Shown here in pieces: positions 1 to 64,000 of a DNA stretch of 64,000 bases. Position numbers and translations under genes: made by a program. Each line of letters opens with the position of its first letter. Position 1 is the stretch's first letter. Source of the DNA: Actinomycetota bacterium (lineage in GTDB: Bacteria > Actinomycetota > Coriobacteriia > Anaerosomatales > Anaerosomataceae); contig RCMX01000001.1 in the NCBI GenBank assembly GCA_004348925.1, positions 569,640 to 633,639 of the forward strand. Reading direction: 5' to 3'. A model generated the notes under the pieces. That model saw only the letters and a program-made list of their open reading frames with translations. It was not told where the DNA came from and did not search any database.

Positions 1-157
1 TCGGTCGCACCAACGTCTCGAAGCGGTCAACGATGACGCCGGCCCGTACGAGCACGGCTCCGATCTCGATGATGCCGCTACTGCCCGGGCGGCAGCCCGT
101 GGTCTCGATGTCAACGGTGACGAAGTCGCCGTCGGTGAGCGACGTGGCGCCAAGCAT
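1..157 (-). CDS. DnaQ-like 3'-5' exonuclease domain protein, 5' end only
   Basis: This is the N-terminal part of a minus-strand gene cut by the window edge; 52 codons are visible. After a short lead comes FVTVDIETTG (residues 12-21), the Exo I motif of DEDD exonucleases, with metal ligands D16 and E18, followed by the usual IIEIGAV strand. The ATG is preceded by a purine-rich GGAAGGT. The same domain occurs in the DNA polymerase III epsilon subunit, DinG-type helicases and stand-alone proofreading or RNA-trimming nucleases. The visible part cannot tell these apart. It is transcribed divergently from the acidic protein gene at 322. Confidence 0.85.
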   Translation of the reverse strand, partial: MLGATSLTDGDFVTVDIETTGCRPGSSGIIEIGAVLVRAGVIVDRFETLVRP

Positions 158-238
158 AGATACCTTCCGCTAAGGCTGTCGCGGGAACTCGCCGATGAAC
201 AGAATCGTACCATATGGCGTTTTCCATGCTCCGGTGTG

Positions 239-267
239 TTGCCCGTCACCGCGCATGAACGTAGCAT
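239..267 (+). promoter_or_regulatory. possible promoter for the acidic Cys4 protein gene
   Basis: TTGCCC (239-244) and TAGCAT (262-267) are 17 bases apart, each matching four of six consensus positions. They lie about 55 bases upstream of the start codon at 322, in a 164-base intergenic region between divergent genes. Nothing else was recognised in that gap. Confidence 0.3.
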
Positions 268-321
268 GGGGCATACAGAACTGAGTCGCTCGCACTGTCG
301 GGCGTTGCCTAAGGAGAGACT

Positions 322-1554
322 ATGTCGTTCTTTGTGGTCGGACGCGGGCGTTCGGACGGTCTGCTTCGTCTGCTCCATCAGGGTGTCCACGAGACCCGCG
401 AAGATGCCGTCCGTGCTGTTCAGGCCCTTGCATCGTCAGGGGTCGTGTCGGTCGATGACCTCGACGTCTACATCGCGGACATCGCATCGGCCACACCGGT
501 GATGATCGTCGGCATGCCATCCGTCGCACTAGAACCGGACTCTTCGGCCGGTGCGTGGGAAGCGCCTGCCTCGGCGATCGTGCATGATCTGCCGTCGCCG
601 GATCCCGGCGATGTCCTCCTTGCAGACGCGCTGCAAAGAGCCGCCAGTCGACTTGAATCCGAGGGGATCATCGCGCCCGAATCGGTGGGTTTCGATGGCG
701 ATGAATCAGTTGCGGCCGTCGAGATCGATGAGCCGACGGAACCAGAGCCTGCCGTGGATGAACCGCCAGCAGTCGAAGTGATGGAGACGACGACGTCGGA
801 TGATAGCCCGCTCACGTCGAGCGACGCCCCGGTCTTCCTGGACGATAGCTCGGACGAGTTCGCCGTCCCGAGTGCGCCTCCGGTAGCGAACGACTACGTC
901 GGCGTCGTGGCAGAGCCCGGGATCATCGTCGATCAAGAAGAGCCTGAGACGCCTCCGGCCATTGCCGACGACCTTTCGGCCGTGATCGCATCGCTCGGTT
1001 CACTCGATTCGGGATCGACGAGCGAACCCGACGCCGATGCTGCCGAGTGGCCCTGGCTGAACGTTGGAGAGGTCCCGGCCGTTGCCTCCGAGCAGGTCGA
1101 GACGTCCGTCGAGACGGTCGAAGACGAGCCGGTGCACGAGCCCGACAGATCCGTCAGCACAGAGCATACGGTTGAACCCGAGCCCGCTATCACCGCCGAG
1201 CCGGAGCCCGTGGTCTTCGACGATTCCGACAGCCTGATCGTGACCCCCGCGATCGATGATGACTTCATGCCGCAGCCGATCATCATGGGCGACTACGCGA
1301 CCGAGTCGGCCCCCGCGATCTCCGAGGACGCAGCTATCGCGCCGTTCGATGGCGTCGATGAGACGGCCCCGGCCGGGGCGGCTGCTGCAGCCTCATTGCC
1401 CGAGGTGGCCGAGCCCGCCGCAGTGTACGAACCCGCGGGTGACCTTGCGCTGGAGGCGTACACGTGCGCCGACTGCGTCTACTCCAACACCTGCCCGAAG
1501 GTGAACCAGACGACGCCAGCGGAATGTGGCGCCTTCCAGTGGAAGGCCGTCTGA
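322..1554 (+). CDS. unrecognised acidic protein with C-terminal four-cysteine cluster
   Basis: I do not recognise this family. The 410-residue product has three parts. Residues 1-65 are compact and folded-looking, rich in hydrophobic residues, and end in SATPVMIV. A long, strongly acidic stretch of low complexity (roughly 70-375), rich in E, D, P, V and A, is probably disordered. A short tail carries C382, C385, C391 and C402 in a C-x2-C-x5-C-x10-C pattern, suitable for zinc or an iron-sulfur cluster. There is no signal peptide or membrane segment. AAGGAGAG before the ATG is a strong ribosome-binding site. It stands alone between a divergent exonuclease gene and a chelatase gene, with a hairpin terminator behind it. 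Confidence 0.8.
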   Translation: MSFFVVGRGRSDGLLRLLHQGVHETREDAVRAVQALASSGVVSVDDLDVYIADIASATPVMIVGMPSVALEPDSSAGAWEAPASAIVHDLPSPDPGDVLLADALQRAASRLESEGIIAPESVGFDGDESVAAVEIDEPTEPEPAVDEPPAVEVMETTTSDDSPLTSSDAPVFLDDSSDEFAVPSAPPVANDYVGVVAEPGIIVDQEEPETPPAIADDLSAVIASLGSLDSGSTSEPDADAAEWPWLNVGEVPAVASEQVETSVETVEDEPVHEPDRSVSTEHTVEPEPAITAEPEPVVFDDSDSLIVTPAIDDDFMPQPIIMGDYATESAPAISEDAAIAPFDGVDETAPAGAAAAASLPEVAEPAAVYEPAGDLALEAYTCADCVYSNTCPKVNQTTPAECGAFQWKAV

Positions 1555-1578
1555 CCACAAAATGTTGGTGACAGAGTC

Positions 1579-1608
1579 AGCCTGCCTACCATATAGTGTA
1601 GGCAGGCT
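1579..1608 (+). terminator. hairpin terminator after the acidic Cys4 protein gene
   Basis: A perfect 11-bp stem (1579-1589 with 1598-1608) closes an 8-base loop. It begins 24 bases after the stop codon and is followed by GTTTCCG, a weak U-tract. It also sits just upstream of the chelatase gene, so it could attenuate readthrough into it. Confidence 0.7.
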
Positions 1609-1631
1609 GTTTCCGTCCCCAGGGGGTGTGC

Positions 1632-3596
1632 GTGTCACTCGAGCGCCATACGTTCCCCTTCAGCGCTATCGTCGGTCAGGACGTGCTCAAGACCGCCCTG
1701 CTCATCAACGCCGTCGATCCACGGGTCGGTGGCGTCTTGATTCGGGGGCAGAAGGGCACCGCGAAATCCACTGCGGTTCGTGCGCTCGCCGAGATACTGC
1801 CCGAGATTTCGGTCGTGGAGGGCTGCGCGTACGGCTGCGATCCGAATGAACCACGCACCCTCTGCGCCGCATGCGCAGCGCGCGACGCCCTTCCCGCTGT
1901 GCGTCGCCGTCCACGACTGGTGGATCTGCCGGTGTCGGCGACCGAGGACAGGCTCGTCGGCACCCTCGACCTGGAACATGCGCTGAAGAGCGGTGAGCGG
2001 CGTTACGAACCCGGTCTGCTTGCCGAAGCCAATCGTGGCATCCTGTATGTCGACGAAGTGAACCTCCTCGAGGATCATCTCGTCGACGCGCTGCTGGACT
2101 CGGCGGCGAGCGGCGTGAACGTGGTTGAGCGTGAGGGCGTGAGGCACACGCATCCTGCCCGGTTCCTGCTGGTCGGCACGATGAATCCCGAGGAAGGCGA
2201 ATTGCGGCCGCAGCTTCTGGATCGCTTCGGGCTGTGTGTGGACATCGAGGGCATCGATGATCCCGCCGAGCGGGTCGAAGTCATGCGCCGCAGACGCTCT
2301 TTCGAAGACGACCCTTCCGGCTTCGCCAGGCGGTGGAGTGCGGACGGCAAGGCGCTCGTGCGTCGCATCGAGAAGGCACAGCACCTGCTCGGCGATGTCG
2401 AGCTCGATGATGACCTGCTCTTCCTGATAGCGTCGGTGTGTTCATCCATCGGCGTCGACGGGCATCGTGCCGATCTTGTCATGGCCCGGGCGGCCGCGGC
2501 GTATGCCCTCCTCGAGGGGCGGCGGGAGGTCACTCCCGCGCATATCCGAGCCGTCGCGCCGATGGTGCTGGCGCATCGAATGCGCAGGACCCCGTTCGAC
2601 GAGGAGTCGTACTCCCAGGATCGTCTGGAGAGTGCACTGGCTGCTTCCGGCGCGGGCGCCGAGGAGGGCGCATCGGACAGCCCGGCTGCGTCGCATGCGG
2701 GTGATGGTGACGGAGAAGCTGCCGTCTTGGGCATGCGTCTCTCCGTGGACCAGGCCGGTTCGTCAGCCTCGCGTGAAGACGTGCCGACACGCCTCTCGCT
2801 CGAGATCGACCGCGTGCGCCGCTCCTATGGCGGGAAGCGGCAGGAGACTACCTCGAACGATCTGAGCGGACGCTACGTGCGAGCGGAGCCGCTGCGTCCC
2901 GGAGCGCAGCGGGACATCGCGTTCGACGCGACGATCCGGGCAGCAGCGCCGTTCCAGGCTCTCCGCGAGAGTGAGATGGCGATAGCCCTCGAGCCGTCCG
3001 ACCTGAGGAATAAGGTGCGGCGACGCCGCGTCGGTGCGTCGATCGTCTTCTGCGTGGATGCCAGCGGTTCGATGGGCGCCTCCAATCGCATGGAGGCTGC
3101 GAAGTCCGCCGTGCTCGATCTGCTCGTCGACGCCTATCAGCGTCGAGACCGTGTGGGTCTCGTCGCGTTCCGTGGCGACGCAGCCGAGGTCGTGCTCGCC
3201 CCCACGGCAAGCGTCGAGCTTGCGCAACTCAAGTTGCGGTCGCTCCCGACCGGTGGCGCGACCCCGCTGGCACACGGTCTTGTCTCGGCGTTGCAGCTGC
3301 TGGAGACAGAGTCTCGGCGAAATGACGACGTGATTCCGTGGCTGGTGCTTGTCACCGACGGCCGCGGGAATGTGGGCATCAACGGTGGCCTCGGTAGCGA
3401 AGACGCGATCACCGCAGCGGCCCGCATACGCGACGCTCGGATCAACACCATCGTCATCGACACCACCGGGGTGCCGGGAGGCGGCTCAGCGGCGCGAGAC
3501 ATCGCGCGTACGGCAGGCGGGGAGTACGTCCGGCTTGCGGCGCTCGACGCGTCTGCGCTCACCGAGACGGTCCGGGAGCGCGTCTGGAGCGCATAG
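1632..3596 (+). CDS. magnesium/cobalt chelatase-type AAA+ and VWA fusion protein
   Basis: The 654-residue protein fuses the ChlI/BchI-like AAA+ motor to a ChlD-like VWA domain. Walker A is GQKGTAKST near residue 40. A four-cysteine insert (CAYGC...CAAC) follows at about 64-85, typical of the actinobacterial putative cobaltochelatase branch. Walker B is ILYVDEVNLL, and the arginine-finger region is RPQLLDRFG. The VWA MIDAS motif VDASGSMG lies near residue 475, and the linker between the domains is rich in A, S, G and E. GTG at 1632 was chosen because AGGGGG ends five bases upstream; GTG at 1626 overlaps that site. The family uses ATP to drive metal insertion into tetrapyrroles. No catalytic chelatase subunit (CobN/ChlH type) is nearby, so the substrate is unknown. 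Confidence 0.88.
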   Translation: MSLERHTFPFSAIVGQDVLKTALLINAVDPRVGGVLIRGQKGTAKSTAVRALAEILPEISVVEGCAYGCDPNEPRTLCAACAARDALPAVRRRPRLVDLPVSATEDRLVGTLDLEHALKSGERRYEPGLLAEANRGILYVDEVNLLEDHLVDALLDSAASGVNVVEREGVRHTHPARFLLVGTMNPEEGELRPQLLDRFGLCVDIEGIDDPAERVEVMRRRRSFEDDPSGFARRWSADGKALVRRIEKAQHLLGDVELDDDLLFLIASVCSSIGVDGHRADLVMARAAAAYALLEGRREVTPAHIRAVAPMVLAHRMRRTPFDEESYSQDRLESALAASGAGAEEGASDSPAASHAGDGDGEAAVLGMRLSVDQAGSSASREDVPTRLSLEIDRVRRSYGGKRQETTSNDLSGRYVRAEPLRPGAQRDIAFDATIRAAAPFQALRESEMAIALEPSDLRNKVRRRRVGASIVFCVDASGSMGASNRMEAAKSAVLDLLVDAYQRRDRVGLVAFRGDAAEVVLAPTASVELAQLKLRSLPTGGATPLAHGLVSALQLLETESRRNDDVIPWLVLVTDGRGNVGINGGLGSEDAITAAARIRDARINTIVIDTTGVPGGGSAARDIARTAGGEYVRLAALDASALTETVRERVWSA

Positions 3597-3600
3597 CGCG

Positions 3601-3946
3601 GTGGAGTGGGCCTGTAAGCCGGATTCTGTAGTAGACGACCATCTATCTGGGATCACCGTCGCCGATGACCTCTCGCGGGCATACCCGAGCGCCGGCCGGG
3701 CCAGCCTTGACCGCTCCTATTTGCCCTTGCTCCGGGTGGGGTTTGCCAAGCCGCCACGTTGCCGTGACGCTGGTGCGCTCTTACCGCACCGTTTCAGCTT
3801 TTCCTCCGCCGAGGCGGGGGAGTTTTCTTTTCTGTGGCACTTTCCGTCGCGTCACCGCGCCCTGCTGTTAGCAGGCACCCTGCCCATCGGAGTCCGGACT
3901 TTCCTCACGTCCTTGCGGACGCGCGGCCGTCCGGCCCACTCCACCG
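3601..3946 (-). ncRNA. rnpB: RNase P RNA (bacterial type A)
   Basis: Read on the minus strand, the region holds the conserved P4 core GAGGAAAGTCCGGACTCC. Other invariant pieces are GGGCAGGGTGCC, GACGGAAAGTGCCACAGAAA and the 3' block ACAGAATCCGGCTTACAGGCC. The ends pair as the P1 helix (GTGGAGTGGGCC at 3601 with its complement near 3943). The RNA is the catalytic subunit that matures tRNA 5' ends. It lies just downstream of glnS and converges on the chelatase gene, leaving about 4 bases between them. Open frames drawn through 3600-3960 are artefacts of this RNA. Confidence 0.97.
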
Positions 3947-3952
3947 GCGCCT

Positions 3953-3958
3953 ATTGTA
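3953..3958 (-). promoter_or_regulatory. -10 element of the rnpB promoter
   Basis: On the minus strand TACAAT lies 7 bases upstream of the rnpB 5' end, so transcription would start at the mature end. A weak -35 (TCAACA, 3974-3979) is 15 bases further up. The site lies between the glnS stop and rnpB, so rnpB can be transcribed independently of glnS. Confidence 0.55.
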
Positions 3959-3992
3959 GCAGGTGACCCCTGGTGTTGATCCGAGACGCCGC

Positions 3993-5702
3993 TCAGCCGG
4001 TCGCTTGAGCCTGTACCTTCGCCCATGAGTCTTTGAGGGTGAGCGTCCTGTTGAAGGTCAGCACCCCGCCCGAAGAGTCGGGATCGGCACAGAAGTAGCC
4101 AAGGCGCTCGAACTGCACCGTCTCGCCGATGACGGCATCCTGCAACGCCGGTTCGACCAGGCAGTGCCTCAGAACGGTTTCCGAGTCGGGATTCAGGTCC
4201 TCGAACAGGTCGCGTCCTTCGGAACCAGGGAACGGAGCGGTGAAGAGGTGGTCGTAGAGCCTGACCTCGGCGGGGACAGCGTGCGCGGCGGAAAGCCAGT
4301 GCAGTGTCGCCTTCGGTCGGCGGCCGTCGGGTGCGCTCCCACCACGCGTATCCGGGTCGTACGAGCACCTGAGTTCGATCACGGTGCCGTCGGCGTCTTT
4401 GATGACATCGGTGCAGGTGACGAAGTACGCCGAACGGAGTCGCACTTCTCGGCCAGGAGCAAGCCGGAAGAACTTCTTGGGCGGATCCTCCATGAAGTCA
4501 TCGCGCTCGATCCACAGTTCCCGCGAGAACGGGACCTTGCGGGTTCCCGCGCCCTCGTCCTCCGGGTTGTTGGTCACATCCATCTCTTCGACCAGATCGT
4601 CGGGGTAGTTCTCGATGACGACCTTCAACGGATCGAGAACCGCGAAACGCCGGAGCGCCGTCCGGTTGAGGACATCCCTCACTGCGTGCTCCAACATCTC
4701 GATCTCGACGACGCTATCGGCCCGGGCGACCCCGATCATCGCCGCGAAGTCACGCATGCCCTCGGCAGGGAAGCCCCGTCTGCGAATGCCCGAGAGCGTC
4801 GGCATCCGTGGATCGTCCCAGCCGTGGACGAATCCGTCCCTGACGAGGCGGAGCAGCACACGCTTGGAGAGCACCGTATGCGTCAGATTGAGGCGCGCGA
4901 ACTCGTACTGGTGCGGACGGGAGGGCACCGGGAGGTTCTCGATGAACCAGTCGTAGAGGGGACGGTGGTCCTGGAACTCCAGCGTGCAGATCGAATGCGT
5001 GACTTCCTCGATCGCGTCCGACTGCCCGTGAGCGAAGTCGTACGACGGGTAGATGCACCACGCGTCACCTGTGCGGGGGTGCGTGGCGTGGACGATCCTG
5101 TAGATGACCGGATCGCGGAAGTTGATGTTGCCTGAAGCCATGTCTATCTTGGCTCGCAGAACGCGGGAGCCGTTTTCGAACTCGCCGGCACGCATCCGCT
5201 CGAAGAGGTCAAGGTTCTCTTCGACGGTGCGCGTGCGCCAGGGACTCTCCTTGCCGGGCTCCGTGAGTGTTCCGCGGAACGTGCGGATCTCGTCGGCGGA
5301 GAGGTCGTCCACGTACGCCTTGCCCTCGCGGATGAGGTAGACGGCCCATTCATAGAGCTGCTCGAAGTAGTCTGAGGCGTAGTAGAGGTGCTCACCCCAG
5401 TCGAAGCCGAGCCAGCGCACATCCTCCATGATGGAGTCGATGTACTCCTGCTCCTCCTTCACCGGGTTGGTGTCGTCAAAGCGTAGGTGGCAGCGACCGC
5501 CGAACTCCGCAGCGATGCCGAAGTTCAGACAGATCGACTTGGCGTGCCCGATGTGGAGATAGCCGTTCGGCTCCGGAGGGAACCTCGTGACGACCGCGCC
5601 GATTCGACCGTCGCGCAGGTCTGCGGCAACGATATCGCGAACGAAATCGCTCTTCTCGGGTGTGGGTGCAGAATGTGTGTCCATGGTCGCCGAGGATAGC
5701 AT
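3993..5702 (-). CDS. glnS: glutaminyl-tRNA synthetase
   Basis: This class I synthetase charges tRNA-Gln directly with glutamine. In the 569-residue reading, the [15 protein letters not shown] signature places HIGH at residues 50-53. The KMSKS equivalent VLSKR is at 277-281, and the GlnRS-type C-terminal anticodon-binding beta-barrels follow. Length matches bacterial GlnRS. The start is uncertain: ATG at 5702 or the in-frame ATG at 5684; neither has a clear ribosome-binding site. It lies downstream of the tRNA-Gln/tRNA-Glu pair but beyond their terminator. GlnRS is uncommon in actinobacteria, which mostly use GluRS plus GatCAB amidation, so its presence here is informative. Confidence 0.97.
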
Positions 5703-5777
5703 ACCGGTGCGCCCCGGTGGATAGACCGGAGCCCGGTATCGGAAGCGAACCCGAGCCGAACGTCGCGCCGTATGAAC

Positions 5778-5813
5778 AAAAACGGCCCCATCGCGTTTCC
5801 GCAGATGGAGCCG
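5778..5813 (-). terminator. intrinsic terminator of the tRNA-Gln/tRNA-Glu operon
   Basis: On the minus strand a 13-bp GC-rich stem, with one bulged base and one G-T pair, closes a GAAA tetraloop and is followed by TTTTTG. It lies 11 bases beyond the 3' end of tRNA-Glu, and it separates the tRNA transcript from glnS. Confidence 0.88.
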
Positions 5814-5823
5814 TGTACGATCC

Positions 5824-5899
5824 TGGTAGCCCGTACGGGATTCGAACCCGTGATCTCCGCCTTGAGAGGGCGGTGTCCTAACCGCTAGACGAACGGGCC
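5824..5899 (-). tRNA. tRNA-Glu (anticodon CUC)
   Basis: The minus-strand 76-base cloverleaf begins GGCCCGTTCGTCTAGCGG, the usual tRNA-Glu 5' half. The anticodon stem CCGCC/GGCGG closes the loop CTCTCAA, giving anticodon CTC, which reads GAG. The T loop GGTTCGAATCC is canonical, and the 3' CCA is encoded. It is the second tRNA of a two-gene transcript. Confidence 0.97.
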
Positions 5900-5904
5900 A
5901 TGCG

Positions 5905-5980
5905 TGGCTGGGGTACTAGGGCTCGAACCTAGACTCTTCGGAACCAGAATCCGACGTGTTGCCAGTTACACCATACCCCA
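5905..5980 (-). tRNA. tRNA-Gln (anticodon CUG)
   Basis: The minus-strand 76-base cloverleaf starts TGGGGTATGGTGTAACTGG. Its acceptor stem TGGGGTA pairs with TACCCCA, the discriminator is G, and CCA is encoded. The anticodon stem TCGGA/TCCGA closes TTCTGGT, so the anticodon is CTG, reading CAG. It is the first gene after the promoter at 6016-6044 and lies five bases from tRNA-Glu. Confidence 0.97.
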
Positions 5981-6015
5981 GTACATACCGTGCGCCGCAT
6001 CGGGCGCGAGTAGGT

Positions 6016-6044
6016 ATGCTACCTGCGGCTCAAACAGGTGTCAA
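6016..6044 (-). promoter_or_regulatory. strong promoter of the tRNA-Gln/tRNA-Glu operon
   Basis: On the minus strand a perfect TTGACA (6039-6044) and TAGCAT (6016-6021) are separated by exactly 17 bases. They sit 10 bases after the gltX stop and about 35 bases upstream of tRNA-Gln. This is the closest match to the sigma-70 consensus in the window. Confidence 0.85.
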
Positions 6045-6054
6045 CCCGCCCGAG

Positions 6055-7524
6055 TCAGCTCGCGGCCAGGGGCCGCGCAGCGTCGATACGTTGCAGCGTG
6101 CGTTCGCGCCCGAGGAGTTCCAGCGACTCGAAGAGCGGCGGGCTCACGGTCGATCCGGTGGTGGCTACGCGGACGGCCTGGAAAGCCACCTTGGGCTTCA
6201 CGCCAGTGCGCTCAGGCACTTCGCGAAGCGCAGCCTCGATCGTCTCGGCGTCAAAGGAGGGAACGGAAGCGAGAGCATCCCGGCATGCATCAAGCGCGAG
6301 ACCGGAGCCCTCCTTTTCCAGCACCTTCTCGCGGGCTCCCTCTTCGATCTCTACGCTGTCCGAGAACAGGAACGCGACCATGGGGACGATCTCGTCAAGC
6401 CGCTTGAGCCGCTCGGAGACCATCGGCGCGAGCCTGAGGAGCCACTCCCGACGCGAGGCGGCTTCTTCGTGCGTGATGAGGCCGGCTTCAGCGAGAACGG
6501 GGACGATCCTGTCGATGAGCTCGGTCGCAGACATATCCCTGATGTACACGCCGTTGAGCCACTCCAACTTCTCATCGTCGAAGATGGCAGGGTTCCGGGA
6601 CACGCGATCAAGCGAGAAGCTTTCGGCGAGGGTCTCGCGCGAGAAGACCGTGGTTTCGCCGTCGAGGGACCAGCCGAGGAGCGCCAGGTAGTTCATGACC
6701 GCCTCGGGAAGGAAGCCCGAGTCACGGTATGCTTCCACGGACGTGGCGCCGTGGCGCTTGGACAGTCGCTTCCCGTCGGCACCCAGAATCATCGAGAGAT
6801 GCGCGAATACGGGCACGTCCTCGCCGAGCGCCTCGTAGATGAGTATCTGCTTCGGCGTGTTGGACAGGTGGTCGTCGCCACGAATGACGTGCGTGATCGC
6901 CATAGTCGTATCGTCGACGGCCACCGCGAAGTTGTACGTCGCTGTCCCGTCCGTGCGTACAAGCACCAGATCGTCGACGGCGTCGCCGGGGAAACGCACA
7001 TCTCCGCGGACCGCATCGCAAAACGCGATATCCGCCCGATCCTCGGGAACCTTGAGCCTCCACACATGCGGCTCTCCGGCTGCGACACGCCTGGCGGCTT
7101 CTTCCACCTCGATGCCCCGGCAGGTACGATCGTAGCCCGCGAACCCGCCCTGCTGCCGTGCGGCCTCCCGTTTGGCGTCAAGCGCCTCCGACGTGCAGAA
7201 GCATGGGTACGTGGAACCCGAGGCCTTCAGTCGCTCGAGTGCGTCAGCGTAGCTTGCGGCCCGCTGCGTCTGGAAGTACGGCCCGTACGGCCCATCCACG
7301 CCGGGGCCTTCGTCGTAGTCGAGCCCAAGCCATTCCATCGCCCGGATGATCGCCTGTGTATTCTCCTCGGTCGAACGCTCGGGATCCGTGTCCTCGATTC
7401 GCAGCACGAACGTGCCGCCATGGTGGCGTGCGAATGCCCAGTTGTAGATGGCGGTTCGGGCGCCGCCGATATGTAGGTGACCGGTGGGGCTCGGCGCGAA
7501 ACGTACGCGAACGGACTCGGACAC
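6055..7524 (-). CDS. gltX: glutamyl-tRNA synthetase
   Basis: This class I synthetase attaches glutamate to tRNA-Glu. The 489-residue product has FAPSPTGHLHIGGART with HIGG at 18-21, and KRLSKRHG at 252-259. Cysteines at 108, 110 and 135 match the zinc site of the bacterial SWIM-like insert, and the alpha-helical anticodon cage follows. The start is GTG at 7524 with AAGGAG upstream. It follows the PsiE-like gene by 19 bases, so the two may share a transcript. Because GlnRS is encoded next door, this GluRS need not mischarge tRNA-Gln. I cannot decide its discrimination from sequence alone. Confidence 0.97.
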   Translation of the reverse strand: MSESVRVRFAPSPTGHLHIGGARTAIYNWAFARHHGGTFVLRIEDTDPERSTEENTQAIIRAMEWLGLDYDEGPGVDGPYGPYFQTQRAASYADALERLKASGSTYPCFCTSEALDAKREAARQQGGFAGYDRTCRGIEVEEAARRVAAGEPHVWRLKVPEDRADIAFCDAVRGDVRFPGDAVDDLVLVRTDGTATYNFAVAVDDTTMAITHVIRGDDHLSNTPKQILIYEALGEDVPVFAHLSMILGADGKRLSKRHGATSVEAYRDSGFLPEAVMNYLALLGWSLDGETTVFSRETLAESFSLDRVSRNPAIFDDEKLEWLNGVYIRDMSATELIDRIVPVLAEAGLITHEEAASRREWLLRLAPMVSERLKRLDEIVPMVAFLFSDSVEIEEGAREKVLEKEGSGLALDACRDALASVPSFDAETIEAALREVPERTGVKPKVAFQAVRVATTGSTVSPPLFESLELLGRERTLQRIDAARPLAAS

Positions 7525-7543
7525 GGGACTCCTTTCGGGAGTG

Positions 7544-7981
7544 CTAGCTGACGACGGACTCGGTCGGCTCCGATTCGCACACGCCTGAACGGCGGAGGAG
7601 GAACCACGTAAGACCGATGGCGACTATGAGGATGCCCAGTGCAGACGCCTTCATGAGCACGTAGGCGGCGTCGGCGTTCGTCTCGAAGATGACGAGTTTT
7701 CGCACGACCGCGACGAGCCCCGCCTCCATGACCGTGGCGATGACGTTCCTCCGCTTCATGTAGGCGAGCGCGATGTTGAACAGCTCGATGACGATGAAGA
7801 CGACAAGCACGGAGTCGAGCACCCGCAGAATCGAATCGGGTGTCAGGTAGCCCTTATCCGAGACCGCATTGAACATCTCGACGACGAGGTCCACGGCTCC
7901 CAGAGCCGCAATGACGACCAGAAGCAGCGCGATAGCGCGTTCGAGCAAATCCACGGCGACATGCATCATCTTGTTCAGCAC
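7544..7981 (-). CDS. PsiE-like small integral membrane protein
   Basis: The 145-residue protein is mostly hydrophobic, with about four membrane segments (near residues 13-33, 55-73, 80-95 and 108-128). The pattern of short charged loops, including YMKRRN, matches the phosphate-starvation-inducible PsiE family, whose molecular role is unknown. The start is GTG at 7981 with GGAGG six bases away. It directly precedes gltX on the same strand. No link to phosphate can be seen nearby, and no Pho-box was recognised. Confidence 0.75.
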   Translation of the reverse strand: MLNKMMHVAVDLLERAIALLLVVIAALGAVDLVVEMFNAVSDKGYLTPDSILRVLDSVLVVFIVIELFNIALAYMKRRNVIATVMEAGLVAVVRKLVIFETNADAAYVLMKASALGILIVAIGLTWFLLRRSGVCESEPTESVVS

Positions 7982-8051
7982 GATCGACCTCCTTCTTGAT
8001 GCTGTGAGACGACATCATACCAGCAGCATCGCGCTCCCGCGCGGTACCCTC

Positions 8052-8081
8052 TTGTTCGCGAAGGTGGAGCCGTGCTATGGT
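8052..8081 (+). promoter_or_regulatory. probable promoter of the metK riboswitch transcript
   Basis: TTGTTC (8052-8057) and TATGGT (8076-8081) are 18 bases apart. The predicted start, around 8088, coincides with the first base of the riboswitch P1 helix. Confidence 0.5.
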
Positions 8082-8088
8082 CGCTTCA

Positions 8089-8222
8089 CTCATCACGAGG
8101 CGGCTGGGCGAGAGTCCAGCTGCAGAGGGCCTAGGGACCGCACCCGATGAAGCCCCGGCAACCGAGGTCGAAAATGACACACGGTGCCACATTGCGGCAG
8201 GCGAACGTGCCTGGCAGATGAG
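8089..8222 (+). promoter_or_regulatory. SAM-I (S-box) riboswitch aptamer upstream of metK
   Basis: P1 is CTCATC (8089-8094) pairing with GATGAG (8217-8222). The interior carries the S-box core CCCGATGAAGCCCCGGCAACC near 8146-8164, and the GGTGCCA...TGGCAG helix near 8183-8217. The P2/P2b arm is larger than usual. SAM binding should stabilise P1 and switch off synthesis of SAM synthetase, the enzyme that makes the ligand. Confidence 0.93.
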
Positions 8223-8248
8223 GGAAGATAGGCGCGTGCGCCCACCGT

Positions 8249-8284
8249 CCCTTGTCTCGAGCCGACGAGGGGCTTTTGTTTTGC
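8249..8284 (+). terminator. riboswitch-controlled attenuator terminator of metK
   Basis: CCCTTGTC (8249-8256) pairs with GACGAGGG (8264-8271), one G-T pair, followed by CTTTTGTTTT. An alternative antiterminator can form from AGGGA (8221-8225) and TCCCT (8248-8252). It overlaps both the P1 3' strand and the terminator 5' arm, so P1 formation leaves the terminator free. This is an OFF switch on SAM binding. Confidence 0.88.
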
Positions 8285-8342
8285 CCTTCGGTGCAGTGAC
8301 GGAACGCGGGTCGACGGCGACCCGCCCGAATGAGGAGGCGTT

Positions 8343-9587
8343 ATGTCCCGCGATTACGTGTTCACTTCCGAGTCGGTCACCGAGGGCCACCCGGACAAGA
8401 TGTGCGACCAGATCTCCGATGCGGTTCTCGATGCAATCCTCTCGCGTGAGGCGGAGCTCGAGGCCGAGGGCTACGTGACCGACAAAGGCGTGAAGGCGTC
8501 GCTGGAGAACGTTCGCGTCGCCTGCGAAACGATGACGACCACCGGTCTGATCGTCGTCGCAGGTGAGATCCGCACCCGTGCGTACGTCGACATCCCCACC
8601 ATCGTGCGCGAGACGGTGAAGGAGATCGGCTACACCCGGGCCAAGTACGGCTTCGACTACGAGACATGCGGCGTCATCACGGCCATCCACGAGCAGAGCG
8701 CTGACATCGCAATGGGCGTGGACCAGGCGTACGAGACCAAGCACGGTCAGACGGACCCGCTCGACCTGATCGGAGCCGGAGACCAGGGCATGATGTTCGG
8801 CTATGCGTGCAACGAGACGTCGCAGTTCATGCCGATGCCGATCTACCTCGCACATCGCCTCGCAGAGCGCCTGACGGCCGTGCGCAAGGCCGACGTCCTC
8901 GACTACCTGCGGCCTGATGGCAAGACGCAGGTCACCGTGCGCTACGCCGACGGCAAGCCGGTGGCCGTTGATAAGATCCTCATCTCCAGCCAGCACGCCG
9001 AAGGGGTCGACATCGAGAACCTGATGCGACCCGACTTCATCGAGCACATCATCGCCCCCGTCCTCGACCTCGAGGGCGTGGAGTGGAAGGATGCCGAGAT
9101 ATTCGTCAACCCGACCGGCCGATTCGTTATCGGCGGTCCGATGGGAGACTCCGGCCTGACCGGACGCAAGATCATCGTCGACACCTACGGTGGCATGGGT
9201 CGCCACGGCGGCGGGGCCTTCTCGGGCAAGGACTGCACGAAGGTGGACCGCTCTGCGGCGTATGCCGCTCGTTGGGTCGCCAAGAACGTGGTCGCCGCCG
9301 GACTTGCCGACCGCTGTGAACTCGAGCTCGCGTACGCGATCGGTGTCGCGCACCCGCTCTCGATCACGGTCGAGACGTTCGGTACCGAGAAGGTCGCCGT
9401 TGAGAAGATCGAGAAGGCCATCGGGCAGGTCTTCGACCTGCGCCCGGGCGCGATCATCCGTGACCTCGACTTGCGTCGACCGATCTACAAGAAGACGGCA
9501 GCCTACGGACACTTCGGTCGGGACGAAGCTGCCTTCACGTGGGAACGTCTGGATAAGGTCGATGCGCTTCTGGCTGCGATCGACTAG
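8343..9587 (+). CDS. metK: S-adenosylmethionine synthetase
   Basis: The enzyme makes SAM from methionine and ATP in the cytoplasm. The 414-residue product starts [18 protein letters not shown], the ATP- and metal-binding N-terminal signature. It also has [12 protein letters not shown], the family signature 1, and [19 protein letters not shown], the P-loop-like signature 2. Length is normal. The ATG follows AGGAGG. It lies behind a SAM-I riboswitch and attenuator, and it is closed by a strong hairpin terminator, so it is expressed as a single-gene unit. Confidence 0.98.
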
Positions 9588-9601
9588 GAACGAAGCGACC
9601 T

Positions 9602-9638
9602 CAGAAGGCCACCGGCACATCGTGTCGGTGGCCTTCTG
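9602..9638 (+). terminator. strong hairpin terminator after metK
   Basis: A 17-bp stem (9602-9618 with 9622-9638, one G-T pair) closes a 3-base loop 14 bases past the metK stop. The tail TATGCT is not U-rich, and it doubles as the -10 box of priA. Confidence 0.8.
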
Positions 9639-9644
9639 TATGCT
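9639..9644 (+). promoter_or_regulatory. -10 box suggesting a leaderless priA transcript
   Basis: TATGCT ends six bases before the priA ATG at 9651, and there is no purine-rich ribosome-binding site upstream. In actinobacteria a TANNNT motif six or seven bases before ATG often marks leaderless mRNA. The element overlaps the end of the metK terminator. Confidence 0.5.
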
Positions 9645-9650
9645 AGTGAC

Positions 9651-11900
9651 ATGAATGAATCCATGCGTACAGAAGCGTCGATAGCACGGGTCGTGATCGA
9701 TGTGCGCACGCGCGCGCTCGACGAGCCCTTCGACTATGCCATTCCCGCGCCCCTTGCTCACCAGGTGTCCATCGGATGCCCGGTGCTCGTTCCCCTTGGC
9801 GGACGTCGTGCGGTGGGTTTCGTGGTTGGACTCGGCAACGAGAGCCGATACGACAATCTCAAGCCGATCGAGTCGGTTCTCGGCGAATCGCTCTCGCGGG
9901 CGGATGCGTACGAGCTTGCCCGTTGGATAGCCGACGAGTATGCCTCGCCACTCGCGGAGGCGATGCGGCTGTTCCTGCCCCCGGGTGGCACGCCCAAAGT
10001 CGTGAGACGAGAGTCGGATGGTGTGGTGACGTGGGATCTCGTCAGGCCGTCCGTGTCTGCCGCCGAGGACCGTGTCGTCACGCTGCTCGATTCTGCTTTC
10101 GAGCCGAGAGCAGGTGCTCGACTCCAGCGTTCGATCATCGACGCGCTGCGGATGGGACCGGTCACGTCCGGGGAATTGGCAGTCGAATTCGGAGCCGTTG
10201 CCGCTGCGCTCAAGACCCTCGAGCAGCGAGGGGCGATCGAAGTCACCGCGCGACGCAGGTGGCGCGGTGAGTCAGGAAGGGCGAGGGAGGATACCGCACA
10301 CACCCTCACGAAGGCGCAGAGCGCGGCCGTGGAGACCATTGCAGCGTCAGCCGGCGCCGTGGTCGTGCTTGAAGGCGTGACCGGATCGGGCAAGACCGAG
10401 GTCTACCTGCGCGCGATCGAGAGAACCCTCGGCGCCGGGCGTGACGCCATCGTCCTCGTCCCCGAGATCTCGCTTACCCCTCAGACCGTAGGACGGTTCA
10501 GAGCGCGGTTCGGGAACCTCGTCGCGGTACTTCATAGTCGGCTCTCGGTTGGAGAGCGCTTCGATCAGTGGTCGCTCGTGGCGCAAGGGGATGCCAAGGT
10601 CGTTGTCGGTGCGCGCTCAGCGCTCTTCGCTCCGGTGCGTGATCTCGGCCTCATCATCATCGACGAAGAACACGAGGCCTCCTACAAGCAAGGCTCTGCG
10701 CCGCGGTACCACGCCAGAGACGTAGCTGCGCATATCGCGCACGATAGCGACATCACGGTGGTGCTCGGCTCTGCGACGCCAAGCATGGAGGCCCGGGCAG
10801 CGGTCGACGAGGGCCGATGGGTCAGCGCGCGGCTGCCGGAACGTGTAACGGCGCACGGATTGCCCGAGGTTCGCGTCGTCGACATGGGTGCCGAGTTCGG
10901 CGATGGCAACCGGTCCATGTTCTCCTCGGTGATGAGCGATGCTATCGACGCTGTCAGCGATCGCAAGAGCAAAGGAGTGTTGTTTCTCAACAGACGGGGA
11001 TTCGCATCGTTCCTCCTGTGCCGCGAGTGCGGTTTCGTGCCGCGGTGCCAGAACTGTAGCGTCTCACTGACGTATCACGAGCGGGGAGACCGCCTCACCT
11101 GCCACCACTGCGGCCACACGGAGCCGACCCCTGTATCGTGCCCGCGTTGTCAGAGTCCGTATCTGCGCAGGTTCGGTGCGGGGACACAACGGGTCGAAGA
11201 CGAGATCCATGCGCGGTGGCCGGAGCTTCCTGTGGTCCGTATGGACGCCGACACCACATCGGGAAAGGGTGGGCATGAACGCGCCCTCGCGGCGTTCGAG
11301 GATCTCGCGAGCGGGCTGCTGCTCGGCACGCAGATGGTCGCGAAAGGTCTCGATTATCCCGAGGTGACGCTTGTTGGCGTCATCAACGCGGATACCACGA
11401 TGCACTTGCCCGACTTCCGCGCCGCCGAGCGAACATACCAGCTACTCGAGCAGGTCTCGGGACGTGCGGGTCGCGGCGAGGATCCCGGTCTCGTCGTCAT
11501 CCAGACGTACTGGCCCGACCATCCTGCGATACGCGCGGTGGCCGCCAGGGATGCGGAGATCCTCTACACCGAGGAACGCGAGCTGCGCTCCTCGGTGGGA
11601 TGGGCGCCGTATCGGCGCATCGCGAACATCGTGATCTCCGGTGAGAACAGTGCGACGGTGACCTCCCATTCCGTCGTCCTCGGAGAAGCCCTCTCCGAGG
11701 CGCTACCGGATGGATGGGAGGTCCTTGGTCCCTCGGATGCCGCACTGGCGCGGGTCAAGCGGGCATACCGACGACACATCGTCCTCAAAGCGCCGCCCGG
11801 TGCCGCGCTTGGTCCGTATGTTCGCGCCGTTCTTGCCCGGTGCCCTGCGCCGCCCGGGGTCGCAGTGGCACCTGATATCGACCCGATGGACTTTCTCTAG
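9651..11900 (+). CDS. priA: primosomal replication-restart helicase PriA
   Basis: PriA reloads the replicative helicase at collapsed forks. The 749-residue product has an N-terminal 3'-DNA-binding domain (residues 10-110) and a winged-helix segment. Helicase domain 1 has Walker A GVTGSGKTEVYL near 244 and the box IIIDEEHEASYKQG near 327. The two zinc motifs contribute eight cysteines (CREC, RCQNC, TCHHC, SCPRC) near 461-505. Helicase domain 2 has QMVAKGLDYPEVTLVGV and QVSGRAGRG. All motifs are intact, so it should be an active ATPase. No ribosome-binding site precedes the ATG; see the -10 box at 9639. Confidence 0.96.
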   Translation: MNESMRTEASIARVVIDVRTRALDEPFDYAIPAPLAHQVSIGCPVLVPLGGRRAVGFVVGLGNESRYDNLKPIESVLGESLSRADAYELARWIADEYASPLAEAMRLFLPPGGTPKVVRRESDGVVTWDLVRPSVSAAEDRVVTLLDSAFEPRAGARLQRSIIDALRMGPVTSGELAVEFGAVAAALKTLEQRGAIEVTARRRWRGESGRAREDTAHTLTKAQSAAVETIAASAGAVVVLEGVTGSGKTEVYLRAIERTLGAGRDAIVLVPEISLTPQTVGRFRARFGNLVAVLHSRLSVGERFDQWSLVAQGDAKVVVGARSALFAPVRDLGLIIIDEEHEASYKQGSAPRYHARDVAAHIAHDSDITVVLGSATPSMEARAAVDEGRWVSARLPERVTAHGLPEVRVVDMGAEFGDGNRSMFSSVMSDAIDAVSDRKSKGVLFLNRRGFASFLLCRECGFVPRCQNCSVSLTYHERGDRLTCHHCGHTEPTPVSCPRCQSPYLRRFGAGTQRVEDEIHARWPELPVVRMDADTTSGKGGHERALAAFEDLASGLLLGTQMVAKGLDYPEVTLVGVINADTTMHLPDFRAAERTYQLLEQVSGRAGRGEDPGLVVIQTYWPDHPAIRAVAARDAEILYTEERELRSSVGWAPYRRIANIVISGENSATVTSHSVVLGEALSEALPDGWEVLGPSDAALARVKRAYRRHIVLKAPPGAALGPYVRAVLARCPAPPGVAVAPDIDPMDFL

Positions 11901-11981
11901 TGCAAAACTCCGCGTTGTACAATGCTTTCGGCAAGCTTGTTGCAGCACACGCCACGGACGTCCGCTCGTGAAAGGCACTTC

Positions 11982-12470
11982 ATGGAGATCCTGACCCATC
12001 CGAACCCCGTCCTCTCGGACCGCGCCGGCGAGATCGATCCTGCTACGGATGCCGGTCTGCGTTCGCTCGTTCGGAAGATGGCCGAGGCCATGTACGAGAA
12101 CCAGGGCGTCGGTCTGGCCGCGCCTCAGGTCGGCATCCAGAAGCGAGTCATCGTCTTCGACATCGATGAGGATCTCGGCGCCATCTGCAACCCCGTGATC
12201 ACCGAACGCTCCGAGGAGACCGTGGTAGACGAAGAGGGGTGCCTCTCCGTGCCCGGGATCAACGTCCCGGTGGAGCGCGCCCTCTCGGTCGTGTGTGAAG
12301 GACTCAACCTGGATGGCGACCGAGTCGTCCTCGAAGCGCATGATTTCCTCGCGCGTGTGCTCCAGCACGAGATCGATCACCTTGACGGCGTCATCATTCT
12401 CGATCGCCTTACACCCGAGCAGCGCAAGGCAGCGGTGCGGGAGTACAACAACCGCGTGGCAGCTGAATAG
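11982..12470 (+). CDS. def: peptide deformylase
   Basis: This metalloenzyme removes the formyl group from the initiator methionine of new proteins. The 162-residue product carries all three motifs: GVGLAAPQVG (42-51), EGCLSVPG (85-92, with metal ligand C87) and QHEIDHLDG (128-136, with ligands H129 and H133 and catalytic E130). The ATG at 11982 was chosen because GAAAGG lies just upstream; a longer frame from 11922 would add 20 unlike residues. The partner enzyme gene fmt follows 20 bases later, a classic def-fmt pair that acts at opposite ends of the formylation cycle. Confidence 0.97.
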   Translation: MEILTHPNPVLSDRAGEIDPATDAGLRSLVRKMAEAMYENQGVGLAAPQVGIQKRVIVFDIDEDLGAICNPVITERSEETVVDEEGCLSVPGINVPVERALSVVCEGLNLDGDRVVLEAHDFLARVLQHEIDHLDGVIILDRLTPEQRKAAVREYNNRVAAE

Positions 12471-12490
12471 TCGACCATAGGGGAGGCGCC

Positions 12491-13411
12491 GTGAAGGTCA
12501 TCTTCATGGGCACGCCGGTCTTTGCGGTGCCCATACTCGAGCGTCTCGCGGAACACCATGAGGTCGCGGCTGTCTACTGCCGCCCGGACGCGGCTTCGGG
12601 CCGAGGGCGTGCTCTGTTGCCGCCTCCCGTCAAGGTCGCGGCGCAGGGGCTCGGAATACCTGTCCGACAGCCCGGTTCCCTGCGCACCGACGAGGCGGCA
12701 CTCGAGATACGTGCCGATATGCCCGCCGTCATCGTGGTTGCCGCGTACGGACTCATCTTGCCGCCAGCAGTGCTCGTGATCCCTTCGCATGGGTGTGTCA
12801 ATGTGCACGCCTCCTTGCTTCCGCGCCATCGAGGCGCGGCACCTGTGCAACGCGCGATCCTCGAGGGCGATGCCCTCACGGGAGTCAGCATCATGCTGAT
12901 GGAAGAGGGCCTCGACACCGGTCCCTACGCCTTGCAGCGCACGATCGCCGTCGACGACCTTGATGCCGACTCGCTCTCGGATCGGCTGTCGAGTATCGGT
13001 GCGGAGGCGCTCCTCGACGTTCTTGCGCGCATCGAGGACGAAACGGTCGTATGGACGCCACAGAACGAGGCGATCGCAACGTATGCGGCGAAGATCACGA
13101 AAGACGATGTCGCACTGGAGCCGACGCTTTCGGTTAGGGACGCCACGCGCCGGGTCAGAGCGTCCTCTCATCAGGCGGCTTCAAGAATACTCGTCGGCGG
13201 GATCGATCTTGCGCCCGTCCATGCCATGTCGAGTGCCGAGTCGATCCCGCCGGGTGTGGCGCGTCGCGTCAGGGGAGGCCTGCTCCTCGGCATGGCTGAT
13301 GGTGCCTTGCTGATCGACCGTATGCGCCCTGCGGGAAAGGCCGTGCTCGACGGGGCGGCGTGGGCATGTGGTTCGCGAATGACTGCTGATACCCCTTGGA
13401 GACGCGCATGA
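12491..13411 (+). CDS. fmt: methionyl-tRNA formyltransferase
   Basis: It transfers a formyl group from 10-formyl-tetrahydrofolate to initiator Met-tRNA. The 306-residue product begins KVIFMGTPVFAVPIL. It has the catalytic segment NVHASLLPRHRGAAPVQRAI near residues 107-126, with the HxSLLP motif, followed by GVSIMLMEEGLDTG. The C-terminal tRNA-binding barrel is present. The start is GTG at 12491 with GGGGAGG seven bases upstream. The stop overlaps the rsmB start in ATGA, so translation is probably coupled. Confidence 0.97.
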   Translation: MKVIFMGTPVFAVPILERLAEHHEVAAVYCRPDAASGRGRALLPPPVKVAAQGLGIPVRQPGSLRTDEAALEIRADMPAVIVVAAYGLILPPAVLVIPSHGCVNVHASLLPRHRGAAPVQRAILEGDALTGVSIMLMEEGLDTGPYALQRTIAVDDLDADSLSDRLSSIGAEALLDVLARIEDETVVWTPQNEAIATYAAKITKDDVALEPTLSVRDATRRVRASSHQAASRILVGGIDLAPVHAMSSAESIPPGVARRVRGGLLLGMADGALLIDRMRPAGKAVLDGAAWACGSRMTADTPWRRA

Positions 13412-14778
13412 GCGTCACCGTCGCACGCTCGGTGGCCCTCAAGACGCTCGCTGCTGTTCGCGAACGAGACGCATACCTTGGTCCCGTGCTCGAGACGCAG
13501 CTCTCCCGCGCATCGCTGTCAGAGGCCGATCACGCGCTTGCGACCCGCCTTGCACGCGGCGTGATCGAGACGCGCGGAACGCTCGATGAGCTGTTGGATG
13601 CGCGCATCGCCAAACCGGGAGCGGTCGAACCACGTGTTCGCGACGCACTGCGTATGGCGGCATACGAGATTCTCTTCATGCGCACCCCGGCTCGAGCCGC
13701 CGTCCACCAGGGCGTGGAAGCGGTGCGGCGCGTGCGACCTCAGGCAGCCGGACTGGCGAATGCGGTGCTTCGTCGACTCGCCGATGAAGCCGACGCATTC
13801 CCCTGGGGCGATCCCGCTGACGACATGACCGTGCTGGCAAGAGCCACCGGTCACCCGTTGTGGCTCGTCGAGATGGTTGCGGCCGAATCAGGGTCCGTCG
13901 TGGCGCACCGCATGCTCGAAGCGAACAATCGTCCCGCGCCGCTGTACCTGCGCCACAACCCGTTCGTGGCTCCCTTCGACGATGCGATCGCCGTTCTCGA
14001 GGCGGATGGAGCCGCGCCGGTTCCTGCGCCTCCGGATGGACTGGCTGTACTCGTCGAGCACGAGCGTGCGGCGGTTCGCGGGCGCGCCCTTGCCGAGGGA
14101 TACTTCCTGGTCACGGATGCTGCAGCACAGGTGGCTCCGTTGGCCGTCGCTGCACGTCCGGGAATGACGATTCTCGACGCGGGAGCCGGCAGGGGCACCA
14201 AGACGCTCTCCCTGCAGGCGTCGGCCATCCTGGCGGGCGGACCTGCAGCCATCGTGAGTCTGGACATCCACGCGTTCAAGACGAGTCTCCTGCGTGAACG
14301 TATGGACGCGTTCGGCGTCCCGGGGGTCGCGACCGTCACGGGCGACATCCTCACGCCGGCGACTATACCCGTGCCTGACGGCGGGTTCGACGCTGTCCTG
14401 CTCGACGCGCCATGCACCGGTCTCGGAACGCTGCGGCGACACCCGGAGCAGCGCTGGAGCATCTCGGCGGATGACGTCACACGAATGGCCGAGCTCCAGG
14501 CTCGGATGCTGCACGCCGTCGCGTCGCTTGTTCGCCCGGGAGGGCATGTGGTGTACTCTACCTGCAGTGTAGCCCGTGCCGAGAACGAGGGCGTGATCGA
14601 AGGCTTCCTGTGGAGTCCCGCCGGTGGCGGGTTTCGCTCGGTGAGCATCGCAGACATCGTCCCGACAGCGTGGCAGCACTACGTGTCGTCGCAGGGTTGG
14701 TTCCGCTCGATTCCCGAGCCGGGCGGCCCCGACGGACATTTCGTCGCACGACTCGAAAGACAGGCCCCGGAGGCGTAA
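13408..14778 (+). CDS. rsmB: 16S rRNA (cytosine-967-C5)-methyltransferase
   Basis: The 456-residue protein has an N-terminal NusB-like RNA-binding domain (about 1-135) and a Rossmann methyltransferase domain. The SAM site is ILDAGAGRGTKTLSLQ near residue 252. The two family cysteines lie in LLDAPCTGLG (motif IV) and VVYSTCSVARAEN (motif VI); the second is the usual nucleophile. The ATG at 13408 was preferred to an upstream TTG because it overlaps the fmt stop in ATGA and has GGAG eight bases away. It is a cytoplasmic ribosome-modification enzyme. Confidence 0.94.
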   Translation: MSVTVARSVALKTLAAVRERDAYLGPVLETQLSRASLSEADHALATRLARGVIETRGTLDELLDARIAKPGAVEPRVRDALRMAAYEILFMRTPARAAVHQGVEAVRRVRPQAAGLANAVLRRLADEADAFPWGDPADDMTVLARATGHPLWLVEMVAAESGSVVAHRMLEANNRPAPLYLRHNPFVAPFDDAIAVLEADGAAPVPAPPDGLAVLVEHERAAVRGRALAEGYFLVTDAAAQVAPLAVAARPGMTILDAGAGRGTKTLSLQASAILAGGPAAIVSLDIHAFKTSLLRERMDAFGVPGVATVTGDILTPATIPVPDGGFDAVLLDAPCTGLGTLRRHPEQRWSISADDVTRMAELQARMLHAVASLVRPGGHVVYSTCSVARAENEGVIEGFLWSPAGGGFRSVSIADIVPTAWQHYVSSQGWFRSIPEPGGPDGHFVARLERQAPEA

Positions 14779-14809
14779 GCCCGGCCGGCCCGGAGAATGG
14801 GGAGGCACA

Positions 14810-15775
14810 ATGCGCAACACCCGTATCGTCGAGATGCTCGAAGTGACAGAGGCCGCAGCCCTTTCAGCCGCTCGTTGGATGGGCAAGGGCGACAAGATGG
14901 CGGCAGACCACGCGGCCGTGGAAGCCATGCGAGGTGCCTTCGACATCCTGGACATATCCGGTGAGATCGTCATCGGCGAGGGGGAGCGCGACGAGGCTCC
15001 GATGCTGTACATCGGTGAGAAGGTGGGCGCCGGTGGCGAGGAGATCGATATCGCCGTCGACCCGCTCGAGGGCACGAACCTCACCGCGTATGGCCAGCCG
15101 AACTCGTTGGCCGTCCTGGCGTTCGGTCCCAAAGGCACGCTGCTCAACGCTCCAGACACCTACATGTGGAAGATCGCCGCAGGTCCGTCTGCGAACGGCG
15201 CCGTGCATATCGACGCCAGCCCTACCGAGAACGTCAAGAACGTCGCCAAGGCGCTCAAACGACCTGTCGAGGACATCGTCGTGTGCATCCTCGAGCGCGA
15301 TCGGCACAACGAGCTGATCGCTGAGGTCCGCGCGAGCGGGGCCCGCATCCGGCTCATCTCGGATGGCGACGTGTTCGGTGCGGTCGCGACCGCGATAGAA
15401 GGCACCGGTATCCACCTCTACATGGGTGCCGGCGGCGCCCCCGAGGGTGTGCTCGCGGCAACGGCCATGAAGTGCATCGGCGGAACGTTCATGGGTCGCT
15501 TCCAGTTCCGCAGCGAAGAGGAGCGCGCTCGCGCGGTAGAGATGTCCAAGTGCGACATCGACGGCGTCCTGACCATGGATTGCCTGGTCAACACCGATGA
15601 GGCCGCGTTCATCGCGACCGGCGTGACCGATGGCGAGATGCTTCGCGGGGTCAAGTACTTCGGCCAGGGCGCGCGGACGCATTCGATCGCAATGGACAAC
15701 AAGACCGGCACGGTTCGGTTCATCGAGACCGTCTACCGCACCGGCGCCGAGAAGTTCTGGGTGAGAATGGAGTAG
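14810..15775 (+). CDS. glpX: class II fructose-1,6-bisphosphatase
   Basis: It hydrolyses fructose 1,6-bisphosphate to fructose 6-phosphate, the committed step of gluconeogenesis. The 321-residue product matches GlpX in length. It has the metal and substrate motifs GEGERDEAPMLYIG, DPLEGTNLTAYG, SDGDVFGAV and GAGGAPEGVLAATAMKC. GGGGAGG precedes the ATG. It ends three bases from the convergent FmdB-type gene. No other gluconeogenic gene is nearby. Confidence 0.96.
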   Translation: MRNTRIVEMLEVTEAAALSAARWMGKGDKMAADHAAVEAMRGAFDILDISGEIVIGEGERDEAPMLYIGEKVGAGGEEIDIAVDPLEGTNLTAYGQPNSLAVLAFGPKGTLLNAPDTYMWKIAAGPSANGAVHIDASPTENVKNVAKALKRPVEDIVVCILERDRHNELIAEVRASGARIRLISDGDVFGAVATAIEGTGIHLYMGAGGAPEGVLAATAMKCIGGTFMGRFQFRSEEERARAVEMSKCDIDGVLTMDCLVNTDEAAFIATGVTDGEMLRGVKYFGQGARTHSIAMDNKTGTVRFIETVYRTGAEKFWVRME

Positions 15776-15784
15776 TCGCTACTC
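15770..15784. other. short palindrome joining the glpX and FmdB stop codons
   Basis: GAGTAG TCG CTACTC is a 6-bp inverted repeat. Its two TAG triplets are the stop codons of the convergent genes, each after a final Glu codon. It could work as a weak bidirectional hairpin. No longer terminator was seen here. Confidence 0.5.
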
Positions 15785-16072
15785 GGCGACAGGGCACGAC
15801 GCGCAGGCCGGGGAGCCGTCGCCACCGCAGGCGGGCTTCTCGGCCTGCTTCTCGCTTGTGGCCGCGCTCTCGGCAGGAGCAGGAATGGCCTTGTTGGCGC
15901 GGTAGTCGGTGTTGTGGAACCCGCTGCCCTTGAACACGATCCCGACAGGGGAGAAGAGGCGTTTCGCTTCGCTGCCGCACTGTGGACACGCGACGGCTCC
16001 GGTCTCGCGGATGCCGCGGGTCACTTCGAACACGCAGTCGCAGGATGAGCACTTGTAGTCGTAGGCCGGCAT
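15779..16072 (-). CDS. FmdB-family zinc-ribbon protein
   Basis: The first 60 residues match the FmdB/CxxC_CxxC regulatory family: PAYDYKCSSCDCVFEV with CxxC, then ACPQCGSEAKRLFSP with the second pair, then the conserved GIVFKGSGFHNTDY. The four cysteines should bind zinc. The tail (65-97) is rich in Ala and Glu and ends with three more cysteines (ACGGDGSPACASC), which most family members have only in part. GGAGG precedes the ATG. The function is not established; roles in formamidase regulation and stress have been proposed for the family. It is divergent from the PASTA protein gene. Confidence 0.88.
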   Translation of the reverse strand: MPAYDYKCSSCDCVFEVTRGIRETGAVACPQCGSEAKRLFSPVGIVFKGSGFHNTDYRANKAIPAPAESAATSEKQAEKPACGGDGSPACASCPVAE

Positions 16073-16157
16073 TGAGTACCTCCGGATGAAGTGGTCGCTG
16101 GTTGCGAAGGTGCAGGATACACCCCGTGTCGCTGGTCAGGCAAGGCATCGATGTTGC

Positions 16158-16163
16158 TATACT
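16158..16163 (+). promoter_or_regulatory. -10 box suggesting a leaderless PASTA-protein transcript
   Basis: TATACT ends seven bases before the ATG at 16171, and no Shine-Dalgarno-like sequence lies between. TGGTCA (16133-16138) is a possible but distant -35. The arrangement fits a leaderless actinobacterial mRNA. Confidence 0.5.
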
Positions 16164-16170
16164 CATCCCC

Positions 16171-17250
16171 ATGGAACAGCTGATCACCGAGCGGCCCAGG
16201 CGCCGCCCTCTCATACCGCGATGGCTCATCATCACCGCCGTCGCCATCATCGTAGTGATCGTCGGCGCCGTCGCAGGCGTTGTCTTCACGATGCGCAACG
16301 GCCTTATCGCGATTCCCGCAGTGGTCGGCAGGACGACCATGGAGGCGAAGGCCGTTCTCGACAGCGCCGGCCTCGTCGCCGTTGAGGGCGGCGAGTGGTT
16401 CTCGGTCACCGTGCCGATGGGCTCGATCATCTCGCAGGAGCCGAGCGCGGGTGCGCTCGCGCGCAGAGGCGACACCGTGAGCATCATCGTATCCGCCGGT
16501 TCCGAGACCTTCATCATGCCCGATGTCGTTGGCACCGCGTCTGCCGATGCGCGCCTTCGCCTCGAAACGCTCGGACTCCGGGTCACGCTCGAGACGGTGG
16601 AGGCGTCGGCCACCGAAGGCACCGTCACCGAGACGTACCCGACGGCAGGCCAGGAAGTCCGCAACGGCTCCACCGTGCGCGTTCGAGTCGCGGGCCGATC
16701 GGTAGCGTCATCGATCCTGTTGCCGTACAGTATGGACGGGGTCACGGTGGTTGTCGATCCCGCGCCTGTTGCGGCCGGGAGCGACACGACCATGGAAGTG
16801 ACACGCCGTTTGCGGTCGCTGCTCGAGGCGTCGGGAGCTATGGTCAAAGTGACGCGGAGCATCGGTTCGAGCTCGACCGCCACCGCCGACCGCGCGGCCA
16901 TCGTCTCCGAGACTACCGCTACGGTCGTGGTGGCACTCGACCTTGCTTCATCAGGTGCCGAGGGAATCCAGGTCACCTACGTCACCTCGAAGGATGCATC
17001 AGCGACTGCGACGACCGCCAGGCTGGTCGCCAGCATGACCGAAGCGCTGACGTCGCCCGGTCAGGTGGTTCGTGCCCCCGCCAACGCGACCAGCGCCATT
17101 CTCTCGGCCTCCACGGCTCCAGGAGCGAGGATCATTCTCGGTAACGCTCGCGGTAAGGGTGATGCGTCGCTGTTCGCTGATCCCGCATGGGCGGACACCG
17201 TCGCGCGCGCCCTCTACCGCGCCCTCGGCGCAACATTCGGACGCGTCTGA
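16171..17250 (+). CDS. PASTA-repeat membrane protein with degenerate amidase_3-like domain
   Basis: The 359-residue protein has a short basic cytoplasmic tail and one membrane segment (18-40). Two PASTA repeats (about 46-109 and 113-175; each has a PxVVG motif and an SxGxxxxRGDTV-like end) bind peptidoglycan stem peptides in other proteins. The C-terminal part (184-355) follows the layout of N-acetylmuramoyl-L-alanine amidase (Amidase_3): VTVVVDPAPV at 192-200, RRLRSLLEASGAMVKVTR at 212-229, VALDL at 254-258. The zinc histidines of the normal DPGHGG and SIHxN motifs, and the catalytic Glu, are missing, so it is probably a non-catalytic binder. ATG 16171 was chosen from the -10 box. It sits just upstream of an M23 peptidase gene. 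Confidence 0.8.
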   Translation: MEQLITERPRRRPLIPRWLIITAVAIIVVIVGAVAGVVFTMRNGLIAIPAVVGRTTMEAKAVLDSAGLVAVEGGEWFSVTVPMGSIISQEPSAGALARRGDTVSIIVSAGSETFIMPDVVGTASADARLRLETLGLRVTLETVEASATEGTVTETYPTAGQEVRNGSTVRVRVAGRSVASSILLPYSMDGVTVVVDPAPVAAGSDTTMEVTRRLRSLLEASGAMVKVTRSIGSSSTATADRAAIVSETTATVVVALDLASSGAEGIQVTYVTSKDASATATTARLVASMTEALTSPGQVVRAPANATSAILSASTAPGARIILGNARGKGDASLFADPAWADTVARALYRALGATFGRV

Positions 17251-17290
17251 CGGCGCGTCGTGTAGACTGTATTGGGAGATTTGGTGACGC

Positions 17291-18325
17291 ATGAGCATGA
17301 GAAGCCGCCGCATATTCAGATGGTGCATCATCGCCGCTACGCTCGTGGCGATGGTTCTTCCCGCTGCATCCGCATTCGCTGCGAAATCTGAAGTCACGAA
17401 ACTCAAGGAGCAGCTCGCCGCACTCCGCAAGGAGTCACAGCGCGCCGGTGACGCTTACTCGAAGGCGTACTGGAAGCTCGACGCCACGAACGCCAAACTC
17501 ACCGCCACCAACGCCAATCTCTCCAAGACCAAAGAGAAGCTCGCCAAGGCTTCCGCACGCCTGAGCAATCACGCCGCCGAGATGTACCGCCAGGGTGAGA
17601 TAGACTACCTGGCTCTCCTTCTGACGAGCGACACCCTCGACGACATGCTCGTCCGACTCGAGTATGTGAGCCGCATCGGCCAGCAAGACGCATCGGTCGT
17701 GGCCGAAGTGAAGGCCCTCCAGGCCGACCTGAACGCACAGAAGGCCGAGATCGAGTCCGTCAAGGCGGATCAGTCGAAGGAGGCAAAGGCCCTCAAAGCG
17801 AAGGCCGCTGCACTCGACAAGAAGCTCAAGTCCGTCGAGTCGGAGTACGCGGCCGTGCAGAAGAAGCTGGCTGCCGCACTCGCAAAGCAGAATCCCGGAC
17901 GTGCGACCTCGAGCACCCGCTACCCTGCAGGCCCCAACGGCATGGTGTTCCCCGTTCAGGGTTCCTATTACTACGCCAACACCTGGGGTGCTGCTCGCTC
18001 TGGAGGACGCACCCACAAAGGCACCGACATCATGGCTCGCACCGGAACGCCATGCGTTGCCGTGCTCAGCGGCACCGTTCGGGCCAAGTCGAACTCCCTC
18101 GGCGGGAAGACCATCTGGCTGACCGCCGACAACGGTTGGCAGTTCTACTACGCTCACCTGAACGGGTACGTCCGCTCGTCAGGACGGGTGGCCGCAGGCG
18201 AACTCATCGGCTACGTCGGCTCTACCGGCAACGCGTCGGCGAGCGCGCCGCACCTCCACTTCGAGATCCATCCGGGCGGGGGAGCGGCGGTCAATCCGTA
18301 CTCCTACCTCAGGGCCATGGAGTAG
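17291..18325 (+). CDS. secreted M23-family peptidoglycan endopeptidase with coiled coil
   Basis: The 344-residue protein has a signal peptide (RRR, hydrophobic core, cleavage after SAFA near 30). A long Ala/Lys-rich coiled coil (about 33-215) resembles PcsB, NlpD and EnvC-type proteins. The C-terminal LytM domain keeps its zinc ligands: H242 and D246 in THKGTD, and H323 in HLHFEI (H321 is catalytic). It should therefore cleave peptide cross-bridges outside the membrane. GGGAGAT lies 9-15 bases before the ATG. It begins 40 bases after the PASTA/pseudo-amidase gene, which suggests a common role in wall remodelling or division. Confidence 0.92.
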   Translation: MSMRSRRIFRWCIIAATLVAMVLPAASAFAAKSEVTKLKEQLAALRKESQRAGDAYSKAYWKLDATNAKLTATNANLSKTKEKLAKASARLSNHAAEMYRQGEIDYLALLLTSDTLDDMLVRLEYVSRIGQQDASVVAEVKALQADLNAQKAEIESVKADQSKEAKALKAKAAALDKKLKSVESEYAAVQKKLAAALAKQNPGRATSSTRYPAGPNGMVFPVQGSYYYANTWGAARSGGRTHKGTDIMARTGTPCVAVLSGTVRAKSNSLGGKTIWLTADNGWQFYYAHLNGYVRSSGRVAAGELIGYVGSTGNASASAPHLHFEIHPGGGAAVNPYSYLRAME

Positions 18326-18373
18326 GACTTGTCCGACATGCCGTCGTGTGACAGCATGTGCTCGTCCTGAAGT

Positions 18374-18463
18374 ACCGTATCGGGAGCTGCGTGCGCGGCT
18401 GAGAGGCGACCTGCGGGTCGCGACCGAAGGACCGGTCCGATAATGCGGATCGGCAAGCACGGT
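18374..18463 (+). promoter_or_regulatory. TPP riboswitch (thi box) upstream of thiT-thiN
   Basis: P1 is ACCGT (18374-18378) pairing with ACGGT (18459-18463). The pyrimidine-sensor half holds GGCTGAGAGG near 18397, and the pyrophosphate half holds GGTCCGATAATGCGG near 18433, both highly conserved. Downstream lie a 6-bp hairpin (18464-18479) and a 6-bp hairpin with TTTT loop (18506-18521), but no U-tract. Control is therefore probably at translation, with CTCC runs near 18493-18501 able to mask the AAGGAG of thiT. Ligand and downstream genes agree. Confidence 0.92.
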
Positions 18464-18541
18464 GGATGTCATGACATCCCATCAGTCCCATGCTCCGCTC
18501 CGACGCGGGCGTTTTCGCCCGTGCCGAGAAAAGGAGTATCC

Positions 18542-19120
18542 ATGTCCCACCGACGAATCGTCATCATGGCGGAGATTGCGCTCACGCTCGCGCTTGCGTA
18601 CGTGCTCGGCTGGCTGAAGCTCTGGCAGATGCCGCAGGGTGGTGATGTGTCCCTTGCGATGCTTCCCCTGCTCGTCCTTGCGCTACGTCGCGGTCTGCCT
18701 GTCGGCGTCTGGGCCGGCCTGCTGTACGGCGTCCTCGATCTCATGCATCCGCCGCTCTACATCGTCCACTGGGTGCAGTTCTTCCTCGACTATCCGCTCG
18801 CGTTCATGGCGGTCGGGCTCGCCGGAGCGTTCGCACCGGCCCTGGGCCGAGCGGCGTCGCGCGGCGAGTGGGGGCGTGCGCTTGGCACGGCCGTCATCCC
18901 CGGCATCATCCTCGGGTCCCTCGGGCGCTTCCTGTTGCATCTCGTCTCAGGGGCCATCTTCTTCGGCGACTATGCCGAGGGGCAGCCGGTGTGGGTCTAC
19001 TCGGCGGGGTACAACTCCTTCGTGTTCGTCTCCGCGTTGCTCTGTGCGGTCGGGGCTGCGATCGTCGTTCCCGTGCTGCAGCGTGTCGTACCGCCAGAAG
19101 GGAAGTCACCCGATGCCTGA
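18542..19120 (+). CDS. thiT: thiamine transporter S component (ECF type)
   Basis: The 192-residue protein has about six membrane helices and the ThiT substrate-site segments: HLVSGAIFFGDYA near residue 133, and WVYSAGYNSF near 151, the region that binds thiamine in Lactococcus ThiT. It would bind thiamine in the membrane and work with shared ECF energising subunits encoded elsewhere. ATG 18542 follows AAGGAG; a longer frame upstream runs through the riboswitch and is not used. It lies under a TPP riboswitch and overlaps thiN by 8 bases. Confidence 0.93.
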   Translation: MSHRRIVIMAEIALTLALAYVLGWLKLWQMPQGGDVSLAMLPLLVLALRRGLPVGVWAGLLYGVLDLMHPPLYIVHWVQFFLDYPLAFMAVGLAGAFAPALGRAASRGEWGRALGTAVIPGIILGSLGRFLLHLVSGAIFFGDYAEGQPVWVYSAGYNSFVFVSALLCAVGAAIVVPVLQRVVPPEGKSPDA

Positions 19121-19781
19121 ATCTGTGCTCATCGTCGGTGCGGCTCCGCTGCCGGAAGGGGAGCGGTTCTACCGGGGGCTTCTCGCGAAGGCAGCGTTCG
19201 TCATCGCCTGCGATGCGGCGGCGGAATGGTGCGCCGCACTCGGGCGTCTTCCTGACGTCGCAGTGGGCGACTTCGACTCGGCAGAACCGGGGGCCCCGGA
19301 GCGACTCATCGATGCCGGGGTAGACGTGCGCAGATTCCCGGCCGAGAAAGACGAAAGCGACCTTGATCTTGCCGTCGCCGTCGCGCGCTCCCTAGACTGC
19401 CGTACGGTGACGTTCACCGCGGCATTCACGGGCCGCCTCGATCACACGCTGGCATCGCTAGGAACGGTGGCGTCGGCTGCAGACCTTCGCTCCGGCATCG
19501 AGGAACCCGGGTACTCCGCGGCGGTCGTGTCAGAGCGGGGGGTGACGACGATCGCTCTGGACACATCGCCGGGCCGTGTCGTCTCCGTGGTGGCGCTCGA
19601 GCCTGCCGCCGGCGTCACGCTCACCGGATTCCGCTACCCCCTCGAGTCGGCCGCACTGAATGCACTGTCGTCGCTCGGCGTGAGCAACGTCGCGGTCGCA
19701 CACCGTGTCACGGTGTCGCTCGCCTCGGGTACCCTACTCGTGATGGCCTCGCGCGGCGCAGGTGGTATCCTGCACGACTGA
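19113..19781 (+). CDS. thiN: thiamine pyrophosphokinase
   Basis: It converts imported thiamine and ATP to thiamine pyrophosphate. The 222-residue product has DVAVGDFDS near residues 49-57 (metal-binding) and FPAEKDESDLDLAV near 72-85, both hallmarks of the family, then FTAAFTGRLDHTLASL. The ATG lies within the last codons of thiT and is preceded by GAAGGGAAG. Import and activation are thus under one riboswitch, and the product TPP closes the feedback loop. Confidence 0.93.
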   Translation: MPESVLIVGAAPLPEGERFYRGLLAKAAFVIACDAAAEWCAALGRLPDVAVGDFDSAEPGAPERLIDAGVDVRRFPAEKDESDLDLAVAVARSLDCRTVTFTAAFTGRLDHTLASLGTVASAADLRSGIEEPGYSAAVVSERGVTTIALDTSPGRVVSVVALEPAAGVTLTGFRYPLESAALNALSSLGVSNVAVAHRVTVSLASGTLLVMASRGAGGILHD

Positions 19782-19860
19782 AGGAATGGTGTCGGTGTGC
19801 CGATAAGACAGTCGGCGAGACGAACCGTTTCGGCAGGCGGGCTCCACAGGCGGGGGTGAC

Positions 19861-21630
19861 GTGTCCGACCAATCGACATCGCATGATGCTTCCGGCCGCG
19901 CTCACGGCGGCGGCGTCATGTTCGCGGCCCTGGCGCTCTTCGCTGCGATAGCACTTGTCGTAGCCCGACAGCCGGTGCTCGGCGCGATCGCGGGCGCTCT
20001 GGCGGCCGCTGCGGCGATTCTAGCGTTCTTGCCGATGCGTCGCGTTCAGGACCCCGTACCCACCGAGAGGAACATCGAGCGTGAGGCTGAGGTCGCCCAC
20101 AGCCCCGCAATCGCTCCGGCAGAATACCGCATTCCGCCCACGCTCGACGCCGATGCGATTCTCCATTCGCTGGCAGACGCTGTGGCGCCGGTCGCTCCAG
20201 CGGTCGCTGCTCACCTGTGGCTGGAGGACCCGTCTTCGGCGACGTTGCGGCTTGTGGCCTCCGTCGGGCCGATGAGTCCGGCACCTCAGCCGATATCGAT
20301 CGACGATGCGATTCTCGGCAAGAGCGTTCGCGACGGGTCAGCAGCGCTGGCGCCGCTCGCCCGCGTTCAGAGCGGCGGCGTCGAGCGCGTTATCTGGCGT
20401 TTCGCGACGCCGTTGTCGCCTGGCAACGCGCGAGGCGTCGTTGGCGTGGACATCTCGGTGACGGTCGACCCTGACGGCATGCAGCTCGCGCGCCTGACGG
20501 CGCCGCTGCGAGGTGCGATCGCGGGTAGCCTTGCGCTCCACGTCGCGAAGGTAGAGACCGAGATGGCCACCGCGCTCATCGAGGTAGCACGAGATCTCAG
20601 CCGGCGCCTCGATCCGGACGAGGTGCTCTCCTCGGCACTGAACACCGCCATGCGGATCTCGGAAGCGGCAACAGGCAGCATCATGCTCACCGATGCCTCC
20701 ACAGGACGTCTCACCATCGCAAAGGCGCAGGGTCTGCCGAGTGAGGTTGTACGGGACACATCGCTTGCAGAAGGCGAAGGGATCGCCGGGTGGGTGTTGG
20801 CCACGGGGCAACCGCTGCTGATCGAGGATCTGCCTGCACGACCGAAGTCAGGCCGTCGTCACGGCATCCGTTCGGCGGTTTCGGTGCCCATCGCGGACAG
20901 CGACGGGACGCTCGGGGTCATCAACGTCGGCAGCCGTGGCTTCCCCGCACGCTTCACCGAATCCCACATGCGCGCGCTCGAGACGCTCGGAAAGCAGACG
21001 GCCGTCGCGCTACGAAACGCGAACGCCGTCACCGCGTCCCGCGAACTGTACTTCGATACGCTCAAGGCGCTCGCGCTGGCGCTTGAGACGAAGGATCCGT
21101 ATTCCGGGGGAGGCACCGAGCGGGTCCTGTCGTACGCCACCGCCATGGGAGACGCCTTCGGTCTGCCCGGGGACCAGCGCGAGGCGCTCAGGGTCGCCGC
21201 GCTCCTTCATGATATCGGGATGGCCGCAACCGGCGAGCCGGTCGGATCGCTCCAGCGTCCGCTCTCGACCGTAGAGCACGGCCTGCTGAAACTGCATCCC
21301 CAGATCGCCGCCGAGATCCTTCAGGAGCTCCCTGCGCTACGCGCGGTCGTACCCATCGTGTACCACCATCACGAGTGGTTCGACGGGCACGGGTACGGCG
21401 GCGGACTCTCGGGTGAGTCGATACCGCTCGGCGCACGCATCCTGGCCGTCGCGGATGCGTACGTCGCGATGACGTCCGAGCGTCCGTACCGTCACGCGAT
21501 GAGCCAACAACAGGCGGTTGCGGAACTCACGGACAAAGCAGGAGCCCAGTTCGATCCCGCCGTCGTCGCGGTCCTCAAGGACCTGCTCTCCACGGGGGGC
21601 GACCGGGCTCCGGAACGCCAGCGGCGGTAA
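19861..21630 (+). CDS. membrane-anchored GAF/HD-GYP signalling protein
   Basis: The 589-residue protein has two N-terminal membrane helices (about 20-36 and 39-57). A weak GAF-like region follows (about 95-225), then a clearer GAF domain (about 235-390) and an HD-GYP domain (about 395-575). Metal-binding residues are present: H450 and D451 of HDIGM, and HHHE at 502-505. The GYP signature reads GYG (511-513) in FDGHGYGGGL. HD-GYP enzymes hydrolyse cyclic di-GMP; the altered motif leaves activity uncertain. The GTG start follows GCGGGGG. It stands alone between thiN and the convergent rpmB. Confidence 0.88.
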   Translation: MSDQSTSHDASGRAHGGGVMFAALALFAAIALVVARQPVLGAIAGALAAAAAILAFLPMRRVQDPVPTERNIEREAEVAHSPAIAPAEYRIPPTLDADAILHSLADAVAPVAPAVAAHLWLEDPSSATLRLVASVGPMSPAPQPISIDDAILGKSVRDGSAALAPLARVQSGGVERVIWRFATPLSPGNARGVVGVDISVTVDPDGMQLARLTAPLRGAIAGSLALHVAKVETEMATALIEVARDLSRRLDPDEVLSSALNTAMRISEAATGSIMLTDASTGRLTIAKAQGLPSEVVRDTSLAEGEGIAGWVLATGQPLLIEDLPARPKSGRRHGIRSAVSVPIADSDGTLGVINVGSRGFPARFTESHMRALETLGKQTAVALRNANAVTASRELYFDTLKALALALETKDPYSGGGTERVLSYATAMGDAFGLPGDQREALRVAALLHDIGMAATGEPVGSLQRPLSTVEHGLLKLHPQIAAEILQELPALRAVVPIVYHHHEWFDGHGYGGGLSGESIPLGARILAVADAYVAMTSERPYRHAMSQQQAVAELTDKAGAQFDPAVVAVLKDLLSTGGDRAPERQRR

Positions 21631-21646
21631 CCGCTTCAGTACGAGA

Positions 21647-21835
21647 CTAGCCTCTGGTGACCTTGCCGGCCTTGAGGCACTTCGTGCAAACGTTGACCTT
21701 CTTCGACGTGCCCTCGACCAGGACGGACACGCGCTGGATGTTCGGGTAGACCATCCGGTTCGTCACGCGGTGCGAGTGGCTGACGTTGCGGCCAGCAGAC
21801 GGCTTCTTGCCGCATACGGTACAAATCTGGGACAT
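21647..21835 (-). CDS. rpmB: 50S ribosomal protein L28, zinc-binding form
   Basis: The 62-residue product starts SQICTVCGKKPSAGRNVSHSH, the L28 signature, and ends with VCTKCLKAGKV. The two CxxC pairs make it the zinc-binding (C+) type of this protein. ATG 21835 follows AGGAG; a longer upstream frame is not L28-like. It faces away from asp23, as rpmB does from yloU in Bacillus subtilis. Confidence 0.97.
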   Translation of the reverse strand: MSQICTVCGKKPSAGRNVSHSHRVTNRMVYPNIQRVSVLVEGTSKKVNVCTKCLKAGKVTRG

Positions 21836-21906
21836 GGTCCTGGCTCCTGTCGAGTATCTGTGGGCCCATCCGGTCTGAACGGGCCGGACTGTCGAAAAGC
21901 GAAGAG

Positions 21907-21935
21907 ATGATAGCACGGCACCCTTGCAGCGGCAA
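21907..21935 (-). promoter_or_regulatory. rpmB promoter
   Basis: On the minus strand TTGCCG (21930-21935) and TATCAT (21907-21912) are 17 bases apart, matching four and five of six consensus positions. The start codon lies about 70 bases downstream. Confidence 0.65.
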
Positions 21936-21981
21936 GGAACGCACATCGATGCAAAACGGTGTGCGGCCGGAGCAGCTCCGC

Positions 21982-21987
21982 TATACT
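21982..21987 (+). promoter_or_regulatory. -10 element of the asp23-fakA operon
   Basis: TATACT lies about 100 bases upstream of asp23; no good -35 was seen. The predicted leader (from about 21994) contains a small hairpin, TCGCC-AGGT-GGCGA (22047-22060), before the GAGGAGGA ribosome-binding site. No known riboswitch was recognised in it. Confidence 0.5.
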
Positions 21988-22088
21988 ACTCTTTCGAACG
22001 CGCTAGCAGAAAGTGCTCTTCTGTAATCACCTATGAGGTTTCCTGTTCGCCAGGTGGCGACTACTACCGGTTCCGAGGAGGAACTTCG

Positions 22089-22439
22089 ATGGCTGAGGTT
22101 GTTCAGGGTTCGATGACCATCGCGAACGACGTGCTCGCGGACATCGCAGGATTCGTCGCGCTGGAGTGCTATGGCGTCGTCGGGATGGCGAGTCCCTCGC
22201 TCCGTGACGGGGTCGCGCAGCTGCTGTCGCGTGACCGGTTGCGCAAGGGCGTCATGATCACCAACGTCGATGATCGAAGCGTGCAAGTCGACCTCTACAT
22301 CGTGATCGAGCATGGGACCAACCTCGCGGAGGTCTCCCGCAACCTCATCGATCGCGTAAAGTACGCGCTTACACACGATGCCGACGTGCAGGTGGCGTCG
22401 GTTGATGTGCATGTTCAGGGCATCAAGGTCCGGAAGTGA
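22089..22439 (+). CDS. Asp23/Gls24 family envelope stress protein
   Basis: The 116-residue protein matches the Asp23 (DUF322) family: GSMTIANDVLADIAGFVALECYGVVGM at the start, a central VDLYIVIEHGTNL strand pair, and VASVDVHVQGIKV at the end. It has no membrane segment. Family members sit at the membrane through partners and respond to envelope stress. It matches YloU in position and size, always just before the DAK-family gene yloV/fakA. GAGGAGG precedes the ATG. Its stop overlaps the GTG start of fakA. Confidence 0.93.
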   Translation: MAEVVQGSMTIANDVLADIAGFVALECYGVVGMASPSLRDGVAQLLSRDRLRKGVMITNVDDRSVQVDLYIVIEHGTNLAEVSRNLIDRVKYALTHDADVQVASVDVHVQGIKVRK

Positions 22440-24070
22440 CGGCGGATCCGACGATGACCGAGACGAACGCACCCACCGCAATAGAACTCATCACCTCGGC
22501 CGCTGCTGCGCTCAAGGCGCGCAAGGAGGAGATCAACCGCCTCAACGTGTTCCCGGTTCCGGACGGTGATACCGGGACCAACATGAGCCTCACGATGGAT
22601 GCCGTGCTCACCGACCTGACTCCGCTCGGACCGGACGCCTCGGTCGCGGACATCTGCAAGGCCGTTACGCACGGGTCGCTCATGGGCGCTCGTGGCAACT
22701 CGGGCGTGATTCTGAGCCAGATACTCCGCGGCCTGTGCGAAGCTGTGGCCGCCGATACCGAAATCTCCGAGAAACTGCTTGCCGATGCTCTGACCCGTGC
22801 CACAACGGTCGCGTTCCAGGCCGTGCGCAAGCCTGTCGAAGGTACGATGCTGACCGTCCTCAAGGACATGGCGGCAGCCGCACAGGCGGGTACCGCCGCC
22901 GGATCGTCATTGGACGAGCTGTTGGACATCGTCGTGAAGGCGGCCTTCGAGTCGGTTCGCCGCGGCCCCGATCTGCTCCCTGTCCTCAAAGAACACGGCG
23001 TCGTCGACGCGGGTGGTTTCGGCCTTGCCATTCTTGCTGAAGGCTTCGTCACCGGCATGGAGGGTCACGTCTTCTCCGATCGTGATATCGCGGTGGCGAC
23101 CGGTGAGCTGACCGTCAGCCCGGTGAATGACTGGGACGACGACGAGTACCTCTACTGCACCGAGTTCCTGCTCTACAACGCCGACGCCGACAAGAGCTTC
23201 ATCGAGGAGTGGATCGCGGCAAAGGGCGGTTCCGAGCTGGTCGTCGGCGACAGGGAGACGTACAAGATCCACGTCCACACCGACGACCCGGGCTCCGTTC
23301 TCGGATGGGCGACTTCGCTCGGCGAAGTGGGCCAGGTCCATATCAACAACATGCGGCGTCAGACTGCCGAGCGGACCGAGATGCTCCGTACCGGGTCCGC
23401 ACCCGCTGCGCCGCCGAAACCGGTGGGATTCGTCGCGGTGTCTTCGGGCGCTGGCCTGTCGGACATCATGCGCAGCCTCGGCGTGGATGAGATCGTGAGC
23501 GGCGGGCAGACGATGAATCCGTCGACCGCCGAGATACTCGAGGCCGTCGAGAAGGTCAATGCAGAGCGCATCATCGTGCTTCCGAACAACAGCAACATCG
23601 TCCTCGCAGCACAGCAGGTCATCGGCGTCTCCGAGCGCCCGGTCGGTGTGGTTCCCACCACATCGGTCCCTCAGGCGTTCGCGGCTCTCCTTGCGTATGA
23701 CGGTTCCAACGACCTGGAGACCATCATCGCCGAGATGACCGAGGCCGCAGCGGCAGTCAGGACGGGCGAAGTCACGACCGCGGTGAAAGACTCGAAGGGC
23801 AAAGCCGGCGCCATCAAGACCGGCCAGGTCATCGGCATCGCCGATCATGAGATCGAGGTCATCGGCGAATCCGTCGAGGATGTGGCGCTCGGCCTTATCG
23901 CAGTTCTCGCCAACGATGCCGAGACGCTCACGATTCTCGCGGGCGAAGACCTCGATGACGAAGCCCTTAGGCGCATAGCCGATACCGCCGAGGCGCGATT
24001 CCCTGACCTTGAGGTCGAAACGCATCGCGGGGAGCAACCGCTCTACCCCGTGATCCTTGCACTGGAATAG
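22436..24070 (+). CDS. fakA: fatty acid kinase catalytic subunit FakA (DhaL-type)
   Basis: The 544-residue protein opens with a DhaL-like ATP-binding domain containing INRLNVFPVPDGDTGTNM near residue 34, where the aspartates hold magnesium, and HGSLMGARGNSGVILSQ. A middle domain and a DegV-like C-terminal domain follow. In Firmicutes this protein phosphorylates fatty acids held by FakB. The start is GTG 22436, overlapping asp23 in GTGA; ATG 22454 is an alternative. Together with the following DegV protein and PlsX at 32.7 kb it would route exogenous fatty acids into phospholipid. Confidence 0.92.
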   Translation: MTADPTMTETNAPTAIELITSAAAALKARKEEINRLNVFPVPDGDTGTNMSLTMDAVLTDLTPLGPDASVADICKAVTHGSLMGARGNSGVILSQILRGLCEAVAADTEISEKLLADALTRATTVAFQAVRKPVEGTMLTVLKDMAAAAQAGTAAGSSLDELLDIVVKAAFESVRRGPDLLPVLKEHGVVDAGGFGLAILAEGFVTGMEGHVFSDRDIAVATGELTVSPVNDWDDDEYLYCTEFLLYNADADKSFIEEWIAAKGGSELVVGDRETYKIHVHTDDPGSVLGWATSLGEVGQVHINNMRRQTAERTEMLRTGSAPAAPPKPVGFVAVSSGAGLSDIMRSLGVDEIVSGGQTMNPSTAEILEAVEKVNAERIIVLPNNSNIVLAAQQVIGVSERPVGVVPTTSVPQAFAALLAYDGSNDLETIIAEMTEAAAAVRTGEVTTAVKDSKGKAGAIKTGQVIGIADHEIEVIGESVEDVALGLIAVLANDAETLTILAGEDLDDEALRRIADTAEARFPDLEVETHRGEQPLYPVILALE

Positions 24071-24107
24071 GCGTTGTCCTGTACTGACAAGCGAAGGGGC
24101 GTGCACC

Positions 24108-24959
24108 ATGGGCAAGGTCGGAATCGTCTGCGATAGCACCTGCGATATGGGCCCTCAGTGGCTCGCCGAGAACGACGTCGTGATGGTTCCGCTGAAGGTC
24201 CTCTTCGGCGAGGAGTCATACCTCGATTGGGTCGACTTCACGCCGCCCACCTTCTTCGAGAAGCTCGCCTCGGCACCGGTGCTCCCGAAGACATCGCAGC
24301 CGTCACCCGCCGACTTCGCCGCCGTCTACGAGAACCTTGCCGAGCAGGGCTGTGACGAGATCGTGTCGATACACCTCACGGCTGCGCTCTCGGGTACCTT
24401 CGAGTCGGCTACCATGGCCGCGTCCGGCTGCCGGATACCGGTTCGCGTCATCGATACCCTCACGGTCTCGGCCGGCGAAGCGCTCGCCATCCTTGCTGCG
24501 CTCGATGCCCGGGCGGCAGGCGGCGATGGCGCCGCCATCGAAGCGGCCGCACGTCACGTCGTCGAGACCAGCACGATCCTATTCGCACTCGACACCCTCG
24601 AGTTCCTCGTGAAGGGTGGCCGGGCAGGCAAGGCGAAGGGACTCGCTGCCTCACTGCTGAACATCAAACCCGTTCTCACTTTCAATCATGAAGGCACGAT
24701 CGAGCCGTTCAAGAACGTGAAGGGCACCAAAAAGGCGGTCGGGGAGATCGCGGCCGCGATCGCCGAGGCCTCCAAGGGCGGTCCCGTCAAGGTCGCCTTC
24801 CTGCATTCGATGGCTCCGGAGCTGGCAGAGCAGCTACGCGCGGAGATCGATCGACTCGGCGGCACGTACGAGGTCATCCACACCACCTCGGTCGGTGCGG
24901 TCATCGGTACGTATGCGGGACCCGGCGCGGTCGGCGCCGCCTTCTGCCCGGCCTGGTGA
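24108..24959 (+). CDS. fakB: DegV-family fatty-acid-binding protein (FakB-like)
   Basis: The 283-residue protein has the DegV signature: GIVCDSTCDM at the N-terminus, PKTSQPSPADF near residue 64, and SIHLTAALSGTFESA near 87. A later block has KGGRAGKAKGLAASLLNIKPVL. DegV proteins hold a fatty acid carboxylate in a buried pocket and present it to FakA. GAAGGGG precedes the ATG. It follows fakA by 37 bases, which supports the FakAB pairing. The symbol is assigned by family and context, and the chain preference is unknown. Confidence 0.9.
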   Translation: MGKVGIVCDSTCDMGPQWLAENDVVMVPLKVLFGEESYLDWVDFTPPTFFEKLASAPVLPKTSQPSPADFAAVYENLAEQGCDEIVSIHLTAALSGTFESATMAASGCRIPVRVIDTLTVSAGEALAILAALDARAAGGDGAAIEAAARHVVETSTILFALDTLEFLVKGGRAGKAKGLAASLLNIKPVLTFNHEGTIEPFKNVKGTKKAVGEIAAAIAEASKGGPVKVAFLHSMAPELAEQLRAEIDRLGGTYEVIHTTSVGAVIGTYAGPGAVGAAFCPAW

Positions 24960-24969
24960 CGACTGCCCT

Positions 24970-27093
24970 ATGGCTGCCGAAAGCGAGCGCTGCACCGCGA
25001 CAGCCGCGAATCCGGCGGTTCGGGCTCTGTGGTCGCATCCCGTTTCGGATGTCCGTCTTGTCGATGCTCGGCGCTTCGAGGCGCTCTCGAAGGCGGGCAT
25101 CGCACGTGTAGAGGACCTTATCCTCCACTATCCGTTTCGGTACCTCGACCTCTCGACAGCAGGTGCCATCAGGGAGGTGCCGCTCGGCGATGACGCCACG
25201 GTCGTCGGTGTCGTCCGTGATGTACGGGTCAAGCGACCGCGTCAGCGCCTCACGATCACGGAAGTCGCGATCGCCGACGACACGGGTGTCGTAGTCGGCG
25301 TCTGGTTCAACCAGCCGTATATAGCGCAGCGCATCAAGGTCGATGACCGCGTCGCCATGGCGGGCCGCCTCGAGATGGACTTCGGGCTCAAGCAGATGAA
25401 GACGCCGTTTCTCGAGCGTTTGGATGCCGAGGATGGACCGTCCCAACTCGGCCGCATCCTCCCGGTCCACCGTGCTACCGAGGGAGTCTCGCCCAACTGG
25501 ATGCGGCGCCTCGTCCTCGAAGCGCTGTCGCTCGCTGGCGACGTGCCCGACCCGTTGCCCGCAGCGCTGCGCGTGCGTCGGCAGCTTCCCTCGCTGCGCC
25601 ACTCCTTGCGTGCGATCCATTTTCCTCGGGCCCTCTCGGAAGTCGATGGCGCGCGACGAAGGCTTGCGTACGGAGAGCTGTTCACCCTCCAGCTTGCGAT
25701 GGCACTGCGACGGCATCGTGTGGTGGGGGAGTCGCCCGGGCATTCGCACACAGTGGACGGCGAGCGCATGCACGGGCTCCTCGCCGCACTTCCGTTCAAG
25801 CTGACGTCGGACCAGTCCTCGGCGTTGGCGGAAGTGCTCGCCGACATGGGCAGGCCAGCGCCGATGAACCGCATGCTGCTTGGCGATGTCGGCACCGGCA
25901 AGACGGCCGTCGCGGCGTGCGCGCTGGCGGCTGTGGCTGACTCGGGCACACAGGCAGCGATGATGGCCCCCACCGAGGTCCTCGCGGCGCAATACGCAGG
26001 GAAGGTCGGCCCGCTGCTCGATGCGATCGGCGTGCGGTGGTGTCTACTCACCGGCTCCACATCGCCCACTGCGCGGCGGCAGCACCTCAGGGAGCTCGCT
26101 GACGGCTCGGTGACCGTCGCGTTCGGTACGCACGCTCTCATCCAGGACGATGTCACGTACGACCATCTGACACTCGCCATCGTCGACGAGCAGCATCGCT
26201 TCGGCGTTCAGCAACGCCTTGCCCTGCGCCGCAAAGGCGAGGCCGCCGACCTCTTGGTCATGACAGCCACTCCGATCCCGAGAAGCCTTGCCCTCACCCT
26301 GTACGGAGACCTCGACACGTCGTACTTGCGGGAACGGCCGGGTGACCGTGGGCCGGAGCACATCCGCACCCGGCTCGTGAATGCGACACATCGGGCGGCC
26401 GCATATGATGTCGTTCGCGCCGCGGTCGCAGCGGGACGTCAGGCGTATGTCGTCTGTGCGCTCATCGATGAGTCGGATGCCGCCGAAGCCAGAGCGGCGA
26501 CCCGCGAAGCCGAGCGGTTACGAACCCGCGTATTCCCCGACCTCAGGGTCGGACTCCTGACCGGCAAGATGCGTCCCGCCGAGAAGAGCGCGGTGATGGA
26601 AGCGTTCCGTGACGGCGACGTCGATGTGCTCGTTTCGACCACCGTCATCGAGGTCGGCGTCGACGTGCCGAATGCGACGGTGATGATCGTCGAGGACGCC
26701 GAGCGATTCGGCCTTGCTCAACTGCACCAGCTGCGCGGCCGGATCGGTCGTGGCGAACACCCCGGCGAGTTCCTTGTCTTCGCTGACCCTCGAACCGAAG
26801 AAGGGCGTCAGCGCATGAAGGCCATCGCCTCAACGAGCGATGGCTTCGCCCTTGCCGAGGAGGACCTGAGACTTCGCGGTGAAGGCGAGTTGCTCGGCCA
26901 GCGGCAGAGCGGCTTGCCACGTCTGCGTCTTGCGTCGCTTGTGGATGATGCCGAGCTCCTTGAGATGGCGCGCGAAGACGCCCGCACGATCGTGGAGTCA
27001 GACCCGCATATGGAGCTCGCCGAGCACGCGCTTATCGCGATCGAAGCCCACGCGATGCTCGGTGATGACGAAGCGTGGGTGAAGAGCGGATGA
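24970..27093 (+). CDS. recG: ATP-dependent DNA helicase RecG
   Basis: RecG reverses stalled forks and remodels Holliday junctions. The 707-residue product has the N-terminal wedge/OB domain (about 50-160). Helicase motifs follow: Walker A LLGDVGTGKTAVA near residue 301, AIVDEQHRFG near 405, MTATPIPRSLALT near 428, and STTVIEVGVDVPNATVM near 556. The TRG-type end AQLHQLRGRIGRG is present. ATG 24970 was chosen, 10 bases after the degV stop; the ribosome-binding site is weak, so coupling is likely. Its stop overlaps rsmD in ATGA. Confidence 0.96.
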   Translation: MAAESERCTATAANPAVRALWSHPVSDVRLVDARRFEALSKAGIARVEDLILHYPFRYLDLSTAGAIREVPLGDDATVVGVVRDVRVKRPRQRLTITEVAIADDTGVVVGVWFNQPYIAQRIKVDDRVAMAGRLEMDFGLKQMKTPFLERLDAEDGPSQLGRILPVHRATEGVSPNWMRRLVLEALSLAGDVPDPLPAALRVRRQLPSLRHSLRAIHFPRALSEVDGARRRLAYGELFTLQLAMALRRHRVVGESPGHSHTVDGERMHGLLAALPFKLTSDQSSALAEVLADMGRPAPMNRMLLGDVGTGKTAVAACALAAVADSGTQAAMMAPTEVLAAQYAGKVGPLLDAIGVRWCLLTGSTSPTARRQHLRELADGSVTVAFGTHALIQDDVTYDHLTLAIVDEQHRFGVQQRLALRRKGEAADLLVMTATPIPRSLALTLYGDLDTSYLRERPGDRGPEHIRTRLVNATHRAAAYDVVRAAVAAGRQAYVVCALIDESDAAEARAATREAERLRTRVFPDLRVGLLTGKMRPAEKSAVMEAFRDGDVDVLVSTTVIEVGVDVPNATVMIVEDAERFGLAQLHQLRGRIGRGEHPGEFLVFADPRTEEGRQRMKAIASTSDGFALAEEDLRLRGEGELLGQRQSGLPRLRLASLVDDAELLEMAREDARTIVESDPHMELAEHALIAIEAHAMLGDDEAWVKSG

Positions 27094-27665
27094 GGATCGT
27101 GGCAGGCGAGTGGCGCGGAAGAGCGATCGCGGCGCCGAAAGGATCGGCTACCCGTCCCACATCGGATCGCGTGCGCGAGGCGGTCTTCTCGGCCATACGT
27201 TCACGCATCGGAGACTTCTCCGGCTGCAGGGTGCTCGACGCGTTCGCCGGCTCGGGGGCGCTCGCATTCGAAGCGCTCTCGCGTGGCGCATGCTCGGCGG
27301 TTCTCATCGAGCCGGACCGCGACGCACGCGACGCGATCGCACGCAATGCGACTGCACTGGGGGCCACCGGCTCCATCGCGGTTCTTCCCGGCGACGCGTT
27401 CCGGCTCTCGGAACGCGGCATCAACGGCGGTCCGTTCGCGTTGCTCTTTCTCGACCCTCCCTATAGAATCGTTCCGGCGCAGGTCAGCAGCCTTCTCGGC
27501 GGGCTCGCCAACGCTGGATCGCTGGTTGAGGGGGCGCTCGTGATATACGAGCACGCGGCCGGCGTTGACCCTGAATGGCCGACGGGATTCGACTCGCAAG
27601 GTGATCGGCGGTATGGCACCACCGCGGTGTCATACGCCACGTACGAAGGGAAGCAGTCGTCGTGA
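27090..27665 (+). CDS. rsmD: 16S rRNA (guanine-966-N2)-methyltransferase
   Basis: The 191-residue protein has the RsmD start RIVAGEWRGRAIAAP, followed by RPTSDRVREAVFSAI. The SAM-binding strand is VLDAFAGSGALAFEALSRGA, and the catalytic motif is LLFLDPPY. It methylates a guanine in the small-subunit P-site region. The ATG at 27090 overlaps the recG stop, and its own stop overlaps the coaD GTG; rsmD-coaD is a widely conserved pair. Confidence 0.96.
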   Translation: MRIVAGEWRGRAIAAPKGSATRPTSDRVREAVFSAIRSRIGDFSGCRVLDAFAGSGALAFEALSRGACSAVLIEPDRDARDAIARNATALGATGSIAVLPGDAFRLSERGINGGPFALLFLDPPYRIVPAQVSSLLGGLANAGSLVEGALVIYEHAAGVDPEWPTGFDSQGDRRYGTTAVSYATYEGKQSS

Positions 27666-28153
27666 AGCGCGCGCTCTGCCCCGGTACGTTCGATCCGGTC
27701 ACCTCCGGCCATCTTGATATCATCGTCCGGGCGGCCAGCATCTTCGACGAAGTCGTCGTCGGCGTCGCCTTGAGTCCCGAGAAGGGCGGCGGTCCGCTCT
27801 TCTCGGCCGAAGAGCGCGTCGGGTTCATCTCGGAAGCGGTGTCACATCTTCCCAACGTGATTGTGCGACCTTTTGATACACTTCTAGTAGACTTCGCACA
27901 GAAGATGGAAGCGCGGGTCATCATCAAGGGTCTCCGCGCGGTCACGGACTTTGAACACGAGTTCCAGATGGCACAGCTCAACTACCGTCTGGACGAGAAC
28001 ATCGAGACGATGTTCATCATGTCGATTCCCGAGTTCGCGTACCTGAGTTCTTCCGCGGTGAAGGAGATAGCCCGGCACGGAGGTTCTGTCCGAGGACTTG
28101 TGCCAGATGCAGTATGTGAGGCTTTGGCCGCACGCTTGAAGCAGTCCCGATAG
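27662..28153 (+). CDS. coaD: phosphopantetheine adenylyltransferase
   Basis: It catalyses the fourth step of coenzyme A synthesis, joining AMP to 4'-phosphopantetheine. The 163-residue product has CPGTFDPVTSGHLDII (residues 6-21, with the TxGH nucleotide motif), KGLRAVTDFEHEFQMA, and SIPEFAYLSSSAVKEI, where the last serine block contacts ATP. The GTG start lies in GTGA with the rsmD stop. CoA supply suits the downstream lipid cluster. Confidence 0.97.
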   Translation: MKRALCPGTFDPVTSGHLDIIVRAASIFDEVVVGVALSPEKGGGPLFSAEERVGFISEAVSHLPNVIVRPFDTLLVDFAQKMEARVIIKGLRAVTDFEHEFQMAQLNYRLDENIETMFIMSIPEFAYLSSSAVKEIARHGGSVRGLVPDAVCEALAARLKQSR

Positions 28154-28167
28154 GGAGGTACAGCACG

Positions 28168-28626
28168 ATGGATATCATGGCGCTCATCGATCGGATCGAA
28201 GAACTGCTCGACTCCGGTCGCAATGTGCCGTTCTCGGCAAACAAGATGGTCGACCCTGACAAGGTGTACGAGATCATCGACGAGATCCGCGCGAATTTCC
28301 CTGACGAGCTAAAGCAGGCTCGCTGGATCGTCAAAGAGCGCCAGGAGATGCTTGAAGAGGCCGAGAAGGAAGCGAACCGCATCCTCGAAGAGGCGCGCGA
28401 CCGCGCCCAGGCCATCGCAAGCGATCAGGAGATCGTGAAGCTCGCCGAGCAGCAGGCGGCCGACATCCTCGACAACGCGCGCGCCCGTGAGCGCGAGATC
28501 CGCCTCGGTGCCGAGGACTACGCCGACGAGATGCTGGCGAACCTTGAAGTGAACCTCGGCAAGCTTCTTACTGCCGTGCAGCGCGGTCGCGACAGGCTTC
28601 AGGGAAAGGTCGGGCAGCGTGGCTGA
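28168..28626 (+). CDS. coiled-coil protein resembling SepIVA/DivIVA-type factors
   Basis: The 152-residue protein has a short N-terminal helical domain (MALIDRIEELLDSGRNVPFS, then DPDKVYEIIDEIR) and a long charged coiled coil from about residue 50 to the end, rich in E, R, A and Q. There is no membrane segment. In mycobacteria the gene just before DUF177 and rnc encodes SepIVA, a DivIVA-domain septation factor. Position, size and coiled coil match here, so a role in polar growth or septation is inferred. GGGAGG precedes the ATG, and it overlaps the DUF177 gene by 8 bases. Confidence 0.75.
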   Translation: MDIMALIDRIEELLDSGRNVPFSANKMVDPDKVYEIIDEIRANFPDELKQARWIVKERQEMLEEAEKEANRILEEARDRAQAIASDQEIVKLAEQQAADILDNARAREREIRLGAEDYADEMLANLEVNLGKLLTAVQRGRDRLQGKVGQRG

Positions 28627-29167
28627 GGCCACACCTGACCAGCTCACGATCGACGTCGCGGCGATAGTAGACGAACTTGCAGACACGATCGACGTCGAGC
28701 TCGCGTTTCCGCTCGCGCCCATCACGCTCGGTACCGAGGAGTTCGTGCCCGTAGCGCCAGCCCGTGTCGACGTTACACTCACCTACGCGGGAACGGGCAT
28801 CGTTGCGAGCGGCACCATCACCGCCGACCTCGCGGCCACCTGCTCCCGGTGCCTGCAGGAGTTCGTCATGAGCGCGACCGGTGAGGTAGAGGGTTTCTAT
28901 GTTCGCCCTGGTACCGAAGCAGAGATCCCCGAAGAACAGGAAGCCGAGCTGATCGTCGGCCGTGATATCGACCTGCTGCCCGCACTTCGAGCAGCGCTCG
29001 TTCTCGCACTCCCGTTCGCGCCCGTTCACGACGAGGACTGCATGGGCATCTGCCCGACGTGTGGAGCCGATCGCTCCACGGGACCATGCGAATGCACGCC
29101 CGATCTATCGCTGTCGCCGTTCGCCATGCTCAAGGACATCATCACCGACGATGCGGATGATGCCTGA
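28619..29167 (+). CDS. yceD: DUF177/YceD-family zinc-binding protein
   Basis: The 182-residue protein carries the DUF177 core: TADLAATCSRCLQEF with CxxC near residue 82, DIDLLPALRAALVLALPFAP, and a second cysteine group in CMGICPTCGADRSTGPCEC. Several cysteines could bind zinc. The family almost always precedes rpmF, as here, and in other bacteria is linked to 23S rRNA or L32 metabolism. The GTG start overlaps the coiled-coil gene, and AGGGAAAGG lies upstream. Confidence 0.92.
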   Translation: MAEATPDQLTIDVAAIVDELADTIDVELAFPLAPITLGTEEFVPVAPARVDVTLTYAGTGIVASGTITADLAATCSRCLQEFVMSATGEVEGFYVRPGTEAEIPEEQEAELIVGRDIDLLPALRAALVLALPFAPVHDEDCMGICPTCGADRSTGPCECTPDLSLSPFAMLKDIITDDADDA

Positions 29168-29171
29168 ATCC

Positions 29172-29202
29172 TTGCCCGGACGTAGCAAGCGTGTGCTATA
29201 GT
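29172..29202 (+). promoter_or_regulatory. possible rpmF promoter
   Basis: TTGCCC (29172-29177) and TATAGT (29197-29202) are 19 bases apart, just after the DUF177 stop. The -10 matches five of six positions. The rpmF ATG lies 88 bases downstream. Confidence 0.5.
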
Positions 29203-29290
29203 GTCGCTTTGCGCCACGACCCCGGTCGTCGCATAATCATGTTGCAGCTAGTGCACCGACCTCCGGTGCCTTGAAGGGAGAATCACCAGC

Positions 29291-29467
29291 ATGCCAGTGC
29301 CCAAGAGGAAAACGGGTCGCTCCGTCACGAACTCGCGCCGTTCTTCGCACAAGCTTGAGGCGCCCGCGCGCTCGGTGTGCCCGCAGTGCCACCAGGTCAA
29401 GCTCCCGCACCGCGTGTGCGGCGAGTGCGGGTACTACGATGGCAAGGAGATCGTCGAGACGGATTAG
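29291..29467 (+). CDS. rpmF: 50S ribosomal protein L32
   Basis: The 58-residue product begins PVPKRKTGRSVTNSRRSSHK, the L32 start. It has two cysteine pairs, CPQC and CGEC, forming the zinc-ribbon end with HRVCGECGYYDGKEI. AAGGGAGAA precedes the ATG. It follows DUF177, the usual partner, and ends just before a hairpin. Together with the CxxC-bearing L28 at 21.6 kb, this genome carries zinc-binding versions of at least two ribosomal proteins. Confidence 0.97.
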   Translation: MPVPKRKTGRSVTNSRRSSHKLEAPARSVCPQCHQVKLPHRVCGECGYYDGKEIVETD

Positions 29468-29470
29468 CGC

Positions 29471-29493
29471 ACAGCGCCCCCCTGGGGCGCTGT
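29471..29493 (+). terminator. hairpin after rpmF
   Basis: A 10-bp perfect stem (29471-29480 with 29484-29493) closes a 3-base loop four bases past the rpmF stop. The tail is TCCGTTC, so it is U-poor. It may reduce, rather than stop, transcription into the acyl-CoA synthetase gene. Confidence 0.7.
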
Positions 29494-29518
29494 TCCGTTC
29501 AGGGGAGGATGAGCGTCG

Positions 29519-31612
29519 GTGCTCGATGAGTTCTTCTCTCCTCGTTCAGTAGCAGTGGTCGGCGTTTCCCGCGAAGAGGGGAAGGTCGGCCACTACATAT
29601 TCGACAACCTTTTCGAGGCCGGATTCCTCGGCGCGGTCTATCCGGTCAACCCGAAGGCCGCCGAGGTGCACGGGCATGTGTGCTACCCGAGCGTCATGGA
29701 CATTCCCGATCCCATCGATCTCGCGATCATCGTGGTACCCGCGAATGCGGTCACAGCCGTCATCGACGAGTGCGGGCAGCGCGGCATCAAGGCCGTCATC
29801 GTGATTTCCGCAGGGTTCAAGGAGACCGGGCCTGCGGGCGCCGCACTCGAGCGCGAGATGCTCGCAGCGGCTGCAACGCACGGTATCCGCATCCTTGGCC
29901 CGAACTGCCTCGGACTCATCTCTACATCGAGCAAGCTCAATGCGTCTTTCGCCCCATCGATGCCGCAGCAGGGGACGATCGCGTTCATGTCGCAGTCGGG
30001 TGCGCTCGGCACCGCAGTGCTCGACTGGGCGGCCGGTGAGGGGATCGGGCTTTCGCGATTCGTGTCGCTCGGCAACAAGGCCGACGTGTCCGAGGTCGAC
30101 CTCGTGCGGGCGTGGGCCGAGGATCCCGATACCTCGGTCGTCGCTGCGTACCTGGAAGCCGTCAGCGACGGCCGCGCGTTCGTCGAGGCTGCCTCGCAGC
30201 TCTCGGCGAAGAAACCGATCATCGCCCTCAAAGCCGGGGGTTCGGACGCCGGTGCCCGAGCGGTATCCTCGCACACCGGCAGTCTTGCGGGCTCCGAGCA
30301 GGCGTACGACGCCGCGTTCCGCAAGGCCGGCATCATCCGTGCGCGGTCGGTGCTCGAGCTGTTCGACTTCGCGGTCGGGTTTGCCCGCCAGCCGCTTCCC
30401 GAAGGGCCCGGCCTCGTCATCCTCACCAACGCCGGCGGCCCGGCCATACTCGCCACAGACGCGTGCGAGCGCTCCGGCGTCGGTCTTGCATCCCTTGAGC
30501 CCGAGACGATCGCGGCGCTACGCGAGGCGTTGCCTCCTGCCGCAGCTCTGTACAACCCGGTCGACGTGCTGGGAGACGCACCCCCCGAGCGCTACGAGAC
30601 GGCGGGCGCTATTCTGGCGAAGGACCCTAACGTCAGGGCTATCCTCGTGATCCTCACACCCCAGGCTATGACGCGTGCGGCCGAGACGGCCCATGCCATC
30701 GTTCGCCTGTCGCAGCGCTCGGGACTGCCCGTCTTCACGAGCTTCATGGGCAAAGGAGCCATAGCCGGGGCGATTCCCGTGTTGCGGGATGGCCTCGTAC
30801 CACAGTTCGACTTCCCCGAACGCGCTGTCGCCACGCTGGGGGCGATGCTGCAGCACCGGCGGCAGCTCGACGCACCTCCGACAGCGCCGCCGGTGATCTC
30901 GGCAGAAACGCAGGTCGTCCGCGATGCGATCGACCACGCGCAGGCTGCCGGGCGCACCTTCATCACCGAACAGTCGGCAGCACGTATCGCCGAAGCGTAC
31001 GGCATTCGTGTGCCCGCGGGGGGCATCGCGAAGGATCTTGCGGCGGCGCGCCTACTGGCGGCTGATGTCGGCTATCCCGTCGTGCTTAAGATCGCCAGTC
31101 CTGACATCTTGCACAAGTCCGATATCGGCGGCATCCGGGTTGGAATCGAATCGGAGAACGAGCTCGACGACGCCTACGACGACATCATCCGCAGCGTTCG
31201 CGCGCGCATGGAGGATGCTCAGATCTGGGGTGTCACCGTACAGCGGATGCTGGACCCGGGCCGCGAGGTGATCATCGGCGTGAACCGGGACCCGCAATTC
31301 GGGCCGCTTCTCATGTTCGGCCTTGGTGGGATCTACGTTGAAGTCATGAAGGACGTCACCTTCAGGCTCTGCCCGGTCACCACCGAGGAAGCGCGCGAGA
31401 TGCTGTCCGAGATCCGCGGCTTCGGACTGCTGCGCGGTGCCCGAGGACAGCGCCCGGCCGACCTGGAGGCGGTAATCGATACCATCGTCCGCATCTCCGC
31501 GCTCGTCACGGACTTCCCGGAGATCACCGAACTCGACATCAATCCGCTCATCGTGGCTGACAAGGGAGCCGGCGCGATCGCCGCCGACATCCGCATCGGA
31601 ATCGGAGGATGA
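29519..31612 (+). CDS. ADP-forming acyl-CoA (acetyl-CoA) synthetase, fused alpha-beta
   Basis: The 697-residue protein joins both halves of the ADP-forming acetate-CoA ligase. It has a CoA-binding Rossmann domain (FFSPRSVAVVGVSREEGKVG), succinyl-CoA-ligase-like domains with the phospho-histidine in SSHTGSLAGSE near residue 255, and a C-terminal ATP-grasp domain (VGYPVVLKIASPDILHKSD). It interconverts acyl-CoA, ADP and phosphate with free acid, CoA and ATP, often an ATP-yielding step in fermenting anaerobes. GTG at 29519 follows AGGGGAGG. An ATG at 29510 reaches a stop at once. It overlaps the next gene. Confidence 0.93.
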   Translation: MLDEFFSPRSVAVVGVSREEGKVGHYIFDNLFEAGFLGAVYPVNPKAAEVHGHVCYPSVMDIPDPIDLAIIVVPANAVTAVIDECGQRGIKAVIVISAGFKETGPAGAALEREMLAAAATHGIRILGPNCLGLISTSSKLNASFAPSMPQQGTIAFMSQSGALGTAVLDWAAGEGIGLSRFVSLGNKADVSEVDLVRAWAEDPDTSVVAAYLEAVSDGRAFVEAASQLSAKKPIIALKAGGSDAGARAVSSHTGSLAGSEQAYDAAFRKAGIIRARSVLELFDFAVGFARQPLPEGPGLVILTNAGGPAILATDACERSGVGLASLEPETIAALREALPPAAALYNPVDVLGDAPPERYETAGAILAKDPNVRAILVILTPQAMTRAAETAHAIVRLSQRSGLPVFTSFMGKGAIAGAIPVLRDGLVPQFDFPERAVATLGAMLQHRRQLDAPPTAPPVISAETQVVRDAIDHAQAAGRTFITEQSAARIAEAYGIRVPAGGIAKDLAAARLLAADVGYPVVLKIASPDILHKSDIGGIRVGIESENELDDAYDDIIRSVRARMEDAQIWGVTVQRMLDPGREVIIGVNRDPQFGPLLMFGLGGIYVEVMKDVTFRLCPVTTEEAREMLSEIRGFGLLRGARGQRPADLEAVIDTIVRISALVTDFPEITELDINPLIVADKGAGAIAADIRIGIGG

Positions 31613-31614
31613 CC

Positions 31615-32682
31615 ATGCACTCGATCCTCGTAACGTCTACCGCCGCATACTCGGGCAAGAGCGGACTCTCTCTCGCGCTCATCGCGACGCTCGCTGCGCG
31701 CGGGCTGGATGTCGGCTACTTCAAGCCGTACGGCGCCATGCCGGTGACGGTGGACGGCGTTCTCACTGACCAGGACGCGCTCTACATCAACAGGACCCTG
31801 AGCCGCCCCGCTCCCGCCGAGGTCGTGTGCCCGGTGGTGCGGACGCAGGCGCTCATCGAAAGCGCGCTCGCGCACCGGTCGGGCGATCTGGTCGGGGCGG
31901 TCGGCGACGCATTTCGTACTTGTTCCGAGGGACGCGACGTCATGATCATCGAAGGACCAAGCGACCCCTTTCAGGCCTCATCGATCGGCCTTGCTGGTCC
32001 GGACCTCGCCGCGATGCTCGGAGCCCGGGTGCTGCTCGTCGACCGGCTTCATGGCAGCGACCTGCCCGACGCTGTCGTGTGCGAGTCACGGCGCCTGGGA
32101 ACGGTGCTCGGCGGCGTCATCTTCAACTGGGTCCACGAGTCACAGACCGATTTCCTGACCGGTCGGGTCATGCCGTATCTGGCATCCCGCCAGATCCCCG
32201 TGCTCGGCATGATCCCACACGACACCGCGCTGTCGTCCGTGACGGTGCGGGAGATCGTGGAAGCGCTCAGCGGAGCGGTGCTCTCGGCCGATGATCGCCT
32301 TGATGAGCCCGTCGAGACGTTCATGGTCGGCGCGATGGGGCAGGACAAGGCGCTGCGATTCTTCCGCCGCAAGGCGCGCAAGGCGGTCATCACGGGCGGT
32401 GACCGTGCGGATGTTCAGCTCGCCGCACTCGAGACCAACACACGCTGCATCATCCTCACCGGCAACCTTCCGCCGTCGTCGCTTGTGCTTTCGCGTGCCG
32501 AGGAACTCGGTGTGCCGATCCTGCTCGTTGATACCGATACCCTCACGGCGGTCGAGAAGATGGAGCGCTTGATGGGTCATACGCGTCTTCACGATGCCGC
32601 GAAGGCTGGTAGAATACGCGAGATGTTCGAGCGCTCTGTCGATGTCGACGCGCTCATGAAGGCGTTCGATATCGTCCGCTGA
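31615..32682 (+). CDS. BioD-like P-loop and DRTGG domain protein (Pta N-terminal type)
   Basis: The 355-residue protein starts HSILVTSTAAYSGKSGLSLAL, a P-loop of the dethiobiotin-synthetase-like fold seen at the N-terminus of long phosphotransacetylases. It continues with a DRTGG domain (about 215-325) containing FMVGAMGQDKALRFF and KAVITGGDRADVQLAAL. The acetyltransferase domain itself is absent. ATG 31615 is preferred over 31609 because GGAGG (31604-31608) touches the earlier codon. Such proteins often accompany ADP-forming acyl-CoA synthetases and may sense metabolites. The exact function is unknown. Confidence 0.83.
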   Translation: MHSILVTSTAAYSGKSGLSLALIATLAARGLDVGYFKPYGAMPVTVDGVLTDQDALYINRTLSRPAPAEVVCPVVRTQALIESALAHRSGDLVGAVGDAFRTCSEGRDVMIIEGPSDPFQASSIGLAGPDLAAMLGARVLLVDRLHGSDLPDAVVCESRRLGTVLGGVIFNWVHESQTDFLTGRVMPYLASRQIPVLGMIPHDTALSSVTVREIVEALSGAVLSADDRLDEPVETFMVGAMGQDKALRFFRRKARKAVITGGDRADVQLAALETNTRCIILTGNLPPSSLVLSRAEELGVPILLVDTDTLTAVEKMERLMGHTRLHDAAKAGRIREMFERSVDVDALMKAFDIVR

Positions 32683-32696
32683 CCCCGGGAGCCACC

Positions 32697-33689
32697 GTGA
32701 CTGATACCAACGTGACCATCGTCGTCGACGCGCTCGGCGGCGACGACGCTCCATCTGTGGTGCTCGAAGGCATCGACGCGGCTCTGGCTGCGGATCCGGC
32801 ACTCTCTATCATCCTCACCGGCCCGGCAGAGGTCACACAGCCGTTTGCCGCCGCGAGAGAGCGCGTCAGGGCGGTTCCCACGACAGAATTCATTGACATG
32901 GCGGAACACCCTGCGAACGCTGTTCGCACGAAGAAGGACTCCTCGATCGTCGTCGGCTGTCGGCTCGTCAAGGATGGGGAAGCGGCCGGGTTCTTCTCGG
33001 CGGGAAGCACCGGGGCGTGCATGGCCGCTGCCACGCTTGTGATGGGTCGCATCCCCGGGGTCTCCCGCCCCGCTATCGCGACCATAATCCCTGCCTCAGA
33101 GAGGCCGAGCGTGTTGCTCGATGTGGGCGCGAACGCCGACGTGAAGGCCGAGAACCTCGTCCAGTTCGGCTTGATGGGCAGGGCCTATGCCCAGGTCATC
33201 CTCGACAGGGCCGAGCCCACCGTCGCGTTGCTGAACATCGGAGAGGAGCCGACGAAGGGCTCCGTACTCGCTCAGGAGGCACACGCGCTCATGGCTGATG
33301 CGGTGCCCGGATTCATCGGGAACGTGGAGGGACGCGACATACCCACAGGCACTGCCGATGTCATAGTCACCGACGGCTTCACGGGCAACGTCGCCCTGAA
33401 GCTGTTGGAAGGACTGGCGAAGACGCTGCTCACGCAGGTGAAAGACGCCATGACATCGACGACTGTGCGCAGTATAGCGGCGTCCGTGCTCAGAGAGCCG
33501 CTCATGGAGCTCAAAGAGCGCATCAATCCTGATGTGTATGGCGGTGCGCCGCTCCTGGGCGTGCGGGGGGTATGCATCATTGGACACGGCAGCAGCAACG
33601 CTCGAGCCGTGGCAGCAGGCATAGCCGTTGCGGCGCGAGCGGCCCGGGGCGGGCTTACCGAGCGTATCGCAGCATCGGTCGCCGGCTAG
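32697..33689 (+). CDS. plsX: phosphate acyltransferase PlsX
   Basis: PlsX converts acyl-ACP and phosphate to acyl-phosphate, the donor for PlsY in phospholipid synthesis. The 330-residue product has VTIVVDALGGDDAPSVVLEG at its start, FFSAGSTGACMAAATLVMGRI near residue 99, LLDVGANADVKAENLVQF near 140, and DVIVTDGFTGNVALKLLEG near 222. The GTG start follows GGGAG. It heads the fatty acid block and also receives acyl-phosphate made by FakA. Confidence 0.97.
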   Translation: MTDTNVTIVVDALGGDDAPSVVLEGIDAALAADPALSIILTGPAEVTQPFAAARERVRAVPTTEFIDMAEHPANAVRTKKDSSIVVGCRLVKDGEAAGFFSAGSTGACMAAATLVMGRIPGVSRPAIATIIPASERPSVLLDVGANADVKAENLVQFGLMGRAYAQVILDRAEPTVALLNIGEEPTKGSVLAQEAHALMADAVPGFIGNVEGRDIPTGTADVIVTDGFTGNVALKLLEGLAKTLLTQVKDAMTSTTVRSIAASVLREPLMELKERINPDVYGGAPLLGVRGVCIIGHGSSNARAVAAGIAVAARAARGGLTERIAASVAG

Positions 33690-33721
33690 GCTCCTCACGC
33701 TGTCGGACCGTGCCGAACGTG

Positions 33722-33727
33722 TATACT
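33722..33727 (+). promoter_or_regulatory. -10 element before fabH
   Basis: TATACT lies 53 bases upstream of the fabH ATG, in the 91-base gap after plsX. No convincing -35 was seen. It suggests a separate start for the fab genes. Confidence 0.45.
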
Positions 33728-33780
33728 ACTCGGACATTTGTGGCGGCCCGCGCTGCCCGAGCGAAAAGAGCATCTCTCCA

Positions 33781-34770
33781 ATGACCCATGCAGCGATCAC
33801 CGGCGTCGGTGCTTACCTCCCTGAGCGCATCGTCACGAACGACGACATGGCGAAGATCGTCGACACCTCCGATGAGTGGATCCGGACCCGTACGGGGATC
33901 CGCGAGCGCCGCATTGCGGCTGAGGATCAGGCGACGTCCGACCTTGGCATCGGTGCGGCCGCAGCTGCGCTCGCCGATGCAGGCGTCGCCCCGGCCGACA
34001 TCGACCTGCTCATCGTTGGTACGTCGAGCCCCGATATGGTCATGCCCTCGAGCGCGTGCTTGCTGCAGGCCAAGCTCGGCCTGTCGTGTCCTGCGTTCGA
34101 CGTCATGGCCGCCTGCACGAGCTTCATCTACGCCATCCAGGCGGCAGCTTCAGCCATCGAGTCGGGGAGGGCACGGCGTGTTCTTGTCGTCGGTGCAGAC
34201 GCCCTCACGCGCCTCATCGACTTCAGCGATCGACGCACGTGCGTGCTCTTCGGAGACGGAGCGGGTGCCTTCGTTCTGGAGGCAAGCGACGAACCCGGTG
34301 TCCTGGGAATCGACCTGGGTGCTGATGGCAGCAAGCCGGAGGTGCTTCAGATTCCGGCCGGCGGCTCCGCGATGCCGGCGACGTGCCAGACGGTCGAGGA
34401 CGGCCTCCATTTCGTCCAGATGAACGGCCAGGAGGTGTTCAAGTTCGCCGTGCGCGCGATACCGGCGACCACGAAGAAGGCTCTCGCGTCGTCGAACCTC
34501 ACCATCGACGACATCACCTGGCTGGTTCCACACCAGGCGAATCAGCGGATTCTCGACACCGTGGCGGACCGGCTGCACCTGCCGCATGAACGTGTGTTCT
34601 CCAACATCGAGTGCCTCGGAAACACGTCAGCGGCTTCGATTCCGCTGGCCGTGAACGACCTGTATACTAGCGGCAGCCTGCGGCGGGGCGACGTGCTCGC
34701 GCTCGTCGGTTTCGGCGCCGGACTGACCTGGGGGGCCGCAATAGTACGTTGGACCAAGGAGGACCTCTAG
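33781..34770 (+). CDS. fabH: 3-oxoacyl-ACP synthase III
   Basis: FabH starts fatty acid chains by condensing acetyl-CoA (or a branched acyl-CoA) with malonyl-ACP. The 329-residue product has the catalytic triad C112 (MAACTSF), H251 (VPHQANQRI) and N281 (GNTSAAS). DEWIRTRTGIRERRI near residue 31 is also typical. The ATG at 33781 was chosen by homology at the N-terminus; its ribosome-binding site (AAAGAG) is modest. The primer preference cannot be read from the sequence. Confidence 0.97.
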   Translation: MTHAAITGVGAYLPERIVTNDDMAKIVDTSDEWIRTRTGIRERRIAAEDQATSDLGIGAAAAALADAGVAPADIDLLIVGTSSPDMVMPSSACLLQAKLGLSCPAFDVMAACTSFIYAIQAAASAIESGRARRVLVVGADALTRLIDFSDRRTCVLFGDGAGAFVLEASDEPGVLGIDLGADGSKPEVLQIPAGGSAMPATCQTVEDGLHFVQMNGQEVFKFAVRAIPATTKKALASSNLTIDDITWLVPHQANQRILDTVADRLHLPHERVFSNIECLGNTSAASIPLAVNDLYTSGSLRRGDVLALVGFGAGLTWGAAIVRWTKEDL

Positions 34771-34771
34771 T

Positions 34772-35719
34772 ATGGCCCTGCGAACGCGACTCACGAGTCT
34801 GCTCGGCATCGAGCACCCCATCATCCAAGGCGGCATGGCGTGGACGGCCACGGCGGAGCTCTCCGCCGCCGTCAGCAACGCCGGGGGCATCGGCATCATC
34901 GGCGCAGGTCATATGCCCACCGACCTGCTTCGCGAGCAGATCAGGCTTGCGAAATCCCTTACCGACAAACCATTCGGCGTGAACCTCATGTTGCTCACGC
35001 CGCATATCGACGAGATCGTCCAGATGGTCCTCGATGAGCGTGTCCCGGTCGTTACCACCGGCGCCGGAAACCCCGGCAAGTACATGGCCGCACTCAAAGA
35101 AGCGGGCATCAAGGTCATCCCGATCGTTCCGTCCGTCGCCCTGGCGAAGCGGATGGAATCCATCGGCGCCGACGCCATCATCGGCGAGGGCATGGAGGCG
35201 GGTGGGCACATCGGCGAACTCACCACGTTCGTCCTCACGCCGCAGCTTGTCGACGCCGTGGAGATCCCCGTCATCGCTGCCGGCGGGATAGCCGACGGTA
35301 GAGGCGTCGCTGCTGCATTCGCCTTCGGAGCCGAAGGGGTGCAGGTCGGCACCCGGTTCATGTGTGCGACCGAATGCACGATCCATCCCGACGTCAAGGA
35401 CGCCGTTCTCAAGGCCAAGGACCGCGACACGGTGGTCACCGGCCGCTCCACCGGACACCCTGTCCGTGTCCTGAAGAACAGGCTGGCCCGGGAGATCATG
35501 GAACTCGACCGCGAGGGCAAGGCCGAGGAGATCGAGGCGCTCGGCGCCGGCAAGCTGGCGCTTGCCATGCGCCAGGGCGATACCGCGATGGGCAGCCTGA
35601 TGGCTGGCCAGATCGCTGCGATGGTCTGCCGGATCGAGCCTGCTGCCGATATCGTCGCCGACCTTGTGAACGGTGCCGAGGAGGTCATGCGCGCGCTCGG
35701 AACCATTCCGGTCGCGTGA
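34772..35719 (+). CDS. fabK: enoyl-ACP reductase II (FabK)
   Basis: FabK is an FMN-dependent enzyme that reduces the enoyl-ACP double bond. The 315-residue TIM-barrel protein has HPIIQGGMAWTATAELSAAVSNAGG near its start, the FMN/flavin-site segment GEGMEAGGHIGELTTF near residue 131, and VIAAGGIADGRGVAAAFAFGAEGVQVGTRF. It lies between fabH and fabD, the usual fabK position. AGGAGG precedes the ATG. A second paralogue lies at 37778; this one looks like the dedicated reductase because it keeps the FabK-type C-terminal helices. Confidence 0.93.
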   Translation: MALRTRLTSLLGIEHPIIQGGMAWTATAELSAAVSNAGGIGIIGAGHMPTDLLREQIRLAKSLTDKPFGVNLMLLTPHIDEIVQMVLDERVPVVTTGAGNPGKYMAALKEAGIKVIPIVPSVALAKRMESIGADAIIGEGMEAGGHIGELTTFVLTPQLVDAVEIPVIAAGGIADGRGVAAAFAFGAEGVQVGTRFMCATECTIHPDVKDAVLKAKDRDTVVTGRSTGHPVRVLKNRLAREIMELDREGKAEEIEALGAGKLALAMRQGDTAMGSLMAGQIAAMVCRIEPAADIVADLVNGAEEVMRALGTIPVA

Positions 35720-36642
35720 TGACCATGCGTACGCACGCACTCGTCTTTCCGGGTCAGGGTTCTCAGCGAGTCGGCATGCTCGAGACGTTTCCCGAGCATG
35801 AAGACCTCGACCGGCTGCTGGACGCCGCCGAGGCGCTCTCCGGCCTCCCGTTACGCTCGATTGCCGCAAACGGCCCCGCCGAGTCCCTCTCGGACACGCG
35901 CGCTGCGCAGCCGCTGTTGTACCTCACGGACTGGGTCTGGGGCATGAGCCTGCTTGACTGCGGTCTCGATCCTGCGTTCGTCGCCGGCCACAGCCTTGGC
36001 GAGTATGCGGCACTTGCGATCGCGGGCGTCTTCTCGGCCGAGGCGGGACTCGAGCTCGTTGCAGCGCGCTCGGCGCTCATGGCCTCGACCGCGGAGGTCA
36101 CACCGGGCACCATGGCCGCGGTGCTCGGCATGGAGCGCTCCGCCGTCGCGGAACTGGTCGACGGATTGAGCGAGGTATGGATGGCGAACGACAACTCCGC
36201 CACCCAGGTGGTCCTCTCCGGCACGCACCTCGGCATCGAGGCTGCGACGGCAGCGCTCATGGCTGCGGGTGCGCGACGGGTCGTTCCACTCACCGTCGCC
36301 GGCCCGTTCCATTCGCCGCTCATGGCGCCGGCGGGCGAGCGATTCGCGGCGATCGTCGCAGAGGCGCAGTTCGCGGACGCCGCGATACCCGTGCTGCAGA
36401 ATACCGACCCTACACCGGCAACCGCCGAGAAGCTCATAAGGGCACGGCTGCTCGAGCAGATCACCAGCCCGGTCCGATGGACCGAGACGGTGGTCGCGCT
36501 GCGTGATGCCGGAGTTGAAGTGATCGTCGAGGCAGGTACGGGAGCCGTCCTCACCGGTCTCGCACGTAAAGTCGAAGGCATCGATGCCGTCGCCGTGGAA
36601 GACGGCGGCATCGAGCGTGTCCTGGAGGTGCTCGGCGCATGA
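35719..36642 (+). CDS. fabD: malonyl-CoA:ACP transacylase
   Basis: FabD loads malonyl groups on ACP. The 307-residue product has LVFPGQGSQRVGM at its start, the active-site serine S92 in AGHSLGEYAAL, and the catalytic histidine in VAGPFHSPLM near residue 196. NDNSATQVVLSG is a further family block. ATG 35719 overlaps the fabK stop, and ATG 35725 is an equally possible start two codons in. It overlaps fabG in ATGA. Confidence 0.97.
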   Translation: MTMRTHALVFPGQGSQRVGMLETFPEHEDLDRLLDAAEALSGLPLRSIAANGPAESLSDTRAAQPLLYLTDWVWGMSLLDCGLDPAFVAGHSLGEYAALAIAGVFSAEAGLELVAARSALMASTAEVTPGTMAAVLGMERSAVAELVDGLSEVWMANDNSATQVVLSGTHLGIEAATAALMAAGARRVVPLTVAGPFHSPLMAPAGERFAAIVAEAQFADAAIPVLQNTDPTPATAEKLIRARLLEQITSPVRWTETVVALRDAGVEVIVEAGTGAVLTGLARKVEGIDAVAVEDGGIERVLEVLGA

Positions 36643-37394
36643 GCGACCTGACCGGCAAAATCGCGCTCGTCACCGGCGCGAACCGTGGCATCGGATCCGA
36701 GATCGCCTACGAGCTCGGGCTCCGGGGCGCCACCGTCGCAGTGAACTATCGCGGCGACGACAGGGGTGCGCGTGCAGTGCTGGCGCGCCTGGCAGACGCC
36801 GGAGTCTCCGCCGACAGTGATGCGTTCATGGGCGATGTGGCGGATGCCACATCCAGTACCGCGCTCATCGAAGCCGTCGTCGCGCGCTACGGGCGGCTTG
36901 ATGTGGTCGTGAACAATGCGGGCATCACGCGCGACGGATTGCTGGTGAGGATGTCGGATGACGACTGGGAGTCGGTCATCGCGACGAATCTGAGCGGTGC
37001 CTTCTACGTCACACGTGCCGCGGCGAAGGTAATGATGAAGCAGCGCTGCGGCGCGATCGTCAACATCTCCTCGGTGGTCGGGCTGGTCGGCAACGCAGGT
37101 CAGGCGAACTATGCTTCCGCCAAAGCCGGCCTTATCGGCCTCACCAAGTCCGTCGCTCGAGAGCTTGCCTCACGCAACGTGCGCGTCAACGCCATCGCCC
37201 CCGGCTTCATCGAGACCGACATGACCGCTGCGCTAACCGAAGCCGCCCGCGACGCTGCCCTCGGCAGTATCGCGATGAAGCGCTTCGGTTCGCCCGCTGA
37301 CATCGCGGCCGCCGTCGCATTCCTCGCGTCGGACGAGGCCGCATACGTCACCGGCCAGGTTCTGGCCGTCGACGGCGGGATGACATTCGCCTGA
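36639..37394 (+). CDS. fabG: 3-oxoacyl-ACP reductase
   Basis: This NADPH-dependent short-chain dehydrogenase reduces 3-oxoacyl-ACP. The 251-residue product has the cofactor motif TGANRGIG (12-19), NNAG (92-95), and the catalytic S145, Y158 and K162 in NYASAKAG. It ends LAVDGGMTFA, as FabG does. It is coupled to fabD and followed by acpP, the standard order. Confidence 0.97.
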   Translation: MSDLTGKIALVTGANRGIGSEIAYELGLRGATVAVNYRGDDRGARAVLARLADAGVSADSDAFMGDVADATSSTALIEAVVARYGRLDVVVNNAGITRDGLLVRMSDDDWESVIATNLSGAFYVTRAAAKVMMKQRCGAIVNISSVVGLVGNAGQANYASAKAGLIGLTKSVARELASRNVRVNAIAPGFIETDMTAALTEAARDAALGSIAMKRFGSPADIAAAVAFLASDEAAYVTGQVLAVDGGMTFA

Positions 37395-37414
37395 TCGCGG
37401 CAACGCGTCATAAT
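37386..37414 (+). promoter_or_regulatory. possible acpP promoter
   Basis: TTCGCC (37386-37391) and CATAAT (37409-37414) are 17 bases apart, the -10 matching five of six positions. Extra transcription of acpP would fit the high demand for ACP. The evidence is weak on the -35 side. Confidence 0.4.
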
Positions 37415-37447
37415 GCACCGTGACAGGACAGAAGGGAGGTGCACTAC

Positions 37448-37687
37448 ATGAGCAACGAAGAGATTCTGCAGAAGGTCACCGAGGTCATCGTCGAGCAGCT
37501 GAACGCCGATGAGGCGGATGTGACCCTGGAGGCATCGTTCATCGACGACCTCGGCGCCGACTCGCTCGATATCGTCGAGCTGGTCATGGCGCTCGAGGAG
37601 TCGTTCGGCGTTTCGATTCCCGATGAGGAAGCCGAAGGCATCAAGACCGTCGGCGACGCCGTCGATTACATCATCGCCAACGTCTAA
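37448..37687 (+). CDS. acpP: acyl carrier protein
   Basis: The 79-residue acidic protein has the phosphopantetheine attachment serine S39 in [11 protein letters not shown]. It carries acyl chains through the fatty acid cycle. ATG 37448 was chosen because AAGGGAGGTG ends six bases upstream; a GTG at 37439 overlaps that site. It is followed by a perfect hairpin, so acpP can be transcribed separately from the genes behind it. Confidence 0.98.
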
Positions 37688-37714
37688 GCGACCACATGTC
37701 GTGAACGCTTCGTC

Positions 37715-37741
37715 TCCCGGCCGGTCCGAGACCGGCCGGGA
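37715..37741 (+). terminator. hairpin after acpP
   Basis: A 12-bp perfect GC-rich stem (37715-37726 with 37730-37741) closes a CGA loop 27 bases past the acpP stop. The tail is CGAACG, without U's, so it may act as a partial terminator or as an RNA-stabilising 3' end. Confidence 0.7.
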
Positions 37742-37777
37742 CGAACGCGCTCTCATGCAGATACCCGGAGGTTCCGC

Positions 37778-38740
37778 GTGGAAATGCCCCCGCTCACCAT
37801 AGGAAGCCGCACCGCCAGACTGCCGATCGTGCAGGGCGGCATGGCCGTCCGCATCTCGATGGCGCCGCTGGCGGCGGCCGTCGCAGAAGCGGGAGGCGTG
37901 GGGCTCATCGCGGGCTCCGGTCTTGACGCCGACGAGTTGAAGCGCGAGGTGCAGGCGGCGAAGTCGGCCACCACCGGCGTCGTCGGCGTCAACATCATGG
38001 TAGCCGTGAGGAAGTTCAAGGAGCTGGTGCACGCCGCCATCGAGGGTGGCGCGGACGTCATCGTGGCGGGCGCCGGCTTTTCACGCGACGTCTTCGGCTG
38101 GTGCCGCGATGCCGGCGTGGAGTGCGTGCCGATCGTCGGTTCCGAGCGAGTAGCCAAGCTCTCGGAACGCTTCGGCGCGTCCGCCGTGATCGTCGAGGGC
38201 CACGAAGCCGGTGGTCATCTCGGCACTGATGAGTACATGCTCGATCTGCTGCCGCGCATCGTCGAATCCGTGACCATCCCGGTCATCGGCGCTGGCGGGG
38301 TCGTCACCGGCGCAGACATCAAGCGCGCGCTCGATGCCGGTGCATCGGGGGTGCAGATGGGGACACGTTTCGCCGCGACGGTCGAGTCTTCAGCCTCTGA
38401 TGAGTTCAAGAGCATGTACGTGAACGCGACCGATGAGGACATCGTCCTCATCAAGAGCCCGGTCGGCCTGCCCGGTCGGGCGATACGCAATCCGCTCACG
38501 CAGCGTCTCGCTGGCGGTGACTACCCGGTCATCGACCGCTGCATCTCCTGTCTCAAGGACTGCGGCAAGGAGTACTGCATCATCGACAAGCTCGTCCGCG
38601 CACAGCAGGGCGATGTCACCGGCGGACTCGTCTTCGCCGGCTCTGCCGCCGCTCGAATCAACGATGTCCCGTCCGTTCGCGAGCTCATGCAACGGCTCGT
38701 GGCCGAGTGGGAAGTCGCGACCTCAGGAGGAGCACGATGA
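37778..38740 (+). CDS. second FabK/nitronate-monooxygenase-like flavoprotein with Cys4 motif
   Basis: The 320-residue TIM-barrel protein is a paralogue of the FabK at 34772 (PIVQGGMAVRISMAPLAAAVAEAGG; EGHEAGGHLGT at 140-150; GAGGVVTGADIKRAL). It differs by a C-terminal cysteine set, C255, C258, C262 and C267, in RCISCLKDCGKEYC, a C-x2-C-x3-C-x4-C pattern. I recall similar cysteines in clostridial fab-cluster members of this family. GTG 37778 has GGAGG five bases away. It overlaps fabF by 4 bases. It could be a backup enoyl reductase, or an oxidoreductase acting on other acyl substrates. Confidence 0.85.
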   Translation: MEMPPLTIGSRTARLPIVQGGMAVRISMAPLAAAVAEAGGVGLIAGSGLDADELKREVQAAKSATTGVVGVNIMVAVRKFKELVHAAIEGGADVIVAGAGFSRDVFGWCRDAGVECVPIVGSERVAKLSERFGASAVIVEGHEAGGHLGTDEYMLDLLPRIVESVTIPVIGAGGVVTGADIKRALDAGASGVQMGTRFAATVESSASDEFKSMYVNATDEDIVLIKSPVGLPGRAIRNPLTQRLAGGDYPVIDRCISCLKDCGKEYCIIDKLVRAQQGDVTGGLVFAGSAAARINDVPSVRELMQRLVAEWEVATSGGAR

Positions 38741-39969
38741 CGAGACGAGTCGCCGTCACCGGCATCGGCGCGGTTTCCGCGCTTGGTCCGAACGCCGCCA
38801 CGACGTGGGAAGGGCTCATCGCCGGTCGCTCCGGTGTCCATGAGATCACCGCGTTCGACACGAGCGCGTACTCCACGCGCTTCGCGGCGACACTCGATGA
38901 CTGGGATCCTTCCCCGTGGCTCGATGCCAAGGAAGCTCGCCGAATGGCGCGATTCCAGCAGTTCGCCGTCGTTGCAGCCGAAGAGGCGCTTGCCGACTCC
39001 GGCCTCGTCATCGATGAGAGCAACGCCGAGCGCGTGGGCGTCATCGTCGGCTCCGGTATCGGTGGGCTCGGCACCATGGAGGACCAGCACGCCGTGCTTC
39101 GCGAGAAGGGCCCGGGTCGTGTGAGCCCGTTCCTCGTCCCGATGATGATCGTCGACCTCGCCGCAGGGCAGATCTCGATCCGCTGTGGCGCCAAGGGCAT
39201 CAACTATGCGCCCGTCTCGGCATGTGCTACCGGCAACCACTCGCTCGGCGAGGCGTTCGAGGCGATCCGGCGTGGTTCGGCCGATGCGGTGATCGCCGGA
39301 GGCTTCGACTGCGGTGTCACACCGCTCGGCCTCGCCGGCTTCTGCGCGGCGCGTGCGCTCTCCACACGCAACGACGACCCGGTCGGCGCATCGCGTCCCT
39401 TCGATTCGGGACGCGACGGGTTCGTCATGGGCGAAGGCGGCGGTATCCTCATCCTGGAGGAGCTCGAGCACGCCAGGTCCCGCGGCGCTCACATCTACGC
39501 CGAGCTTGTCGGCTACGGTGCGACCGCGGACGCGTACCACATGACCGCTCCTGCGCCGGACGGCAACGGCGGACGCCGCGCCATGGCCCTCGCGTTGGCG
39601 CAAGCGGACCTCGCACCCGCCGATATCGGCTACATCAACGCGCACGGCACGTCGACGCAACTCGGTGATGCAGCCGAGACCGGCGCGATCAAGGCGGTCT
39701 TCGGATCAGACGTCCCGCCCGTCTCCAGCACAAAATCGATGACCGGCCACCTTCTCGGCGGTGCGGGCGCGCTCGAGGCGGTCGCATGCGTGATGGCCAT
39801 CGAGAGCGGCATCCTCCCGCCGACCATCAACTACACGGATCCCGACCCGGCGTGCGATCTCGACTACGTGCCCAACGTTGCACGCAAAGCCGACGTTCCT
39901 GCCGCCCTGAGCAACTCGTTCGGGTTCGGCGGCCACAACGCCTGTCTGGTCTTCGCGCGCCGCTCATGA
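38737..39969 (+). CDS. fabF: 3-oxoacyl-ACP synthase II
   Basis: FabF elongates acyl-ACP with malonyl-ACP. The 410-residue product has catalytic C163 in [10 protein letters not shown], and the two histidines in [12 protein letters not shown] and [28 protein letters not shown] opens the protein. AGGAGG precedes the ATG at 38737, which overlaps the preceding stop. It is coupled to rnc by ATGA. Confidence 0.97.
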
Positions 39970-40673
39970 CGCACCCGGCCGATACGATCGCACGCGCCGA
40001 GGCCATCCTGGGCTACGTGTTCGAGGATCGCTCGCTTCTGGAGCGCGCGCTCACGCACTCGTCGTACGCCGGCGAGCATCGCACGCAGAGCTACGAGCGT
40101 CTCGAGTTCCTCGGCGACTCCGTGCTGGGATTCGTCATCGCGGAGGAGCTGTTCCGCCGCTTCCCGGAGGCCCCGGAAGGTGAGCTCACGAAGCGGAAGA
40201 TCGCGGCCGTCTCGGGGGAGAACCTCTCGGCGGTCTCCGAGGCTCTGGGCCTGTATGGGCTCGTGGCCCTCGGCAAAGGCGAACGGGCGAGCGGAGGGAG
40301 ATCGCGCAAGTCGCTCGCCGAGAACGTGCTGGAGGCGGTGTTCGGGGCGGTCTACCTTGACGGCGGGATCGCAGCTGCGCGGCCGCTCATACTGCGCGTG
40401 CTTGCCGACGCGCTCGACGCCGGGCTTGTCGCAGCACCGGCCGAGGATCCCAAGTCGGTGCTCCAGGAGCACACCCAGGCGACCCTCGGCATGCTCCCGA
40501 CGTACCGGGTGACCGATGCGGAAGGAGAGCCTCACGATCGCGTGTTCACGGTCGAGGTGCTCGTCGCGGGGCAGTCGCTCGGTCATGGCACCGGACGCTC
40601 CAAGAAGGAGGCCGAGAAGGCCGCGGCCGCAGGCGCGATCGAGGCTCTGGAACTGCGGCTCGACAAGCGGTAG
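39966..40673 (+). CDS. rnc: ribonuclease III
   Basis: RNase III cuts double-stranded RNA in rRNA and mRNA processing. The 235-residue product has the signature ERLEFLGDSVLGFVIAE near residue 40 and the acidic metal site around LAENVLEAVFGAVYLDGG. A C-terminal double-stranded-RNA-binding domain (about 160-232) includes DPKSVLQEHTQA and KKEAEKAAAAGAIEAL. It overlaps fabF by 4 bases, and smc follows 93 bases later, an arrangement shared by many Gram-positive genomes. Confidence 0.97.
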   Translation: MTHPADTIARAEAILGYVFEDRSLLERALTHSSYAGEHRTQSYERLEFLGDSVLGFVIAEELFRRFPEAPEGELTKRKIAAVSGENLSAVSEALGLYGLVALGKGERASGGRSRKSLAENVLEAVFGAVYLDGGIAAARPLILRVLADALDAGLVAAPAEDPKSVLQEHTQATLGMLPTYRVTDAEGEPHDRVFTVEVLVAGQSLGHGTGRSKKEAEKAAAAGAIEALELRLDKR

Positions 40674-40766
40674 GAGCCCCGCGCTGTGATAGCATGGTTC
40701 GCACTGCGAGAGGGGCGCCGGGGCAGCCCGACAGACCCCGAGAGAACACGTCCGGAAGGGTAGCCG

Positions 40767-43700
40767 TTGTACCTCAAGTCGCTCACGCTGAAGGGGTTCA
40801 AGTCCTTCGCAGACCGTAGCAGGATCTCGCTGGAACCCGGCGTCACGGTCATCGTCGGGCCCAACGGCTCAGGCAAGTCCAACGTCTCGGATGCCGTGCT
40901 GTGGGTGCTCGGCGAACAGAGCGCCAAGTCGCTTCGCGGCAATGCCATGGAGGACGTGATCTTCGCGGGTTCCTCGGCACGTCAGGCCGTGGGAGTCGCC
41001 GAGGTCGATCTGGTGCTCGACAACAGCGACGGAACGCTGCCGCTTGAGTTCCACGAAGTCACCATCACCCGCCGCATGTTCCGCAACGGCGAGAGCGAGT
41101 ACCTCATCAACCAGTCGCCGTGCCGGCTCATGGACATCCAGGAGCTGCTGCACGATACCGGCCTTGGCCGGGACACGCATTCCATCATCAGCCAGGGCCG
41201 TCTGGACGAAGTGCTCAACTCCAAGCCCGAGGACCGCCGTGCGCTTATCGAAGAGGCCGCAGGCGTTCTCAAGCACAAGAAGCGCAAGGAGCGCGCGCTG
41301 CGCAAGCTCACGGCCATGGATGTCCACGTGGACCGAATCCGCGACATCCTGAGCGAGATCGACCGGCAGCTGCGCCCGCTACAGCGTCAGGCCACCAAGG
41401 CCGCCGAGTACCGCGAAGCGTCCGCCCGGCTGCGCGACCTCGAAATCGCGCTCGCCGTCACCGACCTGCGCGACCTGCAGAGCGGGTGGGACGGCGTCGA
41501 GAAGCGCGAACGCGAGCAGGACGCCGAGGTCGAGCTTGCCCGATACCGCCTGGCCGAGAAGGAACGCGAGCTCTCGAAGTTCCAGTCGCTGCTCGAGGAG
41601 AAAGGGCTGTTCGTCGGCGACCTCTCCGAGCAGCGCCGCCGCCTTCAGTCGGTGCTGGAGCGCGTGAACTCCGGACTCTTGCTGCTCGAGGAGAAGGGCA
41701 AGAACCTCGTCGAGCGGCTCTCGGAACTACGCCAGAAGATCCACCAGAGCGAGTCGCGTCTCGGGCAGCGGGATGCCGAGGCGAAGCAGATCGCCGAGGA
41801 GCGCGCGGTCACCGAGGCCCGCATCCAGGCCCTCTACACGCAGCTTGGCGAGCTTCGCAGGGAGTCCGAGACCGCACGCAAGGAGCGTCTCGCCGCCGAG
41901 GAGGAGCTCTCGGCGTCCCTTGCCGAGCAGCGCCGCGTCCGCAAGGAGACCGACGACGCACGCACCGAGCTCGCCTCGCTCCAGCAGGCGCTCTCCGGGT
42001 TCGCGATGGAGACCGACATGCTCGCCGAGCGCATCGAGGCGGTCCGCACGCAGCGCTCCGCGCTCGGTCAGACGCTCGCGTCGCGCCGTGACCGCGTGGA
42101 CGCGCTCCAGGCGAAGCTCGACCACTCTCGGAAGCAGGCACAACTCGCGGAATCCGACGTGGACCGCCGCGTACGGCTGCTCGAAAGCCGCAACGCCGAT
42201 CTCGCCGCGCGCCGCGATGAGCTCAACGACGTGCGCGCCGAGATCCGCGCGCTTGAGGAAGTCGATCGCGCGTTCGAGGCGGCATCGCCCGCGCTTGCCT
42301 GGTTGATCTCCAAGGAGCGCGAGCTTCCCGACGTCGTCGGCCCGGTCACCGAGCATGTCTCGGTCCCCGAAGAGTACGAGACGCTCCTTGAGAACGTTCT
42401 CGGCAGCGACGTGTTTTGCGTACTGGTGAAGTCCCGCAAGGCCGCTGGAAACGTCGTGGCGCTGCTTCAGGAGAACGAGGTCGGCGACTACTCGCTCATG
42501 CCGCTCGACGCCAAGCCGTTCACGTGTCCCGCGGGTCCGGGCACGCCGCTCATCGACGCCGTGACGGCTGACGCCGCGGTGCTCTCGGCGCTTGGCGGGC
42601 TGCTCGGCGACATCCGCGTCGTCGACACCCTTGAGGATGCCCTGCGCGCCTCGGCTGAGCCGGGTGCCCAGTGCCGATTCGCCACGCGTGGCGGCAACAT
42701 TGTGTGGCCGAGCGGCAAAGTGCGCGTGGGGCCCCAGACCGCCGGTGACGCCAACGTCCTCGGCCGGAAGCGCCGTCTTGCGGAGCTTCGTGACCGGTTG
42801 TCCGCAGTCGACGCGTCGCTCGGCGAGGCGGAGGCTGCCGTGGCTGCCGCTGCGGAGGCGCTCTCTGTCGCCCAGCAAGACGCGCTCGAGCTGTCGCAGG
42901 TGATCGCAACCGTCGGCGGGGACGTCGCGTCGGCACGTGAGGAAGTGGGCCGCCTCGAGCAGTCCGCGACCGATCTGGACGCGGAGGCCTCCCGCATCGA
43001 CGTACGCATCCGCCAGATCGAGGAGCGCACCGCAAAGGATCGCCCAGCCGAGCGCAAGCTCGCCGACACGATCCAGGCCGGCATCGCGCGCCTCGACGAG
43101 CTCGAAGAGGAATCGGTCGTCAAGCGCGAGCTGCGCGATGCGCGCTTCCGGGACGAGACCGCTGTCTCGGGACGACTCTCCACCTGCCAGGTGGAGATCG
43201 CGGCCGTCTCAGAGCGCGAGGTGCACCTCAAGCGGCGTCACCACACCGTGAACGCAGATGCCGAGGAACTCGCCGTCCTCGTCGAGCAGTCGATGCAGAC
43301 GGAGGCCGCCCTCGAGATGCTCCGTGAGCGCCTTCAGCCGCTCCATGACCTCTACACCGTGCTGCTAGAGCGTGCCGAGCACTGGGCGGTACGCCTACGT
43401 GACCGCGCGCGGTTCGAGCAAGCGGATTCCGAGTCACTCAGGACCACCATCCACGATGCCCAGGAGGGCGTCCGCGCCGCTCAGGCGGAGCTTGACGCCG
43501 TTAACGAAGCGATGTCCGACATCCGGGTGGAGAAGGCTCAGCTGGAGGTACAGGTTCGCGCCGCAGCCTCCCGCATCGTGGAGGAGCTCGGCATTCCGCT
43601 CGAGTCCGCGCTCCAGACCGAGCCCATCGAGAGCCGGGAGTCCGCGGTCGAGGCCGCACACCGACTTCGCAAGCGCATCGCGAACCTCGGCCCCGTGAAC

Positions 43701-44312
43701 CCCGTCGCCGTTGAGGAGTACGACCAGCTCAACGCGCGCAGGGAGTTCCTCGGCAAGCAGCTCGAGGACTTGCTCTCCAGCAGAAGCGCGCTGCAGAAGG
43801 TCGTCTCGGCGATCGATCGCAAGATGCGCGACCGCTTCCTGGAGACCTTCGAGCAGGTCGACCATCACTTCCAGGAGATCTTCTCGCTGCTCTTCCCGGG
43901 CGGACAATCATCGCTTCGGCTCACCGAGCCCGACGATCCCGAGACCACCGGCGTGGAAGTCGTGGCACAGCCGCGCGGCAAGCGGCTCGCGAAGATGACC
44001 CTGCTCTCAGGCGGGGAGAAATCGCTCACAGCGCTCGCGCTGCTCTTCGCGCTGTACCGGACGCGGCCGTGCCCGTTCTACATCCTCGACGAGGTCGAGG
44101 CCGCGCTCGACGACACGAACCTGCGGCGTTTCATAGCGTTCACCGACAGCATGCGCGAGCACACGCAGTTCATCGTGGTCAGCCACCAGCGCCGCACGAT
44201 GGAGATGGCCGACGTGCTCTACGGCGTCTCGATGCAGTCGGATGGCGTGAGCAAGGTCGTCAGCCAGAAGCTGCAGCGCGCTTTGAGCGCCACCGAGCAG
44301 GTGCCGTCGTGA
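40767..44312 (+). CDS. smc: chromosome segregation ATPase SMC
   Basis: SMC dimers organise and segregate the chromosome. The 1181-residue product has an N-terminal ATPase half with Walker A GPNGSGKSN (31-39). Two long coiled-coil arms (about 170-500 and 670-1010) flank a hinge (about 515-640). The C-terminal half has signature LLSGGEKSLTALALLFA and Walker B CPFYILDEVEAALDD. The start is TTG at 40767 with GGAAGGG upstream, and YLKSLTLKGFKSFA matches the family N-terminus. It overlaps ftsY in GTGA. Confidence 0.97.
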   Translation: MYLKSLTLKGFKSFADRSRISLEPGVTVIVGPNGSGKSNVSDAVLWVLGEQSAKSLRGNAMEDVIFAGSSARQAVGVAEVDLVLDNSDGTLPLEFHEVTITRRMFRNGESEYLINQSPCRLMDIQELLHDTGLGRDTHSIISQGRLDEVLNSKPEDRRALIEEAAGVLKHKKRKERALRKLTAMDVHVDRIRDILSEIDRQLRPLQRQATKAAEYREASARLRDLEIALAVTDLRDLQSGWDGVEKREREQDAEVELARYRLAEKERELSKFQSLLEEKGLFVGDLSEQRRRLQSVLERVNSGLLLLEEKGKNLVERLSELRQKIHQSESRLGQRDAEAKQIAEERAVTEARIQALYTQLGELRRESETARKERLAAEEELSASLAEQRRVRKETDDARTELASLQQALSGFAMETDMLAERIEAVRTQRSALGQTLASRRDRVDALQAKLDHSRKQAQLAESDVDRRVRLLESRNADLAARRDELNDVRAEIRALEEVDRAFEAASPALAWLISKERELPDVVGPVTEHVSVPEEYETLLENVLGSDVFCVLVKSRKAAGNVVALLQENEVGDYSLMPLDAKPFTCPAGPGTPLIDAVTADAAVLSALGGLLGDIRVVDTLEDALRASAEPGAQCRFATRGGNIVWPSGKVRVGPQTAGDANVLGRKRRLAELRDRLSAVDASLGEAEAAVAAAAEALSVAQQDALELSQVIATVGGDVASAREEVGRLEQSATDLDAEASRIDVRIRQIEERTAKDRPAERKLADTIQAGIARLDELEEESVVKRELRDARFRDETAVSGRLSTCQVEIAAVSEREVHLKRRHHTVNADAEELAVLVEQSMQTEAALEMLRERLQPLHDLYTVLLERAEHWAVRLRDRARFEQADSESLRTTIHDAQEGVRAAQAELDAVNEAMSDIRVEKAQLEVQVRAAASRIVEELGIPLESALQTEPIESRESAVEAAHRLRKRIANLGPVNPVAVEEYDQLNARREFLGKQLEDLLSSRSALQKVVSAIDRKMRDRFLETFEQVDHHFQEIFSLLFPGGQSSLRLTEPDDPETTGVEVVAQPRGKRLAKMTLLSGGEKSLTALALLFALYRTRPCPFYILDEVEAALDDTNLRRFIAFTDSMREHTQFIVVSHQRRTMEMADVLYGVSMQSDGVSKVVSQKLQRALSATEQVPS

Positions 44313-45223
44313 GCGCATGGCTCGATCGGCTGACGCAGGGGCTGTCACGCACGCGCGAACAGCTCGGCGGACAGCTCAACGTCTTGCTCGGCCGCGGGCC
44401 GGATGTCGATGAGGCCTTCTGGAGCGACCTCGAGGACGCGCTGATCGGCGCGGACATGGGCGTCACCGCCGTGACCGAGATGGTCGAGCGACTGCGAGAC
44501 GCGGCGAAGCGCCAGGCACTGCCCGACGCACGCGCAGTGCTCCGGCACCTCGCCGCCGAGATCGCAGGCGAGCTCCGGCTTCCTGACGCCGCCGACTTCA
44601 TCGAAGCGTCGCCATCCACGGTGCTTGTGGTCGGCATCAACGGCACCGGAAAGACGACCACGGTCGGCAAGCTCGCCAAGGCCGCTGCCGATGCGGGCCG
44701 CTCCGTGCTGATCGGCTCGGCCGACACCTTCCGGGCCGCAGCGGTCGAGCAGCTCCACATCTGGGCGGATCGCGCAGGTGTTCCGATCGTGGAGAGCGAG
44801 CGGGGAACGGATCCTGCGTCGGTTGCGTTCGATGCCGTGCGCCAGGCCAAAGCGAACGGCACGGACCTGTTGCTGGTGGATACCGCGGGCCGACTGCACA
44901 CATCGAAAGACCTCATGGCTGAACTCTCGAAGGTGAAGCGCATCGTTGAGCGCGAGAGCGATGCGCCCGTCCGTACGCTCCTTGTCATGGATGCCACCAC
45001 CGGGCAGAACGGACTCACACAGGCGCGGGAGTTCGACAGCGCCGTCGGTATCGACGCTATCGCGCTCACCAAGCTCGACGGCACCGCAAAGGGCGGCATC
45101 GCTGTCGCCGTGGTGCGAGACTTGGGAGTGCCGATCCTTCGCATCGGCGTTGGCGAGGGCGCAGACGACCTCAAACCGTTCGACCCGGAGGAGTTCGCCG
45201 CAGCGCTCGTCGGCCTGGAGTGA
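44309..45223 (+). CDS. ftsY: signal recognition particle receptor FtsY
   Basis: FtsY is the membrane-associated GTPase that receives SRP-ribosome complexes. The 304-residue product has only the NG region: a helical N domain (1-95), then G1 GINGTGKTTTVGKLAK near residue 110, ADTFRAAAVEQL, DTAGRLHTSKDLM, and TKLDGTAKGG. The acidic A domain of the E. coli protein is absent, as is common in Gram-positives. The GTG start overlaps the smc stop. Next to it is a signal peptidase gene, then ffh, its SRP partner. Confidence 0.97.
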   Translation: MSAWLDRLTQGLSRTREQLGGQLNVLLGRGPDVDEAFWSDLEDALIGADMGVTAVTEMVERLRDAAKRQALPDARAVLRHLAAEIAGELRLPDAADFIEASPSTVLVVGINGTGKTTTVGKLAKAAADAGRSVLIGSADTFRAAAVEQLHIWADRAGVPIVESERGTDPASVAFDAVRQAKANGTDLLLVDTAGRLHTSKDLMAELSKVKRIVERESDAPVRTLLVMDATTGQNGLTQAREFDSAVGIDAIALTKLDGTAKGGIAVAVVRDLGVPILRIGVGEGADDLKPFDPEEFAAALVGLE

Positions 45224-45228
45224 GTGCC

Positions 45229-45780
45229 ATGCCCCGGTTCATCCCCACGCTGCCTTCGGATCGCAAGCATATCCCGCTGCTGGTCACGTTGGCGCTCGCG
45301 CTCGCGTTGCTCGTTTCCATCTTCTACGTCGCGAACACAGCCATCAAGGTGGATGGTGATTCCATGCTTCCCGGGTTTCGCAACGGTGACCGGGTTCTCA
45401 TAACGCGTGGGTACTCCCAACCGGCGCGGGGCGATGTGATCTCCTTCTCAGCGGTCATATCGGGCAAGCCCGATGAACTCATCAAGCGGGTGGTTGCTCT
45501 CGGCGGCGACACCGTCGAAGTGTTCGGAGACTCGGTTCGCATCAACGGTCGACCCGAACCTACGACGTATCCGGTCATCATGGGTGCCGAGAGCTTCCAT
45601 ATCGAGCCTTTCACGGTCCCCGCCGGTTCGGTCTACGTCCTCGGCGACAACCGCCCGGTCTCGCTCGACAGTCGCTTCTTCGGGCCGGTAAGGCTAAGCG
45701 ACGTCAAAGGCAAAGCGCGGTGGATCTTCTCGCCGGTAACGCGACTCCGCCGGATTGACGCGGCGGCCGGACGACCGTAG
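45229..45780 (+). CDS. lepB: signal peptidase I (first copy)
   Basis: The 183-residue enzyme has one membrane anchor (about 15-36). The catalytic serine S45 lies in VDGDSMLPGF and the lysine K86 in DELIKRVVALGGD. The last box is LGDNRPVSLDSRFFGPV. It removes signal peptides outside the membrane. ATG 45229 has GGAG eight bases upstream; a GTG at 45220 is less likely. The box-E sequence NRPVSLDS differs from the usual NRxxSxDS only slightly. It lies between ftsY and ffh, and a second copy is at 49225. Confidence 0.94.
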   Translation: MPRFIPTLPSDRKHIPLLVTLALALALLVSIFYVANTAIKVDGDSMLPGFRNGDRVLITRGYSQPARGDVISFSAVISGKPDELIKRVVALGGDTVEVFGDSVRINGRPEPTTYPVIMGAESFHIEPFTVPAGSVYVLGDNRPVSLDSRFFGPVRLSDVKGKARWIFSPVTRLRRIDAAAGRP

Positions 45781-45816
45781 CCTAGGGAGTCACGACCACC
45801 GGCCCCGGAGATGGCG

Positions 45817-47151
45817 ATGTTCCAGAATCTCACCGATAGACTGCAATCCGTCTTCTCGCGTCTGACCGGACGCGGCAAGCTTTCCGAGGCGGATGTAGAC
45901 GCCGCCATGCGCGAAGTACGCATGGCGCTCCTTGAGGCAGACGTGAACTTCAAGGTCGTCAAGGAGTTCATCGCCAAAGTCCGCGAACGGGCGGTCGGTG
46001 CCGACGTGATGGCGAGCCTCACGCCGGGCCAGATGGTCGTGAAGATCGTCCTCGAGGAGCTCACCGCGCTCATGGGCGGCAACGAGGCGCGCCTTGCGCT
46101 CTCCGGCAGGGTCCCGAATGTCATCATGCTCGTCGGGCTGCAGGGCGCTGGCAAGACCACGGCGGTTGCGAAGCTGGCAAATCTCCTGCGCAAGCAAGGC
46201 AAGCGACCGCTCATGGTCGCGTGCGACGTCTATCGTCCGGCAGCTATCGATCAACTCGAAGCGCTCGGTCGCGAACTCGACATCCCGGTCTATCGCGGCG
46301 AGGGCACCGACGCCGTCGCGATCGCCAGAGCCGGCGTACGGGACGCGATCGACCGGCTCCGCGACCTCGTCATCGTCGACACGGCGGGACGCCTGCACGT
46401 TGACGAGGAGATGATGGCCGAGGCCGCCGCGATCAAGGCCGCGATCAAGCCCGAACAGGTGCTGATGGTCGTCGACGCGATGACCGGGCAGGATGCGGTC
46501 AATGCCGCCGCGGCCTTCGCCGAGCGCGTCGACTTCGACGGCGTGATCATCTCCAAGCTTGACGGCGACGCACGTGGCGGCGCCGCGCTCTCTATCCGTG
46601 CCGTCACCGGCAAGCCGGTGTTCTTCGCCAGCGTAGGGGAGAAGACCGACAACCTCGAAGTCTTCCGCCCCGACGGCATGGCGCGGCGCATCCTCGGCAT
46701 GGGTGACGTCGTATCACTCATCGAGAAGGCGCAGGAAGCGTTCGACGAGGACACCGCCGTCGAGGCCGAGCAGCGCCTGCGCGCCGGCTCATTCACCCTT
46801 GACGACTTCCTCGGCCAGCTCAGGCAGATCAAGAAGATGGGCTCGCTCAAGGACATCATGGCGATGATCCCGGGTGCCAACAAGCTCCCGAAGGATGCCG
46901 AGGTCGACGAGAGCGCGCTCACACGCACCGAGGCGATCATCCAGTCGATGACCGCGCGGGAACGCGCGAAGCCGTCGGTTATCAACGGCTCACGACGTGA
47001 GCGCATCGCCGCCGGTGCCGGTGTCACCGTCTACGACGTCAACCAGATGCTCAAGCAATTCGCCCAGGCTCAGAAGATGGTCAAGCAGATGGGCGCACAG
47101 CAGGGAAAGCGTCGTCGCCGTGGCATGGGTATGCCCGGAATGCCCTTCTAG
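45817..47151 (+). CDS. ffh: signal recognition particle protein Ffh (SRP54)
   Basis: Ffh binds signal peptides as they leave the ribosome and delivers them to FtsY. The 444-residue product has the NG GTPase (VGLQGAGKTTAVAKLA, ACDVYRPAAIDQL, VDTAGRLHVDEEMM, SKLDGDARGG). The methionine-rich M domain ends with KKMGSLKDIMAMIPG and a Lys/Arg/Met-rich tail that binds SRP RNA. ATG 45817 is preferred because GGAG (45807-45810) abuts the alternative ATG at 45811. No SRP RNA gene was seen in the window. Confidence 0.97.
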   Translation: MFQNLTDRLQSVFSRLTGRGKLSEADVDAAMREVRMALLEADVNFKVVKEFIAKVRERAVGADVMASLTPGQMVVKIVLEELTALMGGNEARLALSGRVPNVIMLVGLQGAGKTTAVAKLANLLRKQGKRPLMVACDVYRPAAIDQLEALGRELDIPVYRGEGTDAVAIARAGVRDAIDRLRDLVIVDTAGRLHVDEEMMAEAAAIKAAIKPEQVLMVVDAMTGQDAVNAAAAFAERVDFDGVIISKLDGDARGGAALSIRAVTGKPVFFASVGEKTDNLEVFRPDGMARRILGMGDVVSLIEKAQEAFDEDTAVEAEQRLRAGSFTLDDFLGQLRQIKKMGSLKDIMAMIPGANKLPKDAEVDESALTRTEAIIQSMTARERAKPSVINGSRRERIAAGAGVTVYDVNQMLKQFAQAQKMVKQMGAQQGKRRRRGMGMPGMPF

Positions 47152-47172
47152 CCTGCAGAATCGTTCGCTTCT

Positions 47173-47201
47173 TTGACCCGCTTCGATTCATGACCTATCA
47201 T
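47173..47201 (+). promoter_or_regulatory. rpsP operon promoter
   Basis: TTGACC (47173-47178) and TATCAT (47196-47201) are 17 bases apart, each matching five of six consensus bases. They lie in the 109-base gap after ffh and about 50 bases before the rpsP start region. This should drive rpsP-khpA-rimM-trmD-lepB. Confidence 0.82.
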
Positions 47202-47260
47202 TGGCACTTGCTCTAGCTCGGACACGGCGGCACAATGCCGCCCTACACGGAGGTGAACTG

Positions 47261-47704
47261 TTGGCAGTCAAGATCCGTCTGGCACGCGCCGGCGCCAAGA
47301 AGGCGCCGTTCTATCGTGTCGTCGCGGCCGATGCACGCGCTCCGCGTGATGGCCGATTCATTGAGATTCTCGGGCGCTACAACCCGCGCACTCAGCCCTC
47401 GACCGTCGAGCTTGATCTCGTCAAGGTCGATGCCTGGCTCGCGAAGGGCGCCACGCCCACCGAGGCGGCCGGCAAGCTGATCGCCATCGCAAAGGGCGAG
47501 AAGACCGCTCCGGCCGGTACCACCAAGATCTCCAAGAAGGCGCAGGCCAAGGTTGCTGCCGAGGCCAAAGCCGCCGAGGAAGCTGCTGCGAAGGCTGCTG
47601 AAGCCGCCGCCGCTCCTGCTCCCGAGCCGGTTGCCGAGGAGACCGCCGCTGAGGAAGTGGCCACTGAAGTCGTCGAGGACGAAGCTTCGGCCGAGGCCGA
47701 GTAG
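47261..47704 (+). CDS. rpsP: 30S ribosomal protein S16 with acidic C-terminal extension
   Basis: Residues 1-80 are a normal S16 ([32 protein letters not shown]). The remaining 67 residues are a low-complexity tail of A, E, K, P and V, basic at first and strongly acidic at the end. S16 is usually 80-90 residues, so the tail is an unusual addition. A TTG start at 47261 was chosen because CGGAGGTG lies six bases upstream and it gives the exact S16 N-terminus. It begins the classic rpsP-KH-rimM-trmD operon. Confidence 0.95.
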
Positions 47705-47707
47705 CAG

Positions 47708-47956
47708 ATGCCCCGCAACGCTGACACTGACGAGCTCGTCCGGTTTCTCGTAACGTCGCTTGTCGACAATCCGGACGATGTCTCGATTGCGAAGCAGACC
47801 GGCCCTGACGGGTCGGCGTACGAAGTGACCGTGAATCCGGACGACATCGGCAAGGTCATCGGCCGCCAAGGACGCGTCATCAAAGCGATCCGCACGCTCG
47901 TGCGAGCAGCTGCATCTGTTGAAGGTAGCGATGCGTCGGTGGAGGTTCTCGGCTAA
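47708..47956 (+). CDS. khpA: KH-domain RNA-binding protein KhpA
   Basis: The 82-residue protein is a single KH domain with the GxxG loop in KVIGRQGRVIKAIRTL near residue 50. KhpA acts with KhpB as an RNA chaperone linked to cell elongation and division in Gram-positives. It follows rpsP by 3 bases and precedes rimM by 4. Confidence 0.95.
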   Translation: MPRNADTDELVRFLVTSLVDNPDDVSIAKQTGPDGSAYEVTVNPDDIGKVIGRQGRVIKAIRTLVRAAASVEGSDASVEVLG

Positions 47957-47960
47957 CGCG

Positions 47961-48473
47961 ATGGACGCGCCGTTCGTACCTGTCGCGCGCGTGGTCAAGA
48001 CGCACGGACTCAAAGGGGAGGTCGCAGTGAAACCGCTGCTCGACCTTCCCTTTGATTTGCTCCTTGAGGCCGAGCTTTGGGCAGTTCCCCCGATTGCGGG
48101 AGTCTCTCAGCTCCGGCTCACCGGTGTGCGCCAGGGTCCCAAAGGCCCGCTCCTGACCATCGCCGGTGTAGACACGCTTGCTCAAGGTCGCGCGCTTGCG
48201 GGGGCGACGCTTCTGGTACGGTCCTCTGCGGTTCCTGAAGGCTGGAACGATGACGAGTTCGATCCGATCGGCTACACCGTGACGGACACGGTCCGGGGCT
48301 CATTGGGAACCATCATGGACGTGATCTATACCGGTGCAAATGACGTCTGGGAGATCGAAGGACCCTTCGGGTCGATTCTCATTCCCGTGATCGATGATGT
48401 CGTCCACGACATAGCTGACGATACACGTGAGATATCAGTGACGCTGCTTCCCGGCCTGCTAGACGAGGACTGA
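47961..48473 (+). CDS. rimM: 16S rRNA processing protein RimM
   Basis: RimM helps assemble the 30S head, near protein S19. The 170-residue product has the N-terminal barrel ([19 protein letters not shown]) and the C-terminal PRC barrel ([21 protein letters not shown]). ATG 47961 lies four bases after khpA, without a close ribosome-binding site, so coupling with khpA is likely. trmD follows two bases after its stop. Confidence 0.94.
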
Positions 48474-48475
48474 AC

Positions 48476-49228
48476 GTGCGCATCGACATCATCAGCATAT
48501 TCCCGCAGATCTTCGAGCCGACGCTCGGTTCGTCGATGCTTGGCATCGCCCGAGACAAGGGCGCTGTGACCTTTGCGGTACACGACCTGCGCGACTGGGC
48601 CGAAGGCAAGCATCGCACCACAGATGACTATCCTTTCGGTGGGGGCTACGGCATGGTCATGAAGCCGGAGCCGTTCTTCGCAGCGGTCGAAGCGGTGACC
48701 GCCCTCGACGAAGCCCCGCCCACTGTCGTACTCATGTGCCCGCAGGGTCGCAGGCTCGACCAGAGCCTCGTGGAGGTGCTTGCCGCCCGTGAGCGCCTCG
48801 TTGTCCTGTGCGGGCGCTATGAGGGCGTAGACGAGCGCGTGCGCACCCTCGTCGATATCGAGGTCTCTGCCGGAGACTACGTGCTCACCGGCGGCGAGCT
48901 GCCTGCCATGATCCTGGTGGACGCGGTCACCCGACTGCAGCCCGGTGTTCTCGCCTCGGAAACGTCAACGCAGGAAGAGTCGTTCTCCTGGGGGCTTCTG
49001 GAGTACCCTCAATACACGCGCCCGTCCTCATTCCGTGGTATGGACGTGCCCGAGGTGCTTCTGAGCGGCGATCATGCACGCGTCGACCGCTGGCGCCGGA
49101 CCGAAGCCATCCGCCGGACGGCAGAACGCAGACCCGACCTGCTCGATAGTGCCGGTCTGACCGCCGAGGAGAAGTCGTACGCCGAGGAGATTCTCGGCGG
49201 CTGTGAAACGAAGGGAGATGCGCTGTGA
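48476..49228 (+). CDS. trmD: tRNA (guanine-37-N1)-methyltransferase
   Basis: TrmD methylates G37 next to the anticodon and prevents frameshifting. The 250-residue SPOUT-fold protein has [14 protein letters not shown] at its start, [17 protein letters not shown] near 52, [12 protein letters not shown] near 112, and the trefoil-knot SAM site [16 protein letters not shown] near 133. The GTG start follows rimM by two bases. It overlaps the second lepB in GTGA. Confidence 0.97.
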
Positions 49229-49842
49229 CCGACGAGCGCAGAGCGTATACGGACGACGAGATCGACGAGGCGGTTGCGCTGGACGGCAGCGTCATGACCG
49301 ACACCGCACCTGCCGAGACGCCACCGTCGTTCCTTCGCTGGCTCGGCGAACTCGTTCTCATGGTCATCCTGGCGTTCGCGCTTGCCACCGGCATCCGTAC
49401 GTTCGTTGTACAGCCGTACGTGATTCCCACGGGATCGATGATCCCGACGATCGGCATCGGCGAGCGCGTACTGGCGAACAAGTTCATCTATCGATTCGAC
49501 ACCCCCAGACAGGGCGACATCGTCGTCTTCGACGATCCCACCAAGACGGTGCCTACGCTGATCAAGCGCGTCATCGCGGTCGGCGGACAGACGCTCGACA
49601 TCAAAGAGGGTGCGGTCTGGGTGGACGGCAAGAAGCTTGATGAGCCGTACGTGCACGGCAAGCCGAGCGAGCCGGGCGACGTGCTTCTGCCCATGCAGAT
49701 TCCCGAAGGCCAGGTCTGGCTCATGGGAGATAACCGGACGAACAGCCACGATTCCCGATGGTTCGGGCCACAGCCGGTGGAGATCATCCACGGCAAGGCG
49801 TTCCTGCGGTACTGGCCGCTCAACAGGTTCGCCTCCTTCTGA
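49225..49842 (+). CDS. lepB: signal peptidase I (second copy)
   Basis: The 205-residue enzyme has an acidic cytoplasmic tail of about 36 residues and one membrane helix (41-60). Catalytic S71 is in IPTGSMIPT and K114 in [10 protein letters not shown]. The last box is [17 protein letters not shown]. It looks more canonical than the copy at 45229. It lies between trmD and rplS, as lepB does in mycobacteria. The GTG start is coupled to trmD. Confidence 0.96.
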
Positions 49843-49845
49843 TGA

Positions 49846-49875
49846 TTGCGCCGCGCCGAGCGGCTAGTCTATACT
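49846..49875 (+). promoter_or_regulatory. rplS promoter
   Basis: TTGCGC (49846-49851) and TATACT (49870-49875) are 18 bases apart, just after the lepB stop. The -10 matches five of six bases. The rplS ATG lies 58 bases downstream. Confidence 0.6.
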
Positions 49876-49932
49876 ATCCACTCGTGTCTCAAGACAAGAA
49901 TGCCGTCGGCATCAGATAGGAACGGAACAGAG

Positions 49933-50277
49933 ATGAACAGGATCCGAGCGATCGAGCAGCAGCAGATCAATGAAGAACTGCCCGAGTTCTCGGTTGGCGA
50001 TACCGTCAAGGTGAGCTACAAGGTCGTCGAGGGCACGAAGGAACGCGTCCAGCCGTTCCAGGGTATCGTCATCCGCCGTCACGGTGCTGGCGCCCGCGAG
50101 ACCTTCACGGTCCGCAAGGTGTCGTATGCCGTTGGCGTGGAGCGTACCTTCCCGGTGCACTCGCCCAAGATCATGAAGCTCGAGGTCGTCACCCGCGGTA
50201 AGGTTCGCCGCTCCAAGCTGTACTACCTCCGCGACAAGGTCGGCAAGGCCGCCCGCGTCAAGGAACTGCGCTTCTAG
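49933..50277 (+). CDS. rplS: 50S ribosomal protein L19
   Basis: The 114-residue product is L19 of normal length: [45 protein letters not shown], and [20 protein letters not shown]19 sits at the interface between the subunits. AGGAA lies about 13 bases before the ATG at 49933. The gene has its own promoter and a strong terminator. Confidence 0.98.
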
Positions 50278-50303
50278 ACCGCGCACCCACAGAACGAACG
50301 CGC

Positions 50304-50329
50304 CAGGCCCGGGATTCTTCCCGGGCCTG
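50304..50329 (+). terminator. terminator after rplS
   Basis: An 11-bp perfect stem (50304-50314 with 50319-50329) closes a TTCT loop 27 bases past the stop, followed by TTCGTATTCC. Confidence 0.8.
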
Positions 50330-50375
50330 TTCGTATTCCGGTAGGGTGGAGCCATACGCCTTCCGAGGAGCCCCG

Positions 50376-51152
50376 ATGTCACAGCCGACCGTCGCCGAGA
50401 TCTGCCGGGCCATCGCGCATGCGCCATCGTGCGAGCTGCCTGCACTCATCGCACGCTATGCATCCGACCCGCGTGCAGGCGTCATCGCTGCTCTCGTCTC
50501 GGCAACGCGCCGTCTTGAACGCGACGAAGCGGAGCGGCAGCGACTCGACCGGATGTCGGAGGTGCAGCTATCGCTTCACCGAGACGGCGTCTTCGTGGTC
50601 GCCGGCGTCGACGAAGTCGGCCGAGGATGCCTCGCCGGTCCGGTCACGGCAGGCGCCGTCATCCTGCCTGCCAGCGCCCGTATCGCTGGCATCGATGATT
50701 CGAAGCGTCTCAAACCCGACGCCCGCGTGCGTCTCGACGCCGAGATACGCCGGGTGGCCGAAGCCGTCGCTGTCGCCCACGTCGAGCCCTCGGTCATCGA
50801 CGCCATCGGCATCGCCGCAGCAAACGTCCTGGCGATGCGTCGGGCCATCGAGGCGCTCGACGTCGAGGTGGAGCATGTACTGATCGATGGATTGCCGGTC
50901 GACGTGGGACGGCCCGCGACGGCGGTCGTCGGCGGCGACCGCCTGGTAGCCGCCATCGCTGCCGCTTCGATCGTCGCCAAGGTGGCGCGGGATGCGCTCA
51001 TGCGCGAGATGGACGCACGGTTTCCGGAGTACGGATTCGCACTCAACAAGGGGTACGGGACGCTCGAGCACATCGACGTCATCACCCGGATCGGTCCGTG
51101 CGAGCTGCATCGCATGAGCTTCTCACCGTGCTCGCAGGTGTCGCTGTTCTAG
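50376..51152 (+). CDS. rnhB: ribonuclease HII
   Basis: RNase HII removes RNA primers and misplaced ribonucleotides from DNA. The 258-residue product has an N-terminal extension of about 75 residues like that of the Bacillus enzyme. The core follows: VAGVDEVGRGCLAGPVTAGAV (first aspartate-glutamate pair), GIDDSKRLK, and LIDGLPVD with the third acidic site. AAASIVAKVARDALM is also typical. ATG 50376 follows GAGGAG; a longer frame is not preferred. Confidence 0.96.
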   Translation: MSQPTVAEICRAIAHAPSCELPALIARYASDPRAGVIAALVSATRRLERDEAERQRLDRMSEVQLSLHRDGVFVVAGVDEVGRGCLAGPVTAGAVILPASARIAGIDDSKRLKPDARVRLDAEIRRVAEAVAVAHVEPSVIDAIGIAAANVLAMRRAIEALDVEVEHVLIDGLPVDVGRPATAVVGGDRLVAAIAAASIVAKVARDALMREMDARFPEYGFALNKGYGTLEHIDVITRIGPCELHRMSFSPCSQVSLF

Positions 51153-51186
51153 CTCTGTTCGGCTCCGGGTAAGCGCTGGTTTCGGG

Positions 51187-51213
51187 ACCTCCTCCATGCT
51201 GCATGGAGGAGGT
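51187..51213 (+). promoter_or_regulatory. perfect hairpin that sequesters the yraN ribosome-binding site
   Basis: A 12-bp perfect stem (51187-51198 with 51202-51213) with a CTG loop contains the whole GGAGGAGG of yraN in its 3' arm, seven bases before the ATG. It is 34 bases after the rnhB stop and has no U-tract. It could terminate rnhB transcription, block yraN translation, or both. Confidence 0.75.
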
Positions 51214-51220
51214 GGTCCAT

Positions 51221-51586
51221 ATGGACAGAGTGGAGACCGGACGTCGTGGCGAAGACGCCGCGGCGGCGTATCTCGATCGAATCGGAATGACGATCATCGA
51301 CCGCAACTGGCGGTGTCCGGCGGGGGAGATCGACGTCGTGTTCCTCGACGGAACGACCCTTGTGCTGTGCGAGGTGAAGACCCGCACGACCGATGCAAAG
51401 GGTTCGCCTGAAGCGGCCGTCACCCCGCAGAAGCAGCGTCGCATCGCGCGACTCGCCAAGGCGTATCTTGCAGATGCCGGTGCCGAGCCATGTGCGGTTC
51501 GATTCGATGTGATCAGCATCAGGGTCCTCGCCGAGGACCGTGCCTTGCTGCGGCATCATCGTGCCGCGTTCACTGTGGACGGGTGA
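51221..51586 (+). CDS. yraN: UPF0102 family protein YraN (restriction-endonuclease fold)
   Basis: The 121-residue protein matches YraN: TGRRGEDAAAAYLDRIGM, RNWRCPAGEIDVVFLDG, LVLCEVKTRT, and TPQKQRRIARLAKAYL. These hold the nuclease-like residues E, D and ExK of the fold. Its cellular role is not settled. ATG 51221 was chosen over 51203 because GGAGGAGG lies just upstream; that site is in a perfect hairpin. It precedes comM by one base. Confidence 0.93.
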   Translation: MDRVETGRRGEDAAAAYLDRIGMTIIDRNWRCPAGEIDVVFLDGTTLVLCEVKTRTTDAKGSPEAAVTPQKQRRIARLAKAYLADAGAEPCAVRFDVISIRVLAEDRALLRHHRAAFTVDG

Positions 51587-51587
51587 C

Positions 51588-53069
51588 ATGCCACAGGCGA
51601 CCGTCTTTGCGGCGACCATCGCCGGGGTAGAGGCGCTCCCGGTCGAGGTGCAGGCCGACGTCACGTCCGGGCTCCCCGGCTTCGGTATCGTCGGCCTTGC
51701 CGACACCGCCGTCCTTGAAGCGCGCGATCGGGTGCGAAGCGCGCTTCGGGCCGCCGGTTTCGAGTTCCCGAATGCCCGCGTTCTGGTGAACCTCGCACCG
51801 GCGCCGCTGCGCAAACACGGTACCGGATTCGACCTGCCGATCGCACTGGCGATACTCACCGCGACGCGACAGATTCCCGCCGGACTCACCGCAGGGTCGA
51901 GCGCGGTCGGCGAGCTCGCGTTGGACGGGAGCGTCCGTTCGGTCGCCGGCACGCTTGCGTACGCTCTCGCTGCAGCGCGATGCGGACACGACCTCATCGG
52001 ACCCGGCGGTGCGCTTGCGGCCGCCCGCGCGGTCGAAGGACTCACATGTCACCGTCTCGACGTGCTGCAGGAGCTCCGCACGGGTTTCTCGGCGCTGCCT
52101 GTCGTTGCGCATTACTGCAGCGGGGGATTCACCGAGCCGGACCTGCTGGACGTGGCTGGCCATGCCGGCGCACGGCGCGTCCTCGAGGTGGCGGCCGCGG
52201 GGGGCCACAACCTGCTCATGGTCGGTCCTCCGGGCTCGGGGAAGACGCTTCTAGCCCGGCGCCTACCCGGGATACTGCCACAACTCGATGACGCCGAGCG
52301 GCTTGCGTCGGCACTCGTGCACTCGGTCGCGGGGCTTGACGAGGCGCCGCTGCTCGCGGGTCGACGACCCTTTCGTGCGCCCCACCACACGTGCTCGGTG
52401 GCCGGTCTTGCAGGTGGCGGCTCCCCGCCGCGTCCCGGCGAGATGAGTCTTGCGCACAACGGGGTTCTCTTCCTGGATGAACTTGCGGAATTCTCGCCTT
52501 CGGCGCTGCAAACGCTTCGACAGCCGATGGAGGACGGCTCTCTCACGCTCGTCAGGGCGGAAGGACGAGTGCGCTATCCGGCCCGTTTCACGCTCGTCGC
52601 TGCCATGAATCCGTGCCCGTGCGGCTTTCTCGGCGACCCCGACCGCACGTGTGATTGTGCTGACGGGATCATCCGGCGATACAACACGAGAGTCGGTGGG
52701 CCGCTCATGGATCGCATGGACCTCGTTGTGCGTGTTGACCGAATCGACCCCGATCTTCTGCTCGGCGCCGAGCAGGGAGAATCGTCCTCGGTGGTCCGCG
52801 AACGCGTCCTGGCGACCAGGGAGTTCGCCTGCAGGCGCGGCGGGCTCTCATCAGGACTCTCCGGTGCCGCTCTGCTCGATGCCTGTCGATTGACGGGCGC
52901 TACGTCCCGATTGTTCACGGAGACCGCCAGGCGACACCACTTCTCAGGACGCGCGGTCACACGCGTCCTGCGCGTGGCACGCACGCTGGCCGACATGGAT
53001 GCCGAGAAGCGCGTCTCGGCAGCGCACCTGGCCGAAGCGGTCGGGTACCGAGGATGGGAGAACCGATGA
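51588..53069 (+). CDS. comM: YifB/ComM-type Mg-chelatase-like AAA+ ATPase
   Basis: The 493-residue protein has an N-terminal Lon-protease-like fold (ADVTSGLPGFGIVGLADTAV). The AAA+ domain follows with Walker A MVGPPGSGKTLLARRLPG near residue 214, and Walker B NGVLFLDELAEF. A CPCGFLGDP...CDC zinc-like element and LMDRMDLVVRV are also family marks. In Vibrio, ComM drives branch migration during natural transformation. It is coupled to dprA by ATGA, as in many genomes, which supports a role in DNA uptake or recombination. Confidence 0.95.
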   Translation: MPQATVFAATIAGVEALPVEVQADVTSGLPGFGIVGLADTAVLEARDRVRSALRAAGFEFPNARVLVNLAPAPLRKHGTGFDLPIALAILTATRQIPAGLTAGSSAVGELALDGSVRSVAGTLAYALAAARCGHDLIGPGGALAAARAVEGLTCHRLDVLQELRTGFSALPVVAHYCSGGFTEPDLLDVAGHAGARRVLEVAAAGGHNLLMVGPPGSGKTLLARRLPGILPQLDDAERLASALVHSVAGLDEAPLLAGRRPFRAPHHTCSVAGLAGGGSPPRPGEMSLAHNGVLFLDELAEFSPSALQTLRQPMEDGSLTLVRAEGRVRYPARFTLVAAMNPCPCGFLGDPDRTCDCADGIIRRYNTRVGGPLMDRMDLVVRVDRIDPDLLLGAEQGESSSVVRERVLATREFACRRGGLSSGLSGAALLDACRLTGATSRLFTETARRHHFSGRAVTRVLRVARTLADMDAEKRVSAAHLAEAVGYRGWENR

Positions 53070-53938
53070 AATCGCCTGCCAGACATGCGATCGCGCTCGG
53101 CGACGCAGCGTATCCCGCCTGTCTCCGCGACCTCTCCGAGCCGCCGCGAGTGCTCTATGTCATCGGCTCGCCCGAGTTGCTCGTGCCCGGACTCGGCGTG
53201 ATAGGCGCGCGCAAAGCGACCCCGTACGGCCTGACGACGGCACGACGATTCGCGGGATGGGCGGCCGCTGCCGGGGTCACGATCATCTCGGGTGCTGCCG
53301 TCGGCTGCGATATGGCCGGCCAGCTGGCAGCGCGATCGAGCGGCGGCAGCACCATCGCGGTCCTCGGGTGTGGCGCAGACGTCGACTATCCTTCCGGGTC
53401 GGCCGACTTGCTTCAGGATCTCCGCTCGAACTGCGCCGTCATCTCCGAACTGCCGTGGGGTTCACCTCCTTCCCGGTGGACGTTCGTACGCCGGAATCGC
53501 ATTATCGCCGCGCTCTCCGCCGCACTGCTCGTCGTCGAGGCGGGTCTTCCGAGCGGCACGTTCTCGACCGCCGATTTCGCCCTCGACCTCGGTCGTGATG
53601 TCCTGGCCGTTCCTGGCGCCATCACGCATCCGGAATCGCGCGGCGCGAATCGGCTCATCCGCCAGGGCGCGACACCCATCACCGATGTGTCGGAACTGGG
53701 CGACGCTCTGCGGCTCGCCGGGCTTGACGTCGAGTTCGCACAGGAGGCCGCCCAGCTCACTCTGCCATCGGGAGCGATCGAACGCGCGCTTCTCGCAGAG
53801 GCCCAGCGTCCGGACGATCTTGCACGAGCGCTCGACTGCGATGTCGTGACGATAGCGAGACGACTCGGCGAGCTGGAGATGGGCGGCAATGTCGTCCGCT
53901 ATCGGGATGGTCGATATGGTTTCGTAGCAGCGCGATGA
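53066..53938 (+). CDS. dprA: DNA-processing protein DprA
   Basis: DprA loads RecA on incoming single-stranded DNA. The 290-residue product has the Rossmann-like core: LGVIGARKATPYG, TIISGAAVGCDMAGQLAA, FVRRNRIIAALSAALLVVEAG, and GALPG-like VLAVPGAITHPESRGANRLIRQGA. A C-terminal winged helix (about 230-290) follows. It is short at the N-terminus: the SAM-like domain of many DprA proteins is mostly missing. ATG 53066 overlaps the comM stop, with GGGAG upstream. No competence pilus genes are in the window. Confidence 0.95.
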   Translation: MKSPARHAIALGDAAYPACLRDLSEPPRVLYVIGSPELLVPGLGVIGARKATPYGLTTARRFAGWAAAAGVTIISGAAVGCDMAGQLAARSSGGSTIAVLGCGADVDYPSGSADLLQDLRSNCAVISELPWGSPPSRWTFVRRNRIIAALSAALLVVEAGLPSGTFSTADFALDLGRDVLAVPGAITHPESRGANRLIRQGATPITDVSELGDALRLAGLDVEFAQEAAQLTLPSGAIERALLAEAQRPDDLARALDCDVVTIARRLGELEMGGNVVRYRDGRYGFVAAR

Positions 53939-53987
53939 GGGCCCCGGGACGGTACAATGGACGTCGAACCCGAACCCTGGAGACCCG

Positions 53988-55355
53988 TTGTCCTCACCAA
54001 GCACGTCCGAATCAGTCACGGTTATCGGCGCCGGGCTTGCCGGGTCGGAAGCCGCGTGGCAGCTCGCCGTTCGGGGTATTCCGGTCAATCTGATCGAGAT
54101 GCGCCCCGTGACCCCTTCTCCAGCACACCACACCGGAGCGTTGGCCGAGCTGGTATGTTCGAACTCATTCAAGAGCCTCGACCCGGCGACCGCTCCCGGA
54201 ATGCTCAAACGCGAGATGCAGGCCCTCGGGAGCCTTATCGTCGCCGCCGCGCACGCGACCGCGGTTCCTGCCGGAGCTGCGCTCGCAGTCGACCGCGATG
54301 CGTTCGCGGAACTGATCACCCGCGTCATCGAGGGGCATCCGCTCATCGCGCTCGAGCGCCGTGAGGCGACGGCTATCCCCGAAGGGGACGTGATCCTCGC
54401 AACGGGACCGCTCACCAGTTCGGGTATCGAAGATGCCCTTTCCGCGCTTCTCGGCAAGGACCGTCTCGCGTTCTTCGACGCGGCCGCGCCTATCGTCTCT
54501 GCGGATTCCGTCGACCTCTCGGTGGCATTCCGTGCATCACGCTACGACAAGGGAGAGGGCGCCGACTACATCAACTGCCCTCTCACCCGCGAGAGCTATG
54601 ACGCGTTCCTTGAGGCGCTGCTGTCGGCCGAGCGGGTCATTCCCAAGGCGTTCGAGCAGAAGGATCTCTTCCAGGCGTGCCAGCCGATCGAGGAGATCGC
54701 GCGCTGCGGTCCCGACGCGCTTCGATTCGGCGCGATGAAACCGGTGGGGCTCATCGATCCCGCCACTGGCGAGCGTCCCTGGGCGGTGCTACAGCTTCGT
54801 GCCGAGAACCGCGCGCTTACCGCATACAACCTGGTAGGCTGCCAGACCAATCTCACCTTTCCCGAGCAGCGACGGGTCTTCTCGATGATCCCCGGACTTC
54901 GCTTTGCCGACTTCCTCCGTTACGGCGTCATGCACCGTAACACCTTCGTCGACGCGCCCCGACTGCTCGCGCACGATCTCTCGGTGCGTACCGACCCGCG
55001 CGTGCGCATCGCAGGACAGCTCTCCGGCACCGAGGGATACCTTGAGGCGGCAGCTGGCGGGATCGTCGCAGCGCTCGGGATCATCGATGCCCGTGAGGGC
55101 ACGTCGAGCCTCCCGCTGCCGGCCGATACCGCACTGGGAAGCCTGATCGCATACGCAACGGATCCCGAGACCGTTCGCTACCAACCCATGCACGTCAACA
55201 TCGGCATCATGCCGGCGATGCCGTCAGTGCGCTCCAAGCGGGTTCGCCGTGCCGCTATCGGCGATCGGGCAGCAGCCGCCATCGACTCCTACCTCGCCGC
55301 GAATGCCGGGATGCTTGCTCCCGCACGGCGCGAAGCGGAGCGGATCATACGATGA
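53988..55355 (+). CDS. trmFO: methylenetetrahydrofolate-tRNA (uracil-54-C5)-methyltransferase
   Basis: TrmFO makes ribothymidine 54 in the tRNA T loop, using folate and FAD. The 455-residue product has the FAD motif VTVIGAGLAGSEAAW, IEMRPVTPSPAHHT, and ELVCSNSFKS. Later blocks have NCPLTRESYDAFLEAL and YQPMHVNIGIMP. The start is TTG at 53988 with TGGAG upstream. TACAAT (53953-53958) may be a -10 box. It overlaps xerC by 4 bases, an order also seen in Firmicutes. Confidence 0.96.
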   Translation: MSSPSTSESVTVIGAGLAGSEAAWQLAVRGIPVNLIEMRPVTPSPAHHTGALAELVCSNSFKSLDPATAPGMLKREMQALGSLIVAAAHATAVPAGAALAVDRDAFAELITRVIEGHPLIALERREATAIPEGDVILATGPLTSSGIEDALSALLGKDRLAFFDAAAPIVSADSVDLSVAFRASRYDKGEGADYINCPLTRESYDAFLEALLSAERVIPKAFEQKDLFQACQPIEEIARCGPDALRFGAMKPVGLIDPATGERPWAVLQLRAENRALTAYNLVGCQTNLTFPEQRRVFSMIPGLRFADFLRYGVMHRNTFVDAPRLLAHDLSVRTDPRVRIAGQLSGTEGYLEAAAGGIVAALGIIDAREGTSSLPLPADTALGSLIAYATDPETVRYQPMHVNIGIMPAMPSVRSKRVRRAAIGDRAAAAIDSYLAANAGMLAPARREAERIIR

Positions 55356-56248
55356 GCACGCCGGGCACCGATGAGCTGGTCGCCGCCTACCTTGAGTCGC
55401 TGGAGGTCGAACGCAACGCGTCGCCCCGAACCGTCGCGGCGTACTCGATCGACCTCGCGCAATTCTCGGATTGGCTCGAACGTCAGAACCTCGTGCTCGC
55501 CACGCTCACATACCGCAACCTGCGCGGCTATCTCGGCGAACTCGACCGCGCACAGTATTCGCGCCGGACGATCGCCCGCAAGCTCTCTGCAGTGCGCTCG
55601 CTCTTCGCGTTCCTGGTCGATCGCGGCATCGTCGCCGGAAGCCCGGCCGACGTCGTCGCCACACCGAAGCTTCCCAAGCGACTGCCTGTGATCGCCTCTG
55701 CCGAGACGATCGGCGCCCTCATCGACTCGCCGGATGCGACGACCCCGCTCGGCATGCGCGATCGCGCGATCCTCGAGCTGCTGTACGCCGGCGGCCTCCG
55801 CGTCTCGGAGCTCACCGGGCTCGACCTCGGCGACGTCGACTTCTCGCAGGGGCAGGTCCGCGTGATGGGGAAGGGCTCGAAGGAGCGCATCGTGCCCATT
55901 CACACGATCGCTGCCACCCGCATCGCCGAGTACATCCGCAGCGCGCGCCCGAAGCTCGACAAGCATGGCGAGGAAGCGCTCTTCCTGAACCGCCTAGGCA
56001 CGCGGCTCTCCTCGGATGGCGTCCGTCGGCTCATGAAACGGTACCTCAAGAAGACGGGCTCGGCGATGGCCCTGAGTCCTCATGCATTGCGCCACAGCTT
56101 CGCCACCCATATGCTGGAGTCCGGAGCAGATCTCCGCTCGGTGCAGGAGTTGCTCGGCCACGTTGCCCTGTCCACGACCCAGATTTATACTCACCTGAGC
56201 GCACGACGCCTGCAAGACGTTCACAAGAAGGCGCATCCGAGGGGCTAA
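55352..56248 (+). CDS. xerC: tyrosine recombinase XerC/XerD-type
   Basis: It resolves chromosome dimers at dif sites. The 298-residue protein has an N-terminal core-binding domain (about 7-95). The catalytic residues are R150, K174, H244, R247, H270 and nucleophile Y279 (AGGLRVSEL, SPHALRHSFATH, ELLGH, TQIYTH), all present. It lies in a fixed chromosomal block with no attachment sites or phage genes, so it is a housekeeping recombinase and not an integrase. XerC or XerD identity is not resolved. Confidence 0.92.
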   Translation: MSTPGTDELVAAYLESLEVERNASPRTVAAYSIDLAQFSDWLERQNLVLATLTYRNLRGYLGELDRAQYSRRTIARKLSAVRSLFAFLVDRGIVAGSPADVVATPKLPKRLPVIASAETIGALIDSPDATTPLGMRDRAILELLYAGGLRVSELTGLDLGDVDFSQGQVRVMGKGSKERIVPIHTIAATRIAEYIRSARPKLDKHGEEALFLNRLGTRLSSDGVRRLMKRYLKKTGSAMALSPHALRHSFATHMLESGADLRSVQELLGHVALSTTQIYTHLSARRLQDVHKKAHPRG

Positions 56249-56267
56249 CCACAGAGGGGCATTCTGC

Positions 56268-57059
56268 ATGCGGGCACAGGCGGGGAGCGACGTCACGATA
56301 TATTGGGACGCCTTCAAGGAGACGGGCGACGCCATCGCCCGGGAGAAGCTGATTCTCAACTACTCGCCGCTCGTGAAGTACGTCGCCGGTCGCCTCTCCT
56401 CGAACCTTCCTCAGAACGTGGACACTTCCGATCTCATCTCCTATGGCGTCTTCGGCCTCATCGACGCAATCGAGAAGTTCAACCCCGAGCGCGGCATCAA
56501 GTTCGAGACCTACGCCATCGCGCGCATCAAAGGCGCCATCATCGACGAGCTCCGTGCGATGGACTGGGTTCCCCGGTCGGTGCGCGCCCGTGCACGCGAG
56601 ATCGAGGGTGCGTACGTCGCACTCGAGAACAAGTTCAAGCGGGTACCGACCGACGCCGAAGTCGCTGCACACATGGGCATCAGCACGAGCGACCTCCACG
56701 ACATCTTCACCAAGCTCTCGTACACCTCGGTGGTGTCCTTCGAGGAGCTCTGGTCCGGCGGTGGCGACCGCGACGACAGGAACAGCCCGGTCGCGACCAT
56801 CAAGGACGATACGGCCGAGGATCCGGTCCAGGTCTTCGAGAGCGCCGAGGTGAAGGATATCCTCGCCAAAGCCATCGAGCGGCTGCCGGAGCGTGAGAAG
56901 GTCGTGATTGCGCTCTACTACTACGAGGGACTTACCCTCAAGGAGATCGGCGCGGTACTCGGCGTGACCGAGTCGCGTGTGAGTCAGCTTCACACGAAGG
57001 CGGTGCTCCGCCTTCGTGCGCGACTACACGCCGCACAAGGCTTCATACCTGCAAGCTAG
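56268..57059 (+). CDS. RNA polymerase sigma factor of the WhiG/FliA family
   Basis: The 263-residue protein has sigma regions 2 (LVKYVAGRLSSNLPQNVDTSDLISYGVFGLIDAI and KFETYAIARIKGAIIDELR), 3 (RVPTDAEVAAHMGIS) and 4 (ERLPEREKVVIALYYYEGLTLKEIGAVLGVTESRVSQ). DWVPRSVRARARE is typical of the sigma-28 class. Streptomyces whiG has the same place, close to rpsB-tsf. No flagellar genes are seen, so targets could be motility or development. GAGGGG precedes the ATG. An anti-sigma gene is not adjacent; the next gene encodes a receiver protein. Confidence 0.93.
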   Translation: MRAQAGSDVTIYWDAFKETGDAIAREKLILNYSPLVKYVAGRLSSNLPQNVDTSDLISYGVFGLIDAIEKFNPERGIKFETYAIARIKGAIIDELRAMDWVPRSVRARAREIEGAYVALENKFKRVPTDAEVAAHMGISTSDLHDIFTKLSYTSVVSFEELWSGGGDRDDRNSPVATIKDDTAEDPVQVFESAEVKDILAKAIERLPEREKVVIALYYYEGLTLKEIGAVLGVTESRVSQLHTKAVLRLRARLHAAQGFIPAS

Positions 57060-57074
57060 CTGAGAGGTCCCCCC

Positions 57075-57665
57075 GTGGCAAACGAACAGATCCTCGTCGT
57101 TGAAGATACCGAGTTGCTCCGTCGCATCTACCAGGACAAGCTTGCGAGTGAAGGCTACCGTGTGCTGACCGCTGGTGACGGCCTCGAGGCCCTTGCGGTG
57201 CTGCGCGCGAATCGCGTCGACATGGTGCTGCTCGACCTCATCATGCCGCGCATGGGAGGCCTCGATGTGCTCCAGTCGATGAAGGCCGACCCTCGCACGA
57301 GCGATCTGCCGGTCGTAGTGCTGACCAACCTCGGTGAAGAGTCCGCGATCAAACGTTCGCTTGAGCTCGGCGCCGTGGACTATCTGATCAAGAACCAGGC
57401 GAAGCCCGCCGATGTCGCCGAGAAGATCAGACTGGTCCTCGACAATCTCGCGAGCTGCGGCGGAGGTTCCGAGTCGTTCAAACTCGTCGTGCGTGATCGT
57501 GAAGCCGATGCCGAGTGCTTCATCTCGAAACTCAAGCTTCCCCGGCGATTCTGGTGCCCGGCATGCGAGGTCGACCTCACGCTCGAACTGATCCCGAAAT
57601 CTGATCGGGATGGCTGGTTCGACGCACACCTCATCTGCCCGATGTGCGGACGCGAGTTCGCCTAG
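57075..57665 (+). CDS. response regulator receiver with C-terminal zinc ribbon
   Basis: The 196-residue protein begins with a complete receiver domain (1-122): acidic pair E10 and D11, phospho-acceptor D54 in VLLDLIMP, T84 and K106. A linker follows, then a zinc-ribbon-like segment with C161, C164, C188 and C191 (CPAC and CPMC). There is no DNA-binding helix-turn-helix. No histidine kinase is nearby. The GTG start lies 15 bases after the sigma gene, so the two are probably co-transcribed. A role in modulating that sigma factor is an inference from position. Confidence 0.88.
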   Translation: MANEQILVVEDTELLRRIYQDKLASEGYRVLTAGDGLEALAVLRANRVDMVLLDLIMPRMGGLDVLQSMKADPRTSDLPVVVLTNLGEESAIKRSLELGAVDYLIKNQAKPADVAEKIRLVLDNLASCGGGSESFKLVVRDREADAECFISKLKLPRRFWCPACEVDLTLELIPKSDRDGWFDAHLICPMCGREFA

Positions 57666-57694
57666 AGGTCACTTCGGCGCGTAGCCGGAACCGC

Positions 57695-57724
57695 TTGGTA
57701 TGCGCACGCGCAGTGTGGTAACCT
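57695..57724 (+). promoter_or_regulatory. possible rpsB promoter and leader
   Basis: TTGGTA (57695-57700) and TAACCT (57719-57724, extended by TGTGG) are 18 bases apart, in the 184-base gap before rpsB. A small hairpin ACCCG-TGCG-CGGGT (57755-57768) lies in the leader. No known autoregulatory motif was identified. Confidence 0.35.
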
Positions 57725-57849
57725 GTCACGGCTCGTAATCATGCACGTCCGTGGACCCGTGCGCGGGTGCCCGAACCGGTCGATCCGGCTAGGGTGCGCA
57801 TCAGGGGATGAAGCGGGCGGACGAAACAACCGACGTAGGAGGATCCACT

Positions 57850-58668
<819 letters not shown>

Positions 58669-58728
58669 TAGACACCCTTCGGGTACGCCGTTTCGGCGCG
58701 CCCTGAGCTTCGAGGAGGCGTAACAGGC

Positions 58729-59631
58729 ATGGAGATCACCGCTAAGATGGTCAAGGACCTGCGCGAGATCACGGGTGCAGGGATGATGGACTGCAAGAAG
58801 GCTCTCGGTGAGGCCGAGGGTGACATGGACGCCGCTGTCGACATCCTTCGCACGAAGGGTCTCGCGGCCCTCGCCAAGAAGGCCGGCCGCGCCACCAACG
58901 AGGGCGTCGTCGCTGCATACGTGAACGAGACCGGTACCGTCGGCACGCTCGTTGAAGTGAACTGCGAGACCGACTTCGTCGCGCTCAACGCTGGCTTCGT
59001 CGGCTTCGTCAACGACCTTGCGGCGCACATCGCGGTCGCCGCACCGGCCGACGTCCCGGCACTCATGGCCGAGACGTTCACCGGCCGCGACATCTCGGTC
59101 GAGCAGGTTCTCGGCGAGGTCGTCAGCAAGCTCGGCGAGAACATGGGCATCACGCGCTTCAACCGCCGCGTGGTCGCTGGCACCGGCACGCTCGGTAGCT
59201 ACGTGCACATGGGCGGCAAGATCGGCGTCATCGTCGAGGTCTCCTTCAGCGACGCCACGACGGCCGGCAAGCCCGAGGTCGCCGCGCTCGTGAAGGACAT
59301 CGCCATGCAGGTCGCCGCTGCCGCGCCGATCGCCGCCACGCGCGACGAGGTGGATGCCGAGATCGTCGCCCACGAGCTCGCGATCTACCGCGCGCAGGCT
59401 GCCGAGTCCGGGAAGCCTGAGGCGATCCAGGAGAAGATGGCAGAAGGTCGTATCCAGAAGTTCTACAAGGAGGTCTGCCTTACCGAGCAGGTCTTCGTGA
59501 AGGACCCGGAGATCACGATCACGCAGCTTCTTGCCCGTGTGTCGAAGGAAGTCGGCGACACGATCGCGATCGTCGGTTTCGATCGGTTCGCCCTCGGTGA
59601 GACCAACGACTCCGAACCGGAGTCATGTTAA
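58729..59631 (+). CDS. tsf: elongation factor Ts
   Basis: EF-Ts recycles EF-Tu by releasing GDP. The 300-residue product has the N-terminal UBA-like domain with LREITGAGMMDCKKALGEAEGD, the nucleotide-exchange segment VNCETDFVALN with the TDFV motif, and the C-terminal coiled-coil and core. GAGGAGG precedes the ATG. It follows rpsB and ends at a strong terminator. Confidence 0.98.
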   Translation: MEITAKMVKDLREITGAGMMDCKKALGEAEGDMDAAVDILRTKGLAALAKKAGRATNEGVVAAYVNETGTVGTLVEVNCETDFVALNAGFVGFVNDLAAHIAVAAPADVPALMAETFTGRDISVEQVLGEVVSKLGENMGITRFNRRVVAGTGTLGSYVHMGGKIGVIVEVSFSDATTAGKPEVAALVKDIAMQVAAAAPIAATRDEVDAEIVAHELAIYRAQAAESGKPEAIQEKMAEGRIQKFYKEVCLTEQVFVKDPEITITQLLARVSKEVGDTIAIVGFDRFALGETNDSEPESC

Positions 59632-60461
<830 letters not shown>

Positions 60462-60462
<1 letters not shown>

Positions 60463-61019
60463 TGGGCGCAAAGAACCTGCCTGAAGCGATCGACCACATG
60501 AACAAAGCGCTATCGGCTCTCTCGCACGAGTTCAGCACCGTGCGTACGGGACGCGCTTCGGGCTCGCTTCTCGAGAAGATCGTCGTCGAGTACTACGGCA
60601 CGCCCACGCCGCTGCTCCAGATCGCATCGGTGAGCGTCCCCGAGCCGCAGATGCTCGTCATCAGCCCGTACGACAAGAACGCCATCGGCGGCATCGAGAA
60701 GGCGATTCTCGGCTCCGACCTCGGTCTGAATCCGGCCAACGACGGCCAGGTCATCCGTCTGCCGTTCCCGCCGCTGACCGAGGAACGCCGCAAGGACCTC
60801 GTGAAGCTCTGCAAGCACTACGCCGAGGAAAGCCGCGTTGCGGTACGCAACATCCGCCGAGACGTGAACGACCACCTCAAGAAGCAGGAGAAGGACGGCG
60901 AGATCTCGCAAGACGACCTCCGTCGCCTTGAGGCCGACGTCCAGAAGGCGACCGACTCGCACATCAAAGACATCGACGAACTGCTCAAGCGCAAAGAGCA
61001 GGAGATCATGGAGGTCTAG
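60462..61019 (+). CDS. frr: ribosome recycling factor
   Basis: RRF splits the ribosome after termination, with EF-G. The 185-residue product has the family blocks [65 protein letters not shown], and a helical C-terminal arm. The ATG at 60462 shares its first base with the pyrH stop, and AGAGGAGG lies upstream. Confidence 0.98.
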
Positions 61020-61024
61020 GCACG

Positions 61025-61804
61025 GTGCCCTCAGACCGCTCTCACCTCGAAAAGTTCTTCTCCTCAAAACGCGACCGCGAGCTCATCGGCCTTCTTCGGT
61101 CCGATGATGTGCCGCGTCACGTCGCCATCATCATGGACGGCAACGGTCGCTGGGCCGCCAAGCGGGGACTTCCGCGCGTCGCCGGGCATCGTGCCGGCGT
61201 AAAGGCGGTCCGGGAAACGCTCGCCGCCGCCATCGAGCTGGGAATCGAATACCTCACCGTCTACTCCTTCTCAAGCGAGAACTGGAGCCGTCCTGCCGAT
61301 GAAGTGAACACGCTCATGGGCCTGTTCGTCGAAGTGCTCGAACGCGAGCTGGAATCGCTCCAGCGTCTCGGCATCCGTGTTCGGGTCATCGGCCGGGACG
61401 ACGCTGTGCCCTCGGAAACGATGAACGCCTTCCGGCGCACGGAGGCGAAGACCGCCGAGAACACAGCGCTCACCTTCGTCGTCGCGTTGAACTACGGCGG
61501 CAGAGCCGAGCTGGCCGACGCGCTTCGCGAAGTCGTTGGCGACGTCGTCCAGGGCAGCCTGGACCCGGTGACCATCGACGAGTCCGTCATCTCGGAGCAC
61601 CTCTACACGCGTGGCATGCCGGACCCTGACCTGGTCATCCGCACCAGCGGGGAGATGCGCATCTCGAACTTCTTGCTGTGGCAGATCGCGTACAGCGAAC
61701 TCTGGGTGACCGCCGTGCTCTGGCCGGACTTCTCGCGTCACGACCTCCTTCGCGCTGTGATCGACTACCAGCGTCGCGAACGGCGTTTCGGGGGCGCATC
61801 GTGA
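61025..61804 (+). CDS. uppS: undecaprenyl diphosphate synthase
   Basis: UppS makes the C55 lipid carrier for peptidoglycan. The 259-residue product has the catalytic HVAIIMDGNGRWAAKRG motif (aspartate near residue 38), GHRAGVKAVRE, YSFSSENWSRP, and DLVIRTSGEMRISNFLLWQ with the last metal-binding block. The GTG start is six bases after frr. It overlaps cdsA in GTGA. Confidence 0.97.
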   Translation: MPSDRSHLEKFFSSKRDRELIGLLRSDDVPRHVAIIMDGNGRWAAKRGLPRVAGHRAGVKAVRETLAAAIELGIEYLTVYSFSSENWSRPADEVNTLMGLFVEVLERELESLQRLGIRVRVIGRDDAVPSETMNAFRRTEAKTAENTALTFVVALNYGGRAELADALREVVGDVVQGSLDPVTIDESVISEHLYTRGMPDPDLVIRTSGEMRISNFLLWQIAYSELWVTAVLWPDFSRHDLLRAVIDYQRRERRFGGAS

Positions 61805-62631
61805 CCGAGCCTCCCATGAAGCCACGGACCCTCAAGGACTTCTGGCTGCGGCTGGCCTCCGCACTCGGCATCGGCGTCGCCTTCATCGGCAGCATCGTGT
61901 TCATCGGTCCTCTTGGCCTGGCGGCCGTCGTAGCGGTCGTCGCCGTCGCTGCCGCAGCCGAGTTCTACGCCATCCTGCGGCGCGAGCGTCGGCTTCCGAA
62001 CGAACTGTTCGGGCTTGCGGCGGTTGCGGCCATGCCGTTCGCTGCGTCGTGGTACGGCACGTACGGCCTCACGGCGGTCGTGAGCCTTCTCGTCATCGCC
62101 TCGCTACTCTGGCACATCACCTTCAAGCAGGTTCGCGCGACGGACACCGCGGTGACGGTGTTCGGCGCCGTGTACGTGGGCTTCACGCTCGCGCATCTCG
62201 TGCTCATCCGGGAGCTCGATGCCGGTACCGAGCTGGCCCTCGCGACCGTCGCCAGCGTCTGGGCGAACGACACCTTCGCGTACCTCATCGGCTCGACCAT
62301 CGGCAAGCACCGCATGGCGCCGCACATCTCACCGAAGAAGTCGTGGGAAGGCTTCCTCGCTGGCACGCTCTTCACGACAGCGGTGTGGGCCTCGGTCTAC
62401 TTCATCGCTGATACCGGGCTCTCGCTCGGCTGGCTGATCATGGTCGGTCTGGCCGCCTCGATCGCCGCGGTCGTCGGCGATCTGGCCGAGTCACGACTTA
62501 AGCGAGAGGCGCAGGTCAAGGACTCCAGTGCGTGGCTTCCCGGTCACGGCGGGTTCCTCGATCGCTTCGACAGCATGGTGCTCGTCTCGATCGTGACGTA
62601 CTACATGCTCGTGTTCGCGGGTGCGCTGTGA
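61801..62631 (+). CDS. cdsA: phosphatidate cytidylyltransferase
   Basis: CdsA makes CDP-diacylglycerol for phospholipid synthesis. The 276-residue membrane protein has about seven or eight helices and the C-terminal signature SRLKREAQVKDSSAWLPGHG, continuing GFLDRFDS. The GTG start at 61801 overlaps uppS; a longer upstream frame is not used. It is coupled to dxr. Confidence 0.96.
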   Translation: MTEPPMKPRTLKDFWLRLASALGIGVAFIGSIVFIGPLGLAAVVAVVAVAAAAEFYAILRRERRLPNELFGLAAVAAMPFAASWYGTYGLTAVVSLLVIASLLWHITFKQVRATDTAVTVFGAVYVGFTLAHLVLIRELDAGTELALATVASVWANDTFAYLIGSTIGKHRMAPHISPKKSWEGFLAGTLFTTAVWASVYFIADTGLSLGWLIMVGLAASIAAVVGDLAESRLKREAQVKDSSAWLPGHGGFLDRFDSMVLVSIVTYYMLVFAGAL

Positions 62632-63773
62632 CGCCCCCGCTGCGGATCGCCATCCTCGGATCGACCGGCTCCATCGGGCGGCAGGCGCTTGATGTGGCCG
62701 CCCGGTTCCCCGAGCGCGTCGAGGTCGTGGCCCTTGCCGCCGGCACCAACGTTCTCTCGCTTGCCGAGCAGGCCACCGCCTTCGGGGTGCGGCACGTCGC
62801 GATAGCCGAGCCGGCACTCCTCGAGAAGCTGAGCTCCCACCTGCCGGGCTCGACCGTGTCGGGCGGCGATGCGGCCGTCGTTGAGCTCGCCACGCTGCCC
62901 GAGGTCGACCTCGTCCTCAACGCGCTCGTCGGTGCGGCCGGATTGCGGGCCTCGGTGGCGACGCTCACCGCCGGCAAGCGTCTCGCGCTTGCGAACAAAG
63001 AATCGCTGGTGGTCGGGGGAGAGCTCGTGACGTCTCTCGCCACGTACCCGAACGCGCTTATCCCGGTGGACAGCGAGCATTCCGCCATCTTCCAGTGCTT
63101 GCTTGGTGAACCCGCCACAGATGTCTCGCGTATCTGGCTCACCGCGTCTGGCGGCCCGTTCCGCGGGCGCGACCGCGCGTCGCTCTCCCGGGTCACGGTC
63201 GCCGAAGCGCTCGCGCATCCGCGCTGGACGATGGGCCCCAAGATCACGATCGATTCCTCAACGCTCATGAACAAGGGACTCGAGGCCATCGAGGCGCACC
63301 ATCTGTTCGCCGTGGGCTACGACATCATCCGGATCGTGGTGCACCCGCAGTCGTGCGTGCACTCCATGGTCGAGTTCGCCGACGGTTCGGTGAAGGCGCA
63401 CCTCGGCGCCACCGATATGCGCATCCCGATCCAGTACGCGCTGAGTCATCCCGAGCGCTGGGACTCTCCCGTACCGCCGGTGGACTTCGCTGCGCTCGGG
63501 CAGCTCGACTTCGAAGAGCCCGATCGCGACGCGTTCCCCGCGCTTTCGCTCGCGCTCGAAGCGGGCCGTCTCGGCGGAACGATGCCTGCTGCGATGAATG
63601 CGGCCAACGAGATCGCGGTTGCAGCGTTCCTTCGCGGCGATACCGGATTCATGGACATCCCGCGGGTGGTAGAGACCGTGATGGCCGCACATACCAGACA
63701 GCCTCTCGAGAGCATCGAGGCCGTAGAGTCGGTGGACGCGTGGGCGCGTGCTGTTGCCACCGAGGCGCTCTAG
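62628..63773 (+). CDS. dxr: 1-deoxy-D-xylulose 5-phosphate reductoisomerase
   Basis: DXR is the second enzyme of the MEP isoprenoid pathway. The 381-residue product has the NADPH motif LGSTGSIGRQALDV, ALANKESLVVGGELV, SEHSAIFQCL, TASGGPFRG, and MGPKITIDSSTLMNKGLE. It supplies isoprenoid units for UppS upstream. The GTG start at 62628 overlaps the cdsA stop in GTGA. Confidence 0.97.
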   Translation: MTPPLRIAILGSTGSIGRQALDVAARFPERVEVVALAAGTNVLSLAEQATAFGVRHVAIAEPALLEKLSSHLPGSTVSGGDAAVVELATLPEVDLVLNALVGAAGLRASVATLTAGKRLALANKESLVVGGELVTSLATYPNALIPVDSEHSAIFQCLLGEPATDVSRIWLTASGGPFRGRDRASLSRVTVAEALAHPRWTMGPKITIDSSTLMNKGLEAIEAHHLFAVGYDIIRIVVHPQSCVHSMVEFADGSVKAHLGATDMRIPIQYALSHPERWDSPVPPVDFAALGQLDFEEPDRDAFPALSLALEAGRLGGTMPAAMNAANEIAVAAFLRGDTGFMDIPRVVETVMAAHTRQPLESIEAVESVDAWARAVATEAL

Positions 63774-63841
63774 TCAAACCGTGGCGCACGGTTTGCTCCG
63801 TGACCACGTACCGTTAGTCACTTCGGGAGAAGGCGGATTGC

Positions 63842-64000
63842 ATGGGTGCGATCTTCGGCACGCTCGACGTCGTGTTCTGGGGCATCATCACGTTCTCGAT
63901 CCTCGTCGTCCTGCACGAAGGCGGTCACTTCCTGGCTGCCCGGGCATTCGGCGTGAAGGTCCACGAGTTCATGATCGGACTTCCCGGGCCGGCGCTGCGC
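63842..64000 (+). CDS. rseP: site-2 protease RseP/RasP-type, 5' end only
   Basis: Only 53 codons are visible before the window ends. The first membrane helix (about 9-24) runs into VVLHEGGHFLAARAFGVKVHEF, where H25-E26-x-x-H29 is the zinc and catalytic motif of membrane-embedded metalloproteases. The PDZ domain and second motif lie outside the window. GGGAGAAGG lies about 12 bases before the ATG. It follows dxr, as in most bacteria. Confidence 0.93.
   Translation, partial: MGAIFGTLDVVFWGIITFSILVVLHEGGHFLAARAFGVKVHEFMIGLPGPALR

Follow-up and report, generated by a model that had tools for sequence, protein, structure and literature searches.

The open reading frame at positions 16171-17250 of the window, the 64,000-nucleotide stretch of DNA analysed here, encodes a 359 aa protein that, judged from its sequence, is an Amidase_3 homologue whose cutting residues disappeared in the distant past and which selection still retains. 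We base this on homology, fold, loss of the catalytic residues, a single old origin, selection and gene order. Its role is probably to sense the cell wall or organise it, not to cut it, and we give about even odds (roughly 50%) to a reading in which this single-pass membrane protein is a non-enzymatic wall receptor or scaffold, holding PASTA repeats and a dead Amidase_3 domain outside the membrane and binding an envelope protein through a helix surface.

The chain runs from one transmembrane (TM) helix through two PASTA repeats to an Amidase_3 domain at the C-terminus (full-length AF2 model, pLDDT 87.6, pTM 0.61), and everything described in this paragraph lies on the forward strand. Residues 1-16 (16171-16218) form a short tail, with positive charges that suggest a cytoplasmic location, and alignment of orthologue N-termini revealed in it a conserved ERPxRRPLIPRW motif that runs into the TM helix (residues 17-43, 16219-16299), a hydrophobic stretch that AF2 predicts as helical and that matches the membrane anchor claimed in the first-pass annotation of this DNA. 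That annotation had also placed two PASTA repeats ahead of the C-terminal domain, and both scored above the Pfam cut-off (PF03793 by hmmscan, 92.2 bits against 23.2), repeat 1 covering residues 45-110 (16303-16500), with AF2 secondary structure in support, and repeat 2 residues 113-175 (16507-16695; Pfam match at residues 115-174). The dead domain follows at residues 190-356 (16738-17238), and orthologue alignment places within it helix a1, also seen in the AF2 domain model and bearing a conserved VxRRLxxLLEA (16786-16830), and the family signature FxDPxWADxVARAxYRxxG on the C-terminal helix (17173-17229). Upstream of the gene, an extended -10-like element, TTGCTATACT (16154-16163), ends 7 bases before the ATG; elements of this type recur at nearly the same distance in most orthologues of family f1, across many genera, and are recognisable in other families, making it the gene's probable own promoter, with a leaderless mRNA.

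The C-terminal domain matched PF01520 at residues 205-352 (hmmscan, 40.4 bits, E 4.2e-10, curated cut-off 27), and this match is far above chance because 41 of 41 orthologue domains, each scanned singly, match the family too (E <= 0.001). Modelled by AF2 with 33 orthologues, the domain reached pLDDT 92.6 and pTM 0.90, and a Foldseek search of the PDB returned Rv3717 as the best match (E 4e-11, TM 0.82), with the top 33 matches being amidases or amidase-fold endolysins. By VIA-align the model superposed on 4rn7 at Z 22.9 (rmsd 2.3, 166 residues), the next fold families following from Z 12.5 down (poly-gamma-glutamate hydrolases at Z 12.5), while a sequence profile run against PDB sequences at E<=0.001 recovered amidases only (CwlD at 1.9e-10). 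The structural match to Amidase_3 that the annotation had expected from its reading of the strand order was therefore found. Searching the window genome with PF01520 yielded four matches, namely the window protein, two full-profile domains with intact ligands (L001, L002) and one partial domain (L003:1486-2433, reverse strand), an odd match that starts at profile position 57, with SVHND present and no DPGHGG part seen.

Alignment with intact amidases places P199 (16765-16767) at the first zinc His (DPGH having become D196-P-A-P199), G203 (16777-16779) at the zinc Glu, D257 (16939-16941) at the second zinc His of SIHxN (SIH having become A255-L-D257) and I322 (17134-17136) at the catalytic Glu. 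The zinc histidines and catalytic Glu are thus missing as first described, with a small correction of register, and the loss holds across the lineage, with no orthologue (0/58) carrying a His at either zinc-histidine column and none of the 58 keeping the full catalytic set. Other columns are less uniform: the catalytic column, variable across the dead clade, is Glu in a single orthologue (L020, which lacks the other catalytic residues), the zinc-Glu column is mixed (3 Glu among the 58), and in two orthologues (L043, L045) a His stands one position ahead of the expected column in the first loop, with the other catalytic residues absent. For comparison, all 22 intact amidase domains of the tree set have H at the second zinc position, where the dead clade has D/S/T and others, and all 22 have E at the catalytic position. 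The end motif 'DPAWADTVARALYRAL', picked out by the annotation as amidase-like, turned out to be a hallmark of the dead-amidase family, with D, W, D, R and Y nearly invariant, and its W, R and Y are atypical of intact amidases.

Placed in a tree with 27 other Amidase_3 domains, the dead domains form one clade (support 100/99), and since they all fall on one side of this branch, one old loss is the simplest reading of a tree whose root position is not fixed. The CwlM-like proteins found in other Actinomycetota, of which five are partly degenerate, sit in a clade of their own across the branch; L141, L143 and L150-L152 lack the second His and keep the catalytic Glu. The dead amidase occurs in 62 of the 69 sampled members of the order, window genome included, and in three families outside it (f17, f20, f21), matches in other families of the class being weak; the named relatives with the gene are uncultured Coriobacteriia and Anaerosomatales. 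One genome (G049) encodes a shortened relative (L168:11489-12187, reverse strand) with one PASTA repeat and ~94 residues of the dead domain, in which strand 1, helix a1 and the C-terminal helix are kept and the middle is lost. In another (G089), a second, truncated dead-domain copy (L205:2635-3330, forward strand) lies right behind the first, with an identical last part, and may be an assembly duplication.

Comparing the dead domain of the window genome (G000) with that of G004 gave dN 0.068 and dN/dS about 0.04, a rough value given the near-saturated synonymous sites (pS 0.67), and we conclude from it that the domain is under purifying selection and not decaying. The former catalytic positions have no special conservation (entropy percentiles 0.28, 0.74, 0.44 and 0.84 within the domain), for which reason a repurposed active site was set aside as the leading idea. 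Nearly invariant are R213, L217, A220, D331, D342, R346 and Y349, and conservation is concentrated on helix a1 and the C-terminal helix, both of which survive in the shortened relative. Spaced at i, i+4, i+7 and i+11, residues D342, R346, Y349 and G353 lie on one stripe of the C-terminal helix; this stripe may be exposed, and it is possible that the role of the conserved residues on the helices is limited to folding.

Gene order at the locus is priA-def-fmt-rsmB-glpX-(FmdB-like zinc ribbon, minus strand)-dead amidase-M23-thiT-thiN, with thiN named from homologues, and rsmB and usually glpX (here a fructose-1,6-bisphosphatase gene at 14810-15775 on the forward strand, a long-standing upstream neighbour) flank the dead amidase outside the order as well. 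The M23 gene (17291-18325, forward strand) begins 40 bases behind the dead-amidase stop codon, the spacing given in the annotation, and its product, an endopeptidase with a PcsB-type coiled coil (Pfam M23 82.3 bits, CC_PcsB 30.1 bits), looks active from its HKGTD and HLH motifs. Across the 72 genomes with a dead amidase, an M23 orthologue lies directly downstream in 43 (gaps of 11-99 bases) and on another contig in 11, and none was detected at E 1e-40 in 18, the last two groups including some incomplete assemblies. Loci that pass directly from the dead amidase to thiT, skipping M23, are L034/L072, L058 (f5), L035/L074 (f15), L049 (f17) and L203/L204 (f21); the reverse case is G011, where glpX, FmdB, M23 and ThiT are kept and the dead amidase is absent. 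Other M23 proteins were present in all ten of the genomes checked, so a partner of this kind acting in trans is possible. Linkage to FtsEX was considered and rejected: ftsX (C3:128639) does not lie near the window, and by eye an S41-peptidase-like ORF, not M23, seems to come after it.

These neighbourhoods bear directly on the idea with which the analysis began, namely that the protein serves specifically to activate or position the M23 endopeptidase encoded next to it. Its appeal lies in the intact-motif, coiled-coil M23 on the same strand at so many loci and in the AmiB-EnvC precedent, in which a LytM/M23 fold binds an Amidase_3 fold directly (PDB 8C0J; PMC11627006). The proposal is partly supported: across most of the order the M23 protein can plausibly be taken as the partner. 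The support does not extend to a general mechanism, given the thiT-only loci of f5, f15, f17 and f21, the lack of any M23 orthologue at E 1e-40 in f7, f17, f20 and G104, and the M23 gene of G011 with no dead amidase beside it; the M23 protein cannot be the sole reason for retention, and we regard a dedicated activator as rather unlikely. A heterodimer with an active Amidase_3 paralogue was rejected as a general function: it is unlikely because the dead amidase is the only PF01520 match found in G041 (98% complete).

A different tie, to PASTA-kinase signalling, would make the protein a kinase-less relative of PASTA-kinase receptors that reads wall state for PknB or a hydrolase, which we doubt, or an accessory receptor whose dead-amidase-capped stalk competes or pairs with the PknB ectodomain, which we likewise hold to be unlikely. 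The dead amidase sits between rsmB and thiN, the slot that holds the PASTA kinase prkC in Firmicutes. The NCBIfam PASTA-kinase model is colinear with residues 18-176 over the TM helix and PASTA repeats, and the next-best matches are long ORFs (500-650 aa) from the same genomes whose PASTA stalks resemble those of kinases, that of the window genome being PknB, encoded elsewhere in a cluster with FHA proteins, PP2C and an FtsW/PBP ORF. This match, however, reaches 94 bits, far under the model cut-off of 450, and falls mainly in PASTA repeats, which are common to many wall proteins; hmmscan found no Pkinase match in the window protein, no conserved Ser/Thr was seen in its short cytoplasmic tail, and its gene is unlinked to pknB. 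Eight genomes of other Coriobacteriia orders had no PASTA kinase directly in the rsmB slot, and one (G048) has a weak PknB-model match ~10 kb downstream of rsmB. At L126:8748-11495 (reverse strand), a single 915 aa ORF combines FtsW/RodA and PBP transpeptidase domains and adjoins the PASTA kinase and PP2C. Were the dead domain instead a peptidoglycan-binding module only, anchoring the protein or measuring the wall with no protein partner, the intact AF2 fold and the wall ligands of both PASTA and the amidase fold in known relatives would be accounted for, but variable catalytic positions beside two near-invariant helices fit a protein surface or core over a sugar or peptide pocket, and we find this distinctly improbable. 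That the gene is a decaying remnant without function can be argued from the reduced version in G049 and its absence in G011, and is scarcely credible against the low dN/dS, the retention in those 62 order members, the conserved promoter-like element and the invariant residues.

Under the receptor or scaffold reading that we prefer, the single TM helix would place the PASTA stalk and dead domain outside the membrane, where PASTA, and perhaps also the dead domain, would contact peptidoglycan, as PASTA, the fold and the precedents of EnvC, DipM and CwlM suggest. Conserved residues of helix a1 and the C-terminal helix would form a surface that binds an envelope protein, a role that the coiled-coil M23 endopeptidase of the next gene may fill across most of the order; such a dead amidase with a live M23 would mirror the EnvC-AmiB case, in which a dead M23 activates a live Amidase_3. 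Any regulation by the window protein would likewise follow these three precedents by analogy. Several observations speak against this reading: the neighbours of longest standing (rsmB, thiT/thiN) have housekeeping rather than wall functions, whole families lack an adjacent M23 gene, and G011 has the M23 gene without the dead amidase. Known examples of dead wall hydrolases turned regulators are isolated ones (EnvC, DipM, CwlM), to which a dead Amidase_3 displayed at the cell surface on a PASTA stalk would add an independent one, with one old loss kept through an order and beyond, in a group of anaerobic Coriobacteriia. A clear test set is at hand in the genomes that have or lack the M23 neighbour, the naturally minimal version and the invariant residues off the old active site. 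The Pfam match above cut-off also carries an annotation warning, as it would label this gene an N-acetylmuramoyl-L-alanine amidase.

Among open-licence papers we found nothing relevant on PASTA combined with a dead amidase, and the TM-PASTA-dead Amidase_3 architecture appears undescribed in that literature. With the Amidase_3 zinc amidases (Rv3717/Ami1, CwlV, CwlD, LytH) the window protein shares fold and sequence family, but it lacks both zinc His, the zinc Glu and the catalytic Glu, and no orthologue keeps the set. Closer in its degenerate zinc site is CwlM of mycobacteria and other Actinomycetota, an Amidase_3 homologue without zinc ligands that activates MurA (PMC4946905). CwlM, however, is cytoplasmic, lacking a TM or secretion signal, and has two N-terminal peptidoglycan-binding domains and a phosphorylated tail; the window protein has neither such domains nor such a tail and carries a TM helix and PASTA repeats instead; the PTG/TGT motif of the CwlM tail is absent, the sequence ending ...RALGATFGRV right behind the last helix, and membership of the CwlM group was ruled out by architecture and by the tree (other clade). 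The Stk1/PrkC/PknB PASTA kinases have the TM helix and PASTA stalk in common with the window protein, which has no kinase domain and carries a dead amidase at its outer end. Within the same genome, L002 likewise runs from a hydrophobic N-terminal helix through PASTA to Amidase_3, differing in its one PASTA repeat, intact zinc site and other clade. EnvC and DipM, whose dead M23 domains regulate hydrolases (PMC11627006), resemble the window locus in having a dead wall-hydrolase domain in an envelope protein and an M23/Amidase_3 pair, but the roles would be swapped: at this locus it is the amidase that is dead, the M23 encoded next door retains its motifs, and no M23 domain occurs in the window protein.
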